Below the pieces are notes generated by a model that made no database searches, was not told where the DNA came from, and saw only the letters and a program-made list of their open reading frames with translations. This document shows, piece by piece, positions 1 to 64,000 of a stretch of DNA of 64,000 nt; the first letter of the stretch is position 1; every line of letters starts with the position of its first letter. The translations under genes and the position numbers were made by a program. Source of the DNA: Lasiodiplodia sp. COLG20 (Eukaryota; Ascomycota; Dothideomycetes; Botryosphaeriales; Botryosphaeriaceae); the NCBI GenBank assembly GCA_009801085.1, contig VNWV01000004.1:1550001-1614000 (forward strand), in the 5' to 3' direction.

Positions 1-2427
1 AACAGCAGCGCGTCTGACAGCAACAGGCCGCGGGCGTCGTTACGTGATGCGCGCAAAGGCTGAGCTTACGCATCCCTGGCGCCCGACTATCGAATAATGC
101 GGTCGCGTAAGGACGTATGGCGCAGGCCGGAGCGCTCGCCACATGTTGTTTGCTCGCCCTTCGCACACACCTGCCCCGATGCAGCAGGCGCTCTCCACTC
201 GCACTCATCAGACTCCGGCCGCCGCCCGCCGTCAAATCTCTCGACGCATCCCAAGGATCTGTTGCCCGAAGCGCGCAGCATGCATCACGCCGCGTCCTGC
301 GAACCCGAGTCCAGGGCGCCAGTTTCGCCGGTCCGATGGAACACTACGCCCCCAGCAGCGACGCGACATGGATCGCACGACAAGCCCACCAGCGCACCGC
401 CGTCGCCGCTTCGCACCTGAGCGCCCGCCTAGCTTGCCGTGTGCCCGGCCGCCAGCGCAACGAACGCAAGCCAGCGGAGCAGCAGCAGTCCGCGCCGCCA
501 CACCAGCTGGGCTCGGTGTGCCCCCGCCGCCCACCCAGCGCGCTCTCCGCTAGGGCCCTGGTCACGGCTCGCGATCATCCAGCATCGCCGCCCTCTGCTC
601 CTTCGGCCACTTCTTCTAGCTTCTGCCAGCCCCGCCGCCTGGCCTTGTCCGCCTGAATCATGTGCGACGCCTCGCCCGACACGCCTGCCGGAATGCAGTC
701 CTGCGCCGTCGCTGCTGGCTTACGTCCTTGATGGAGTCACGATCGCTCAGAGGCGCAGCAAATATCTTCGTCGTCTGTCTCATGCAAGGAACTGTCCATG
801 CTCCCCGGCCCCGGCGGCTGTCGTCATGCCGCTATTATTGGCTCGACGTGTCCTCGGCTGCTCACATTTCCCAGCACGGCTCGTAACGCTCACTGTGTCG
901 GTCTGCCGGCGTTGGTTCCGTCTCAGTAAACACCACTGCTTGGGTGCCCATACTCCGCTATTTTATGGGCCGTGGTCATGAGAGGCCCAACCGCCCGCCA
1001 AGGGTCCAACGCTTCGTAAAACAGACCGGCTTGCCTCTGGCGAGGGTCCTGATTCAAATCCAATATCCCTTTGGGCCAGACGCTTTGGGCCTGTACCCGC
1101 TGCATCATCGTCAGCCGGTCGCTATCCCCGCCTGTTGAAGATCCCTGGCCCGTCACGTTGACCGCCTCCGGCAACATTGTTGAAACAGCACGTATACGTG
1201 TGGATGGCCGGATCGTGCTGATGGGGCTAAGTCCGACTGCTCCCCGGGCCTTGCTTTTGACCGCTTGCATTACTTCTCGCCACCACCAAGCCCACCTCCG
1301 GATGCACGACCTCCGGTTCGCGGCTGGGTTTGTGTTTCGGCCACCACGCCTCTTTGCTGCATCAAAGCCATGGCCCCTACCTCCTCACTGGACGAAGCTT
1401 CCGCAATCAGGCTGACGACGAGACGTGCACGCCCAAGCGACCTCGGCTGTGCATTCCAGCAATATCTACGTACAGCTCTCCGAGCACGGCTGGTTCCATG
1501 GATCGACCTATTGCAAAACCATGTGCGACCGTTCGGGACCTCGTTGGATTTCTGCATGTGGCCCCGCACAGGAAGCGATGGGCAATTCTCCTGCATTCCC
1601 ATACGTGCGCACCACCTCGGTCAGCCTCATTCCGTAACTTGGGCACCTTCCGTCAGCACTTGCATCAAATCTCACTGCCCCAGCAGCTTGACCGGCTCGG
1701 TGATACTACTAATTTCTACAAAAGTCAGCGACGGAAGAACCAACATGCATCGCGGAATGCGGATTGTCCCCAACGACGGCGAGGTGCCTGGTCAAATTGC
1801 GGTCCCGCGGCCCCTTGTTGTCATCCGCTCATCACGTCTAACGCTGCAGCTGCGCTTGTGTTGTACCTTGTACCTGCTTTGCTGCTGCATGAGCCCTTTC
1901 CAGAACGAGTGTCGCCGGCAGAGGAGAACGACGCGCCGTCGCTTGTGCGCTCTTGCGCGTTCAGCCTTCTTCATGCCACCGGTTCCATGATCGACTCCAC
2001 AATCGCTGAAATCAATAGCACGCAGCCCGATGGTGGTCACCGCGCACCCCCTTGGGGGGCATATAACCTCACAGACATGCAGTCATGTCCATGCATCCGT
2101 GTCTCATGACGAGAAAGATAAGATTACCAATCAGTGCAGAGAGCCTGGCCGCTCCATAGATTGCGATTTACTTGCCAATCAGGGAAAGGTGACGGGCAGG
2201 CTGCAGCGTCTTGGCTATCTGAATTCAAAAACATGGCCAATGGCGGTGCAACACATGAACACTTGCATTTAGATTTGGGTGTGCAGCCAATGCGTGCACA
2301 AGCCCGGACGCACCGTCCTGTTCGACGTTCAAGCTTCCCGTCACCACGTGCCAAATGACAAACGCCCAAAAGCCTACCGTGCAGCCTTTTTTTATGATAC
2401 ATAGCCTTTCCGCCATTCTCGCCTGGC
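1..2427. other. GC-rich region with no supportable gene
   Basis: Only overlapping, low-complexity open frames rich in Arg, Pro and Ser are seen on both strands. None has a recognisable domain, a plausible intron-joined extension or a consistent reading direction. I see no RNA gene or transposon-like structure. It may hold the far 3' flank of the uL15m gene or regulatory sequence. Confidence 0.5.
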
Positions 2428-3416
2428 TCACCAAATCCGGTTTTCGGCCTTGGACGGTCCCTTCGCCTTCGTGGAACCCTTCTTGCCAGCCTTGCTCGAA
2501 CCCGGCGTCTTGAAGAACAAACTCGGGCCTTCTCCAGGAGCGACCTGGTGGCTGAGGTAGCCGCGGTGGGCAGCGTCACGGTAGTATTCGATGTCTTTTC
2601 TGCTGGTGGCATCGGGCAGTCTGTACTTGAAGTTGCCGGATGCGGAAGCAATTTCACTCGGCATCTGGGCGGAAGCAATGGGGTCGCTAAGACCACGCAG
2701 GACATGCTTGATGGCGTTGGGAGAGTAGTACCTGGTGATCACCGAGCCCCCTGCAGCTTCGACTGCGGCAATGGCGGCAGCAGAGGCACGCGAAACTACG
2801 AGATTCACCGGAGTGCGCAGCTGCTCGGAGCCCTGTGGTAACACATCAGGCCGGAGACCCAATAGAGACAAGGGAAAAGTCTAAAATGCTTACCCTGGCC
2901 AGCAATTTCACGCCGTCCTTGACGCCATGCAAGCACCTGGACTTGTGAAGCTCCTTCATGGTTATGGGCTGCGACGGATCGATGCGGCCTTGATCGATCC
3001 ATTGCTGCAGGCGGTCCAAGTTCAATGGGCTCATCTCCACCGAGAATCTAGCGCAGGACCGTCATCAGCGCAGTCTTGCACACCACCGAGGCAGACACAT
3101 ACTGGTTGACAAAGCCCTTCTCCGGATGCGTCACTTCGTACGGCGTCTGGCCGCCATTGAAGCCAACGGGCACCTTTCCATGCTGCTTCTGACCCTTGTG
3201 ACCGCGTCCTGATGTCTTTCCTTTCCCCGAGGCGGGACCGCGGCCTCGTCGTATCCTCTTGTTGTAGGCGGCGGGCACGTCAGACAGACCGGCGAGAATG
3301 GAAGCGGCGCGGGTTTGCAGCGGCTGCTGGAGCAGCGGGGCGAACAGTGACAGGCATGGGGTCGGATTGGACGTCAGCGAGCTGAACGCCCGCAGGGCGG
3401 ATAATCTGGGCGGCAT
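2428..3416 (-). CDS. MRPL10: mitochondrial large-subunit ribosomal protein uL15m
   Basis: Mitochondrial ribosomal protein of the L15 family, part of the 54S subunit core. Three exons on the minus strand, 3416-3103, 3047-2894 and 2832-2428, join in frame to 290 residues; the introns (55 and 61 nt) have GT...AG ends. The N-terminus is Arg/Ser/Leu-rich like a mitochondrial presequence. The basic glycine-rich L15 signature (RRGRGPASGKGKTSGRGHKG) lies at about residues 56-75, followed by the VGFNGGQ segment and, in exon 2, FSVEMSPLNLDRLQQWID. Exon 3 carries the beta/alpha C-terminal part. The start was chosen at the ATG before PPRLSALRAF because the frame upstream looks untranslated. MRPL10 is the yeast name of this family; the identification is firm, the exact cleavage site unknown. 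Confidence 0.93.
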
Positions 3417-6400
3417 CGTTGGTGAAGGCGGTGGGCGCAGCGCACGAAGCGGTCTTGCACTGTGGTCGCAAAGAAGTTCGGTCGCGCGTGGCTTGGCGCG
3501 AGATCCCTGTCGGGCAGCGGCCAGCACTTTTTCCCCTCCGCCGCTGCCGCCTTCGTGAACCTGAGCGAAGCAACCCTAACCAGCACACCAATTCCCTTCG
3601 GGCCCAGTCAGCATCGTATCGCACACCAGCTACCGTTGGCCACCGGACCTTGGACGCGCGACGCTCAGATCTCAGCCGACACGCGCTTACGCCGCCTTGG
3701 ACTGCAACAAGCAAGCGGACAGCAAAGCACGATAAGCACCACTCACGCGTTCATAGCGCCGCATGCGTCTAGCCACTCGGGCAGCGCGCACTTGTGCCGG
3801 CCACGACGTCGCTGTGAGCTAGAGTCACTCAGACTGATCATCTCGTCGTGCCCGACCCCGAGTCTAGGCGTCGTACGCCGGGCTTTGGTCGGGCGCATTG
3901 GTGCGTATGCAGAGCGCCCGTTTGAGGACGGGCCCTAAGCAGTACGTACTTGGACGCGTGCGGATATTGCTTTGCACTCCTCATCAGCAGGCAGTCCTGA
4001 CGCTTTGTTCCCCCGCTGCGCCAGTTGCGCCGGGGAATCGGAAACGAGTGAATCCAACTGTGATGAATGCACGGAGCTACGGCCCCCAGGTACCACGCCC
4101 CCGCTGCAGAAGACAGAGAGGACTGATAACCGCGGCTGAGCGATCCTGTGAACCCCCTCCCTCCAACAAGCCACGGGCCCCCTGCTCCTTGCAGCCCTGG
4201 ACCGACATTGGCTCTGCATGCCTGCACGTCCACAAGATGCAGCACCATGTGGAATCGGAGATCCACCATCCACGCGACGCCATCCAGCTCCACCGTGGCT
4301 GTGACAAGGACAGCCGCTTTATTGATAGCTACTGGATGCCTTGTCGTTTTCGCTAGACACGTACCCTGCGCCCAAAGAGTACAGCAGAAGATTCGCGCCG
4401 TGCCATGGAGCTGCCCCCAAAACCCCCTTCTGGTCCGCCCCTTCCCCTCCAGAGCCTGGGAACACAAGGCCTGTGGTGGCAAATCATGTTCCTTGTGCTT
4501 CCAACCGCTGCCCGCATGAACACAGCCCGCCAAGGACTGCCCTGGAGGTACAGGGAGCCGCTGTGCGGGACACTCCGTTTCAATGTGGCATGGGAAGTTT
4601 CCAGGTGTGTTTGGATAGCGGCCGGACTAATCTACCTCTTGGCTTGTTGGAATGTTTGCACTAACGAACCGCGACATCAACCCAGCCGAACAAGGCTCAG
4701 GTGGTGACCTTAGCCAGCGCATATCATGCAGCACATGACCGCCGCGTTGCCGTCCAACTCTTCGTACATATGCTTCACCGTCTCGTACGATCGCTAGTGA
4801 TTGTTTACCCTGTTTCGCAGAACTCGGACTCACGCATAGAATTGATCCCGATGGTCTTGGAACACTTCGGGGTGAGCACGGCCTGGTCTGTGACCTCCCC
4901 TCCGGCAAGCTCGTCGGCAAGCTGCAGCATCACGCACGCCACCAAGGACCACAGGCGGGCGTCTCAGACCGATGATCTGGACATTGTATACGAATGCTGC
5001 CTGAGGATTGATTTGCATCCTCTCTCCGCGCGGGCTGAGTCGCAAAGTACGTGCAGACCAATCCGGCCAATATCTCGGTAATAGACTCCATGATCTGCTT
5101 ACCTGCTCATTTCTCCCCTTTCGCTTGCATGGGTATGTCGCACGTCAACCTTCACCGAGAGGCCTCCGGAAATATCAACACACACCCCCATATTTTCGCG
5201 CCTCCATGACCCCCCCTTTCGCTTGTTTCTCCCTCAGACCCTGTCCCTGTGGCCGCCCGTTCTCGGCACTTACCGAGCCGGCGAAACTGACTCGTCTCTC
5301 TCTCGACATCAAAGCTTCTCTTTATGTTCGACCGGCCGAGGGCCCCACACGAGAGCACCTGCCCGTTTTCAGCGTCGGAGAGAAAGGCGTTCCTCCGACG
5401 CTGAACCGCCGACGACAAACGTCACCGGATCGTCCTGCGGCGCGGCCAAGGAATTTGGTCTCGAGACTTGCATGTTTTTTTCTTTCGGACTAGGATCGTT
5501 GTTCTTCGACGGCTCTGCAAAGATGACTCCGCGGAAAATCTTGGAGAACATTCGATCTCTCGCTTGTGAACTTGTCACTAACTACTATAGGCATTTGCTG
5601 CTTGTGTGTCTGACGTCGACTTTTTTTTTCTTTCATGCCCTCGAGACACGGAAAGGAAAGGAACACGAATGCCTCGTTGTGTTGCGCTGATGTCAGCCCA
5701 TGATATCAGACCGCCTCAGATCTTCAAGACGACGATTAATTCCACGCACAGGGCTACATGGATACGATTGCAATGGTACCACAGACTCGAGAGATCAACA
5801 AGAGGGAAGGAAAGATCAGGAGAGGAAGGGAGAGATAATGTTACTTGATATCGTAGTACACAGTAAAAAACGTCATCACACATTATGAACGAATTTTTGA
5901 TCAGTTGGGCAACTTCATAGTTTATGTGAATCGCGATGCAGGTTATGAAGAGTAAGCCAGTCACGTTACGCGACTCCTCAACTGCATCACGCATGGAATC
6001 CACCTATCATCTCTGGTACCACGAATGACGCACCTTCCGTTCATGTGAATCTACCTTGGCAGTATGTATGTAGCAAATGCACTTCAATTGATATTCAAGT
6101 CTCTAAAGAACAATCTAAAGCGCTTCATTTATCACCCATCTATTGTCTCTTGCCACCTACTATGAACCATTCTCTGCTGACTGCCTTTTCTTCAGTTCTA
6201 TTCCTCGTTCCCAGCCTTTAAATGGCTCAAGAGCTCTACCGCAATTAGGTTTTTAGGTTTTGCGGTTTCCTGTTTTCTTCAACTTTATTCCTCTTTTCCC
6301 GCGTATGAAAAAGTTGACAGCTGTACCGCATTTAGGTTTTTAAGTTACTCGGCTTGCTTTTCTCGACTATAAGTCTCCGCTCAACCTCGTTAAAAATCGA

Positions 6401-6743
6401 TTCTGCCTTGATGTTTTAAAAACTAAAGAATATCCATTGCTTGTACTGCTGTTCCATCGGAAGACAACCGTCAATTCCTCGAAAGCTCGATCATTTTATA
6501 CGACATGACTATGCTCAGATATGCACCTCATTCCAATTCGTCGTGTTGGATCGAACAACATCAAGTACAGCGGAATAATTTCACAAACAATCATTGGTGA
6601 GACCCGGAAAGACGAATTGTCGAACAGAAAAGATCTTACAGTGTGTACATTGACTTCCATGATATATACTCGCCCTCCTCTTTTTTTTCTACCTTGGTTC
6701 CCTTACCAAGAACAACATCCAAGCTCTAATCTCTACAAATCTC
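3417..6743. other. 3.3-kb intergenic region; GC-rich then AT-rich
   Basis: The part up to about 5,600 is GC-rich with only unconvincing overlapping frames. From about 5,600 the sequence becomes AT-rich with frequent stops in all frames. No domain, tRNA or transposon feature was recognised. A pair of imperfect 28-bp direct repeats lies at 6232 and 6319 and is listed separately. Confidence 0.5.
6232..6346. repeat. two imperfect 28-bp direct repeats
   Basis: Copies at 6232-6259 and 6319-6346 match at 25 of 28 positions and share the core TACCGCA(A/T)TTAGGTTTTTA. Both lie in AT-rich intergenic DNA about 400 bp past the 3' end of the decarboxylase gene. No flanking structure of a mobile element is visible. 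Confidence 0.6.
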
Positions 6744-8489
6744 TCACGCCGACGCCGACGCCGCACCCGCCTCCTTGCCGTTCAAGACCTCCTCAGCCGT
6801 CTTGACCAGGATATCAAACGCCTTCCTAATATGCCTCTCCTCGACGCGCGGCGTGCTCGCAACGACCCTGATAACATACACACCCGCGACGATGCCGCTC
6901 GTCAGGAAGATCTCGCCGCGCTTATTGATCGTCTCGTACACCTCCTTGGTAATCTCATTCGCATCGAGCAGCGCGTGCTTCTCGGCGTCGGACGTGAAGT
7001 CGTTGAGGTAGGCCTCGTGGTCCGGGTCGGGCTGGGAGGCGCTGACGCGGCGCTGGCGGCCCTTGAGCCACTTGCGGCGGGGCACGATGTTGACGACGTT
7101 GAGGGCGAAGTTGGGGCCGGAGACGAGCTCGAAGATGTCCGACCGGCCGCGGACCAGCTCGTTGAACAGCTCGCCGTACTGCACGTGCTTGCGGATGTGC
7201 GCCTTCAGCCCTTCGGCGCCGTACGACCGCAGCACGAACCACACCTTCAGCGAGCGGAAGCGGCGGCCCAGCGGGATCTGCCAGTCGCGGTAGTCGGTGA
7301 CGAGGCCCGAGTCGGAGAAGGCGTTGCGGAGGTAGGAGGGGGTGATGGAGAGGGCGGTCGTGAGGTCGGAGCGTTTCTTGACGAAGAGGCAGCTGTGGGG
7401 AGAGAGAGGTAGGTTAGTGGGAGTTGGGGGTGGTGGAATGACGGCTGTGCTCTTACCTGGCGTCGAAGTTCGTCAACAGCCACTTGTGCATGTTCATGTC
7501 GAAACTGTCGAAGTGGGCGAGGGGAGGAGTCAGACGCTGATACTCCTCGCACACCAGCGCCGCACCGGCATACGCAGCATCGACGTGCACCCAGACGTTA
7601 GGATAATCCTTCAACACCTCCGCGATCTCGGTGAACTTGTCTACCGCACACGTCGACGTCGTGCCGAGGGTCGCCGTGAGGTAATACGGCACCAGGCCGT
7701 CCCTCTCGCAGTCCTCGAGCGCCCTCCTCAGCGTCTTGCCCGTCATAGCGAAGTCGTCCTCGCGCAGGCCCGGCACGGCCCTGAACTTGGTGCCGGCGAT
7801 GATGGCGCCCTTCTGCGTCGAGCTGTGCGCGTGCTCGCTGCCCAGCGCGACGAGCTTGCCGCGCAGCGAATCGATCTTGTCCTCCTTCTCCTTGCCCTCC
7901 AGCCCTTCAGTCAAGTTCCGCAGCACCCGCTCGCGCGCCGCGACCATGACGGTGACGATGGCCTCGCTCGCGCTGCCCTGGATGACGCCGCCGCCCTCGC
8001 CCTTGCTGAGGTAGCACTCGGGCAAGCCCAGCAGCTGCGCCAGCCAGTCCAGCACCACCGTCTCCAGCTCCGTCACCGCGGGCGAGCACAGCCAGTTGAA
8101 GGCCGGCGCCGTGAAGGCCGCGCTGTACAGCTCGCCCAGCATGCCCGGGTACGTCGCGTGCGCCGGGAAGAAGGCCATGAAGTTGGGCGACTGCCAGTGC
8201 GTCAGCCCCGGCATGATGACGCGCTCGATGTCCGGCTGGATCGCTGTCCATGGCTCGCCGGTTGCTGGGGCGGCGGAGGGGATCAGCTCGCGCAGGTAGC
8301 CGGGCTCGACATCGGAGAGGACGCGCCGCGATTCGATCGTATCGTAGTACTGGATGACTGCGGGTGGGAAAGCGGGTGTCAGTAGGTGTCGTGGGAGCTC
8401 CAATGGGGAGGGAGAAGGGTGGGCTGGGATGTATACAGACTTTCTTCAATCGCGGCGTGGGCCGCCTCGCGGAATTGGTTCGAGTCCAT
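6744..8489 (-). CDS. aromatic-L-amino-acid decarboxylase family (PLP)
   Basis: Group II PLP decarboxylase that removes CO2 from an aromatic amino acid (Trp, Tyr or Dopa; substrate not deducible). Exons 8489-8441, 8357-7457 and 7392-6744 join to 532 residues, a usual length for the family (about 480-530). Exon 1 encodes only MDSNQFREAAHAAIEE; the join gives IIQYYDTIESRRV, the conserved N-terminal helix. The PLP lysine is in NMHKW (Lys308), and HVDAAYAG holds the Asp that contacts the pyridine nitrogen. NWLCSPAVTELE and GEGGGVIQGSASEA are typical active-site segments. The first donor, GTCTGT, is weak, but the reading frame and alignment support it. There is no targeting signal, so it is probably cytosolic. 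A GATA palindrome lies about 235 bp upstream of the ATG. Confidence 0.94.
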
Positions 8490-9401
8490 GGTTTCTTTCT
8501 TCCTTTTTGGCTCGGGTGCCGAATGGAATTGGCTCCTACAAGAGACGGATATTTAAGGTCCTTAGGCAGGTTGTCAAGTACGCCCTATGCAGTCAGTAGC
8601 AGGGCGGTTTTGGTGTCGAGTTCGCCCTCACCTGCCCGCACTCCTCTGGGGCCGCGGAAGTGTTGCCGCCCGGCGCACATTTTCCGCTCCCCCACGTCAC
8701 GTCACATCAGTTCCGTTTATCGATAAGAGATTCTTATCGCTGAATTCCGCTGGGCGGAAGCACCAAGTCCTGTTGCACAGTCTCTCGTCAGCCAACATAT
8801 GCACTCGACTATAAAGAATGCCAAGGTTCTTTTAGCATCAGCATCAGCACGTACATACAGGCCTGGCGCGTAGGAATCTTCCCCGGAAGCTCCGGAAATG
8901 CATTATTGGTGCATTACCCCACCATAGCGATAACGATACTGCCCAAAGTCTATCTCACCAAGCCATGTCAGAAAAGTAAGTAACAACTCCATGGTTGCAT
9001 ATGGAGAATGAATAACGACTGGATAAGAGTATACAACAGAAAGTACTATTCACCCCTGTGACAGATGACCGATGCTCGATATTTCGTAATTCGTGGTGAA
9101 CCAGCTAACTTGCGGCGTGCCCAACACAACAGCACAGAACCCCGAGGGGATAGTAAGTCACGTCACCAAGCTCGGAAGCGAAATTTCAGCTGCTCATTGC
9201 CAAAGGCATCGATAGTGGTCTTATATTGTGTGTCATCACCTGAGAACCTCCTGATCAAACTATTCCTCGCTGTTCCAACCGAAGAACCAGACCCAAGTCT
9301 CCGCTTCAACGCCACTGTCTGACCCACACCCGCCCAAATACACATGGTTCTACATGCTCCGTTCAAGTCATCGTTTATGGCTTTGTGAGAATGCAAGCCG
9401 C
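8490..9401. other. intergenic region upstream of the decarboxylase
   Basis: About 910 bp without a supportable coding region. It holds the decarboxylase promoter on the left side and the 3' flank of the small cysteine-peptide gene on the right. Confidence 0.6.
8721..8739. promoter_or_regulatory. GATA inverted repeat
   Basis: CGATAAGA (8721-8728) and TCTTATCG (8732-8739) form a perfect 8-bp inverted repeat around GAT. Each arm contains a GATA core, so the element could bind GATA-factor pairs (AreA/nitrogen or light/iron regulators). It lies about 235 bp upstream of the decarboxylase start; function is inferred from sequence only. Confidence 0.45.
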
Positions 9402-9582
9402 TTAGACGGGGCAGGTCTGTGTGTCCAGAAAAGGAAATGTAAGCCCTTGGGTCTTCCTGGCTTCTTGGTATACCACGTACGCTTCCGCAAGAGCTGCAAG
9501 TCTTGCCACCGCCCTGGATCGTAGCACCGCACTTGGGGCAGGCCGAGTCGTGAGAGTTGACGAGGACCGTGGTGGTGTACAT
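9402..9582 (-). CDS. 38-residue cysteine (zinc-ribbon-like) peptide, two exons
   Basis: A very short gene. Exon 9582-9481 encodes 34 residues ending TCSSCGS; a 64-nt intron (9480-9417, GTACGT...ACACAG) follows; exon 2 (9416-9402) adds TCPV and a TAA stop. The product has cysteines at 15, 18, 29, 32 and 36 in the pattern CPxC-x10-CxxC-x3-C, after a hydrophobic-polar start MYTTTVLVNSHDSA. Two CxxC knuckles suggest zinc or copper binding, as in a minimal zinc ribbon or a metallothionein-like peptide. Unspliced, the frame runs on for 105 residues without features, which argues for the splice. I know of similar very short fungal predicted peptides, but no function. Expression data would settle the model. 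Confidence 0.7.
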
Positions 9583-9941
9583 GGTTGCTGGTGTTTGGTT
9601 GAGGTGGTTGGTGGATGTGCTTGGGGGTCGAATAAGCTGTCGGTGGCGCTGGGGAAAGCGATTTCTGGCGAGGAAGAAGAGGTATTAATGGACGCAGGCA
9701 GGGTGCCTTTAAGAGCAGCAGGCGTGTGTCAGAGCAGCTGTCAGCTGCCCCGCATTCGCGGCTGGACCCCTCCTGACGGTCTTTGGTCCTCACGCCATCC
9801 AATCAGGGAACCTGCCTATCTAAGCACCAAGGCGGTGAGCCCAAACGAGCCAATGTGCTCGGGCGTGTAAAAGGCCCGTTCGGTTGTCGCATAGCGCCGG
9901 CTGGAACGTGTGCTGTGGACCTGCCCAGGGATCCTTCTCTT

Positions 9942-11665
9942 CTAGAAGCCGTCGTCCTCCTTCAAGTTTGCAATGCCACGCGCCGCCGGTGGTGCTTGTA
10001 TTGCGCCCGTGCGGCTGCTGTTCTGGTCATCTCCGGGATTTGCAACGTAGAAGCCAACATCGTCAATGATATCCCAGACAATATCCTCCGCAATTTGCTC
10101 TTTGTACCTGTGCCCGATCGGTCGCAGTTTTCTCCCTTCTGGCGTGGAACCGTCGCTTCCACCCATATCAACGTCCTCGAGGTCGGGCGGTGGACACCAG
10201 AAATTAGGTCCGAAGTTTACTTGGGCAATCCCCCCGCAAAAGGCGGCAACAGCCGGAAAGTAACCTAGCATACCGTCATCCAGCCCAGCTCTGACTAGAG
10301 GGTTGGATGAAGGCACCGGTGACGAGGCGGGAGGCAAGAACGACATGAGGCCTTCGAAAGCATTTCCGATGAGCTTACCGTTCCGATACACCCTGATTGC
10401 GGAGTGTGGTAGGGACCTCAGCGGGACTTCATTGTGATTCGGGCTGGGGGTCACCGAATTGAACGTGCCTCGGTCCGCATAGCTCTCCATGGGCTTGGTC
10501 GTCTGATATTCGTTCACCTCAAACCAGTTGTTACCCTTGAAAGGGACAGCGATGCGGTCACGGATGATGTCGTGGGCTCCTTCAATCGGGTCGTCAAATC
10601 CATCGCTTACGTCAACAGCGGGATTGTAGATGCCTTCGACCACCTTCCGATGAAGCGATATAGAGGGCAGGACAATTTCCATGCCAATCACATCGCCTTC
10701 GCGAATGTGGTCCTCCTCGACGAATTCAACCTGGGGCTTTCCCGCCGGTGTCTTAGGTGCCTTGGATCCCTTTGGAGCGGCGTGGTACAATTTGCCGGGG
10801 CGCGATTTGTGCATGGTCTCAAAGCCAATGTCCTTCACGCCATAGCTGTAACCGTCGAAGCCAGGTGGCGCGTCAAGTGGCGCTTCACGGCGGGCCCAGC
10901 CCATGCGAATGTGTGGTTGTGGATTTCCTTCTTGGCCCTTTGGTACAGGCGGGCCCTCACTGGGGACGCCGCGAATAATCTTAACCTCGTAGTAGTAGCG
11001 GCCTTCGCGGGCAACGACATTGGCTCGGCTCATGCGCCAACCACGCTCATTGGTGAAGACCGTCGCGGAGTCGTCAAAATGGATCCATTTGTCGCTATCC
11101 TCAAAGCTGAGACGGGGTGCAAAGGGCTTGGTGTCGGTCTGGCGAAAGTACTGTTTGTGGCGGAACAGAGGATCGGCTACGCAGGGATAGTAACGGAACT
11201 GCTTGCGGTTGGATGCACTGGCGGGCAATTAGCCGTGACTTCCAGGAGGACGAGGATTACACACTGGTCCAATGGTCTCTTGAGCTCAAGCTGGCCGTCC
11301 GGGGTGAGCAGCGGCGGCTCGTGGGAGATGAAGGCAGGAGGCTTTGGAGCTTCGAAATCTTGAGGCTTGAGGTTTTCCGTCTCGACGATGTAGTTGAGCG
11401 GGGCGGGGGCCGAGGGCAGCTTGTTCTTTTTCACCTTGATGTCCGGCGTGCTCCCACGTGAGCTGGCCTGGGCCTCCCGCTTCTTCAACGAATCGCGCTT
11501 CTCGCGCTGCTCGCGCTGCGGAGCTTTGGGAGGGCGCGGGCGGGCCGCTGGGTCGGGATTGAGCGACGAAGGAACTGCGGGAACATGGTCCTCATCGTGC
11601 GGACGCTTGACTCCAGCTGTCAGGCCAGGAGTCGTGCCGCGCGAAGGCGGCTGGGGATCGGCCAT
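9942..11665 (-). CDS. BRE2: COMPASS histone H3K4 methylation subunit Bre2/Ash2 (SPRY)
   Basis: SPRY-domain subunit of the Set1/COMPASS complex that supports H3K4 methylation in the nucleus. Exons 11665-11265 and 11217-9942 (47-nt intron, GTGTGT...GCCAG with a GGCTAAT branch site) join to 558 residues; the junction reads KRPLDHASNRKQFRYYPC. The N-terminal 130 residues are basic, proline-rich and probably disordered. The SPRY core follows from about residue 165 (DSDKWIHFDDSATVFTNERG, YYYEVKI, HIRMGWARREAPLD, YSYGVKD), with the ash2-type insertion and a C-terminal GPNF(W)CPPP stretch. It lacks a PHD/winged-helix part, as do other fungal Bre2 proteins. It is head-to-head with ENP1, 240 bp apart. 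Confidence 0.93.
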
Positions 11666-11905
11666 TGTGGTTGTTGTGGGTGAGTGCGAAGCTGGAGCTG
11701 CGCGAGAGAAGACGCGCTTTCAGTCCGTGCGCGCGAGCCGGGATCAGGAATGCCGGGCGGTGAGAGACCGATTTGCGCCCGCCCGCCGCCCGTTGTCGAG
11801 AAATTTCAAGCGCACAACCCTCCACTCGCCCGCTCACGCAACCACTCCGCCTTTGCGCTCATACTCTCCAAACTTGCCGCCCAGGAACTCCGCCAATCCG
11901 CGACA
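11666..11905. promoter_or_regulatory. shared divergent promoter of BRE2 and ENP1
   Basis: The 240 bp between the two start codons must hold both promoters and both 5' leaders. It is CpG-rich and has no clear TATA box, as expected for housekeeping genes. Confidence 0.6.
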
Positions 11906-13512
11906 ATGCCGAAAGCCTCGTCGGGCGCCGATGCGCGCCATGCCCGCCGCCACAATCCGCTCGCCGAGGACTATGCGCCCTCCAACCCGCTGAAGCAAAA
12001 GGCCGCCAAGAGAAAGAAGACGCGCTCTGAACACGCGGACGAACAGGGCTATGTCGACTCCAAGGCTTCGCAAAAAATTCTGAAGATTGGTCAAGACTTG
12101 GCGGAGGAAGAGGAGGCCGAGTTGGAGTCCCGCCGCCCGAAGCAGCCGAACCCGGCATTCAATTTTGATACCCGCTTCCAAGATGGTCCTGAGTCGGATG
12201 AGGATGAGATCGCGTATGGGGAAGACGATGATGCATGGGGCGACGACGACGACGAGGAAATTGTCGAGGAAGTTGTGCGTGCTCACGGCTCATTGCGCTG
12301 CTCATGACCGCTGGCTAATGCCTTGTAGGAGATTGACCCGAACGATCTTGACATGTTCAACAAGTTCAACCCTACCTCGGACCCTTCACATTTGTTCAAC
12401 CCTGGAGCGTCAGAGGAGCAATCTGGCGGTACCAACTTGGCAGCTCTGATTCTGGAGAAAATTGCCGAGAAGGAAGCTCAGGATGCTGCTGCCGGCGGTG
12501 ATGGTCCCCGCTACGTTGGTGGAGGTGACCCCGAAGACGCTATCGAGCTTCCTGCCCGCGTCGTTGAGGTTTACACTCAGTATGAGGCCTGAGATCCTTA
12601 GCTTTTGTTTATTACTAACAATATTACAGAGTCGGTCTGATCCTTTCTCGGTGGAAGTCTGGCAAGCTTCCCAAGCCTTTCAAGATTCTCCCTACCCTTC
12701 CCGAGTGGGAGACTTTGATCTCCATAACCCGCCCCGAGTCGTGGACTCCCAACGTTTGCTACGAGGCTACCAAACTTTTCGTCTCTTCGCAACCCCACAC
12801 TGTCCAGACCTTCCTCAACACCATTCTCCTCGAACGTGTGCGCTCCGATATTCACGATTCTCCTCAGAAGAAGCTGAATGTGCACTTGTACAAGGCTCTC
12901 AAGAAGGCTTTGTACAAGCCCGCCGCATTCTTCAAGGGTATCCTTTTCCCTCTTGTTGCCGACGGCGACTGTACCTTGCGGGAGGCACACATTGTCGGCA
13001 GTGTGTTGGCCAGGGTTTCCATTCCGGTTCTTCACTCAGCCGCCGCTCTTCACAGACTTTGTGAGATTGCTGCAGAGCAAATGTCGGTCAACACGTTCAA
13101 CGGCGGTGCCACCAACATCTTCATCCGCGTCCTGCTTGAGAAGAAGTACGCCCTTCCCTACAAGGTCATCGATGCGCTAGTCTTCCATTTCCTGAGGTTC
13201 AAGAACGCAAACTTCTCCACAGACGGTACCATGGAGCTGGTTTCGGAAGGCAACATCGTCGAACAGCGGGCAGGAGAGGGCAGACTACCTGTCCTGTGGC
13301 ACCAGTGCCTTCTCGCTTTTGCGCAGCGCTACAGGAACGACATTACCGAGGATCAGAGAGAAGCACTTCTCGACTTGTTGCTCGTCAGAGGGCACAGGGC
13401 AATCGGCCCTGAAGTGAGACGAGAGCTTCTGGAGGGTCGTGGCAGGGGTGTGCCGGTGGAGCCCGAGGCCGGAAACGGAGGTGATGATACCATGATGATC
13501 GTTGACTCCTAG
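11906..13512 (+). CDS. ENP1: bystin/Enp1, 40S ribosome biogenesis factor
   Basis: Nucleolar/cytoplasmic factor for 20S pre-rRNA processing and 40S export. Exons 11906-12274, 12329-12579 and 12630-13512 join to 500 residues, matching fungal Enp1 length. The N-terminal half is charged and acidic (DDDAWGDDDDEEIVEEV before intron 1). The bystin domain begins near LPARVVEVYTQVGLILSRWKSG (spanning intron 2) and continues through LPKPFKILPTLPEWE, VRSDIHDSPQKKLNVHLYKAL and YALPYKVIDALVFHFLRF. It ends in an acidic tail (MMIVDS). The introns (54 and 50 nt) have good GT/AG ends. The upstream ATG-less part of the frame was excluded; the start ATGCCGAAAGCC fits conserved N-termini. Confidence 0.96.
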
Positions 13513-14115
13513 ATATTTTTTCCCGTTTAGGTGTTGGGATTCAGGGATACGCCGCAAAAGGCAAAATCTGGCGTTTGGGGGCTAAGGTGATGATAAAGAT
13601 TTCAATATTTCAGAGCATTTTCTTCGGCAGGTCCTTGTCTCAACCGTCCACTTTACAACCTTTGTGATCCTATTCTCTCCATGATAACGAAGCCAGCGAG
13701 CGGATATTTTGGACACTGACAGAGGATCTGCGCTGCGCTTTGAGAGGTGGTAAGCTTTGCGACTTGTCATAGGCAGGATCCCATCTGCACCCGTGGATCC
13801 CAGGAACCCAGATTTCGAGGCGACATGTGATACAACAGAAAAATTTTATTGCAAACGAAGACGTCCGTAAAAGAGGGTATTATAGTAAGTACATGATCCT
13901 TTCTTTGTCTAACATTCATGCGATGCAGATCCCTACTTTATTCACTTATGGGTATTTAACTGACACGCCCTAGCCAGCATTCATTCTCCTCCCTGGCCAC
14001 ACGCTGTATGCTGCAGCGCAACTTGTCCATCTACTCCAGCTCCCGGAAGGTACTGCTCGTGAACCTGCCATCCAGTGACAGTTCTCAAAAGCACCTCGCC
14101 TCAATCCCTCTAGAC
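13513..14115. other. convergent intergenic region ENP1 / GT8
   Basis: About 600 bp between two convergent genes. It is AT-rich near 13,830-13,980 and has no coding evidence; it presumably holds both 3' untranslated regions. Confidence 0.6.
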
Positions 14116-15189
14116 CTAGTTGGTCTCGTTATGCCTATAGTAGGCCGGTTCATAGATCTTCCCCCTAACGCCCTCGTAGAACCCCTCCATGCGCCATCGC
14201 CACGCGTGGAACAGCTCAGCGGTATCGTTCTTGATCCAAGGATTCCACCACTTGTCGTGCAGGATCCGCACGCCCTTGGCAATGTCCTCAGCATTGGGAT
14301 ACTGCGCCTGCCAGATGAGGTCGAGACGGGCCCACGGCATGCTGCGGTCGTCGCGGTGCACGTAGTTCAGCAAGAACTGCTCGGGCAGGGTGGCGTCGAA
14401 GCGGCCGGGGATAGCCAGCACGGAGGCGTAGTGCGCAAACAGCTTGCGCGACGGCTTGAACACCATCAGGCCGGCGTTCATCTGGTCGTAGTTGGCCGTC
14501 TTGTTGAACGACGGCCACTGCAGCAGGTCGGCCTGCGGCACGCCGGCCATGACGTACTCGTCGGGCAGGGGCGCCTCGTCGGCGACGGTGGCGTTGGGGC
14601 GGTCGAGGGTGCGCCGCGGCTGCGCGGCGGGCTCGTCGAAGATGCTATCGAGACACTGCGTGATGAGCATGTCGCTGTCCAGGAAAACGACCAGGTCGTA
14701 GTCGTCCTCGAACTCCCACATGCGCAGCTTCGTCATGACGTCGGACCAGCGCTGCTGCGGCGTGTGGATCCAGTCGGCGCCCAGGTGCGCGATCTCGACG
14801 ACCTCGGCGCCCTCGCCGCGCAGGATGGCCCGTTTGGACTCCTCGACGGCGGACGTGACGAAGACGACGAAGGGCAGCTGCCGCTTGCTGCGCGTTTCGG
14901 GCGCGTGGCGCAGCTGGTAGTTTAGCATGCGCACGCCGACGAAGTACGGGTCGTCGTCGCCGAAGCCGTGCGGTTGCGAGGTTACGGCTTGGTCGGCGGA
15001 TGGTGCGGTCAGGTAGGTGGCGTATATCTGCCTCGACTTGGAGGAGTGGCCTGTCCCGAACGAGTCCGGAGGCAGGTCGGTCGCGCTGTAGTAGAGAGCT
15101 ATGGCCACCAGGAAGACGGAGAGGAAGAAGCCGGCAATCCAGTAGTGGCCCGTCGGCCTGCGCCGCCGCCGCTCTTGCTCGAAACGCAT
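14116..15189 (-). CDS. GT8-family glycosyltransferase, type II membrane protein
   Basis: Glycogenin-like family 8 glycosyltransferase of 357 residues, single exon. A short basic cytosolic tail (RFEQERRRRRPTG) is followed by one membrane anchor (about residues 15-36, IAGFFLSVFLVAIALYY), the layout of a Golgi type II enzyme. The lumenal domain has the metal/nucleotide-sugar motif VVFLDSDML with the DxD, then QMNAGLMVFKPS and EQFLLNYV, all typical of GT8. N-glycosylation sequons (NAT, NKT, NDT) are present. An in-frame ATG 24 codons upstream exists, but the chosen ATG puts the basic tail directly before the anchor. The sugar donor and acceptor cannot be deduced; related fungal enzymes are annotated as nucleotide-diphospho-sugar or GlcNAc transferases. 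Confidence 0.88.
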   Translation of the reverse strand: MRFEQERRRRRPTGHYWIAGFFLSVFLVAIALYYSATDLPPDSFGTGHSSKSRQIYATYLTAPSADQAVTSQPHGFGDDDPYFVGVRMLNYQLRHAPETRSKRQLPFVVFVTSAVEESKRAILRGEGAEVVEIAHLGADWIHTPQQRWSDVMTKLRMWEFEDDYDLVVFLDSDMLITQCLDSIFDEPAAQPRRTLDRPNATVADEAPLPDEYVMAGVPQADLLQWPSFNKTANYDQMNAGLMVFKPSRKLFAHYASVLAIPGRFDATLPEQFLLNYVHRDDRSMPWARLDLIWQAQYPNAEDIAKGVRILHDKWWNPWIKNDTAELFHAWRWRMEGFYEGVRGKIYEPAYYRHNETN

Positions 15190-17572
15190 GGCTGCTGCGG
15201 GATAAGGGGACTTAGGACGAGAGGACGCAGAGACGGACACTGCAGGATCAGGAGGAAACAAGCATTTGCAAGGGCATCACGCTTCGGCAAGTGTGCGGCA
15301 CAGCGCTTTTTCTTCATCATGCAGTCGCCATCGCCAAGTGTGGATCCGATGGATGGATTCTTCTTGGCCTGCCGCATTTGTAGGCGAGACCCGAGTCCGA
15401 CGGCACAGCAGTAACGTGAAACTTCAGGATTTCCATATAAGTAGTGGGTCTGTCGTCGTACCTGGTTATCAGATCGTAGAGATTATCAGATCTTGATAAT
15501 GGAACTAAGCGAAACAACCAAAGACCTCGCCTCATCTTCTCCTTGACGAGAAACGGGAGTGAAAACCGCGAAACATACCAACCGTAAGCACAGGACTCTT
15601 GAATTCCGGTTAAGTGTCTTGCGGGGATGATGTAAGCCGGATAGCCCCGAACTGTCAGGCGTACTATCTCCAAAAAGGTATCCAAACACGAATCCGCATG
15701 CGAACGCGATGGAGTCCTATGCTTCATTGTCCAAGTCAGCCCCATACTTTCGTGCGTAACGAAACTTCTCCATCTTTCGTCAGAAGCCGACCCAATTGGG
15801 CTCAGTCTCTTCGACTAAATCCTGGCGCACAATCAGCCGAGCCAACAGTTTATCGTTCAGCACCCCTGCTCACGATGTGGGCTTTCACCGCATCATATGA
15901 TCATGAATACACTTTAAATACGACCTTATGTCTCGTAAAGAGCCTTTTGATTTTCTCTTGGGTGCTGACAAGACATACACGAGCTTTACCGAATCACTGT
16001 TTCAACATGCGCTCTTGAGAGGAACATTCAACAAGGATGCTGTAATGGTGTAGGATTGACAGACTTTAGGCTACGCACCTGTTCGTATAGGCCCCTTCCA
16101 TAGCTTCTTGGCAATTTATATTCCTTGGTCTCACCCACAAAATGACGTGTCCGCCACTGCATCACTTCTGTCCAAATCACGACAGACCGTATGCTGCAGC
16201 TCCGCAATCGCACACTGCCAGGAATCAGTGGCAAAGAGGGCAAGCGAGGATAATATCGCATAAGGATCCTACCCCTATAAGCGAATCATAGCATAGCAGA
16301 CTGGCCAACTACCGTGCGGCGGATCCACCGGGGCAACCGCCCCCATCATCCAGTCGCGAAAACCCTCCGATAACAGCCGACCTCGTCTCACATGCCAAGA
16401 ACGCTCCTTCGACACTGCAGAATATAGTAAGTACACGCGATGCCGAAACTCGCTTATCGTCCTGCCTGTCTGAGCGATCGCGTGCTTCGCGCCGCCCCGA
16501 GATCGCAGTCCAAGCCAAGGCGGAATTTCAAGTTGAGCCTTGGCAGGGTCTCCACCCTATGCTTGATGTGATCTCTCTCGCGGGGTGTTGGTGCAATCGG
16601 TTTCTCTGTTTCTTCTGTCCGGGGTCGTAGAATGATTATATCTGTTTAGCCTGCGGGAACAGCTCAGCTCGATGGCGTGCTTCGTTCTGAGTGGGGACGC
16701 GCCCAGTTAGGCCGTTCTGCCTGGATGGAAGAGTATTCAATGGAAAATATCGTTTCAATATAATCCTGAACCTCCGGCCTTGAAATGAACCTTAGTTTTA
16801 TCGCATATAGTTTGAAAAGAAAGAATGAGAGAAGAATAGGGCTACTGAGGGTGTACGATGGTAACGAGGAACTGTATTACTTGCTAATATTAACAGCCTT
16901 TATGCCCTTACCAACTGTTATGGCCGTCAATCTCGCATCGTTTATGATGAAATATCGCTTGCATGTTGTACACGGTACATAAAATAGTGGCATGCGAATA
17001 TATAAGCTTAATTTAAGCTTCTTTGTTGAACCTTGACTGGACGCGTCATCCAATTCTGGGGTTGTTGCGCCGCTGCGGCGTACGTAGGTGTTTCACCCGA
17101 GATTCAGAAATAGATACTGTGACCATTTGAAATTGTATCAGAATGCGAACATTCCTTTAGAGGCACTTTGCTGCATGTGGCTACGCTAGATTTTGTATGT
17201 GCTTAATCCCACCAACCAACAAGCTTGGTAACACTTCTGTGCGACCACTATGACGAAAACCATCTAACACATGTATCGCGCTATGGACATCTCAAGATCC
17301 CATGTATTGCTTTTCACTAGGATCTATACCACCAAATGACCACGTTTCTCTAGAGCGTGAGCTCTTACTGCACCACGGCGTAAATCGATGAGACAGCACG
17401 TTCAGTACTACTAAGCTACTCATAATCATCATCATCATATTGTGGTGACAGCTCGCCACGAGCTCTCAAAGACATTATAACTACTGTATAATTCTACTAC
17501 ATCATCCAACCCTCAAACCCGCAACACTTCTCCCCAGCCCACGTCAAAGCCATCCAACATCCCAAAGTACGC
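15190..17572. other. 2.4-kb gene-free region
   Basis: No supportable reading frame, RNA gene or transposon was found. The right half is AT-rich with long stop-dense stretches. A perfect inverted repeat, AAGCTTAA-T-TTAAGCTT, lies at 17004-17020. The left end carries the GT8 promoter. Confidence 0.5.
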
Positions 17573-19843
17573 TCAAGGCACCAAAATCGCCGCCGCGCGC
17601 TCAATCGCCCTGGCCGCCCTCCCCACCTCCTGGTCCGCAAGCGTTAAGTTCCCGGCCTCGACCGCCTCCGTCACTCCCGGATACGTGACAGGCGCGTACC
17701 CCGTGTCGATGCCCGGCGCGAAGACGACGTGCCTGAAATACTCGCGGTCGGGCAGGCCGCCCTGCGACGTGAAGCCGCGCTGGAAGTCGCGGTACTTGGC
17801 GTTCACGCGCGCGATCAGCACTTCGTCGCCGGTCAGCTGCGCGTCGGCGGCGACGGCGGCGATGGCGGTGGCGGCGGAGTCGAAGGTGTCGATGGCGGCG
17901 GCGAGCGGGGCGAGGTCGACGGCTGAGCTGGCGTCGGCGGAGGTGATGGTGGTGTTGAGCTCGTCGAAGTAGAGGCGGAGTTGGGTGGTGTAGTTGGGGA
18001 TGTCGAAGGGGATGATGGGGTCGTCGGCGAGGTGGTAGGCGAGGAGGGTGAGGAACTGGCCGATGGCTTTGTGGACGACGAAACCCGGGTCGCCGTACGA
18101 CGTCATCCAGTGGTAGCTGTCGTAGTTGGAGCTGTAGGTGTGTGAAGTCAGCGTTCACTGTTCTTTTGAATCTGTTCCCTCTCTCTCTCTCTCTCTCTCC
18201 CTCTCTCTTTCTCTCTCTCTCGCGTTCGTCGAGAAAAAAACTTACTGGTAGTGGTAGATAGCGTCATCCGGCCCGCCGCCAGCGCCCATATCGATCGCGC
18301 CAATACCGTTGTGCAGGAAAGACGTATAGTCCGAGCCGCTCCCCAGGACGCCGAACTCGCCCTCCGTCAGCCCGTTCAACCACGTATCGTACAGCGTCTC
18401 GTTCAGCTCGCCCGTCCCGACGTGCGGCCAGAGCACCTTCTTCATGACCTCGGTCGCGATCGTGTGCAGCTCAGGCGTAGCCGCGAAGTCCGGCCGCGGG
18501 CCCGACGCGCCGACGTCGATGTTGAGGTAGGCGACGGTGGTCTCGGCGAGCCAGGGGATGTACTCCTCGACCCACTCGGTCGACCCGTACAGGCCGTACT
18601 CCTCGGCGTCCCAGCTGGCCAGCACGATGTTGCGGCGCGGCTTCCAGCCGTTGGCCAGCAGCTTGCCGAAGGCCTTGGAGAGCTCGACTAGCACGGCCGA
18701 GCCCGAGTTGGGGTCCGCGGCGCCGCCGACGATCCACGCGTCGCGGTGGTTGCCGATGACGAGAGTCTCGGACGGGTTGGTGCCGTTGATGATGCCGATG
18801 GCGTCCCAGATGGGCGTGATCTCGTCGCGCATCAGGTTCGACAGGTTGATGGTTGCGGGCGATGGTCCGGTGCTGTAGGTCACGTTCAGCCCGCCGATCC
18901 AGCCCGTGCGGTTGACTTCCTCGCCGGGCGTGCCGTAGCCGTCCAGTGCGGCGAGGAATGGCACGGCGTCCTTCCAGGAGATCGGGACGGACGGGATGCG
19001 CGGGGTGACGGGGAGGGTGTCAGCTCTGGGCGAGTCCTCCTTCGAGGGGTATCCAGGCGTGGTCGGGTCGCCGGGGAACTGCGAGAGGAACTGGACCGAG
19101 CCTCTTTGGATGGACGTGGGATTCCGTGCCGGGCCATCAGGATAGGCAGCGTAGCCGTTGGCTTCGGTGATGTTGCCATCGTCGCCCGGGTCAGTGAAGA
19201 TGACGGCGCCGATCATGCCGTTCTCTTGGGCGTTCTTGACCTTCAGGCCGCGGAAGGGACCGCCGTATTTTGCCAGCGCGATCTTGCCTTCCAACGGCAC
19301 ACCTAGCTCTTTCAGACGCTCGAAGTCGACCTGCTGGCCACGACCGACGTAGACGTACTCGGCCGAGGCGTTGCCGGACCAGGACAGCCCGTGAAAAGCT
19401 GGCACGCTGTTGGGATACGACGTCGTCTCATCTTCTGCCAGCACCTCCTCAATCAACGTAGCCGAGTAGCTGCTGCCGTTGGGGAAGTTGACCGAAACGG
19501 ACTGTGATACGGGGTAGTTGAGGAAAGTCCAGTACTCGGCGAGCGAAGAGGGAACGCCGAAGGATGACCATTGGTCTGCCGTCCACTGAGCTACGCTCTC
19601 GTTGGTGCCGGCAATGTGCAGTCCGTGAGTGTAGTAGTAGGACCACGAGTCGATGGTGGTGTTGTCGAAGGAATTGGCCAGGATCGCCTCGGTTTCGGAC
19701 AGCACCGGAGGGAAGGCGGCCTCTTGACGAGCGGCGAGCTTCGAATGGCGGTGGGCGCCGACGCTGCGGGGACTGAGGAAATCCCGCTGGCAGGCGACCG
19801 CTTCTGCGGCGAGCAGAGAAAGCACTGAGAGCACCGAAGCCAT
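17573..19843 (-). CDS. secreted M28 metallopeptidase, glutamate carboxypeptidase II type
   Basis: Zinc exopeptidase of 718 residues from exons 19843-18246 and 18131-17573; the 114-nt intron contains a CT microsatellite. A signal peptide (ASVLSVLSLLAAEAVA) starts at the ATG; the frame extends 8 codons upstream without ATG. A PA domain occupies about 160-290. The M28 core holds the expected ligands: HRD in GNHRDAW (364-370), Asp377 in AADPNSG, Glu414/415 in DAEEYG, Asp443 in LNIDVG, and the late histidine in YHSNYDSYHWM, restored exactly by the splice. A transferrin-receptor-like dimerisation domain follows to the C-terminus. Many N-glycosylation sites support secretion. The family removes C-terminal glutamate or other residues from peptides; substrate unknown. 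Confidence 0.94.
18179..18222. repeat. (CT)n microsatellite inside the M28 peptidase intron
   Basis: An almost pure CT tract with CCC and TTT interruptions lies in the single intron. Read on the gene's strand it is a GA tract in the middle of the intron, so it does not serve as the polypyrimidine tract. Its length is probably polymorphic. Confidence 0.85.
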
Positions 19844-21315
19844 CGCGAAAACGATGAGGGCGCTCAAGCAGGTCGCTGCGGAGAAGGCTTCAAATACCTA
19901 TCAGCCTCGCGGATATCAAGCCTCATTGACGTAGCGGTAAACATTTATGATGCAACCTGGTTGTACCATACTGCGCTGACCGGGGCCTTACGCTTTTAGG
20001 CAGTTTGGAGAGTGCTTGGCGCGGGGAGCAGCTAGTGCCAAGCCATTGATACACCGATCCCCGAGCGGATGTCCCGGTAATGACTCTCGGCAGCACCGTG
20101 ACCAAGGTGGGATGGCTCCTCCAAGGCAGCAGCAAGTAAGCTCGCACCTCCACACTCGTGTTACGACTCTGTAGAGGCGATGCACGGCTTACATGGCGTG
20201 ACGGCCTTGACCAAAGAGATTCCCTGCACAAGTGAGATGCAGGATTCCTCCCTCAACCGAGTCACTTACCTAGCCGCTGTTTTCCGCTGCGAGGCCGCCC
20301 GCCCACCCTTGGCATTCATTGCGAAAAACCGAACCCCGCAAAGTAAAAATCCCGGAAGGTGATGATGCAATCACTGATGGGACTTGCCGTTTGATTTGGC
20401 TGCGTCCTGCAAGGGGAGCGGGTCATCCCGATGTGCGTGGAATTTGGCATTTTCCAACGGAAAGCTAAAGAGTAGAAATTTAGCAAGGGCTGCAATGCCT
20501 CCTATTGCACCCCCGTTACAACGGCATTTCCATATGCGCTTACCGTAAAACAACGAGGTTCTTGGCATTTTAATTGTACTGACTATTTCAACAGTTGTAA
20601 CAGGATAGAAGGCTTGGGTAGACACTCCTGGAAGTCTGGGTGTCGTAGTTAGCTGTGGACACCGCTGCAAAACAGCATCACGACTTACCATGCTCTGAAG
20701 GATCCAGGCTACCCGCGAGGCTTCTGCTAGCAGACTGCCGCATGGTAGCGTGGTGACTTTGCAACACCACAAGATCTTGCCTGCTGTTGGGGTTTCTTTC
20801 ATGTGAAATGATCGTAGAAGAGGATATGATGCCGCACGAGAGTCTGCTTGAAGCCACGCCCCAATTGCTTGATACAGTCATTGAAGACGCTGGGATTTGG
20901 GCCTCGCCTTTGCTGAACAACCGTCTGGCATCGAGTAGTTGACTTGTGGTAGTTTATAAAATATATGACGACCGCGAATCCTTCCTCAGAGCGTAGCCTA
21001 AGCGTAACTCGGTGAGTTCTAAGGTCAAGACGACGATGAGGGAGCGTATAACAAACTTCTCACTATGATAGAATTCGTATAGATTACCATACTAATATGT
21101 CTTGGCGGCGTCATCGAGTTGCAACACCCCTTGCAACGCCCCCCTGTTGCAACCCTTGCCAACGGATTGGAATTGCAAAAATCTCGTTCACGCGCGACGG
21201 ATTGCTCGAGATGATCGTGAAATAATTCATAGACTACATGTACCGGGCTACCGAAAATCAGCCGTTATCGTAGCCGTCTTCTATCACTACAGGGAAAGTA
21301 TACTGGGGTATGTGA
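19844..21315. other. 1.5-kb intergenic region
   Basis: No coding evidence. It contains the M28 peptidase promoter and the 3' flank of the alpha/beta hydrolase. Near 21,118-21,153 the element (G)TTGCAAC occurs three times within 36 bp, two copies being the palindrome GTTGCAAC. Confidence 0.5.
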
Positions 21316-22838
21316 TTATGGACGTCGTCGCATCATAGACTCGGCCAGGTCTTCATAGTCGTCTTGATCTACATCCGGTTTCTCGATCATCTCCAGGTCA
21401 TCATCAGCTGTTGGTGTTTCGTCAGCTCCCTCCTCGGGCCGTGGTGGAGGGTCATACCCAGCGGCCTCCTCATACCAGGAGGTCGAGGAGGTCCAGTTAA
21501 CTACGAGTTCCCGGGCCGTCTCCGCCATGCTGTAGTAGTTCGGATGGTTCTTGGGATCGAACATGTTCATGTGCGCCCACGTCTCGGCCGTCGCCTTATC
21601 ATTCACGATAGGAACGAAGTGCTTCTTGATCTCCGTCTTGGGCACGATGCAGAAGGTGCGTTGCTCGCCCAGGACTCCGGAGCTCCACTTTGTTGCTGGA
21701 TTGCCTCCCTTCTGAACGGCCAGTCCGAGCTGCGTGTAGAGGTCTGTAAAACCGATGTCCAGCGTCTCCGAGAGGGTGACGACCGAGGCAACTCGCTTCT
21801 TCATGTCTTCCTGACGTGCCAAACATCCGACAAATTCGAGATGGGAGCCAACGAACTGCCAGCCCTCGCTCAGCTGTTCCCGGTTCATGTAGGCAGCACC
21901 TCCAGCGGCCGCAAGGGCGCCAGCCGCCCCGGCGAACATTGCTATCTTGCCAAACTTCTGCCAGGCAGGTACTACGGCGGTGTCGACGTTTGGATCCGTT
22001 GCCGCCGACGACGACGGGGCCGGGAGGGCCTTGCTCGCAGCAAGCGCGTCGGGGTCTGACGCCTGCTTCTTGCCCCACCCAAATGTACTTGCCACACTGT
22101 TATAGGCATTATAGGCAGCTGTTGCCGTGTTCCAGTGCCCCTCTGCGCCATGTGCGACGACCCCCGGCGAGATTCCCAAGTATGGGGTATCGAAAGCGAG
22201 AATGCCCTGGATGTATGGAAACAAGAGGGTCGTCTGAGAGGTGGAGCTATCGGAGCCGTTGTGTATGGGCTGCTCGTTTGAGATTGACAAAAGCGTCTCT
22301 GCCGCCACGATTCCGCCTATTTGGGGTCAATAAAGCTCCCTTGAAGTGGGGCAGTCGGGTGAGAGACTCGCCCATGGAATGGCCGCACAGGATGACCCTC
22401 ACCGACGGGTCGATGGTGGGCGAGGGCGTGCCATTTGCGACCTCGAGGTCGATGACCTTGTTTTGCAACCTGCACGAGTTCAGCGAGGCTCAAACATCGG
22501 GGCGGGTCTGCACGTAGGCGCGCGCGTCCTGGCCGTACCACTCCTTGAATTTCGCCACACAGGACTGGCTGTTTGGCACGGGTCAGCTATGTCGGGCGGG
22601 CGTGCGGAGTACGACATACAGATCGCCGCGCGTTTCGTACTGCGGGTAGGTGATGGACACGACGTTGAGCTTCGGAAGGGCATTGTCTACGACGGCGCGC
22701 AGGTGTCGCGGGAAGTTGAAAAAGGTGTTGTCATCACCCTACGCGCAACGCGTCAGCTCCCTCGTTCCTCGCGTTGTGGCTCGTGCGGAAAGTGACCTTG
22801 AAGCCGTGGATGAAACACAGAAGCAGCGTCTTCTTCAT
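21316..22838 (-). CDS. alpha/beta hydrolase, DUF676-like, five exons
   Basis: Putative serine esterase/lipase of 429 residues. Exons 22838-22797, 22738-22620, 22568-22539, 22469-22372 and 22316-21316 join in frame; introns are 51-69 nt. Exon 1 encodes [14 protein letters not shown] with the oxyanion strand-loop HGF; exon 2 continues [23 protein letters not shown]. The nucleophile elbow GHSMGG is created by the last splice, whose donor is GC (ATGG|GCGAGT...AATAG|GC); no GT donor preserves it. The C-terminal half has one hydrophobic segment ([17 protein letters not shown]), then a conserved fungal domain ([32 protein letters not shown]) and an acidic tail. The catalytic Asp/His were not assigned. 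It may be membrane-associated. The exon chain matches the usual fungal form of this family as I know it. Confidence 0.87.
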
Positions 22839-23868
22839 CCTGAGCTGTGTTCCTGCATAGTCTCGCGGCGTTGAGCTGGATGGGGCGGGATTATGTCACC
22901 GCCTTGCGCGGCTGACATGGACGCCCGCGTCGCGCCTGCCTCAGGTTGCTGCACGTGATGGGCACCACTCATCAATCTGAATTACAACGCTGGCATCGGG
23001 CAGCATGAAGAAACACGCTGGCGACCGGATTGGACAGGCCGGGAGTCGGCCGCGGGCTGGACGGGCGCTCGGTGCTGTTCTGCTCAAGGCTTCGGGTGAG
23101 GCGGCGACGGAAGGTGGATCGTCGGCGTGCCAGTCGCCAACGGAGGTCCAGCGCAATCAGCCCCGCGCGACACAGCAGCAGAAGGCTGGCGGCTCAGCAG
23201 GTCAAGTCGCTCTCGAGAATGCAAGCGTCGCTGCCAAGCGCTGCACCGGCACGCGGACGAGCTGCTGCGCGGCCCATGCGACCCCGGCGACGCCAGACAC
23301 CGTTTCACCCAGCGCGAATCTCGTCGCCTTCAGGCATTCGCCATGGCCCAAAACACCACCGCTACGCGCCCGTGTAGAACGGGCATGCCGCAGCCCTTGG
23401 AGATCCCCGACCGCCTGCCAGCGTGTCGCTTCTGTTAAATGGCGTGCCGCCGCGCCCACTCCGGGGTGTTTTGTGTATTTTTCGTCTCCTTGCAGTCCCC
23501 GTACCATGATACCCTCGCTTCCCCAGCCCCTCATTCTTTGAGTCTTGTGTTCCATCGTGCTTCATCTTAGCAAGCATCCGCCCGGGCCCCAGCAAGCAAC
23601 CAACGACCGAGAACGTGGACGGATCATCTCTCCAGCAGATCGCCGCGGCTCTGTGCTTGCATTGCTACTCGCCTGCTTGATGCTTGCTGCCTTGTCTTTC
23701 ACTTTCTAGTCCGCAGCCCGCACACCACATCTCGGCCGCTCATTGCCTGCCTCACACCGCGCGTGTCTCACCACTGCCCTTCCGGAAGCTTGTGTGCCGA
23801 CACACCCTGCGACCTGCTAGAAATCTATCTCTCGCCTCGCTGTCCCTTCCTCTCAGCCGCACTTCGAC
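22839..23868. promoter_or_regulatory. divergent promoter region of the hydrolase and the GPI protein genes
   Basis: About 1 kb between two start codons on opposite strands. It is GC-rich and includes a CACGTG E-box-type site near 22,954. The 200 bp before the GPI gene are pyrimidine-rich (CT blocks), a common fungal promoter feature. No gene was recognised inside. Confidence 0.5.
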
Positions 23869-24675
23869 ATGATGTCTTTCAGCGCAGCGCGCTTCGCCAT
23901 CTCACTGCTTCCGCTGTTTGCCGCTGCAGCCCGCGCCGTGTCTCTCTCCGACTTCACGCCCCGCGTCGACGGCCTGTCGGACAAGTGCAGCACCGTCTAC
24001 AACCGCGAAATCAAGGACTGCACCGCCGATGACCTCCAGACCGGCGAGAACTGTTCCGTGGCATGCATCAGCGGCCTGCTGACCATCGCGTCGCAAGTCA
24101 AGTCGTACTGCGCCGACGACGATGTCGCCGAGACGTCCATCATCGGCGTCTTCCTGCTGGGAAAGGGCCCCGAGACGCTCTGCTCCAACATCGCCGCCAC
24201 CACCATCGGCAGCGGCGGCCACTCGTCTACCACCTCGACGTCGCACAGCAGTACCGAGAAGACCACCAGCACCCGGGAGACGTCGACTGAGGCCACCACT
24301 ACTGAGCCCGGCACCACCATCATAGCGGGCACCAGCACGACCGCAGAGGCAACCACGACCACGGCTGCGTCAACCACCTCGACGACTGCGTCTTCGACAG
24401 ACGACACGTCAACCTCGGCGGCCGAGACCACGACGGCAGCAGCGGCAACCACGACGGCAGCAGACTCAAGCTCGGAAAGCTCGGAGGCAGCGACGAGTAC
24501 CTCTTCGGCGGCGGCATCGACGTCCTCCGGCGCGACGGATCCGGAATCCATCAACGGCGGCAGCGGAGGCGGAAGCCCGTTCGACCTGCCTCTCGGCAGC
24601 GCCTCTCCCCGGGCATGTCTCTCTGGCGCGGCAATGGGCGCGTGGGCACTACTTTTGGTTCTCTTTTTCTCATGA
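23869..24675 (+). CDS. GPI-anchored serine/threonine-rich wall protein
   Basis: A 268-residue intronless gene for a cell-surface protein. It has a signal peptide (hydrophobic ARFAISLLPLFAAAARAVS), then a compact domain of about 90 residues with six cysteines (KCS, DCT, NCS, ACI, YCA, LCS). A 140-residue Ser/Thr/Ala stalk made of imperfect TTAA/TSTA repeats follows. The end is a GPI-attachment signal: small residues (SGGGSPF...ASP) before a hydrophobic tail ending WALLLVLFFS. The six-cysteine head is not CFEM, which has eight; I do not recognise a named domain. The stalk is probably heavily O-mannosylated. Role in adhesion or wall structure is inferred from architecture only. Confidence 0.85.
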   Translation: MMSFSAARFAISLLPLFAAAARAVSLSDFTPRVDGLSDKCSTVYNREIKDCTADDLQTGENCSVACISGLLTIASQVKSYCADDDVAETSIIGVFLLGKGPETLCSNIAATTIGSGGHSSTTSTSHSSTEKTTSTRETSTEATTTEPGTTIIAGTSTTAEATTTTAASTTSTTASSTDDTSTSAAETTTAAAATTTAADSSSESSEAATSTSSAAASTSSGATDPESINGGSGGGSPFDLPLGSASPRACLSGAAMGAWALLLVLFFS

Positions 24676-27242
24676 TGTGGGGATCGGTGATTACCCTGTC
24701 GTGTGGAAAAAATAACTTCTTTTCTCCCGATTGTTTTTGATACCAATCTTTGTTTTTTTTTTGTCGGCGCTTTTTTAATGCCAATGCTGCGCAAAGGAAA
24801 ACATTTTGCGCAGCAACACCCCACCCTAGAGCGATTATGGATCGCCTTCTTTTCAAACGACGGCTGGCTATTTTCCGTCGAGGCACACGCATGATACCTT
24901 CATGGGGGGCTAAAAGCATACAACAATGCACCTGAGCGAGGCTAATCCGCTTTGGGGAAAAGAGGCGACTCTTGGATAGTGAAGGAAGGATGCAATTGTA
25001 TAGAATCCGGGGCAGAGGCGAACGGTACGGGGGTTTCGGAAAGCAATGGAGACACTGGCGGCGGCTGCTTGGCGGCCTGCGTAATGGTTGGATGGTGTTA
25101 AGGACCAAACGATCTGCATGATACCGAACTTTATGAGGATTAAATGAAAGGCTTGACTTGATGCAAAGACCTTCAATTTTTGCGAGAATTTGTTGACTTG
25201 AGTGTTAGGCTAAAAAGCCGCTTTGCTTGCTTGCCTCACCGGCTGCGATGCCTTCCGAGCCAAAGCCGTGACGAATGTGAAATCCGGTGGCTTGGACAAA
25301 TGGCCGTCCCCGCCGCCACCGCTAACGTCATCGATGGAGATGTCGCTGTTGAGCCTCTCACATCCTACGCCAAGTGTTCCAGTTACATTGCGATTCTCAC
25401 TCACAAGAGCAAATGACTCAAGGTTGCGCAGCGGCCGGTTGTGGAACGGGGCGTCGGTAGAGCTTGCGCATGGACCTGGGGCAGGGCTGATCAGGCACTG
25501 CAAACATCGATTGACATTTCCTTCCCCAAGGACCAGATCAAGTGCGGTGGTACGACAAAAGGTTAAAAGTATAATTGCACCAACCTGCGGTATCACAAGC
25601 ACAACAGCATGTGTAGTATCATGTGAGAAGTACAAGCGTCCATTCCGTGGTCAGCTGCTGGTTTCAAAAGATTTCCCGGAAGTTCTTTCCTCAATGAAGA
25701 CGTATTTGGCGAGGTACATCCGGAGGCTGATTGAGAAGGACCAAATGTGATGATCAGTCCTACTAAAAGGTAAAGCTAATAACTCGAAGCAAATGAAGCA
25801 AGCAGCTGTCCAGCTCGGCGAAGAGAACTCATAGGGCAGAAGGACCGTGCGCACGGTGACGACGGTTGGAGTGCATTGGCTGATCGGCGGCTGAGGCTTG
25901 CGCTGGGACCAGAACCATCTCTCCGCGGCCTGGGGCGTGTTCAATCAAGCTCACGTCGAAAGCTATAGCTGGAACTTAGCAGGAGACAGAAGCTTCCTCA
26001 GGTGAAGTATACTTAAATCTTCTACATCTCTCTGCGACTACAACATCAGAGACAGCTATTTCGAAAGATTATATTCAACTTTCTCACCGCTCTCGGCATG
26101 AATACGAATGAAAAAAGAATTTGCGGCTTTTATAGACCACTTACGCATCCTCTATGGCTGCCTAAACCTTTTCATAATGCGCAGATGCTCGTTATCGAGG
26201 GGGCTGTGTCTGCTGCGGACAAGTCCCTCCTTATCGATTAGGACATATAACCGCATTAGGCTTAGCTTAGGCTTGCTGGCAGTGGGTATGTATACACGTC
26301 CACTCACCGCATTCGCTAATCGATTCCTCTTCACATCCAATACCTTTACGATCTGCTCGACGAGATGAAGTAGCGTTTGATAATCTGAAGCCTCGCTCGG
26401 TCTCCATCTGAGGCTTTGCACTTACGCAATGAAACACGGCTGTTACTGGCTATCATCTAGTCAGAAGACCTTACCAGTGGCATATGCAAGCGAGTCATCA
26501 TGGATCCATTCTACGGCCCGTTGCGAGCGTCCCGAGATTTGGCGCCGAAGATCATTTCCCGGAAAAGATTGCTGCCTTCAGCTGCGACTGACAAGTGTTC
26601 ACCTTAAGCCGTCTCCAGATGAACTGTTGAAATGAAAAGAAGCCTGCGCTGCTTACGTATGGCATATGCATGTGGGAAGAGAGGCACTTCCTTACCTGTT
26701 TTGCCCCTTCTGAATGTTTGAATTTACCATTAGCATACAGGAAATCTTAAAAGACTTGTCTACCGGTATTGTGCTGCTTCCCGCCCCGCTCTTCTCTGCT
26801 CGTATTTTCCCACCCAACGCGCGCGGGAAAGGTGGGGTCACACCGACTTCAGCCGCATTTCAATCACAATAGGGTCTCAAGACTTTCGCACACGGCTGTG
26901 GGCTGTGTCACACAAGGTAGGCGCAGGCAATAACATTGGCTGCTCTTATGCCTCATTTATCTTGATCTGACAGCTAGTTATACAGCCTTGCGTCTCCAGC
27001 CAGAGAAGCCTTGCGCTATCGGACGTATCACTGAAAAAATCATATAGATGAACAGACAAACATGAGCCAGACTTGCCTTTTTCCAATGCAAACTGCGCGT
27101 GAGAAGGAGGCTGAGCTGGCATACGCCCCACATCGCGGTTTTCTCCGTTCTCCTTCCGCAACGCAAATATTTCCCCCCAGCAGAAAACTACGTAGTTCTA
27201 TCCTTTCCTCACTTCTCTCTTTCCCTTTTCCGCATTTTCACA
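24676..27242. other. 2.6-kb gap upstream of the cell-death locus
   Basis: No supportable gene. Several 80-140-codon frames exist (for example 25210-25635 and 26152-26421, minus strand), but none starts convincingly, resembles a family, or extends by splicing. The last 200 bp form the promoter of the HeLo gene. Confidence 0.45.
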
Positions 27243-28091
27243 ATGGATTTCGCCACTGGAACCGTCAACCTTTTCAATGTTGCTCTAGATTTCTTTGAAC
27301 GCATCCAACTCGCACGAGACTTCCAGAAAGATTTCGCAATCCATCAAATCAAGCTCGATATTATCCAACTCCGCCTATCACGCTGGGGCGAGGTTACCGC
27401 GATTAACAAACAAAGTCAAAATGCTCAGACGACGAGTAATTGCTCCGATCTGGACTGGCAGGCGGCAAGAATCCTTGAGCAAATCCGAGACACGTACGAG
27501 AAGGCACAGGAGGATGCCAGCGGCATGAGACCGGGGAGCAACGCGATCGAGGAAGCGCCACTCGACCCCGAGACCCACATGAATGATCGGCTCAAGCGTC
27601 TACGCACAAAGCTTCGCCACTGTCTAAGGAAATCAACGTCCGATGCAGCCCAACTCGGTCATCGCATCAAATGGGCCTTTTACAAGAAGAGCCACTTCGA
27701 GGGGTTCGTCGAGGACATTTCAGCGCTCCTTGACGCGCTCGAGCAGCTCCTCCCCGAAGATGCCAGGAAACAGCTGCAAGAGCTCAGCAAGGAAGAATGC
27801 GCAGATCTCGGCAAGCCGGCTCTCGAGACACTCCGAGATGTCGTCGAGGACTGCGATCCATGGATGAAGCTCGCCGTGAGCGAGGAGCTCAGCAAGGGCT
27901 CTTATGCTGGAGTCAAGTTCGTGAATAAGGGGACCAACTACGGTCAGCAATCGACAATTCACAATGGCTCGGTGGAGATCAATGGTGCCTCCTACGGGAA
28001 GCAAAATAGAATCGTCAACAATTGGGCAAAGGCGGTTAGACAGGGTGGAGATCGACATTTTCAACCTGCAGGGTTACCCATTAGCAACTGA
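27243..28091 (+). CDS. HeLo-domain protein with C-terminal amyloid-like motif repeats (HET-S type)
   Basis: Single-exon gene, 282 residues. Residues 1 to about 218 match the HeLo domain of Podospora HET-s/HET-S: LFNVALDFFERIQLA near the N-terminus, LRLSRWGEVTAIN at about 42-54, and KWAFYKKSHFEGFVEDISALLDALEQLLPE in the last helices. In this family the domain is a cell-death executioner whose N-terminal hydrophobic segment inserts in the plasma membrane once the C-terminal segment becomes amyloid. Residues 224-261 hold two 18-residue-spaced copies of a motif, GTNYGQQSTIHNG (230-242) and GASYGKQNRIVNN (248-260). The first copy is nearly the same as the N-terminal motif of the NLR encoded 1.15 kb downstream. 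The start is the ATG before DFATG; the frame upstream has no other ATG. Whether the short N-terminus is lytic is untested. Confidence 0.9.
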   Translation: MDFATGTVNLFNVALDFFERIQLARDFQKDFAIHQIKLDIIQLRLSRWGEVTAINKQSQNAQTTSNCSDLDWQAARILEQIRDTYEKAQEDASGMRPGSNAIEEAPLDPETHMNDRLKRLRTKLRHCLRKSTSDAAQLGHRIKWAFYKKSHFEGFVEDISALLDALEQLLPEDARKQLQELSKEECADLGKPALETLRDVVEDCDPWMKLAVSEELSKGSYAGVKFVNKGTNYGQQSTIHNGSVEINGASYGKQNRIVNNWAKAVRQGGDRHFQPAGLPISN

Positions 28092-29240
28092 TACGCTGCT
28101 GTAGCTAGAGCCCCTCATTGGGGGTCTTGCTTGGGGGTTACATGATTCGTTGAATACATATTACTGTCTTTCTTTTGACTTCCTGTTGCCTGCAGATCGA
28201 TCCATGTGCGTGACAATTCATCTTAGTTGCGTGCTTGTGGGTGCAGACATTGGGGTGCACGACCTTATGCAGAGAGTCCACCTGATAGCACAGAACCCTG
28301 TATCATAGCGAGCCAGGTCAGCGCAGCACCACACGGCCACTACAGAGCCGCAGGGAGCGGTGGGGCGAGACGGGACGGACAGGGTATGCTCTCGTAATGC
28401 CGGGGCGACGGGCGCGAGCGTGCGAGGTTCCCTATCTAAGTCCCATGCTACGGAGTGGATCCACGACAGACTTGAGCGGAGGGCAAGGCTGTGATAGCCG
28501 TTTATCTCAATGAGTTGCTGAGCCAGCAAGCCTTTGGAGCGGTGCCCGGCCTTCTCGTGTAGCTTGCTGATTGGTGTTGTTTGGTGTGGGTATTCCCTGG
28601 ACGTCATTCAGCCTTGCCATCGTTTACTTTTGCTATTCTGGTCAAGGCAGCAACAACTGGGCCAAGGGCCTGTCCCATGGCTCTCTGACTCTGCTTACCT
28701 TCAGTGAGACAAAGCGAATTGTCACACCCATAATCTACTCTCCCACTTAAGCTTATAGCACAGAAACTGAGCGTCCTTATTTCTTGTGCGACATGGAGTA
28801 ATACTAAGAATTTGGTCAATTGGTTCTGTGGAAATGAGATGGTCGACAAGCCTTGCTGTTATCGCGCTGTGGGGAAGGATGTCGTATCAAGTAGCCGTAA
28901 GTGGGCTGATTGTGTAACCTCACCCCTATCAGGCCTCACTGAAGCCTCGCCTACTTGCTTCAACGCGCACACGTACGACACGGTGGACCGCCGGTTGATT
29001 ACTGTCGGCACGATTCTGCCGCACGCCCACTCGAAGATCGTGGACCCTTTGGTGGGTCTGCTGCCTGTTCATTTTCTGGGAAACTCAATGATAGATCCAC
29101 CTTTCGGCTTCGATTCCGGGACGTGGGTAGTCACAGTCAGATTTCTCGCCTGGTCAAGTAGTGCCCCTGCCGAAAAGCCACGTCGGTTACTGAACCAGTT
29201 CTGACTGTACTTATCTATAAAAATCAGCAGCTCGGTCAAC
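28092..29240. other. spacer between the HeLo gene and the NLR gene
   Basis: About 1.15 kb without a recognised gene on either strand. It carries the HeLo 3' flank, including a small hairpin CCCCTCATTGGGG just after the stop, and the NLR promoter. Confidence 0.5.
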
Positions 29241-32200
29241 ATGGATTCAGTTCCACACAACGCAAAAATGGCCGAGCATAGCTCATCTGTGGTGGCATTT
29301 GCCACTACTGGTGACAATTATGGCTACCAAACCACAATCCACAATGGAAATACGACGATCAGTATGTCTATGCTGCTTAAATATTTCATTGTCGCCGCAA
29401 TACTAAGAATCTCTAACAGATATTTCCGACTCGAAGCCTCCAAAATCGCCCAAGCAAATCGCCGAAGTGCCGCATAAACGGAATCAAAGGAGAAGGATGA
29501 AGTATGAGGGAACTTGCGATTGGTTGCTTGAAAAAGATGAGTTCAAGGCATGGATCGATGAAGCAAACAATCGCTCGGCCCTGTGGCTTCAGGGAAAGCG
29601 TATGCTCACGGAAATTCGCGTTTCTCAGATGTGACTCGGTGCTGACATCCTCGCAGTTGGATGCGGAAAGTCAATGTTACTGCATGTAACTCCTGTCCCT
29701 TCATTATTTCCTTTCCATCACTCCAGTAATGACTCACATGTTTTAAAGAAAAACTAACTTTAATTCAATGTAGGTCCCGAGTGATTGACTGGATTGATGA
29801 CTTTGGCAAGAAACGTCCAACCCACCTTCTCTACTTCTACATTGGTTTTGAAAACGAACAACCGAAATTTATGCAAAATCTGCTGTCAGTCTTCTGGGAC
29901 CAGATTAGCGTGGAAGAGTTGCCCGAGATGTTGAAAAAGGGCATCGGAAAACGGCCCTTCGAGGAGGATCAGCGTTCGTTGTTCGACTTTTTAGCCGAAA
30001 CCGAGTGCCCAGTGTACATTGTTGTCGATGCGTTGGACCGGCTGAACAACAAGAATCGGACTCTGCTATTGAAATCCTTTAACCGTCTTCTCACTCAAAG
30101 TCAAACCAGTCAAGGTAAATCTCGGGTTTCGCTGCTTGTGAGTTCCCGTGATTACCAAGGCCTCCAGGAATTGCAGGCGCACAAACCCCTTCACATCAAG
30201 ATGGAGCCCAAGGACAATGCCGATGATATTCGAGTGTACTTGGAGAAGAAGCTCGGAACAAATCTCCTTTGTGGAAGGCCTGACCGGGAGAGGGAAATTG
30301 CAAAGAATCAAGCCCTCAGCAAGTTGACAGAAAACGCATCTGGGATGTACGTTTGCTGATTGTCTCCCTTCCTTGCAACAGCTAACGTGTGATAAAAAAC
30401 CAGGTTCCTTTGGGCCAAGCTACAGGCCCTGAATATCTGCTTGAACACAACAAAGGCTGGTGTGTTGGATGACCTTGACAACCTCACTTTGCCGAAAGAC
30501 ATAAAACAGATGTACAAAAAGATTGCCAAAGGGTTTGAGCATGATGATGAAACCAATCCTGGACAACAGACAACGGAGAAAGACGATGGAACCAATCCTG
30601 GACAACAGACAACGGAGAAAGACAAGGAGATCGCCAGACGAACTACAGCTCTACTCTCACATGCAACGCGATCAATTCCTCGACGAGCTTTGGTAGTAGG
30701 TGTTGCGCTCGAGACAAACGACGGGAATCCTAACGGAGCTTTTGCCACAGAGCTGGAAACCTACCCGTCGATTATTATCCGGGCGTGCAAACACCTGGTG
30801 GAGTTAGACGAAGAGCTCGGGGTATTCCAGTTCTGTCACGCGTCTGTCTACGACTTTTTCAGAGAGTTTGAGCCACAGAAAACTCATTTCCGCGTTGCAA
30901 AACTCAGCTTATCACACTTGTGCTCATCGAAATTCTCGAGAGGACCGTTTGAAGATGCTTATTGGTTCAATCCTGGGCCTCTCGAGCCTTTCTTGCAACT
31001 CTATCCGTTCCTGGAATTTGCTTCCTGTCACTGGGCCTACAGAACGACAGAGAGTACCGTGAAAGATCAAAAGCAGCTCAAAGACCGCATATTCGAGCTT
31101 TGCAAGAAGCCTAAAAACATGCACCTGTCCTTTCAGGTATACTTGTTTACCCTGGGACGATCCTTGACGGCTGGGATATGCCATGCGCACATACTCAGTC
31201 ACTTTAGTCTTGTCCAATTCTTCGATGATTTTCACAAAAAGGGCTGGCTGGATCCACGAAGGCGTGATGGTGACGGCTTAACGGCGATGCACTGGGCCAT
31301 CAGAAGCGAGACCGAGACAACCGATGAAAAGTGTAAGACCGAGACAATTGATGAAGAGAATGAGACCGGAGCAATCGATGAAGAGAGTGAATCCGAGACA
31401 ATCAACGAAGAGAGTGAGATCGGACACACAGCTCCTGTGTTGGAAAAACTCATCGAGTACGGAGGGCGGAAAGACGCCCAGGACAACAAGGGACGCACTC
31501 CTCTCTACTACGCTTCTCGGTATGGAAAACTGGACGCGGTGAAGTTACTCCGGAAGAAAAGGGCGAAAGTGGATCTTCGGAGCAAACGATACGGATCGGC
31601 CTTATTGGTGGCCTGCTACAACCACCACGGGAAAATCATCAAGGAACTTCTCAAAGCCGGCGCCGGCGTGAACTTGAATAGTACCTTTGGAACTCCTCTT
31701 CACGCGATTGCCTCAATTGGTTGTAGAAAGTGCGCCGGATTGTTACTCACGAAGCGAAGATTCTTGGGGTCGCTTCGTCTAGACGTTTACGGAGGCTACT
31801 TCGGAACAGCTCTTCATGCGGCAGCGTACAATGGCCATCCTGGAGTTGTAAAATTGCTTCTAGAGAAGGGCTCTGATGTCGGCAAAATGAGCGAAACCCT
31901 TGGAAGCACCCTAACTGCGGCAGCAGCAGGGTGCTATGAATCGTGGGATCCGACCCGTTTCGTGAAGGTTTTCAGACTGCTGTTTGAATACGGAGTGGAT
32001 GTTAACGCACAAGGTGGAGTCCACGGGACGGCCCTTCACGCCGCGGCAACTTTCGGTCACGAGATTCTTGTCAAACTGCTCTTAGACCAGAATGCAGACG
32101 TCACAGCGGCGGGGCGGATGGGAACTGCATACATTGCTGCCAAAGATGGAGGCTATGACAAGATCATGAAGCTGCTGGTTCAGAAAGACCCAAATGTCGC

Positions 32201-33923
32201 TAATGCGGATGGAAATGCGTACAACCGCCCCTTTGCCTCAGATGGACCAGACGAGAGTGTTGAGACGCCGCTTCATCAGTGCTGGGTCCGACTGTTCAAG
32301 TTTGCGGTGGCAACAAATGATCGTCTCCGAATCGTGTCGATGCTATCGGCCGGCATTAAGGTCTTCGAGCGATCCATTAAAGAGGACCAGAACAACGTCG
32401 TTGCGGGGATGGCGTCTGTTGGAGAAGCCATATTCGAGGCTGTAATATCTCTGGCCACTGAAGGACAAGCGAGTGAAAGAGAAAGACCATCCAAGGATGT
32501 GATCCACGCCATTTCAAACATGCTTCGCTCAGTCAAGAAAGATCTGAGATGGAAGCTTATGTTGCTGTGTGGAGGGTTTGGCTTGAACATGGTCATTGAA
32601 GCGGACCAGAACCAAGTTTCCGATCAGCCAAGACTACCTCTGCGCACAGACTCTACATACGAACAGGATAGTCTGGAAGGAAGTCATCCATATATCCTTG
32701 ATCAGCTTACCCAAGCTGCAGTGGCTATACTGGAATGCGCTTTGGTCAACGACAATCGCGGGGCCGTCACCGTGCTTGCCAACATCTGGACCCGGGCTTT
32801 GTACAAAGTCATGTCACGCGGCGAGTTTGGCAAGAAGATGTTGGAAGTCCTAGTCCAGAATCGCGCAGCTCAGCTCAAGAAAATCATGATCGATGATAAC
32901 TTAGAGCCCCAGAAGAGACTCGAGCAAGCTAAAACATTGGCCCACGTTGGGGTAGAACTACTTGTCACGGCGCTGAGACGAGGCCGAGACAATGAGGCAT
33001 ATAAGCTCTTGGCTAGTAGTCTAGCAAAGCTCTGGGTCTCGTCGCTGGAAGATGTTTTGAATCTGGATGGAAGACGCCAGGCTGAGGTCCGACAATTGGT
33101 TGAGACGTTGGCGCAGAAATTCCAGGCTGCAGTGGATCATACCGACAAGGAGAGCGTCTACAATATTGCAGACGCTGCCATTGAAATACTGAAAACAACA
33201 GCTCTGAGCCGCAGCGAAGCTCTCATGGAGGTTTTATCCACAATGTGGGCAGACAAGTGGGCGACTGCGATGGAAAGAAAAGTACTCAAGTCCCAAATCG
33301 ACCGGTTGATCGAAGTTAGAGCGAAAGAGTACAGGGAATTCATCAACAGAGAAAAGCGAGACGAGGCTCTGGGATTAGCTGCTGTATCCATGGGGCTCCT
33401 CAATGCAGCAATTTCCAAGGGCTTTGAAGCAATGTCCCAAACGCTCATAAGAACAATCACCGCAGACCTTGAATGGACCATCGACACTACAACCGTTTTG
33501 CAATCGCAACCACTGGATCTCATGGCCTTTTTAGACTCATTTGCGAAGATCATAACTGTGGCTAGAAGGGAGAGCCGTCTCACAAACTTGGACGGCATGA
33601 TGAAGGCAGTTTTAAGAGTCTTCCAAAGTTTTCCAAGGTCTATCTCAGAGACTCTAAATGATTTCATGGGTCAGCGTGTTCGGACGTCCCAACAACAGGA
33701 TGAGCCTGAAATTCAGGCTGAACATGTGGACCCAGGGCTTGAATTACGGCTAGAGCAAAGCTCCATAGCGGTCGCCACCCTTCTTCACATGGCGTTGCAG
33801 GGCGGTACTGTGCCGGCAGCATTGACGAATATGGGAATTGTCCTGCTTGGTGAGATCAGGAAGAAAGGGAATACTGGGCAAGACACAGAGGTTATTCGGT
33901 TTCTCGAGGAGCAGGAACAATAA
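29241..33923 (+). CDS. NACHT-ankyrin NLR with N-terminal amyloid-like motif
   Basis: Exons 29241-29361, 29420-29599, 29657-29681, 29774-30346 and 30404-33923 join to 1,472 residues. Residues 18-40 carry the motif VxFxxxGDNYGYQTTIHNGNTTI, shared with the HeLo protein; no other effector domain precedes the NACHT. A linker with CDWLLEKDEFKAWID leads to Walker A GKLGCGKS (99-106), split by intron 2, and Walker B YIVVDALDRL (about 190-199). HASVYDFF marks the usual NACHT C-terminal winged-helix region. Ankyrin repeats span about 585-895 (GTALHAAAYNGHPGVVKLLLEKG type). The last 570 residues are helical and unrecognised. Intron 3 appears to use a GC donor (TTACT|GCATGT), which restores GKSMLLSRVI; a GT donor six bases upstream would also keep frame but delete two residues. 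Two in-frame minisatellites are present. Proposed role: ligand sensing and templating of the HeLo executioner. Confidence 0.88.
29292..29361 (+). other. NLR copy of the shared amyloid-like motif (coding)
   Basis: Encodes VVAFATTGDNYGYQ then TTIHNGNTTI at the end of exon 1. Against HeLo residues 224-246 it is identical at 13 of 23 positions, including the core NYGxQxTIHNG. The intron immediately after it isolates the motif as an exon unit. Confidence 0.8.
30549..30626 (+). repeat. in-frame 39-bp tandem duplication in the NLR
   Basis: Two adjacent 13-codon units, (E/G)TNPGQQTTEKD(D/K), at 30549-30587 and 30588-30626, nearly identical in DNA. They insert a hydrophilic loop at about residues 349-374, between the NACHT core and the winged-helix region. 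Confidence 0.9.
31311..31418 (+). repeat. in-frame 27-bp minisatellite, four units, in the NLR
   Basis: Four 9-codon units (TETTDEKCK, TETIDEENE, TGAIDEESE, SETINEESE) at 31311, 31338, 31365 and 31392. They form an acidic insertion at about residues 603-638, between the two helices of the first ankyrin repeat. Confidence 0.92.
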
Positions 33924-34615
33924 ACAGGCCACTGGTACGACAGCCTGAGCTTTTAGCAGATAGTTTATGCTTGTCACGCGCTATGGTCATTGGTGTGACC
34001 CCGAGTGCTTCTGTACAGAATTGGAAGCCAAACACAAGAAATTGACTCAATGAAATCATAATGAGCCCCCGCATATCAGTTAAGCCTTACATGCTATCGT
34101 GATTATACATTCATCTCCTTGAGAATCTGTTCTTATCAGATAAACTGCTTTAAATACCCGGTAGCCTCTTGGAGAGTGTAACGACTTTTCTGGTTAGGGG
34201 GGGAGGTAGGTGGAATGAAGGAGGTTAGTGTGTCGAAGATGCTAAATTGACCAATCAAATACAGCGGGATAGCGGAGACAAAGGGATTAGATAAGGAATT
34301 GCCTAGTACGTAGTAGGCTACTTGACACGGCAATATTCCTACGGCGATATTTAGGGCGGATAAATTTCAACCCCGCACAAGAGCGCTCCGACATAAGCTT
34401 CAACTCCTTACCTAAGGGGGATGCAAACCTTCTTGCGAACCGGTCTTCCAAAGGACAACGCCGGGTAAGACTGAGGCGAGGATCTCTGCTTACATATGGG
34501 GTAGTAATCCCAGCTCTCCATCCTCGGTATCTTGTACCCCTCGGTACCTGCTCAATTTTTTTTTCGTCGTTTCTGCTACTCGTTCGATATCCTCTCGGAT
34601 TGCGCGTAATCAGCT
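33924..34615. other. intergenic region before the HET gene
   Basis: About 690 bp with no coding evidence; a G-rich tract lies at about 34,195-34,210. It holds the NLR 3' flank and the HET promoter, ending in a poly-T run and ATTTTTTTTTCG shortly before the start. Confidence 0.5.
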
Positions 34616-36745
34616 ATGTCGGCTTGTGTGGATTGCCGCGAGATTCTACGCCACCAGTCGACCTTCGAGACACCAATTCTCAAACGCTTCTCCTTCTCTG
34701 ATCTGCAAACCCACTCAAAGACCAAGTCTTGTGGATTGTGTAGAATCATACTTTTCAGTATCGAATATCTGACAGATCCTGAGAGTCCGCGTGACTTGCC
34801 AGAATGCCGTTGCCTGGCAGAGGCGGTAATGAACAAGCCCGAATATCTGGTAGTGAGCGTCTCTGTCTCCTCAAAGGCTTTCGATAACCAAAAGAGCGGG
34901 AGGCCTCGCGACATCTACAAAATAATCTTCAACTTGTTGCCAAACTGCGACCATGCAGTTGATGATGAGCTGTTCGAGTTCAGGTATACAGTGCACGCAG
35001 AGTATGGTATTATCCATAGCCCCTTAAAAATTATTCGATATTGGTTGTCTCATATGATTCACTCTAGACAACCCCAGCGCGAGCTGCGTTAGTCAAAGGG
35101 CATCAGACCCATCCACTGATTCTCCTGAGGCGTACGGCAAAATTCTCGAATGGGTCGCGGCCTGTGACCGGGAGCATACGCTCTGCCGTCGGGATGCTCC
35201 CATGCGTTTGCCAACCCGAGTCATAGACGTCGGCTCGCAGGATGGGACGTATGGCCCAAGATTGCACATCAGTCGTCTGGACGAGTATCATCCTTACCTC
35301 ACTCTCTCGTATTGTTGGGGCACGGCCCAGCCAATGCATCTCAGGAGCACCAACCTGGAAGGTAGAACACACCACTACCACTGCACTGTGACGACTTGCT
35401 GATAGAAACAGAAATATGCGGCGGATTCGACGCGTCCACCCTCCCAAAGTCTCTGCAAGACGCAATCACGATCACAAAGCAGCTCAACTTCCGCTACCTG
35501 TGGGTTGACTCGCTCTGCATCATCCAGGACTCAGACGAGGATAAGTCTCACGAGATAAGCAACATGGCCAACGTCTACAAAGGCTCTCACCTGACAATCA
35601 ACGCTGCCAAAGCGTACAGCTGCAACGAGGGGTTTCTGGAGCCCCAGCCTTTAACGCGATCATATCGGGATCCCAATCTGGCCGTAAGGGTGCCACTTCT
35701 GTACGGAGACGAGGAGCTCGGTCAAGTCATACTCGAAGAGGACATATTCTGCGCTGATCCGGGTGAACCCACTTACCGCCGGGCTTGGACATTTCAAGAG
35801 CGCCTGCTCTCGAGAAGGCAGCTCATCTACGGATTCGACACGCTGACCTGGAAATGCACAACGACGACATGGAACTGGGTCACATGGCCACGCTTCTGCT
35901 TCCAGACACCAATCCTCGGATCTCTCGCTCTGCCATCAGACGACATAGTCACGAAATTCAGTGAGGAGTCCCTTGAGCCTCCAGCCGGCGACCTATCCCT
36001 GTGTAAAACCCCCGACTTCGGTAACGCCCCCCAATGGCGCACAGCCAGCTGGCCCTACTTCCAGCAATACTGGCTCGAGCTGGTCGGCATCTACTCGCCG
36101 CTGGGCCTGACGGACTCCGCCGACAAGCTCCCCGGCATCGCCGGCGTCGCGGCCGAAGTGTCTCGCGTCTCCGCCGCCACTGGGCTGCCCGCCGGGCGGT
36201 ATCTGGCCGGGTTATGGGAGGCCGATCTCCCGCGACAGCTGCTCTGGACGGTGTACTACCCCTCCAAGCCGGAACGCGGGAGTCGCCCTTACCGCGCGCC
36301 GTCGTGGTCGTGGGCGTCGGCTGCTGGAGACATTTACGCGCATTATCCCTGGGTGATTCGGGACTATCGCTCTCATCCAGCCGCACAGATCATCGAATGT
36401 TCGACGACGCCGGTTCGTGCTGAGGCGCCGTTCGGACAGGTTAAGGATGGCTTCTTGAAGATCAGAGCGAGGTTGGTCAAGGGAACGGCCATGGGAGAGC
36501 ATTTGGGCTCCAGCGATGGGCCGATTACGGGAGAGCGAGAGTTCTGCCAGGTGGACGTGGTCGAGTCAGTGGAGGCTGCGAAAGAGCAAGCTCTCTCCTC
36601 CTGGTGGGCTCAGCTGGGGGAGTGCTGCGGTTTGGTTCTTGAGAAAGTAGAATCTGGCGAAGGACTGTATCGGCGGGTGGGAATCTTCCATTCGGAGACG
36701 ACGTCTTTTCCAGACGTTGAGCCATCAGTGTTCACCATCATTTGA
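34616..36745 (+). CDS. HET-domain (heterokaryon incompatibility) protein
   Basis: Exons 34616-35006, 35068-35361 and 35406-36745 join to 674 residues. The N-terminus has two Cys pairs (CVDC, CGLC) followed by the usual leader to the HET domain. The domain carries YLTLSYCWG (207-215), LPKSLQDAI, FRYLWVDSLCIIQD (257-270) and RRAWTFQERLLSRR (about 353-366). The C-terminal half contains YRAPSWSWASA, common in this family. Intron 1 gives the join EYDNPSASC; intron 2 is only 44 nt and starts GTAGAA. HET domains trigger cell death in non-self recognition and are structurally related to TIR domains. It is co-oriented with the HeLo and NLR genes, which suggests a joint incompatibility or immunity locus, but no shared motif links it to them. 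Confidence 0.9.
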
Positions 36746-36936
36746 AAATAGCCCTGTCTGTAATGCCGGGACGATCCAATTATATTGGGACAGTAATGGT
36801 TACTTCTGATACATTTGCCCTTTCTCGGAATCTGGATAGCGGCATACTGAGCTTCTTGGTCGAAGCGAAATGCCGTCGACTCCTCGGTCTGATTATTTTC
36901 ACTTTTGTCCTGATTAACACCCCGATTTTGCGTGCC
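36746..36936. terminator. convergent 3' ends of HET gene and MFAP1 gene
   Basis: Only 190 bp separate the two stop codons, so the 3' untranslated regions and polyadenylation sites of both genes must share this stretch. Confidence 0.5.
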
Positions 36937-38223
36937 TCAATCCCCAACCCGGGGCCGCTTTCCATCCCGCTCGTCTCTGTTCTCCCCGAACCTCTTCCTC
37001 TCACCCACAGCGCTCGCATTGGCACCGGTTGCACCGGCTCTGCCCTCCATCTGGCTATCCGGCCTGAACCTGTCGTCCATCCCCTTCCCAAACTCGCCGC
37101 CCCTCCCTCCTCTGCGGTCTCCAAACTCCCCCCACCTGCCGGTATCCTCGCTCCTCATATCCTTATACCGCGTCCGGCCCTTCTTGCCCAGCTTCGTCAT
37201 ATCGCGAATCTGCATGTACTCGGGCAAGGTGTCCTTGTTCTTCACATCGTCGACATACCGCGAGCCCATGATATCCCTGCGATCCAGCCCGGCCGCCCTG
37301 AGGTCCTCCTGGAAGAAAGCGCCCTTGTGGAAGTACTTCTGCATGGTGCTCATAGTCCCCTTGCCCGCGCGCTCCTCTTTCTGGCGCTCGATGAACTCGC
37401 GATCTTCCGCATCGCGCTCTTCCTGCGTGAGGCCGCGGCGGCGCTCGATCTCCTCGCGCTCCTTCTCGGCCTCCTCGATGGCCTCGCGCTCGCGCTTGAT
37501 GCGCTTGAGCTCGCGCAGCTTCCACGCCGCGAGCTCGGCCTCCGGGTCGACGCCGTCCGTGTCGTCGATGTCGTCCAAGTCGCCCAGGTTGTCCTCGTCG
37601 TCCCACTGCTTGCGGCCCGCCGCGCGCTCCGCCGCCGCCTTCTCCAGCTGCTCCTGCACCAGCGCGTCCGCCTTGGCCTTGCGCCGCGCCTCGTCCTCGG
37701 CCCACTTCTCATCTTCCGTCTTCGCAGAGGCCGCCGCGGCCTGCTGCGCCTTGCGCTGGTCCTTCCGCACGAAGACGGGGCGCAGCATCTTCTTCCTGCG
37801 GGCAGCAGCCTCGTCTTCGCTGCTGCTCTCCTCTTCCGACGAGTCCTCATCCTCCTCGCTCTCGCTGCCATCCTCATCCTCCTCCTCGCTGCTCTCCTCC
37901 GTCTCGAACCCTTCCTCAGCCGCCGCGCGCGCCGCCTTCTCCGCTTCCAGCCGCGCTGCTTCTGCCGCCGCGGCCTCTTGCCGTCGCGCGTTTAGGTCGA
38001 CGTTTTTGAGGTTGCTTGTGATTTTCGACGCGTCTTTGGGGAACGACGAGGCCTTTGGTGCGGGCGCGCTTTTCTTTTGTTGTTGCTGTTGTTGCGCTTC
38101 TTCTTCCTCTTCCTCTTCGGAGCCTGATTCTTCGGACGACGAGGGTTCTTCGGCGGCGGTGGGCTTGCCCGGGCGGTAGCGCGCTGGTCTGGCCGGGTTG
38201 GCCGTCATGCGCTTGGGAGGCAT
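36937..38223 (-). CDS. MFAP1-like spliceosomal protein
   Basis: Intronless, 428 residues, similar in length to animal MFAP1 (about 440). Despite its historical name, the family is a nuclear component of the spliceosomal B complex. The N-terminal half is low-complexity: Ser/Glu-rich acidic blocks, a poly-Q run and an Ala/Glu coiled coil. The conserved C-terminal domain contains WKLRELKRIKREREAIEEAE, TMSTMQKYFHKGAFFQED and LPEYMQIRDMTKLGKKGRTR, diagnostic for the family, and ends in a Gly/Arg-rich tail. The start is the ATG before PPKRMTANPARPARYRPGK, which matches family N-termini (PARYRPGK). It lies directly downstream of PPIL2, another spliceosome-associated protein, on the same strand. Confidence 0.93.
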   Translation of the reverse strand: MPPKRMTANPARPARYRPGKPTAAEEPSSSEESGSEEEEEEEAQQQQQQKKSAPAPKASSFPKDASKITSNLKNVDLNARRQEAAAAEAARLEAEKAARAAAEEGFETEESSEEEDEDGSESEEDEDSSEEESSSEDEAAARRKKMLRPVFVRKDQRKAQQAAAASAKTEDEKWAEDEARRKAKADALVQEQLEKAAAERAAGRKQWDDEDNLGDLDDIDDTDGVDPEAELAAWKLRELKRIKREREAIEEAEKEREEIERRRGLTQEERDAEDREFIERQKEERAGKGTMSTMQKYFHKGAFFQEDLRAAGLDRRDIMGSRYVDDVKNKDTLPEYMQIRDMTKLGKKGRTRYKDMRSEDTGRWGEFGDRRGGRGGEFGKGMDDRFRPDSQMEGRAGATGANASAVGERKRFGENRDERDGKRPRVGD

Positions 38224-38595
38224 GGTGAGGGCGGGGGCGCGAACTGGTCGGCGGTGGTGCGACGAAGAGGCGATTGAGGACAATAGGGATTCGGGTGAGA
38301 GAGGGAGAGGGGTGGCGTCGGTGTGGAGGCGGGTTTGGTGAAGAGCGGGAGGTTGGCGATGATGATGATGGGAAAGTTAGCGGGATGAAGCTTGCGGCAG
38401 GTCTGCCGCTGCCAAGCTTTTTTGTTCAACCTAGCTCCGTAGGGCTGAAGAAGATCCAGTGCAAGGGTAGCTGCCGAACAACTAATGATGGTATTTTCGT
38501 ATCTCTACAGGTATATGCAAGCCTTCCCTAGGCCTTTTCCAGAATGTCATTCCCTTCCTCCGACGCCGAAAACGCCCCAGTTTTCCCATGCCACT
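38224..38595. promoter_or_regulatory. MFAP1 promoter / PPIL2 3' flank
   Basis: Gap of 372 bp between two same-strand genes; no coding evidence. Confidence 0.5.
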
Positions 38596-40296
38596 TTACC
38601 AATTGTCAAAGTTGCCAAACCCACCAGACTTGAACTTTTTCTTAACAGGCTCCTCCGGCTCATCCCACTCCCCTACGATTTCATCTTCTTCTACTTCCGT
38701 CGACTTTTGCTCCGCCAATGCTGCTTTGAGGTACTTGCCAACGCCTCCACTACCGCTGCCCGACTCAACCGTTCCATCACCGCGGATGCGCTTGCCCGTC
38801 CACGTTGTCTTGTCGTCCTCCGTGCCTCCTGCCCTCTTGATTTCTTCCTGCTCGCGGTCCTTCGCGTCCTTCTCAGCCTTCTGCTTCTGGAACTCCTCGA
38901 ACGGATCAACGAATACCACCACGTCCTCCAGCATAAGCGGCGGGTCCGGCCTGTCCTTGGAATCCGTGGGAGCGTTCTCAAGCCGCGACAGAGTATCCAT
39001 ACCACCGACAACGCGCCCAAAGATGGTGTGCTTCAGATCCAAGTGCTTCGCCGCGCGGTACGTAATGAAGAACTGGCTCGAGTTGGTGTTCTTGCCCTTG
39101 TTCGCCATGCTCAAGATTCCCCTCGTGTCGTGCTTGTTCGGTCCCTCGAACTCATCGTTGAAGTTCTTGCCCCAGATGCTCGATCCACCGCGGCCGGTGC
39201 CCGTCGGATCGCCTCCCTGAATCATGAAGTTCTTGATGTTGCGGTGGAACGTGATGTTGCGGTAGTACCCCTTCTTCGCCAGCTGCACAAAGTTCCACAC
39301 GGCCTTGGGCGCAAACTCGGGCAGCAGCTCGATGTTGATCTCTCCCACACTCGTCTGCATCCGCGCGTATCCCGGCGTCTTCACCCGCCGCGGCTTCAGC
39401 ATGTATTCCTCCTCAGACAGCAGTGCTCTCTCATTAGATGTGTGCGGCGTAACACCAGTACTCGTGAACGAGGCGGCCGCCTTGCCGGTCGTGTACTGGG
39501 CAGCGTTGTACGGCAGCGGCTTGTTCTGGTGCAGCGCGTTGGCGGCGTCGGCCTGCTCCGCCCTCGCGCGGGCGAGCGCACCTGCGACGCCTCCACCATC
39601 CGCCTTCGCCTTGGCCGCCTTCTCGCGGTCGGACCGGGCCTTCGCAACAGCTTCCTTAGCTTTGAGTACCTTGGCGGAGCTACCCAGGGCGCCGGCGTTG
39701 ACGCCGCTGGCGCGCTCGGCCTCCTGCTCAGGTGTCAGGTTGCTCTCGCCATCCTTGAGGTACTTGAAGGCGCTCAAGTCCCTGGCCTCCAGGTTCTGCG
39801 GGTCCTGCAGTGTGATGATGTCCTTGCGCGAGAACTCGTCGTCGGTGACCAGGTCGCGCCAGTTCTTGGCCTTGATGTTCAGGCGCTCGATCGTGTCCCA
39901 AGCGAAGACGTTGCCGGTCGGCTTGAGGGCGACGAGGTGCGTGTTGTCGGTGAAGACCTTGTACGTGACCGGGTCGACGTACTCGCCGTCGTCGTTCTTC
40001 GCGAAGTTGAGCTTGATCAGGTCGGCGCGCTTGAGCTGCGCGCCGTCGACGGGGTTCGTGCCGTGCTTCTTCAGCCACGGCAGGATGTTGGTCAGGTCGA
40101 AGATGGTGCCTTGGGCGGTGCACACGGGGTGCTCGAAGGGCTGTAGCGACAGGGCGCAGAAGTTGAAGGGCAGCCGCCGGAACGAGGCGCCGACGGCCTT
40201 GGACTTGTTGACGCCGGCGCCGAAGCTGGCCGAGTAAGCATCTTCAGAGGCCCATTCCGAATGGGTGATGTAGAGCTTGTCGGTACCTTTGCCCAT
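38596..40296 (-). CDS. CYP8: PPIL2-type cyclophilin with U-box (Cyp8)
   Basis: Intronless, 566 residues. An N-terminal U-box (about 38-105, FNFCALSLQPFEHPVC...NPVDGAQL) suggests E3 ubiquitin ligase activity. A charged Ala/Lys linker follows, then a cyclophilin domain (about 315-470) with FHRNIKNFMIQGGDPTGTG, giving the catalytic Arg, Phe, Met and Gln. The cyclosporin-contacting Trp of cyclophilin A is replaced by His (AAKHLDLKH), in line with weak drug binding in this subfamily. The protein ends with a lysine-rich segment and FGNFDNW. PPIL2 proteins are nuclear and associate with the spliceosome. The start at MGKGTDKLYITHSEW is conserved in the family; the longer open frame upstream is not used. 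Confidence 0.95.
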   Translation of the reverse strand: MGKGTDKLYITHSEWASEDAYSASFGAGVNKSKAVGASFRRLPFNFCALSLQPFEHPVCTAQGTIFDLTNILPWLKKHGTNPVDGAQLKRADLIKLNFAKNDDGEYVDPVTYKVFTDNTHLVALKPTGNVFAWDTIERLNIKAKNWRDLVTDDEFSRKDIITLQDPQNLEARDLSAFKYLKDGESNLTPEQEAERASGVNAGALGSSAKVLKAKEAVAKARSDREKAAKAKADGGGVAGALARARAEQADAANALHQNKPLPYNAAQYTTGKAAASFTSTGVTPHTSNERALLSEEEYMLKPRRVKTPGYARMQTSVGEINIELLPEFAPKAVWNFVQLAKKGYYRNITFHRNIKNFMIQGGDPTGTGRGGSSIWGKNFNDEFEGPNKHDTRGILSMANKGKNTNSSQFFITYRAAKHLDLKHTIFGRVVGGMDTLSRLENAPTDSKDRPDPPLMLEDVVVFVDPFEEFQKQKAEKDAKDREQEEIKRAGGTEDDKTTWTGKRIRGDGTVESGSGSGGVGKYLKAALAEQKSTEVEEDEIVGEWDEPEEPVKKKFKSGGFGNFDNW

Positions 40297-41262
40297 TGTG
40301 AGGGAGTTGTGGGGGCGCGGGGATGGGCAAGGGAAAGTTTGGAGGGTGAGTTTGGCGGCGACATGGGCCGCGGAGAGATGGCGAAGGCCCAGGCGCAAAC
40401 TGCCGATCATGCACCACCGTCATCGTGCGCACGGTCCTTATGCCTTCTCTGTACATCACAACATCACAACCAGTGCCAAGAGAGCCCTTGTGCTCCGTCT
40501 GTCAATTGACTACATACATTTATTGCATCCCGAACTGCGCCCCTACCGATTACAGTACTCCTAGACAGTCCTTATCTGGATCCTCAGCACTGCCCACCCG
40601 ACGATACTGTCGACTCTCCGAGTGGATTCTGTTGCGGGTGTAGATTACTATTGCAGCTTGAAAAGCCCAGGCGATATTCAAAATTGCCATTGATGCACGT
40701 GAATATCTAGGTAACAAAGTTGTTGGACTGGGGCCTTGATGTTCTTGGACATTGGGGTATATATAGGAGTAGGTTGCGCTTTTATGCGGTGGCAGCAAGT
40801 CTGTCAGGGTGGCTGGTAATTTTTGCTTCCAGGTGGATTCGAACTTTGAAGGGTTATTTATTAGTTCCGCAAACTCGAAAGTACAAAATCCACGGTGGTC
40901 GGACTGATCTGACGGCTTTGCATTCAAAGTGTACTGCGGGGGTCATTAGTGGTCGCCAAGCGTTGCCTAATCGGGATTCAACATCCCCGAGCGGGTAGCC
41001 ACCATTTGGTTAGAAGGTTTTCAGCTACCCATCCAGTTGAAAAGACATAGGTGGTAACCGGATCGCTGTGGCGTGTTTTAAGTCGCAGCTGGATCACAAA
41101 CGGTGTAAAAAGATAGAGCTTTCCTTTTTGCTATTTTGCGCTATAATTCCCTCTTATTTTTTCCCCCAAGTGTCTCTCGAACAGTCAAGCACTGTCCTCT
41201 ACCGTCGCCAGTCGGTCTTGTTGCATCTAAACCCCAATTATATCCCAAACTAACTTAACGCC
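40297..41262. other. intergenic region upstream of PPIL2
   Basis: About 970 bp without a supportable gene; a 125-codon minus-strand frame at 40550-40927 lacks an ATG at its start and resembles nothing. Contains the PPIL2 promoter and the RTA1 gene's 3' flank. Confidence 0.5.
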
Positions 41263-42215
41263 TCACACGCTGTCCTTCTGCGAATCAGCATGTGCCATCT
41301 CGTAGGAATCCCTCTTCTGCGGCTGAACGTTCCTATCATACCACATCAGGCAGACAGACAAGGTAATAGCCATCAGGAGGAAGTCATAGAGGTAGAGACA
41401 CCACTCGTGGGTCAAGAGGTAGCCGTCCTAGGAATCTGCCGTCAGCGATCGACTCTCGAATTCAGGGCACAGAACCAAACTCACCCGACCGAGCCCATAC
41501 TCCACAACACGGCAAACGTTCCTAACAGTAATGCAGCCACTGGCCGTGTACAGCAGAATCATATACCGCTCCCACGGCAGCGCCGGATCCGCCGCCTCGA
41601 CCGTCGGCTTCTGGCGCAAGCGGCTATGGAACACACCCGCCACGACGACAAAGAAGCCGAAAATGAGAATCTGCAAGATCAGACCGCCGAGAATGACATG
41701 CTCGCCCAAGTCGACGTCGCTCTGCTTCTTGGCCTTGGCGAGCATTCCGCCGCCGGAGCTCTGCATGAGGAAGCACAAGACGTCGCCGGCGACGAAGATG
41801 CGCGTCACCCACTGCGGGCGGATCAGCGAGTAGGATTCGGCACCGCAGCGCCGCACGATGCGCGATAGGATCATGTAGACGGAAGCGGCGAAGAGGATGG
41901 GCGCGAGCAAGATCAGCAGCGATTGGCAGACGTAGGGCCCGATGGACGTCGTGTCGGAATGCGCAGCCACGCGGCCGATGTAGCCGATTGTTTCAACTGA
42001 AGCGTGTCAGTCATTGGCGGTTTGGGATGGGGGATGGGGATGGACGCACAGATGGCGCCGACAACAAAGGGTATGCAGAACCAGGTCCGCGACTTGATGA
42101 GGCGCACGATGTGAGCAATGGAGAGGAGGCCGAAGACGATGACGGCGATGACGCCGCCCGCAAGCGAGGGCGTGTACGGCCAGAGCTTGAACTCAACGGC
42201 CTCGTTGCTGGCCAT
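41263..42215 (-). CDS. RTA1-family seven-helix membrane protein
   Basis: Exons 42215-42050, 41996-41485 and 41427-41263 join to 280 residues; introns are 53 and 57 nt. Hydrophobic segments include GVIAVIVFGLLSIAHIV, FCIPFVVGAIC, SLLILLAPILFAASVYMI, WVTRIFVAGDVLCFLMQ, ILGGLILQILIFGFFVVVAG, YMILLYTASGCITV and the last helix YLYDFLLMAITLSVCLMW, giving seven passes. The first splice creates FETIGYIGR, the family signature, and the second yields RDGYLLTHEW. RTA1/RTM1/RSB1 proteins sit in the plasma membrane or ER and are linked to lipid movement and resistance to toxic compounds such as 7-aminocholesterol. The C-terminus is a short charged cytosolic tail. Substrate is not deducible. Confidence 0.92.
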
Positions 42216-43281
42216 GCTGGTGGTTGCGAGTAAAGGATGATTATATAAACCAGTGCCGGATCGGGAAAGCAGCTGGAAATGGATCTAAGGTGGAGAGATG
42301 CACGAGGAGGATGAAGATGGGGTACTAGAGAGTAGCAGCGAAAGAAATAATTAAGACTGCCTTTATCTATGTTGCAAGATTTAAAAATACCATGTAGTGG
42401 CTGGCGCACAGGGCACCGAAACGAACACGGGAACGAACACGATCTACACAGTAGTTCGAGATTCTCCACGAGCCAATTGGGCGTCCTACCGGCAGGCCGT
42501 GCGTGCAAGCCATCCTCCACCGATAAGGCTGGGACGCCACATTGCTTCACATTGCTTGATTAGAGAAGGCCGAGGCCGCCATCCGGCCACACTAAATATA
42601 TCCATATCTTACATCTACTGTCTGCTTGGCACGCACAGGCAACAGCATGGACCATCGCACTCTACCTCATTCTGTCACTGTTGTAGTTCTCACTCTGACC
42701 GGTGTCGCTGTCGGTACTTCATCTGCAGGCAGCGAGACGTTGAGTTGCACGACAACGTCGTCAGTGTTCGTTACTTATGCTCAGAACGGTCTAGAAAAGA
42801 TCCGAACTGCCGCCTGAGCTGACGTCCGTCGCCAGCGCAGGGAAGGGAGACACGTCTGCCCCAGTTTTTACCAGCGAAAGCCTGCCGCTAACCTCGTAAC
42901 TCGTGTAGCTCAACCCGAAGCCGAAGTCGATCGCTTAGAGAGGAAGAGTGCCGTGGGTATCTTCAAGGGACACTGTTCCGGCCGCGGCCCACCGTCAAGC
43001 CAGCTACCATGCAGTCTACCAAAAGTAGATGATGCTTGAACATCCGTCGCGTCAGTCCGACTATTGGGCCCACATATCTTCGGGTTTCGGTCGTCCCTTG
43101 CGGGGTCACTTTCAACCTCATTTTGTGAAGGCTGCGCCGTGACATCTGGTTGGCAGTATCTAAAACTATAGTCGAGATGAACAGAAAGTTGAATAAATTA
43201 GGAAACAAGTTACTAATTTGGGCTCATGATCCATCATGTTCAATTTCTTTCTAAATTCCAGCAGAATATGCAAGTTGGAAA
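42216..43281. other. 1.07-kb intergenic region
   Basis: It holds the RTA1 promoter and the 3' flank of the Zn2Cys6 gene. A 56-codon plus-strand frame from the ATG at 42647 to the stop at 42815-42817 begins with a signal-peptide-like stretch (SVTVVVLTLTGVAVGTSSA), but it is short and unsupported by any family, so it is not called as a gene. Confidence 0.45.
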
Positions 43282-44509
43282 CTAACAACACCGTTCAGCT
43301 GGCCACTGCAGCCACATTTGGTACTCATCTGGCAGAGATATTTGTATGCCAGTAATAATGTGGCGCGCCCATCCCTCTACGTACCAAACCGGTTGTTCCG
43401 TTCCGAGCAGGACGGCAATGTGAGCAAATAATACTAATGCGATAGGTTCGCACCCTCGAAGACAAGCAACGAACTCGTCAGACGATTTGTAAAGCCAGAC
43501 AAAGACTAGATGAGCAGTGTTAGTCTGTGTTGAACCATCATCCTTCGTCGACCATAGTCCCAAAACGTTTACTAAATTGTCCAGAGCCTCTAGATACGTT
43601 TCCGTAATAGGATCATCCTCTTCAGTATTGCTGATGATGAATCCTCTTAGATCCATGAGATAACCGCCTAATTCGGGCGGAACTGTTCCAGACCTTGCTC
43701 GTAGACGGTAGTTAGAAATTCGAAAGAGTCCAGCCAGTTTTCCAGTAGAAAGTTCCTGCCAACGCGTTCTGAATATGGTTTGAACTCCTCGGATCAACAA
43801 CAGTGGATCGATAGAACATTCCTCCCCAAAGAACAGATAGTCGTTAATGTGCGGTCCTTTTGCGAACATAATGAAGGTGGTAAAGGCGGCTGAGAGATAG
43901 ACTGCCTCGCAGTTGTTTTCGTCGAGCTGCATTACAAGTGTTGTAGCTGATACAAGCGCTTTATTGTGGTAGCTCTGGCCAAGCCGAGTAAAGAAGTCCC
44001 GTGACTCTGGTCGGACACGCGCAAGGTGGTACGCCGATAGTGAAAAAACCATTTCGAGGACAAAGAGATGGTCGAATCCGATCTGAGGAACCTGAGTCTC
44101 CCATATATGCTGGACTTCTTGATACTCTGCTAGCGAGAAGCATGTTGATGTCGAGTAGTTGTGGAGGAGCTCAAGTTCCGTAAGTTCCGAACTAGCCAAC
44201 TGACTTTCTAAAAGACAGGAACCGGTGGAACTATTATTTGATGAGATGGGTTGAGTTGAGGCAGCATGCGTAGAGTCGGCTTGCTGATCAGAGGAACGTG
44301 CTGCAAAGTCGCAGGGCATCGAGCGTCGAATACAATTTGCGCAGGAAGGCCTTTGTTCGTCGCACTATATGAAATTCTTTAATTGGCGATAATTACTTTA
44401 GGGAAGCGGAAAAAGGAAACGCTACCTTGACTCTCCGGCGCTTACAGTTAGCGCAGCCAAGTCTAGATTTAGAGTGCGATTTACGCCCTGACCCAAGACG
44501 TTTTGGCAT
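43282..44509 (-). CDS. Zn2Cys6 transcription factor with fungal-specific domain
   Basis: Exons 44509-44426 and 44364-43282 join to 388 residues. The binuclear zinc cluster is CX2CX6CX6CX2CX6C with cysteines at 19, 22, 29, 36, 39 and 46, preceded by basic residues (KSHSKSRLGCANCKRRRVKC); the intron splits it between the third basic helix and the linker. The rest matches the fungal-specific regulatory domain of the sterol-regulator-like (Upc2-type) group: LLHNYSTSTCFSLAEYQEVQHIW, FVLEMVFSLSAYHLA and WYVEGWARHIITGIQ near the end. A nuclear regulator of unknown targets. It lies 1.2 kb outside the first cluster enzyme and next to a gene relic, so its link to the cluster is uncertain. Confidence 0.9.
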
Positions 44510-44779
44510 TCTCTCATTAGATGTTGCGAAGCGATAGGAGGGAAGAGAACGAGAAGTTCAGTGGGTAACACTAGGAACGAGGTTCACGACGCAACTTCAG
44601 TCTTATGTCTTAGCTCCAGCTGGCCTGTCTTACCTGGCAGGTCGCTGTGGAAATTTGCTACGACTTCGTCGGTGGGGCCATTGCGGTAATCCGAATACGA
44701 AGACGAACACGAACAAGCACACTGCCAGTCTTTCCGTGTGCACGAAAGACAAAGCTAGATTACTAATAAAGCTTTATAG

Positions 44780-45112
44780 GAGCCAATACCCGGCCTCACA
44801 GCGGGACCCGTGGAGTGGAAAGACAAAAAGTACGAAACCGTAGCACGGATTTTCTGCGTCTTGCTTTTAACCATCATCCCTTCTTTGGCAATAGTGGTTC
44901 TATACTTTATTAAAAGTATGCTTACCCGCATCCTCGCATCCATAGGGGTTTCCACTGCCATTGCCGCTTTCACCTCTGCTCGACTAGCAGAAATATTTGC
45001 CGCTACTGTTGCGTAAGTGATAGTATCCCTGACTAAGACAGCCAAAGATTTAACTCTGCGCGACAGTTTCGCTGCTGTACAGGTTGTTTTCATTGGAAGC
45101 GCCAACGCGTGA
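44780..45112 (+). pseudogene. 5'-truncated DUF6594 gene relic
   Basis: The sequence encodes EPIPGLTAGPVEWKDKKYETVAR, two adjoining hydrophobic segments (IFCVLLLTIIPSLAIVVLYFI and ILASIGVSTAIAAFTSA), then AEIFAATVAFAAVQVVFIGSANA and a stop. The last part is joined across a 54-nt intron (45013-45066, GTAAGT...GACAG). This is the C-terminal membrane end of the DUF6594 family, with good splice sites preserved at both sides, including an acceptor TTATAG just before it. The usual 200-plus residues of N-terminal domain cannot be found in the 270 bp up to the neighbouring regulator's start. So it is most likely the remnant of a gene cut off by a rearrangement rather than a working gene. Confidence 0.72.
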
Positions 45113-45682
45113 TGTCGACGACGTCATACTCCACTCGGTATAGGCTCTAAATGTAGTTTCGTTGATCGTATTTTCCCTTAGCCGTAACCCGGCGGGGATG
45201 ATTACCATCGCTGTTCACACCATGAGAAACCTCCAATCCTCCCCGGCCGGCTCCTATCGAGGACTTCCCCAATAGCGGCGAGATGTGGAAATGCAGGGCG
45301 GGTGTATCTCGGGGTTCCTCTTCCGGTCCTCTATACGTTCTCGGATCCCGGAAGAGACGTCCCCGGCAGCCAGCGGAAGAGACATCGTGGAGGAGGGAAA
45401 ATCAAGAGTAGAATAGTTTTCTCGGCAGTTGAATTTCCATCGGCAGTTGCTTAGGTGAGCATCCTTGTCTGCCGTCTGCGCATCGGCATTCCCACCTCCG
45501 AGATACTTTGGCGGACCATGAACCAGATCGCACGTTTACTAATGCCATGTCTGGGATCTCGAGCAACACCATAGCTACAAATATCACAGAAAATTAGATT
45601 TCTGAGAAGGAAAAAGCAGCTCTAAACCTGACACTCATCATCCACCCTCAACCCACCAACAACCAACCACCAACCACCAACC
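45113..45682. promoter_or_regulatory. promoter region of the MDR reductase gene
   Basis: About 570 bp without a gene. CGGAAG-type sites lie at 45320-45326 (CTTCCGG), 45348-45354 (CCGGAAG) and 45374-45379 (CGGAAG), the first two in inverted orientation. The last 40 bp before the ATG are CCAACCACCAACC-rich, a common fungal leader composition. Confidence 0.5.
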
Positions 45683-46783
45683 ATGCCCTCCTGGACCTCC
45701 ACCCCCAACGGCACCATGACCGCCACGGTCCTCACCTCCCCCGGCGCGCAACCCCCCACCACCTGCTTCACCCACACCACCGCCTACCCACGGCCCTCCC
45801 TCCCCTCCCCCGACTGGATCCTCGTGCGCGTCCGCGCCGCAGGCCTCAACCGCGCCGAGCTGCGCGGCCGCGCGGGCCACGCGCCCTTCCTGCCCGAGTT
45901 CAACATCTTCCAGTCCGAGTACCACGCCGACCCGCCCGCCATCCTGGGCGAGGAGTTCGTCGGCGAAGTGGCCGAGGCGGGGGCGGCGTCCGGGTTCAGC
46001 GCGGGCGAGAAGGTGGCGGGGTTTATTTATGGTGGGGGCAAGGCGTACGACGGCGCGTATGCGCAGTACACGGTCGTGCACAAGCGGCGGTGCTTTCGGC
46101 TGCCGGCGGAGACGCGGTTGGGGTGGGAGGTGCTCGGCGCGATTCCGATGAGCTTGTGGACGGCGTATGGGTCGGTTGTTTTGTGTGGCAGGCTGCGGGA
46201 GAGGGGGCCTGGGGCGACGGTGCTGGTGCACGGGGCGACGTCCAGCGTTGGGATTTTTGCGATTCTGCTGGCGAAGGAGCGGGGGGCGACGGTCATCGCG
46301 ACGACGAGGCAGGAGGGCAAGCTGGCGCGGCTGAGGGAGGTGGGGGCAGATCACGCGGTGCTGGAGGGGGACATCGAGAAGGAGGTGCTGGGTCGCTTTC
46401 CGAGGGGCGTGGACATCGTGCTCGAGCTCGTCGGGCCCGATCAGATTACGAGGAGCATGGGGCTGCTGGCTAGGTACGGCACGCTGGTCGTCACGGGCAT
46501 CCTGAACCTCGAGTGGCAGGCGACCGGCTTCAATCCCATGAAGATCCCGGCCACCCGCTGCTTGACTAAGCACGCTATGACTAACGCTGGTCCCGGGACC
46601 GAGGATGACGAGTTGGACCTCGTGGAGCCCGTGCTCGCTGAGGCGGTTAGGAATGTGGAGAGCGGGAAGTGGCCCAAGGAGTACATCATTGACAGGACTT
46701 TCGAGTTGCGTGAAGCGGGTGCGGCTCACACGTACATGGAGGATAACAAGGCCAAGGGAAAGGTTGTCATGACTATTCCGTAG
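45683..46783 (+). CDS. MDR zinc-independent reductase (quinone oxidoreductase-like)
   Basis: Intronless, 366 residues. GroES-like N-terminal domain with ILVRVRAAGLNRAELRGRAG (Asn instead of the zinc-binding Cys), ILGEEFVGEVAEAG and GEKVAGFIYGGG. The NAD(P)-binding Rossmann segment is VLVHGATSSVGIFAILLAKERGATVIATTR (about 181-210), and EVGADHAVL follows. The lack of catalytic-zinc ligands places it with quinone oxidoreductases and trans-acting enoyl reductases, which reduce double bonds with NADPH. The C-terminus KAKGKVVMTI is typical. It is the first enzyme of the right-hand cluster and converges with the P450 gene. Quinone reduction or an enoyl reduction in a metabolite pathway are both possible. 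Confidence 0.9.
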   Translation: MPSWTSTPNGTMTATVLTSPGAQPPTTCFTHTTAYPRPSLPSPDWILVRVRAAGLNRAELRGRAGHAPFLPEFNIFQSEYHADPPAILGEEFVGEVAEAGAASGFSAGEKVAGFIYGGGKAYDGAYAQYTVVHKRRCFRLPAETRLGWEVLGAIPMSLWTAYGSVVLCGRLRERGPGATVLVHGATSSVGIFAILLAKERGATVIATTRQEGKLARLREVGADHAVLEGDIEKEVLGRFPRGVDIVLELVGPDQITRSMGLLARYGTLVVTGILNLEWQATGFNPMKIPATRCLTKHAMTNAGPGTEDDELDLVEPVLAEAVRNVESGKWPKEYIIDRTFELREAGAAHTYMEDNKAKGKVVMTIP

Positions 46784-47334
46784 TGAATAGTCTGCGATAT
46801 TTTGTCCTGTAGTTGGTCAGAATCAATAATTTTTCCCTTCAATGAAGGCTGCTACAAATCTGACTCCCCCATTTCTAGATTTTAATTCCCTCTTAAAAGT
46901 CCATTTATCTATCTTATTTCTACTATAGAACTGCTGCTAATAAGATTACTACTAACGAAATTACTCACCAACAACGTATTTGCTACTACTAACGTATTTA
47001 TTACTACTCGTAGCTAAAGCGTAAACACGCTAACAGCAGCGCCAAAATGTTGTTTCTATAGATAATATTGCCAGAGGGGAGTCAAGTATATAGGCACCTT
47101 CAATGAAGTACTTAGAAGTTTTTCTCTTACTCAAGAAGCATGGCGGAAAAAATTATTCGAGCTGATTCCTTATCTATTGGATAGATTTTTGGAATTTGGA
47201 GGACATAAAATATTCATCGTTTCGATAGCACTTGCACATGTAGAACAAAACTGACAGGAGACTGAATGGAAGGTTGCAAAATAAGAAAATAACATGGATA
47301 AGCTATGGATGGCAACTCGACATTGACTCTAATC
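46784..47334. other. AT-rich convergent spacer
   Basis: Low-complexity AT-rich DNA between the MDR and P450 stop codons, with repeated ACTACTAACG-like units around 46,925-47,010. No gene seen. Confidence 0.5.
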
Positions 47335-49150
47335 CTAGACCTCCAACTTGGCCAGAAATGAATCTGCAGACCTGAATTCCTTCTCCACAATTTCTGCATG
47401 CGTAGGAGAGCGAGCCTTGAAGTCGACAGGAAAGTTCAAAGGCGTCGTCACCATGCCTTCGGTGAAAGCGGTACGAATGTCAACATCGACCGGTTTCTTC
47501 TCGGGCACAATATCGAAAGCCCATGCAATCTTGGCCATGTTCACCAACTAGACAAAAGTCAGTTTCGATCGTCAGAGTGAGGTTTGGCTACACGTACGAG
47601 AGAATTCTGAGCCAGATACTGGCCTGGGCAGACGCGTCTACCACCTCCAAATGCATACGACGGCTTTCGCAAGTCATCGTTTCCGTCATCCGCCACCTGC
47701 GTGCCGAACCTGTTGCCGAGGAAACGCTCCGGGAAGAATCTATCCGGATCCTTGTACTCGGTCTCATCTCGTGAGATTGCCCAAATGTTCTCGAAGACGA
47801 CTGTTCCCTTCGGAATCAGATGTCCTTCGTACATGTCGTCTTGGGTGAGGACATGTGGAACACCTGATGGAGATATCGGTCGCCATCGTAAGACCTCCGA
47901 GCGTGTTAACATCCTGTTGGCGTTCAAGCACATAATAGAGACTCACCTCGTTGATGATAGCAGGCATGTAAGTCAACTGTTTGCAGTCGTCCCAATTGGG
48001 ACTTCTGTCCGGACCGCAGACGCTGTCAAGCTCTTCTTGCGCCTTCTTCAGAACCTCTGGATGGCTCGCCATTGCGAGAATGAATGTAAGCAGGACGGAT
48101 GCCGTCGTGTCGGACCCAGCTTCCATCTGCATCTGTTAGCCCGTCCCACGCCGGTCACGGATGTATACGTACAAATATGCCACATAGATGCGCCAGATGC
48201 TCATCATCCATCTGAATCTCCTCCTGCTTGGCAAGCAGCTTAGCCATGAAGCAGTCGGTCTTACCCTCGCGGACCTTTTGCCGCGTTTCCTCGAGAAGCG
48301 CGAAATACAGCGACTTCTGGCCGTGCCGGATCGCGCGAACCTTGCGCTTCCACGTGCAGATGAACTCGGGGAGGTACTTCAAGATGGGGAAATCCTCGAC
48401 CGGCGGAGCCGTCGCGGGTTCGATCATCTCGTTCCAGCGGTCCTGCACCTCGTACAGCGATTGAACCCTGGGAGAGTCGAATCTCTTCCCGCGCTGCCCG
48501 TAGACGGAGGCGAGGATGACTGCCGTCGAGTACCGGCGGATGTGGTCGTACCATCCCTGTGGCTCTTTCAGGAGCTGGTACAGGGAGTGGCTGGCTTCGG
48601 CTGTCTGGATGGGCAGGACGGCGCCGATCGCGTTGACGTTGAGGAATCCTTGGAGGAGCTTGCGCTGGTGCCTCCAGGTGTTGCCGTATGGCAGGAGTAG
48701 AATGTGGACATCTTTGAAGCCCACGAGGGCGTCGGTGACATAACTCTGGGGACGGCTTGAGTATATGCCGCCTCTCTTATCGAAGAGTCTGTCAGTATTA
48801 GCATGAGCCCGCTTTTCTTTCGGAACCTTCCCTTACTCAGCAACGGCTTTGTAGCTGTTCAAGACAATTGCATTCTGTGAGCCCAGCTTCAAGCCGATGA
48901 TCGAGCCGTATTCCTTCCTCCACTCTTCCCATCTGTTCTTAAAGTCAGTAATATGACGTGAAGTACACAACAAAGGCAATCACCTCAAGTATGCTCTCGT
49001 AGCTGGGATCTGATGCAAGTTTCCAATGAATGGCAGGGTAGAAGGGCCTGGGGGGAAGTTTTTGGGTCTTCGTGCAGCGACGTAGTACCTGCCCAGGAGG
49101 TAGATGACCAAGACAAGGCAGGAAACGAGGCCACTCAGATATGGCAACAT
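47335..49150 (-). CDS. cytochrome P450 monooxygenase (CYP), six exons
   Basis: Microsomal heme-thiolate monooxygenase of 522 residues. Exons 49150-48984, 48932-48837, 48788-48173, 48126-47947, 47894-47598 and 47547-47335 join in frame; introns are 46-52 nt. An N-terminal membrane anchor (LSGLVSCLVLVIYLLGRYYV) and the proline hinge FPPGPSTLPFIGNL are followed by the I-helix MEAGSDTTAS (294-303). The ExxR motif is E353-V-L-R356, formed by the splice NE|VLRWRP, then FXXPERF-like DRFFPERF, and the heme loop FGGGRRVCPGQYLA with Cys442. For intron 3 the second of two AGs was chosen because it gives the usual spacing before EAGSDTT. The fold resembles O-methylsterigmatocystin-oxidoreductase-like CYP64/CYP620 groups, but the exact family is uncertain. 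It shares a promoter with the alcohol dehydrogenase gene. Confidence 0.94.
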
Positions 49151-49861
49151 CTCTGTGGATTGACAGATAAACCCGGGTGTTTTCAGAAAAATGAATATGA
49201 CTTCAATTCGGAACTTCGATTCAGAAATTTCTAGTAAGTCTATCTTATACCCTTGGCCTCCATACAATCATCTCACGTAATACCGACAGAGGTATGCCTC
49301 TCCACGTCTGGAGTACCCGGCAGCACTCCCGACCGTGCACCCCGCATAAGCCACCTCCGCAAGTGCGGATGGGACCGGCAGTGCACATGTAAGATGCGAG
49401 CAAAAAGGAAAGACTTTCGCGCTTCAAGTTTCAAGTGGCTGACATCCTTCCCGATTGGTTCTCTTTGACTACTGTGACGCAGACAGACACTCTCCACCGA
49501 CCCGGGGGTAACCAAGGAAGATCCTCCGATAAGGAGAGAACAATACTCCCCTAACTTCCCGTTTACAGCGGTTCGGGGAAGGGGGCATCATTTGCCGTTC
49601 CGTCTCAGCGAACCCCACATAGTGGGTCACAGGAAGCCACAGGAATAGGGGTCTTTCAAGGGAAGACCGAAGTCCGAGAAGTCTATCAGGAACCTACGGG
49701 TATGCGCAGGACTCTAATCCCGCGTCTAGTGATCATAGACTTCTGCTGAAATACGAATATCAGGGAAAGATGCTGTCCATCGCGCTGAAAAAGGCGTTTC
49801 AGAATTTGCCCTCTCTGCTTCGACTGACCATCATTCCCTCCTCATCTTTCATTGTGTGACG
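49151..49861. promoter_or_regulatory. divergent promoter of the P450 and alcohol dehydrogenase genes
   Basis: About 710 bp between opposing start codons. It contains an everted CGG pair, TCCGC-AAGT-GCGGA at 49356-49369 (CCG-N6-CGG spacing), a plausible Zn2Cys6 factor site. No gene inside. Confidence 0.5.
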
Positions 49862-51013
49862 ATGCAAGAATTACCGAAAAGGTATACGGTCGCCCAATAT
49901 GATGCGCCTCGCGTGCCATTGACAGTGAAATCGGTTGCTCTGAGGCTTCCGAGTAGTGGAGAGGTGAGTAACAAGCTGATAAGACAAAGGGCCTAGGTTA
50001 CTCATGCCGTGAAGGTTCTGCTCAAGGTTCTCGCCTGTGGCGTTTGTCACTCTGATGAGCTCATCGGAACCGGAGTTTTCAGAAACAAGTTTCCTTGTAT
50101 CCCCGGCCATGAGATCATCGGGGACATCGTTCGAGTCCCGGATGACGAAAAGACATGGAAAGTCGGCGATCGCGTTGGTGCGGCTTGGTTCGGCGGCTCC
50201 GACGGTACGTTCTCGTTAGCAAATATCCAGTAACGGTGCTGATGATCTACAGGCACGTGCCAGGCCTGCAAGAAGGGGCTGGACCAGATGTGCTCCAACG
50301 GAGAAATCAACGGCTGCAGCCGAGACGGCGGATATGCAGAGTACGTCAATGTGCGCAGCGACGCGATTGCTCACGTACCACGAGATGTGGATCCCGCCCA
50401 GCTCGCACCGCTCCTGTGCGCCGGCGTAACGACGTTTGCGTCACTCAAGCATGCCAGGATCGAACCAGGAGAGACGGTAGCGGTCCAAGGTCTCGGAGGA
50501 TTGGGCCATCTGGCAGTTCAGTACGCCAGGAAGATGGGCTATCGAGTCGTTGTTATCTCATCCAGCACCGCAAAAAGGGAACTGGCTATGAAGCTAGGCG
50601 CCCACGACTACGTTGACGGATCAGAAGGTGACGTTGCAGACCAGTTGCAGAAGCTGGGCGGAGCCGCCTGCATCATGCTCACAGCGCCGAACCCGGAGTT
50701 GATCCCACTATTGCTGAGGGGCCTGAATCCCTTGGGGAAGCTTCTTATTGTCGCAGCGACTGGACCTGGCAGCCTTGATACAACGATGATGATCTCAAAG
50801 GGACTCAGTATCGTTGCTTGGCCTTCCGGCAATGCCAAAGACTGTAAGGCTGCCGTCGACTTTGCCCAGAAGAATGATGTCAATTGTATGGTTGAGAAAT
50901 TTCCTTTGAGCAGGGCGAACGAGGCTTTGGAGCACATGAGCAGTGGGAAAGTCAGATTCAGAAGTGTTTTGGTCCCAGATTGTCCTGAAACGGATTTTCA
51001 TCTTTTCCCCTGA
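49862..51013 (+). CDS. zinc-type alcohol dehydrogenase
   Basis: Medium-chain alcohol dehydrogenase of 356 residues, NAD(P)-dependent. Exons 49862-49963, 49997-50204 and 50253-51013 join in frame. Intron 1 is only 33 nt (GTGAGT...CCTAG) but is required, because unspliced sequence hits TAG at its acceptor. Catalytic-zinc ligands are C51 in CGVCHSDE and the His-Glu of PGHEIIG. The structural-zinc lobe reads DGTCQACKKGLDQMC: three cysteines are present but Asp takes the place of the first. The Rossmann glycines are in VAVQGLGGLGHLAVQYA. The protein resembles fungal ADH1-like/cinnamyl-alcohol-type enzymes acting on primary alcohols or aldehydes. Divergent from the P450. Confidence 0.92.
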
Positions 51014-51799
51014 TAGTTAGGAATTCGCTTCAAATCAAGCCGTTTCATTAATTGAATCACCATTTTCAAGCAATGAAAAGACTAGAGACTCCAAGATCAT
51101 TGCTGCAATGTTTCAAAAAGCTCACATATAAAACCGTTGTCTGGTGTATATGGTGATAGTGCCCCTCGCGTGAAAGATGCATCATTGATCTCCGAGTAAC
51201 TCGGCGTGGCCAGCCAGGTGTCTTGCATTCGATATGGGTTAAGAAACTTCCAGGAAGGACTAGGGTGGTTTGACTTGTTAGGAGATACGGCCCGCAATCT
51301 CTCGTGCCGGTTCGCTTCCGGTGACCTTAACTTGCCCGCCTCCTCCGAGACACTTCGTCACAGCCGCGTTCCGGAGTGCTCCGCTTCCGGCCGGACCAGA
51401 TTTTACATGATATTCGGACGGCACATTAGACTTCCTTCCCCGTACCGTATCGTCGGGGCTCTTCCGGCCCTATGCAGGGGAATCTGTGGATGTTGTTCCG
51501 CTACCCCCGACCCCTGCCACATCGCATCTTTGTTACCGGAGACTCCGCACCACACACTTCCAGATGTATTTTCGTCCCACTAACTTGCGGATTTACGCCC
51601 ATCTCGTGAAAGTAACGCGACTTCGATGAAATGGCCTCCGGAGCTCCGAGGGTACACGGACATGGTTTGTAATTCGGTCTCGCGAGGCTCTCATTGCTCC
51701 ATTGCGCCAATTTTGATTGAATAGTATAATTCAGCCTATTGCGCCATACTTTCCTTCAATCATTGCCCAGCTTGTGAATAACCCAACAATCGAAACACT
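51014..51799. promoter_or_regulatory. promoter region of the questin-oxidase-like gene
   Basis: About 790 bp without a gene. CTTCCGG occurs three times in the same orientation at 51315-51321, 51384-51390 and 51461-51467. Confidence 0.5.
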
Positions 51800-53181
51800 A
51801 TGTCACGACGTTCTTCCATTGTCGCACTTTCAGCCCGGAATGCTGGATTCTACCATGTTCCCAAACTTGACGATGAAGCCACCCGCAAGGCAAACGAGCT
51901 CCTACAAGCCAACCATGACAAGTTCCACATCTTCTTCAACGATCGCGGATTCCACAACCACACGGCACACTACCTCTTGTCGGCGTATGCTCTGGGCGCG
52001 ACAGCCGAAGAACTACAGCGAATGAACGACAGCCAGGTCACGATGCAAGTCCCGCGGCAGCCACAAGTCGACCGCATTCTGAAAGACCTGTCCGACCCAA
52101 CCACCTTTCTCGAATGCATGAGCAAGCCGGAATTCTTCCACGACTACGTCCTCTTCTTCGAAGCCGAAGTCGACAAGAAGGGCGTCGGGCCCGTCGTGCG
52201 CGAATACCTGCTCTCCGACACCCCCATTGCCAAAGAAATGCTCCCCAGACTCTACGCCAGTAAGCATACATCAACCCAGCCGAGACCCTACTCCAAACAA
52301 CGACCCCTTAACACGCACCCACAGGCTTCCTCCACCCCCTCATCCACCTCGGCTTCGGCCTCGAATTCGACCAACCCGCCATCACCGTCGAAGGCCTCGC
52401 ACAAACCGCCGTCCACCAAAACGAAGTCGCGTCCGTCCTCCTCGCCGCCGACGAAGCCGCCCAGACCACCCCCTCCCGCCCGATGCTCGACCTCATCCAC
52501 GACGTGCACCGCAGCGGCATCGGCCAGCACCCGTGCTGGGGCAACGGCGCCATCATCCCGGACGACCCTTTGCTCGCCGCGCCCGCCGAACTCGCCGAGA
52601 TCGCCGGCGCGTGGCAGGTGCAGCCGGACGAGCTGGAAGCCAAGACGGCGGAGATGGTGAGTGTTTGCGCGTATTTCACGGGCGCGGCGCAGCGGCCGCC
52701 GAAGAAGGTCAAGTTGGATTTTTTCTTCATGCATAATGTTAACTGCTCGATATTCATGAGCGCGATGCTGGCGCTGCCGTGGTTGAGTAGGAGCGAGAAG
52801 GCGCTGCTGCTGGAGTGGAAGGGCAGGTGCGATATCATCGCGTACGCGAACAGGGGCGCGCCGGCGCTGGATGTGGACGAGATTGTGGGGTATGTGCCGA
52901 AGGTGCCCGGCGGGTGGATGGATATCTTTAGGCGTGTGAACGACTTCGATGATGATTCGCATCTCACGAAGTTGGTCAGGGCGCTGGCGGCGGGGGAGCG
53001 GTTTTGTAAGCCCTACGAGGGCGGTGATGATGCGCGGTTCCCGGTCAGGGGAGACATGTACCTCAAGATTGCGCACATGGCGGTGGATACGGTGCCGGGA
53101 GAGACCTACTTCAACCGGTGGGTTCGCGGTGCTGGGTTTCCGTCTCAGTGGGAGCCTTTTCCCAACAGGGGCGAAGAGTAA
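51800..53181 (+). CDS. questin-oxidase-like protein (DUF4243)
   Basis: Exons 51800-52259 and 52325-53181 (65-nt intron) join to 438 residues. The protein matches the DUF4243/questin oxidase family: NHTAHYLLSAYALGATAEELQ near the N-terminus, LIHLGFGLEFDQPAITVEGLAQTAVH at and after the splice, then KKVKLDFFFMHNVNCSIFM and WMDIFRRVNDFDDDSHLTKLVRAL. Characterised members (for example in geodin-type pathways) open anthraquinone rings by a Baeyer-Villiger-like oxidation without flavin; others have unknown substrates. Conserved histidines (NHTAHY, HLGFG, FFMHNVN, DDSHLTK) may bind a cofactor or metal. Its presence with a P450 and an FAD monooxygenase points to oxidation of an aromatic polycycle. Substrate is inferred, not known. 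Confidence 0.9.
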
Positions 53182-53408
53182 CGTTACTTTTCCGTATTTA
53201 TGTTGGTAGGAGATTATGTAGTTTCTCATTTTGAATTAGTATATAACGTATCTCACAAACGCGCATGCCATATAGACGTGTATCACCCAGTTAAAAAAAC
53301 ACAACACTTCAGCTTTAACAAACGATATATTGTTACAATAGATGATGAAGATAAGTCGTATTGGATGCACTGTAACGAGTGGCATCAGGAACCGGTAAGT
53401 GAGATTAT
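53182..53408. terminator. convergent 3' region
   Basis: 227 bp between the stops of the questin-oxidase-like gene and the second HET gene; AT-rich, presumably containing both polyadenylation sites. Confidence 0.45.
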
Positions 53409-55487
53409 TCAACCTAGAGCCACCAGTCTTACATACGATGGAATATCATCCTCACGGATAGAACACACCGTCGGTTCCAGCCGGTAAGATATGCCTTCGA
53501 TGGAATATACCGGTGCCCATAAGTTATCACCCAATTGCACAAACTCAATTCTTTTGGGCAATTTCCTCCGCCTTTCCTTGGACAAAACAAGAACTTGAGA
53601 GCCGCTATGACTAATCTTATACCCTTGCCATCCTTGAATGATATGGCGAGCAACGCGAAGCCGAACACATTTGGTCCAGAAAAATAAAAGACGTTTCAGC
53701 GTTGAAGTCTCATGGTGGCCATGCTGGGCCTTTATCACATCCACCGCATCAACAGGTGTATACTCCTCGAGAGGGTAATCCCAATACTCGTTAAGCATCC
53801 ATTTAGGCCTGAACAGGACTCTGAAATCTCCATCATCATCCAGAGCGAAGACCTGGAGGCTTTTACTGATAGAATCTTTGGGCTCCTCATGGGATGGCCT
53901 GAAGTAGTTCGGTCTGATGTTGACTCCACGAGATGGAAATTTCCAGGCAGCCCAAGTCCAGCTCGGAAAGAGCTCGACGATGTTACCATGATCGTCACAT
54001 TTGTTATTTCGTTCCAGTGGCTGATCGTGACCGTACGGCCTTCGTGTTGACCACGACAGCATGGCCCAGAGTAGTCCTTCCGGGATTCCCCAGATGTGTT
54101 CGCCCATCCCAGGGCTGAACTCCGAGAGCACCTCGGATAAAGCAACAATGCGGTCTTTTTCGTGTGAAAACTTGCGTGGCATAAATCGACGTAACAAGTT
54201 GAGATAGTTTTCAAGGCAGTCGTTTCCACTTGAAGGGACAGGCTTTCTTCTCAACAAGTCGACCCGATAATGCGGTGTAAATAGGACATCTTTGGTTGGT
54301 AGTGATTCAGCGGCAATGTCGTCTCTCCAGATTGCCTCGCCGCACCAAAAGAGCATCAGGTCGGGGATGAAAATCAAAAGTCGTCGCGAAAGAAGCATCT
54401 CTTGGAAGGTCCAACCTCTTTCGTTCCAAGTTGAATTGAGCAATGGCTCCAGGTCATTTCGTAAAACTGCCATGTGTATCCCATCAACTTCTTCACCTAA
54501 TGCTCTGCTCTGTGAGAAAGTTGTGACACGAGGCAAGCCTGCGTCTGCATCGTTTCCAGCGGCCCCGACGATCGTTACCATGGCGTTTCTGTATATGTCC
54601 CCCATAGCCCCAAGCTGACGTCCTTTATCATCATCGCAATCCTGGATAATGCAGAGACTGTCGACCCAGAGATAACGAATGTCCAATTTCCGGCAAAGAG
54701 CGATAGCGTCTCCAACGGTCCGTGAGAGCAGATGCCCATTTTCAGCCAAGTAGCCTTGTCTTTGTAGAAGTCCACAGTTTGAACTTTCCAGCTTGAGTTT
54801 GTGGTGTGCCGCTTCACCCCACACATAACTGAGAGCAGCGTATTCGCAATCTTCCGGTGCATCAATGATGCAGCTGCGTGTTGTATCGATAAGGCGGATC
54901 CTGAGGCTTTGCTTCGACATCTGCTCTTCCCCACGGCAGCTCGAATGGTCGTCGATACAAGTTTTAATCCATGACCTCGCCAGATCCACATCTAAGTTTT
55001 GCGGGTTGATAACCCTACCCCCAACCATCCCAGGACCGTCTTTGCATATGAATTTCGGGGCACAATCGTATATTGAATACTTGCAACTCCAGTCTGTCCA
55101 TTCTGAGTCGAATCCGAGATTCAAGTGGGTCGGCCTAGAGGAGGCGTGTTCCCGGCCAACTTGGATGTAGGATTGCTGCCGGATTCGAATGACTAAATCA
55201 TCCTGAAGCGTCGTGTTTTGCTTCTGTATTTGGCTCGAGAACATGAGGCGGACAGCCGGTAGGAGAGGGGCGCTCTTAGCCTTCGGTCTGGATGAAATTT
55301 CCTTTTCGTGCAGCTCGATGCTCTGGGCCAAGATTCGACAGAATGGACAGGAGGAACTCGAGAGTACATCCTTTCTATTCCACTGATATGGGAGATTGGC
55401 GAAGGTTTCCTTGTCTCCCGCACATTTGGGAAATCGAAAGAGGTTCCCAAAGTCTACTGTCCGGCAGACTGAGCAGAGTTGGTTCAT
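53409..55487 (-). CDS. HET-domain protein embedded in the enzyme cluster
   Basis: Intronless, 692 residues. N-terminal Cys pairs CSVC and CPFC, then the HET domain with YAALSYVWGEA (216-226), TVGDAIALCRKLDIRYLWVDSLCIIQD (ending about 283), MGDIYRNAMVTIVGAAG and RGWTFQEMLLSRR. The C-terminal part has SWTWAAWKFPSR, typical of HET proteins, and a long unassigned tail. The start is the first ATG of the frame (before NQLCSVC). A HET protein has no evident part in metabolism; its position splits the enzyme cluster, so it probably arrived independently or the cluster is less tight than it looks. No amyloid-like motif like that of the 27-29 kb pair was seen. Confidence 0.92.
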   Translation of the reverse strand: MNQLCSVCRTVDFGNLFRFPKCAGDKETFANLPYQWNRKDVLSSSSCPFCRILAQSIELHEKEISSRPKAKSAPLLPAVRLMFSSQIQKQNTTLQDDLVIRIRQQSYIQVGREHASSRPTHLNLGFDSEWTDWSCKYSIYDCAPKFICKDGPGMVGGRVINPQNLDVDLARSWIKTCIDDHSSCRGEEQMSKQSLRIRLIDTTRSCIIDAPEDCEYAALSYVWGEAAHHKLKLESSNCGLLQRQGYLAENGHLLSRTVGDAIALCRKLDIRYLWVDSLCIIQDCDDDKGRQLGAMGDIYRNAMVTIVGAAGNDADAGLPRVTTFSQSRALGEEVDGIHMAVLRNDLEPLLNSTWNERGWTFQEMLLSRRLLIFIPDLMLFWCGEAIWRDDIAAESLPTKDVLFTPHYRVDLLRRKPVPSSGNDCLENYLNLLRRFMPRKFSHEKDRIVALSEVLSEFSPGMGEHIWGIPEGLLWAMLSWSTRRPYGHDQPLERNNKCDDHGNIVELFPSWTWAAWKFPSRGVNIRPNYFRPSHEEPKDSISKSLQVFALDDDGDFRVLFRPKWMLNEYWDYPLEEYTPVDAVDVIKAQHGHHETSTLKRLLFFWTKCVRLRVARHIIQGWQGYKISHSGSQVLVLSKERRRKLPKRIEFVQLGDNLWAPVYSIEGISYRLEPTVCSIREDDIPSYVRLVALG

Positions 55488-56133
55488 TTCCGAAGGCTGC
55501 ACTCACAGCTGTTAGGCAAATGTGCATGGCAATCTCTCAGGCAATATAACACGACAGGTATCAAAAGCCATTCAAGCAGCTTACTTGCCTTCTTTCCTGG
55601 ATTCATTAGGGTCGGATTAGAAGATGCTGTGCTTGAAGGAAAGAGATGGTTGGAAATTAGAAATTTCAATCCAGCTTCGTTAGGCAGCAGCAATATAAAG
55701 ACCAGGGTATGCATATAAGGGGGCGGCACAGCCCTAGTAATTATTCGATAAGCATTAGATAATTCCAAAACCTACGCTTGTTGTAAAGAAAACGGCGATG
55801 GTGAATGCTTGGATAAAGACGCGGGGCACATTGCAACGCGCCAACGGTCGCCTATCCGCCGTCATCATCTTAGCCCGTGGACATTACAAGGTCGCATCGG
55901 TGTTCGAAATCTAGTTGATGTGAATACCTCGGGTCCGACCAACTTATCACGGGGTAATTTCCCAGAATGCACCGGGTCGGGGTTGATTGGTTTTCAGCGA
56001 CCCCTTCTCCTGCGGCGCAGGAGTTGAGCACATCACGTGAACAATGCATGAAGTTGGCTATGTACACTTAAATCGAAAGCTGAGGCAGCCTGATCGTAGC
56101 TTGTGGCCACTAGGCAAAATAAGAGTGAACTCC
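55488..56133. other. intergenic region HET / FAD monooxygenase
   Basis: About 650 bp without a supportable gene. Includes the HET promoter and the 3' flank of the monooxygenase. Confidence 0.5.
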
Positions 56134-58156
56134 TCAGAGCAACGCATGCCCATTTGAGCGTTCTTGTCCAATTTGAGGAACAAAAGTAAGTTTATTCGGC
56201 AACATGAAGCCGTTGAAGAACTTCCGAAGTGATTGAAAGTCCCAAAGTGCATAGATAGCGGCAACATCTAACAAACTGTCAGCATAGATATTACTTCGTT
56301 AGTCAGTGAGGCTACTTACATTGATCTGGGCGGACGATGACAATAGTACCGTGTGATGTATCGACACCGTAGAACTTGTAGGCGTGACCATGGACGTTCT
56401 TGGTGTCTTCGTCATCAATGTATACCTTGTGAAGATCTAGTAGAGAGATAAGCATGTGCACTTGAAAGCGATGCAGTCGGCTTGCCTTGGATTTGCATCT
56501 TTCCAGTCGTCGGGCGGAAGTACTCGGGGATATCATCCTGCTCCAGATCGTGTCGCTTCCCGGAAAGGACGACAATGGTCTCGATGACACTGTCGAGATC
56601 GGCGCCTTTGGGGGTCAAGTTTGATACGAGGCCATCGGACCCACCCAAAGCATCAGCGAGCTATCACAGTCAGCAAATGGCTCTCGAAAATTCGGAACTA
56701 ACACACCTTTTGCAAAGCCTCGAAGGTGCCCTCGTTCGAAATACAACCACCGAAGACAACAAGCCTCCACCTTCCATCTGCTGGCAGGGCTCGAGCGAGC
56801 TGCATTTGCTTCGCGTCGCAAAACCGCACGACCTGGGTCGTTGGAAAGCGCATTCCCGTCTTGAGGTTCCTGCCCAAACCCACCGCACTTCTCTTGTTAT
56901 CAATGACAGCGGAGTCATCGTACCTTGAAGTCAGGCCAGCTGTATACCGTGCCGCCTGAATGAACCGCTCGCTCACCTCCTGAGCGGTCACCGCATCGTT
57001 CCCCGTCTTGAAAAGCTTTGTCCAAGATTCATCAAACGCGATGAGCTCCGCTGCAACCTTCTGCCGCTCAGAGACGTACGTCTCGAGAAGCGTCGGCTTC
57101 GCGTTGTCGTTGAGAACAGCCGCCAATTTCCACCCGATGTTGTGGCCGTCTTGCAAGCTGACGTTCATGCCCTGTCCAGCTTTTGGTGAATGCGTGTGAC
57201 ACGCGTCGCCGGTGAGGAATGCTCTATTCTTGTAAGTGAATTTGTTGGCGAGGCGCTGTCCAATGGCATAGGCAGACCACCAGGCCGTATCCACGAAGTC
57301 TATTTGGTATGGTTGAAGAATCGATGAGGTGGCGCGCTGTAAGTCTTCGAGCTGGACTTCACTCGCCTGCGTTCCAGCAGCGAGCTCGACGTAGAAGCGC
57401 GTAAGCGAACCACCTTCGCGGGGAATGATAATGATGTTGCCGAGGTGCGAGTGGATCATGACCTTCTTGCGGATGTCGGGGAAGTTTGTGCGTGGATACA
57501 CGTCCATGACGCCCCATACGGCATCGGTGCTGTTTCCGATCATGTTTATGTGGAGAGATTTGCGGGTGACGCTATGCGCGCCATCGCAGCCCTGTGCTTT
57601 CATCAGGAATATGCTCATAAACAGATACGCTTAGAACACTTACCAGCACATACTTGGCTCTGAACTCTTCCCGAACTCCATCTTTTACGGCAAAGACGGA
57701 CACACAGTGGGCATTTGGATCCGCTGCCAGCTGATCGTCGACATGCACACTCTGAACCTCGTACCCGTACTCGATCTCCGGCCCGCCAAAGCGCCTGGCA
57801 TCCTCAATCATGAGCTCGTTCACACGAGCCTGGTTCAAGATGACGTGCGGCATGTGTGACAGACCCTTCGGAGTATCGATCGTCCTCCTCTTGCGAGCGA
57901 TGCCGTCGCCGCCGACAGATTCCCAGAAGGACACTTCCAGCACATGGTACGCCTCTCTCATCAAGTCTTCCGAGAGCCCGAAGCTCTCGAAAATCTCGAC
58001 GGTTCGGCACTGCACGCCATCGGCTTGGCCGACCTTCAAGGGGCCGGATCTCTTCTCGAGCAGCCGGAAGGAGATGCCGCATCGTGAGAGCCATGCTGCA
58101 GCGCAAAGGCCTGCGGAGCCGGCGCCGCAGATGATAACGTCGTATTCATGAGGCAT
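56134..58156 (-). CDS. FAD monooxygenase, phenol 2-monooxygenase type
   Basis: Flavin aromatic hydroxylase of 607 residues using NADPH and O2. Exons 58156-57644, 57591-56707, 56660-56486, 56436-56320 and 56267-56134 join in frame; introns are 46-52 nt. FAD site 1 is VIICGAGSAGLCAA (8-21); GCDGAHS (172-178) is the DG motif, created by the first splice; GDACHTHSPKAGQGMN (299-314) is FAD site 2. The C-terminal thioredoxin-like domain of phenol hydroxylases follows, with KVYIDD, IVIVRPDQYVA and a final SNGHALL. Intron 3 is GC-AG (CAAG|GCAAGC...CTACTAG); no GT alternative fits. The class hydroxylates phenols ortho to the OH, so it may act on the same aromatic compound as the questin-oxidase-like and P450 enzymes. 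Divergent from the NTF2-like gene. Confidence 0.93.
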
Positions 58157-58688
58157 ACTTGTGAAATGAAAAATGGAGATGGTGAGGTTATGGTTGGATT
58201 GCCCGGCGGCACAGCAGAACTCTTATGCTTTCGAATTCTCAGGTAGTCTTCATTCCTCTGGGAGCTTTGGGGGCTTCTTCACTATCGCAAGCCATCTCCA
58301 TCTGACTGTGAGTGTTCCGGGTATGCCGTAGATTCCAAAGCCACCGTGCGAATCGGACTGGATGAAGGATGGACTGTTCCGGATTGACCACACGGATACG
58401 CACGTCTAGTTACAGACTTCGGAAAAAAGCAAGAGATCAGATTAACCAACGGGGAGCTTAGTACGGCTGCCCTGCCCGAACAGTCACTTCAATCTTTACC
58501 CACGACGCTGCCTCTACAAATCCCGCTGTAATCGGGGATCCAGAGTGTTCTCCCCCCGAATAAGGTTTCAGTGTAATAATTGCGGAAGATTACGTGCAAG
58601 TATTCTTTTCGAATGACCTCCAAGTAGAAATCGACAGGAAGCATATTAAGACCTCGTTTCTAATTCACGCTGTCACATCGCAAGCTCT
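58157..58688. promoter_or_regulatory. divergent promoter of FAD monooxygenase and NTF2-like genes
   Basis: 532 bp between opposing starts. Includes CGGAAG at 58583-58588 and several single CGG triplets. No gene. Confidence 0.5.
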
Positions 58689-59305
58689 ATGTACTTCTCA
58701 TTCGAGCATTTCGGGGCACGTTTCACTCCAACGACAATGAGCCACGCCACCGCCGAAACGATCTGGCCGCCTCACGCCCCGCCGCCGATCGAAAGATTCG
58801 TGGCTGAATTCTTCAGCCTCCTCGACGCAGAGACGCCGGAAGCGGGGTGGAAGTGGGCACAGCTGTACGTGGCGGACGGGGAGTTCATCTGCGGCCCCAC
58901 CACATGCACGGGACACGAAGGTGAGACGATACTAGCCCTGGACCCCAGTCAGCATCCACCACAAGACTGACTGACTGACTGTTGCAACAGAGATCTCTCA
59001 GAACCGGATCAAGTTCTGGGCGGCTTTTCCGGGGTTGAGGCATAGGGTCAAGAAGGTCTACTTCCAGCAGCCGGATGGCCGGGACCTCATTTGCATCACG
59101 CGCTTCAAAGTGAAGTTCAGAAACGGCTCCGTCCACGAACAGGACACGGCTGCCAATTTTCAGTTCGTTGAGGAGGCGGGTCGGCTTCTACTGAAAAAGG
59201 TCGAGCTTTACATGGTTAGTGCTTCGCTCTTGTTTTTAAGATAGCTGTGCTGACGTGCGTCAAAAGGACCCTACTATGCTGGCTGCTGGTGCTGCACGCG
59301 TTTAA
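58689..59305 (+). CDS. NTF2-like/SnoaL-type small protein
   Basis: Exons 58689-58920, 58991-59214 and 59267-59305 join to 164 residues. The sequence has the alpha+beta cone layout of NTF2-like proteins: helix PIERFVAEFFSLLDAE, AQLYVADGEFICGPTTCTG, then HEEISQNRIKFWAAFPGLRHRVKKVYFQ and a strand FKVKFRNGSVHEQDTAANFQFVEE ending LLLKKVELYMDP. Fungal SnoaL-type proteins act as cyclases or isomerases, or have unknown roles, in aromatic pathways. Two starts are possible: the first ATG (58689) or MSHATAETIWPP at 58737, which gives 148 residues and a more usual N-terminus. The last exon encodes only 12 residues. Divergent from the FAD monooxygenase, which supports a joint role. Confidence 0.82.
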
Positions 59306-60144
59306 GGGGCTTTCGACTGTAGAGCATAGCATCTCCATAGACCACGGACCATCACTGAGCTGTATGCGACACATGGCGCTGTTTTTTCCAAGCTACGTCA
59401 AATAGACTATTCGCAATCGATTATTTTCCCTCTCGAGATCTATAGGCCTCGTGGCTCTGGAATGAAGCTGCTTTGCGGACTGATGGCACAACCACGAAGT
59501 GCTTCGGAAAGCGCCCACAGCTGCTAGCGATTCAAGCAGGAGGTCATTCCGGCAGAAGGTTGACGCCTTTTACTAGTTAGGAACGCCATGTGGGTTTATC
59601 TACAGGGATCGGGGGTAGTTCTTTTGACTCTCCGGAAAGATTGCAGGGATCGGGGAAACAGGACATGGCCCGGGCTCAACCACACCCTATAGCTCTGGCA
59701 TGTTTTGCTTAGTGAAAGTTAATTTACCACCGAACCTGTATTCTGCTTTTTCTGAATCGACTGATGCAAGCCGATGAAGCCCTAGGCCAGTGCTGGCGAG
59801 AGTTAAATTTTTGTGGCTTTGGGATGGAGTAGTAAGCCTGATTGAAGGCCTGTTTGATCTGGATCGCTGCTCGTGCCCAATGACTCGCAATCGGCGCACT
59901 TGAGCGGCATTCATGCATTATACCTTCGAATTAATTTATCCAAGAATAATACGTTCAACAGCCCGTTAAATCATCGATCAGAGAATCATCAGAGCTCTAC
60001 ACTTGAAAGTGGGCGGAAACGACGGTAGTAATCATCATCATCAGATTCAGTATGGAGCGGGACAAATTCTTAATGCACAAACGAGACGTAGATGTATCTC
60101 TCGACCTAAAGATGTCCCCCGCTGTATAACAGTTCCCCTGACTC
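59306..60144. other. convergent intergenic region
   Basis: About 840 bp between convergent stops with no coding evidence; AT-rich near 59,930-60,060. Confidence 0.5.
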
Positions 60145-61821
60145 TCACGAATTGATCTCAGGGAAAACCAGGTAGGACTCATGCAGACCACCAGTGTAAA
60201 TGAAGTGCTTCCCCTTATTGCGCAAATCCTCATGGAACTGCACAACATCAGGCGTCGAGTGGCGGAACGAATCATTACCCTGAATATTCAACCTCAGCTT
60301 CTCCCCCTTATGGAAGACCGTCGACGTAGGCAAGATCTCCACATCAACAGCAACAACCTCCATAGGCTTAAGCAGCAGCTCGCGCTCGTGCCTGTGCCAC
60401 GGCCTGTCGACAGTGCTCTTGGCCACGTCGAGCTCGCGGTGGCTGACGCGCAGCCATCCCAGGGCCAGCGGCCCGTCGTCGACCATGGAAAACGCGACGA
60501 ACGGCACGCGCTCGCCCTTCAGGTCGATCTTGTCCAGCTGGACGAACAGGTCCATGTCGTCCGCCTTGTCGGTCGCGACCCACAGCCGCAGCCGCATGCC
60601 GCCGGTGAGTTCCGTCTCCTTGTCGAACGTATAGGTGAACTGCGCGCTATCATCCACCACGGTTGACTCGTACGTGGCAACGCTCGGGCTCTGCACGGGA
60701 GCGTCGCGCAGCGTGCCGGACGCAGCGTCGAGGTACTTCGGGGTACACTGAGTGCGGGCGAGCGGCCACTCGTTCTCGTCTCTCCACGACCCCTTCCACG
60801 CGCGGTCGCGGATCTCGAGGCGGACGCGGGGCCAGCTGTCGACGTCGGTGGTCTCGCCTTTCAGGTACTTGGCCAGGAAGGCCTCCTGGCGCTTAAGGCT
60901 GGATTCCTGGAAGAAGTACTTCCACTTCTTCTGGCCGTGCACCTCGAGGAACTTGTCTGTGGACGAGATGCCGACGAAGCCGTTGAGGCAGCCGCGCGTG
61001 TGCATGCCGTGGTCGCCCCAGTCGATGACGACGTAGGCGGGCGCGCGGATCTTGGACAGGTCCTGCGAGCACTTGGACTTGTGGTAGGCGTCGCACAGCG
61101 GGTGGTCCTTGATGTTCTGGATCCAGTCTTCCACCTTGTTGAAGCCCGCGCGGCACGACCACGCCGTGAAGTGCAGGAACTTGGTCTCCGGTATGCCGCC
61201 GTGGTAGCAGTAGTCGCGGTACAGGTCCGTGAAGCCCTCCCACGGCACGAAGCACGCCAGGTGCGGCGGGTTCAGCTCGGCGATGCCCCACTGCACGATG
61301 GCCAGGTACGACACGCCCATAGTCGCGACCTTGCCGTTCGACCACTCGCGCGTGCCCGCCCACTCGACCACGTCGTAGCCGTCCTGCGACTCCTGCCGGC
61401 TGAAGATCTCCAGGTCGCCGCCGGACCCCCACGACCCGCGCGAGTCGGCGTTGACGACGGCGTAGCCGCGCTTGGTCCAGTAGAGCGGGTCGGGCCCCTC
61501 CCACACGCAGTAGGGCGAGACGGAGCCGTCGGGTACGCCGGAGCCCGGGAAGATGGCGAAGGTCTTCGGCCCGTGCTTGCCGTACGGGCTGATGGTCAGG
61601 ATGATCGGCAAGGCCGCTTGGAACTTCTCGGGCCGGAAGACGTCGACGTAGAGGATCGTGCCGTCGCGGACCGCCACGGGGACGTCCCAGGTTATGTCCA
61701 TTCCGTCTGCGATTTCATGTCGGTTGGGCACGATCTTGGGGCGGCCGCCCGAGGCTGGGTCAACGCCTTGACGCCATTTGAGGTCGACCACTTGCGGTGG
61801 GTTTATGGATGCGGATGCCAT
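60145..61821 (-). CDS. CocE/NonD-family serine hydrolase
   Basis: Intronless, 558 residues. Alpha/beta hydrolase of the X-Pro dipeptidyl-peptidase (S15) group: VRDGTILYVDVFRPEKF near the N-terminus, YAVVNADSRGSWGSGGDLEIF, and the nucleophile elbow MGVSYLA with Ser171. VIDWGDHGMHTRG (about 266-278) and EVHGQKKW (His295) carry the likely Asp and His of the triad. The C-terminal jelly-roll domain (LRLWVATDKADDMDLFVQLDKI, HKGEKLRLNIQGND) is typical of CocE. Bacterial members cleave acyl esters such as cocaine; fungal members are poorly known. No signal peptide, so probably cytosolic. It may hydrolyse an ester or lactone made by the Baeyer-Villiger-type step in this cluster; that is inference. Confidence 0.92.
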   Translation of the reverse strand: MASASINPPQVVDLKWRQGVDPASGGRPKIVPNRHEIADGMDITWDVPVAVRDGTILYVDVFRPEKFQAALPIILTISPYGKHGPKTFAIFPGSGVPDGSVSPYCVWEGPDPLYWTKRGYAVVNADSRGSWGSGGDLEIFSRQESQDGYDVVEWAGTREWSNGKVATMGVSYLAIVQWGIAELNPPHLACFVPWEGFTDLYRDYCYHGGIPETKFLHFTAWSCRAGFNKVEDWIQNIKDHPLCDAYHKSKCSQDLSKIRAPAYVVIDWGDHGMHTRGCLNGFVGISSTDKFLEVHGQKKWKYFFQESSLKRQEAFLAKYLKGETTDVDSWPRVRLEIRDRAWKGSWRDENEWPLARTQCTPKYLDAASGTLRDAPVQSPSVATYESTVVDDSAQFTYTFDKETELTGGMRLRLWVATDKADDMDLFVQLDKIDLKGERVPFVAFSMVDDGPLALGWLRVSHRELDVAKSTVDRPWHRHERELLLKPMEVVAVDVEILPTSTVFHKGEKLRLNIQGNDSFRHSTPDVVQFHEDLRNKGKHFIYTGGLHESYLVFPEINS

Positions 61822-62644
61822 GCTGGTTGATGATGCTCGAGGTTTGGGGTGTCTGTTGAACAGAATTAGATGAACGACGAAGACTAATTATACTATAGGA
61901 CTCAGGCTTTCGGGGGAAGGTTGAAAGACTTAGCCGCTAGATACACGGCGTTGTCGTAGCTGTCCCCAGAATTCACTTCGTGAATACACATGATTGAAGC
62001 GGTACAGTGCTCACGGAACGCGGAAGTCAGAGCCTACTATCCGAGTAGATCCTTTCCGCTACACCGCAGATCCCAACACTTCCGCTTCAAAGTGTGTCCG
62101 GGGACACCGGACTATCCGCGGCGGAGGCTTGCGGAAGGCACCGATAAGGGGGCTAGCCGGGGGTAATTCGGCGTGCCTGAATCCCTTGCTCGTATATACA
62201 TCTCTCTCCTCGGCCGAACGCCACGTCCGCTCTCATCAAGCCTCACTCTGTGGGGCCCCGCAAAAGCCCTGGTGAAGAGGCGGAGGAAACACCAATTTCT
62301 GAAGAAAGTCCAATCCATATTCATCTCAAGCTGGACGAGACTTGGGTGTGATGGAATGCTCATGGTCTGTGCTGAACGCAACTGTTCTGAGATGGTGAGG
62401 CCTGCTCCTGTGGCTCCAGGCGCCCAGACAAGCTCGCTCGCTCGCATTCGCTCGCTCAGCACACGCTCTGACCGAGCCATCCTCCTGGTACATGCGGGGT
62501 ATCGCAGTCTATGAAACCATTTGTGTCGCTTCTAGCGCGAGTCTCGTGCGCTATTAAACTCCCATTTGAGTCCGCGCCCGCCCCTTTAGCCAGTCGTCTC
62601 GTTGCTGTTTGTCATTTCCTGCCATCATCAACCAAACCACCAAA
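61822..62644. promoter_or_regulatory. divergent promoter of the CocE hydrolase and Zn2Cys6 regulator
   Basis: 823 bp between opposing starts. CGGAAG or CTTCCG occurs at 62021-62026, 62079-62084 and 62132-62137. No gene inside. Confidence 0.5.
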
Positions 62645-64000
62645 ATGTCCAAACGCAACAATTCCTGTGAGCCAGGCGGCGGCGGCGGCCAAACCACCAC
62701 CGCCACCAAAAGGAGCCGCACCGCCCACGCCTGCGATTCGTGCCGAGTGCGGAAATCGCGATGCGACGGCGCCCGGCCTTCGTGCGATATATGCACCTCA
62801 ATGGGACTCGTGTGCCACTATCGGACGCCGGCGAGGCCAGTGCCGCAGACGGCCAAGGACGAGCAGGTTGCCCGCATGGAGGGCCGTCTCCAGGCCATGG
62901 AGGCCATGCTCAAAGCGGCACTTGGCGGTGGTGTCGCTGAACATAACAATTACGCCGCTGCCCCGGCCGAGGATGATCATTCTCGTACCTTTATCAACAT
63001 CACCACGCCGGTCAGTATCGAGGACATCCAATCAGCGGAAAGAGGACCTGGGAGTACGAGGGACACGGACTGCATCAGTAGTGCAGGCGAAGCCGTGGAC
63101 GGCATGGCGGCAATATCTTTTCGGGATGAAGAAGGGTCGGGGTACTTTGGTGAGATGCTCCATTCGTCCAACACTGCGGACGTTTGGCTAAGACGAAGCA
63201 GGCCCAAGCTCAAATTCGTCACTCTTCAACCTCATCATGGCTGCCGCGGCAGAAGTGGACGAGAATCATCCTAGCCCGACGGATTCGACTGTGAAGCAGA
63301 ATCTCATCTCCCGTCCGACTTCTCCGCCTTTCCCAAAAACAGGCGGCCAGCATGTTCGCTCCGACAACGTTTGCACGCTGCCACCCGAGTACGAGATCAT
63401 CGACATGGTGGACAAATTCTTCGCGAGCACCGGCCAGCTTTTTCCCTATTTACACAAACCCACCATTCTGAAGAGCCTGGCTTCCATGAGGATGTCTGGT
63501 TTCCAAAACGTCAAGCGCTCCCAACTCTGCATCCTGAACCTGATCATGGCCCTCGCATGTGTGTTCGGCACCCACGATCTCCCCATCACCGAACGAGTCG
63601 ATAGAGGCAATATTTTCCTGTCTCGAGGCTTGGTGCTCTTGCAGCAAGATCTTGCGAAGAGTGCCAGCCTTGAATCATGTGAGTGGTGGCTCCTGAAGAG
63701 GCACATTATCCATCTGACGTTTCCAAAAAGTGCAAGCCTTAGTCCTGTTGGTGCAGTACTTTGAGGGGACGCAGTCAGCTGCGCAAACTTGGAAACTGCA
63801 CGGCACCGCAGTCAATGTTGGGTTGCAATTGGGTCTGCAGCAGCCTATGCAAGCTCAGTGTAGTGGTCCTCTTGACGCAGAAATACGTAGACGCACGTGG
63901 TGGGCGTGCTTCATGATGGACAGGTGCGGTGGTATTGTTCTACTCCAATGACTAAGGCTGACACATATTGCAGGATGTGCAGTATGACGTTTGGGCGGCC
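62645..64000 (+). CDS. Zn2Cys6 transcription factor, 3' end beyond the window
   Basis: Partial gene: exons 62645-63149, 63193-63678, 63731-63923 and 63974 to the edge. The zinc cluster has cysteines at 30, 33, 40, 47, 50 and 57 (CX2CX6CX6CX2CX6C) after a basic, Gly/Thr-rich N-terminus; a short coiled coil (EQVARMEGRLQAMEAMLKAAL) follows. Splicing intron 1 gives GYFDEAGPSSNSSLF, the conserved linker before the fungal-specific regulatory domain. That domain continues with PPEYEIIDMVDKFFASTGQLFPYLHKPT, LHGTAVNVGLQLGLQQ, RRRTWWACFMMDRMCSMTFGR, where the window ends. This architecture (Xylanolytic activator-like) is usual for cluster-specific activators, and the gene is divergent from the CocE hydrolase, so it is the best candidate regulator of the enzymes on its left. 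Confidence 0.9.

Follow-up and report, generated by a model that had tools for sequence, protein, structure and literature searches.

A HeLo effector and an adjoining NACHT-ankyrin NLR of Lasiodiplodia sp. COLG20 share a divergent PP-like motif

The window, the whole stretch of 64,000 nucleotides of Lasiodiplodia sp. COLG20 analysed here, contains two neighbouring genes that quite probably form a cell-death signalosome complete in itself, of the same kind as HET-S/NWD2 and HELLP/PNT1 and working through a PP-related motif. A HeLo effector adjoins an NLR, and the same motif is found at the C-terminus of the effector and the N-terminus of the receptor (Table 1). The gene arrangement is already known; what is unusual is the tag, a private variation on a known prion-like signalling tag. 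By analogy with the studied systems, a ligand would bind the ankyrin or C-terminal part of the NLR, which would then oligomerise. The clustered N-terminal motifs would form a cross-beta template, this template would convert the HeLo tail, and the converted protein would attack the membrane with its HeLo domain, leading to cell death. It is from this analogy that we infer amyloid formation, templating and killing by the pair. Since threonine stands for glycine in both partners, the channel may be kept separate from the two other PP-like pairs of the genome.

Table 1. Features of the HeLo/NLR pair (positions are those of the window)
Feature	Position	Strand	Basis or remark
HeLo effector gene, single ORF	27243..28091	+	282 aa plus stop
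HeLo domain, residues 5-189, helical	27255..27809	+	Pfam and AlphaFold2 model
HeLo C-terminal tail, residues 221-282, motif-bearing	27903..28088	+	pLDDT below 50 over 221-282
Motif copy r1, GTNYGQQSTIHNG, HeLo C-terminus	27930..27968	+	
Motif copy r2, GASYGKQNRIVNN, HeLo C-terminus, 18 residues past r1	27984..28022	+	
NLR gene, five exons in the model	29241..33923	+	
NLR exon 1, motif-bearing, followed by a canonical GT-AG intron	29241..29361	+	
Motif copy r0, GDNYGYQTTIHNG, NLR residues 24-36, exon 1	29310..29348	+	
NLR exon 2	29420..29599	+	
NLR exon 3, encoding the larger part of the P-loop (GCGKS)	29657..29681	+	relatives' P-loops
NLR intron 3, GC donor (GCATGT), TAG acceptor	29682..29773	+	inferred from sequence
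NLR exon 4, remainder of the NACHT/NPHP3_N domain	29774..30346	+	Pfam
NLR exon 5, encoding the C-terminal region up to the stop, with ankyrin repeats at about 31270-32190	30404..33923	+	Pfam

The HeLo effector and the NLR gene

The original prediction of an adjacent, co-oriented HeLo protein and NACHT-ankyrin NLR is confirmed by Pfam. The HeLo protein matches PF14479 with 106 bits (cut-off 23.2) across its annotated domain and thus belongs to the HeLo family, and the NLR matches NPHP3_N (99 bits), NACHT (28.8 bits) and Ank_2 (122.7 bits). An NCBIfam scan returned no family for the HeLo protein and weak ankyrin-type matches only for NLR exon 5. The HeLo protein is 95% identical to its Lasiodiplodia theobromae counterpart. 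Its AlphaFold2 model, in which an N-terminal helix is predicted at residues 2-19, has a HET-S-like fold: the top four Foldseek matches are the HET-s/HET-S HeLo structures 2wvn, 2wvq (chains A and B) and 2wvo, with E values of 4e-11 to 6e-10 and TM-scores by target of 0.84-0.87.

The HeLo tail is predicted to be unstructured as a monomer. Modelled alone from a single sequence, it reached a pLDDT of 45 and formed short low-confidence strands, nothing more. This would suit a non-amyloid docking of NLR and HeLo through the motif, by short beta-pairing or an adaptor contact, with killing that dispenses with prion-like templating. We consider such docking rather improbable, however, because studied pairs of the same layout use amyloid templating (PMC7885112, PMC5485727), and because the motif is rich in G, N and Q.

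An open reading frame through the NLR requires four introns, one of them with a GC-AG donor (intron 3). Canonical GT-AG splicing of this intron throws the frame out, and the GC-AG model was adopted instead. It yields the P-loop segment GCGKSMLLSRVI. Of 11 relatives in which the P-loop could be read, 10 have a gapless, residue-for-residue counterpart of this segment (e.g., GCGKTTLMSRVI in P0041). The annotated L. theobromae model P0040 starts 15 residues before SRVIDW, which is at intron 3, and lacks the motif exon. One could read the uncommon GC donor, without which the frame is broken, together with the shortened P0040, as signs of a decayed pair in which the NLR is a pseudogene and the motif a fossil. 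Decay is very improbable in our judgement, as exons 4 and 5 are long and open, the P-loop segment aligns free of gaps, and the motif has been kept better than the end of the tail: HeLo residues 228-242 are 14/15 identical in P0002 (15/15 in L. theobromae P0001), whereas from residue 262 onward identity with P0002 falls to 8/19.

The shared motif and its class

The three motif copies are exactly as first reported, with 13 of 23 residues identical over the extended stretch. Copies r0 and r1 agree at 10 of 13 residues, and r2 agrees with each of them at 6 of 13. When NLR residues 1-70 were aligned locally with the 72 C-terminal residues of the HeLo protein, the score was 79, which none of 5000 double shuffles reached (maximum 45); the best of 134 other NLR segments scored 36 and the best of 28 other HeLo segments 29. 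At the level of sequence, the match is far beyond chance. Six of the ten residues common to r0 and r1 use different codons, so the sharing is not due to a recent DNA copy. As a DNA pattern, Y-G-x-Q-x-x-I-x-N has eight matches in the whole genome (four for the reversed control pattern). Three of them are r0, r1 and r2; four fall in short frames with 11 to 51 codons between stops, and the last in a frame of 345 codons that is unrelated.

The motif is best read, on the alignments, as related to the PP (RHIM-like) motif, divergent in sequence but homologous in position, and not as sigma or HRAM; it would be a descendant of the PP motif or its sister. It keeps N-x-G-x-Q...G; where PP has G-phi-Q-phi-G, its core is polar, G-[QYK]-Q-[STN]-[TR], and threonine replaces the next core glycine in both receptor and effector copies. 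The alignment, a tail profile and the invariant G234 all put it at the position of the PP motifs in related HeLo proteins. Matches to Ses_B, the Pfam family that PMC8086366 equates with the PP motif, fall at this same place in the homologous HeLo proteins P0022 and P0024. Among 26 HeLo proteins, G234 is conserved in 26, N232, G242 and G248 in 25 each, and Q236 in 12. The tail profile, built from 23 homologous tails leaving out the window HeLo protein and its two closest orthologues, gave 20.6 bits (E 2e-5) on the window HeLo protein, whereas none of 1000 shuffles scored above 11.1 bits. On the window NLR motif it gave 9.1 bits, a score reached by 2 of 1000 shuffles. Among relatives' NLRs 1 of 10 exceeded the best shuffle (P0054, 15.0 bits), and the receptor exon of C23, one of the two other PP-like loci, scored 4.9 bits, that of the second (C34:614k) not being listed. 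Because the profile is weak on NLR motifs, the receptor side rests on the matches to cognate HeLo proteins.

The original prediction had the motif without PP features and nearer to sigma. This does not hold, since N-x-G-x-Q is kept, the motif occupies the Ses_B columns of two homologous HeLo proteins and NACHT_sigma finds no match. A sigma-type or HRAM-type motif is hardly credible: Q/N/G richness and two effector-side copies, as in HRAM, would favour it, but neither PF17106 (NACHT_sigma) nor PF11558 (HRAM) matches the window proteins. The PF17106 search of the genome also returned 0 matches, which is no proof of absence because control genomes were equally silent. The exclusion of HRAM had been foreseen; the r1-r2 period of 18 residues is too short for a 21-aa repeat plus loop, for which PMC4518210 gives a loop length of 6-18 aa for 154 of 155 cases. 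PUASM (PNP_UDP-associated motif, added 2022), likewise a class of amyloid signalling motif associated with fungal NLRs, was rejected too, as FxGxGxQxxGxGxF is absent and the effector is HeLo, not PNP_UDP.

The proposal of a separate motif class is borne out in part: the Pfam PP model misses the motif and the strict PP core is lacking, but the PP skeleton and the homologous position tie it to PP. The core NxGxQxGxN defines the PP motif according to PMC9815663; r0 and r1 have its N, G and Q, with T and H in place of its final G and N, and among 82 proteins the strict core occurs only in P0022, P0038 and P0039. PF17046 (Ses_B) matches neither window protein nor the excised motif regions, the tail staying silent even at E 10, and a precomputed Pfam list assigns Ses_B to 2 of 39 HeLo homologues. 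This suggests that current surveys with Pfam profiles miss this branch of the motif. Among the full-text literature matches listed, a coverage that leaves out most subscription papers, there is no mention of the motif in Botryosphaeriaceae.

An ordinary PP-motif pair, of the HELLP/PNT1 or HeLo-PP type known since 2012, with neutral core changes and cross-talk with other PP systems, would account for the Ses_B columns and the retained N-x-G-x-Q. HeLo with PP adjoining an NLR has been described (PMC3321046), and PP regions at 36% identity cross-seed according to PMC7885112. This account is nevertheless unlikely: beyond the missing strict core and the silent Pfam model, residue 238 is Gly in 23 of the 26 HeLo proteins and Thr only in the window protein and its close orthologues P0001 and P0002, and this Thr is mirrored in the window NLR. 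A more far-reaching proposal, which we offer tentatively and with the balance somewhat against it, is that the HeLo/NLR orthogroup of the window pair might carry an undescribed fungal class of amyloid signalling motif, G-x3-[GAT]-[IV]-[HN]-x-G, derived from PP/RHIM with its own core (largely polar in the window). The PP lineage would then have split into private dialects that prevent cross-firing of parallel death pathways, receptor and effector cores changing in step. For HRAM, PMC4518210 describes five subfamilies in which receptor and effector have diversified together, but it sets the PP and sigma groups aside. As the window pair lacks G-phi-Q-phi-G, the described RHIM interface, it raises the question of whether a RHIM-type amyloid can forgo a hydrophobic core.

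Compared with known systems, the pair resembles HELLP/PNT1 (PP; Podospora anserina, and Chaetomium globosum, where a lipase gene is the third member) in its NLR beside a 4-helix-bundle killer, its short motif shared by the effector C-terminus and the NLR N-terminus and encoded in the latter by the first exon, and its N-x-G-x-Q skeleton. HELLP/PNT1, however, combines HeLo-like with NB-ARC-TPR and has the core G-phi-Q-phi-G, whereas the window pair combines HeLo (PF14479) with NACHT-ankyrin and has the core G-[QYK]-Q-[STN]-[TR] and two effector copies. With HET-S/NWD2 (HRAM1) it shares the HeLo fold (2wvn/2wvo), the duplicated effector motif and the single NLR motif, but it differs in its 18-aa period, its lack of a match to the HET-s Pfam profile and its ankyrin NLR, the NWD2 NLR carrying WD repeats. 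The sesA/sesB/het-eN (sigma) system likewise clusters an NLR and effectors that share a Q/N/G-rich motif; the window motif is shorter, is without threefold submotifs and has no NACHT_sigma match. HeLo-PP/STAND pairs also place a HeLo protein with a PP-type extension beside an NLR, and the window motif meets only part of the consensus FxGx(x)NxGLQLxGxNxGxL printed in PMC3321046.

Other HeLo loci, partner specificity and relatives

C23 and C34:614k, the genome's other two PP-like HeLo/receptor pairs, have different cores. Three such pairs in one genome provide a natural series for finding the residues of seeding specificity. The C23 HeLo protein scores above the PF17046 cut-off and its neighbour below it; an NB-ARC search of the genome gave nine matches, none at the C23 receptor. 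At the HeLo/NLR locus C21, which has a HET-s-like tail, no matching motif was seen, and no receptor was recognised beside the stand-alone HeLo gene of C32. A Pfam search of nine ORFs neighbouring the window pair recognised no further effector, for example a lipase with a PP motif, among them.

A matrix of six NLRs by six HeLo proteins, taken only from pairs with both ends readable, had the cognate partner as row maximum in 6 of 6 and as column maximum in 4, with ties in 2. No other of the 720 assignments equals the cognate sum, a count that overstates independence because three of the pairs are orthologous to one another.

The HET-S/NWD2-type two-gene layout with a shared terminal motif, also part of the original prediction, is retained, both genes together, in certain other fungi. 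Related HeLo/NLR pairs with consecutive tags occur in Daldinia eschscholtzii (Daesc_006887/006886) and Trichothecium roseum (N3K66_008441/008440), two Sordariomycetes, and P0011/P0053 of the Leotiomycete Sclerotinia trifoliorum, which agree in the length of their contig, are probably also adjacent. A single gene model covers both HeLo and NLR in Diplodia seriata (P0059) and in Trichoderma harzianum (P0021). The 9-residue pattern G-x3-[GAT]-[IVM]-[HN]-x-G, derived from the same sequences in which it was counted, occurs at the C-terminus of 27 of 40 HeLo proteins and at the N-terminus of 11 of 42 NLRs, and nowhere else in these proteins. The HeLo/NLR orthogroup has both partners in Botryosphaeriales, Xylariales, Hypocreales and Helotiales, and its HeLo side also includes Eurotiales.

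A motif common to the HeLo protein and its neighbour

The window HeLo gene lies 1,149 bp from an NLR gene in the same orientation, whose Pfam domains are NPHP3_N/NACHT and ankyrin repeats. Pfam HeLo covers residues 5-189 of the HeLo protein (106 bits), and all three matches in a PDB sequence search up to E 10 are HET-s/HET-S HeLo chains. Foldseek with an AlphaFold2 model (26 sequences) ranks four HET-s/HET-S HeLo structures first, the only matches at E 0.001 or better. The model predicts an unstructured C-terminal tail (residues 221-282), like that described for soluble HET-S in PMC4518210.

Features of the window and of related loci on other contigs
Feature	Position	Strand	Description
HeLo gene	27243-28091	+	intronless; 282 aa
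NLR gene	29241-33923	+	five exons; 1472 aa in gene model
Intron 3 of NLR	29682-29773		in P-loop; probable GC-AG intron
HET-domain gene	34616-36745	+	82 bits over ORF 35396-36742; directly downstream of NLR
HET-domain gene	53412-55502	-	116 bits over ORF 53412-55502
C23 pair	about 496 kb		Ses_B: HeLo 32 bits, neighbour 17.7 bits (below cut-off)
C34 pair (L022)	C34:614536-620418		converging ankyrin receptor and HeLo; GQQIG common to both
C21 HeLo gene (L024)	C21:149596-150174		HET-s-like C-terminus; TAG in translated frame near start

The original prediction described three copies of a short motif, one in exon 1 of the NLR (r0) and two at the HeLo C-terminus (r1 and r2), and all three are as described, with 13 of 23 residues identical. 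Local alignment of the NLR and HeLo motif regions scores 79, compared with a maximum of 45 in 5000 shuffles and best scores of 36 in the rest of the NLR (134 windows) and 29 in the rest of the HeLo protein (28 windows). Codons differ at 6 of the 10 shared motif residues. A DNA pattern for Y-G-x-Q-x-x-I-x-N has eight matches in the whole 43.5 Mb genome, three of them in the window (reversed control pattern, four); none of the other five forward matches lies in a recognisable HeLo or NLR frame.

Beyond the anatomy of genes and domains, we infer every step of the mechanism from the parallel with HET-S/NWD2 and HELLP/PNT1 (PMC5485727, PMC7885112). A ligand would cause the NLR to oligomerise, the clustered r0 motifs would form a cross-beta template, this template would convert the HeLo tail, and the converted tail would release membrane attack. 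The window core is polar, whereas PP and RHIM motifs are hydrophobic at the same places, so its packing would have to differ from that of the RIP1-RIP3 core treated in PMC7885112; this packing is the least certain point. The pair may serve either innate immunity or strain incompatibility.

Class of the motif

The HeLo alignment comprises the window protein and 25 of its 39 homologues. Its motif columns are almost invariant: G234 is found in all 26 sequences, and N232, G242 and G248 in 25 each. A second conserved element, G-x-S-[YF]-G ... [WF] (residues 243-261, alignment A1), is the stretch aligned with r2; besides G248 it has S250 in 17 sequences, G252 in 21 and W or F at 261 in 22. This element is kept across much of the HeLo set even where resemblance to r1 is gone.

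Ses_B, the Pfam profile used for the PP motif in PMC8086366, recognises the motif columns (N232 to G248) in P0022 and P0024 among ten homologues scanned, and precomputed annotation assigns it to 2 of the 39. The PP core is given as NxGxQxGxN in PMC9815663, with a longer form, FxGx(x)NxGLQLxGxNxGxL, in PMC3321046. Of this core, N, G and Q are retained in r0 and r1, as is the Gly two places past its last position; T and H stand in place of G and N. A profile of 23 more distant HeLo tails matches the window HeLo at 20.6 bits (E 2e-5), whereas 1000 shuffles reach 11.1 at most. On the window NLR motif it scores 9.1 bits, not above shuffles, and among ten relatives' NLRs only P0054 rises above them (15.0 bits); either the copies in the receptors have diverged from those in the effectors, or a profile of this length is too short. 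Pfam recognised none of seven cut-out N-termini of the NLR group (the window and 6 of the ten relatives).

On the effector side, the window motif thus counts, judged by its sequence, as PP in descent and in position, but it fails the strict PP tests and we do not class it as PP. Sigma and HRAM were also tried as assignments, and the motif failed the tests for both. The earlier view that it is not HRAM is supported; a closer affinity to sigma is not, and neither is a lack of PP features, given the retained N, G and Q and the Ses_B columns of P0022 and P0024.

Homologous pairs and their gene models

The 39 HeLo homologues include proteins from L. theobromae (95%; Botryosphaeriaceae) and another close relative (87%); at 32-43% follow proteins from Aplosporella, Daldinia, Aspergillus, Sclerotinia, Hypoxylon, Trichoderma and others. 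NLR homologues number 11 in one search and 41 in another, the sets partly overlapping, with close relatives in Daldinia, Cladobotryum, Trichothecium, Hypoxylon, Sclerotinia and Fusarium, among others. Gene order was followed in five cases. By consecutive locus tags, the pair is adjacent in Daldinia eschscholtzii (Xylariales) and Trichothecium roseum (Hypocreales), and in Sclerotinia trifoliorum (Helotiales) the contigs of the two genes are equal in length, which points to the same adjacency. Public models from Diplodia seriata (P0059; Botryosphaeriaceae) and Trichoderma harzianum (P0021) have HeLo and NLR domains in one protein, probably two co-oriented neighbours merged.

In the window NLR, a GC donor is required at intron 3 for the P-loop (GCGKSMLLSRVI) to stay in register with relatives. 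The P-loop so read aligns without gaps with 10 of the 11 relatives having a readable P-loop; the eleventh, P0054, diverges exactly at the intron site.

The pattern G-x3-[GAT]-[IVM]-[HN]-x-G marks 27 of 40 HeLo proteins within their final 70 residues and 11 of 42 NLR-search proteins within their initial 60, the window being counted in each set; since it was derived from these same sequences, its only real test is its absence elsewhere in them, and no other occurrence was found. Ten of the 16 NLR relatives above 1280 bits carry it. Of the six without it, P0040, P0044, P0055, P0056 and P0057 start near or past the point where the NACHT domain begins, and the sixth is P0059, the merged HeLo and NLR model. 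The annotation of the L. theobromae NLR, P0040, opens 15 residues ahead of SRVIDW and therefore leaves out the motif exon. Six of the 16 related NLR models are merged or without this exon, and such motifs would thus escape surveys.

Other HeLo loci in the same genome

At HeLo residue 238, 23 of 26 tails have Gly; the only ones with Thr are those of the window, P0001 (L. theobromae) and P0002. The equivalent NLR position is Thr in the window and Gly (7) or Ala (3) in the ten other pattern-bearing NLRs; the receptors paired with P0001 and P0002 are unreadable at this end.

Eleven HeLo matches were found in the genome, and the surroundings of four were inspected besides the window. Two, on contigs C23 and C34, combine a PP-like HeLo tail with a neighbour bearing a matching motif. 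The nucleotide-binding part of the C23 neighbour is weakly recognised (NACHT 19.4 bits; cut-off 26.7), and this neighbour is not among the matches of a genome NB-ARC search. In the C34 ankyrin receptor, the ORF with the presumed NACHT part has no Pfam match; the first exon of this receptor has several N-x-G-like near-repeats ahead of the motif. The C21 HeLo gene lies beside an NPHP3_N match, with no motif seen in the neighbour's upstream frames, and its TAG may mark an intron or a broken gene. No receptor was recognised beside the C32 HeLo gene.

Six receptors were scored against six effectors, using pairs with both ends readable; the merged models, the C21 locus and L. theobromae P0022/P0061 (contigs equal in length, NLR end missing) were set aside. 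In all six rows the highest score belongs to the cognate effector, with two columns tied, and the diagonal sum of 323 is not reached by any other of the 720 assignments. From these sequences we infer that the three motif cores of the genome may keep death pathways apart. PMC7885112 reports no cross-seeding among HET-S, HELLF and HELLP, but also cross-seeding between PP motifs at 36% identity, so that the three cores of the genome may cross-talk.

Two HET-domain genes lie in the window. HET matches number at least 150 in the genome (150 of 429 candidates scored), so the closeness of such genes to HeLo/receptor loci may reflect chance or clustering. The C21 locus has a HET-like reading frame close by, at about 146 kb, seen in translation only and not among the HET matches listed, and a HET match is also found near the C34 pair, at C34:623137.
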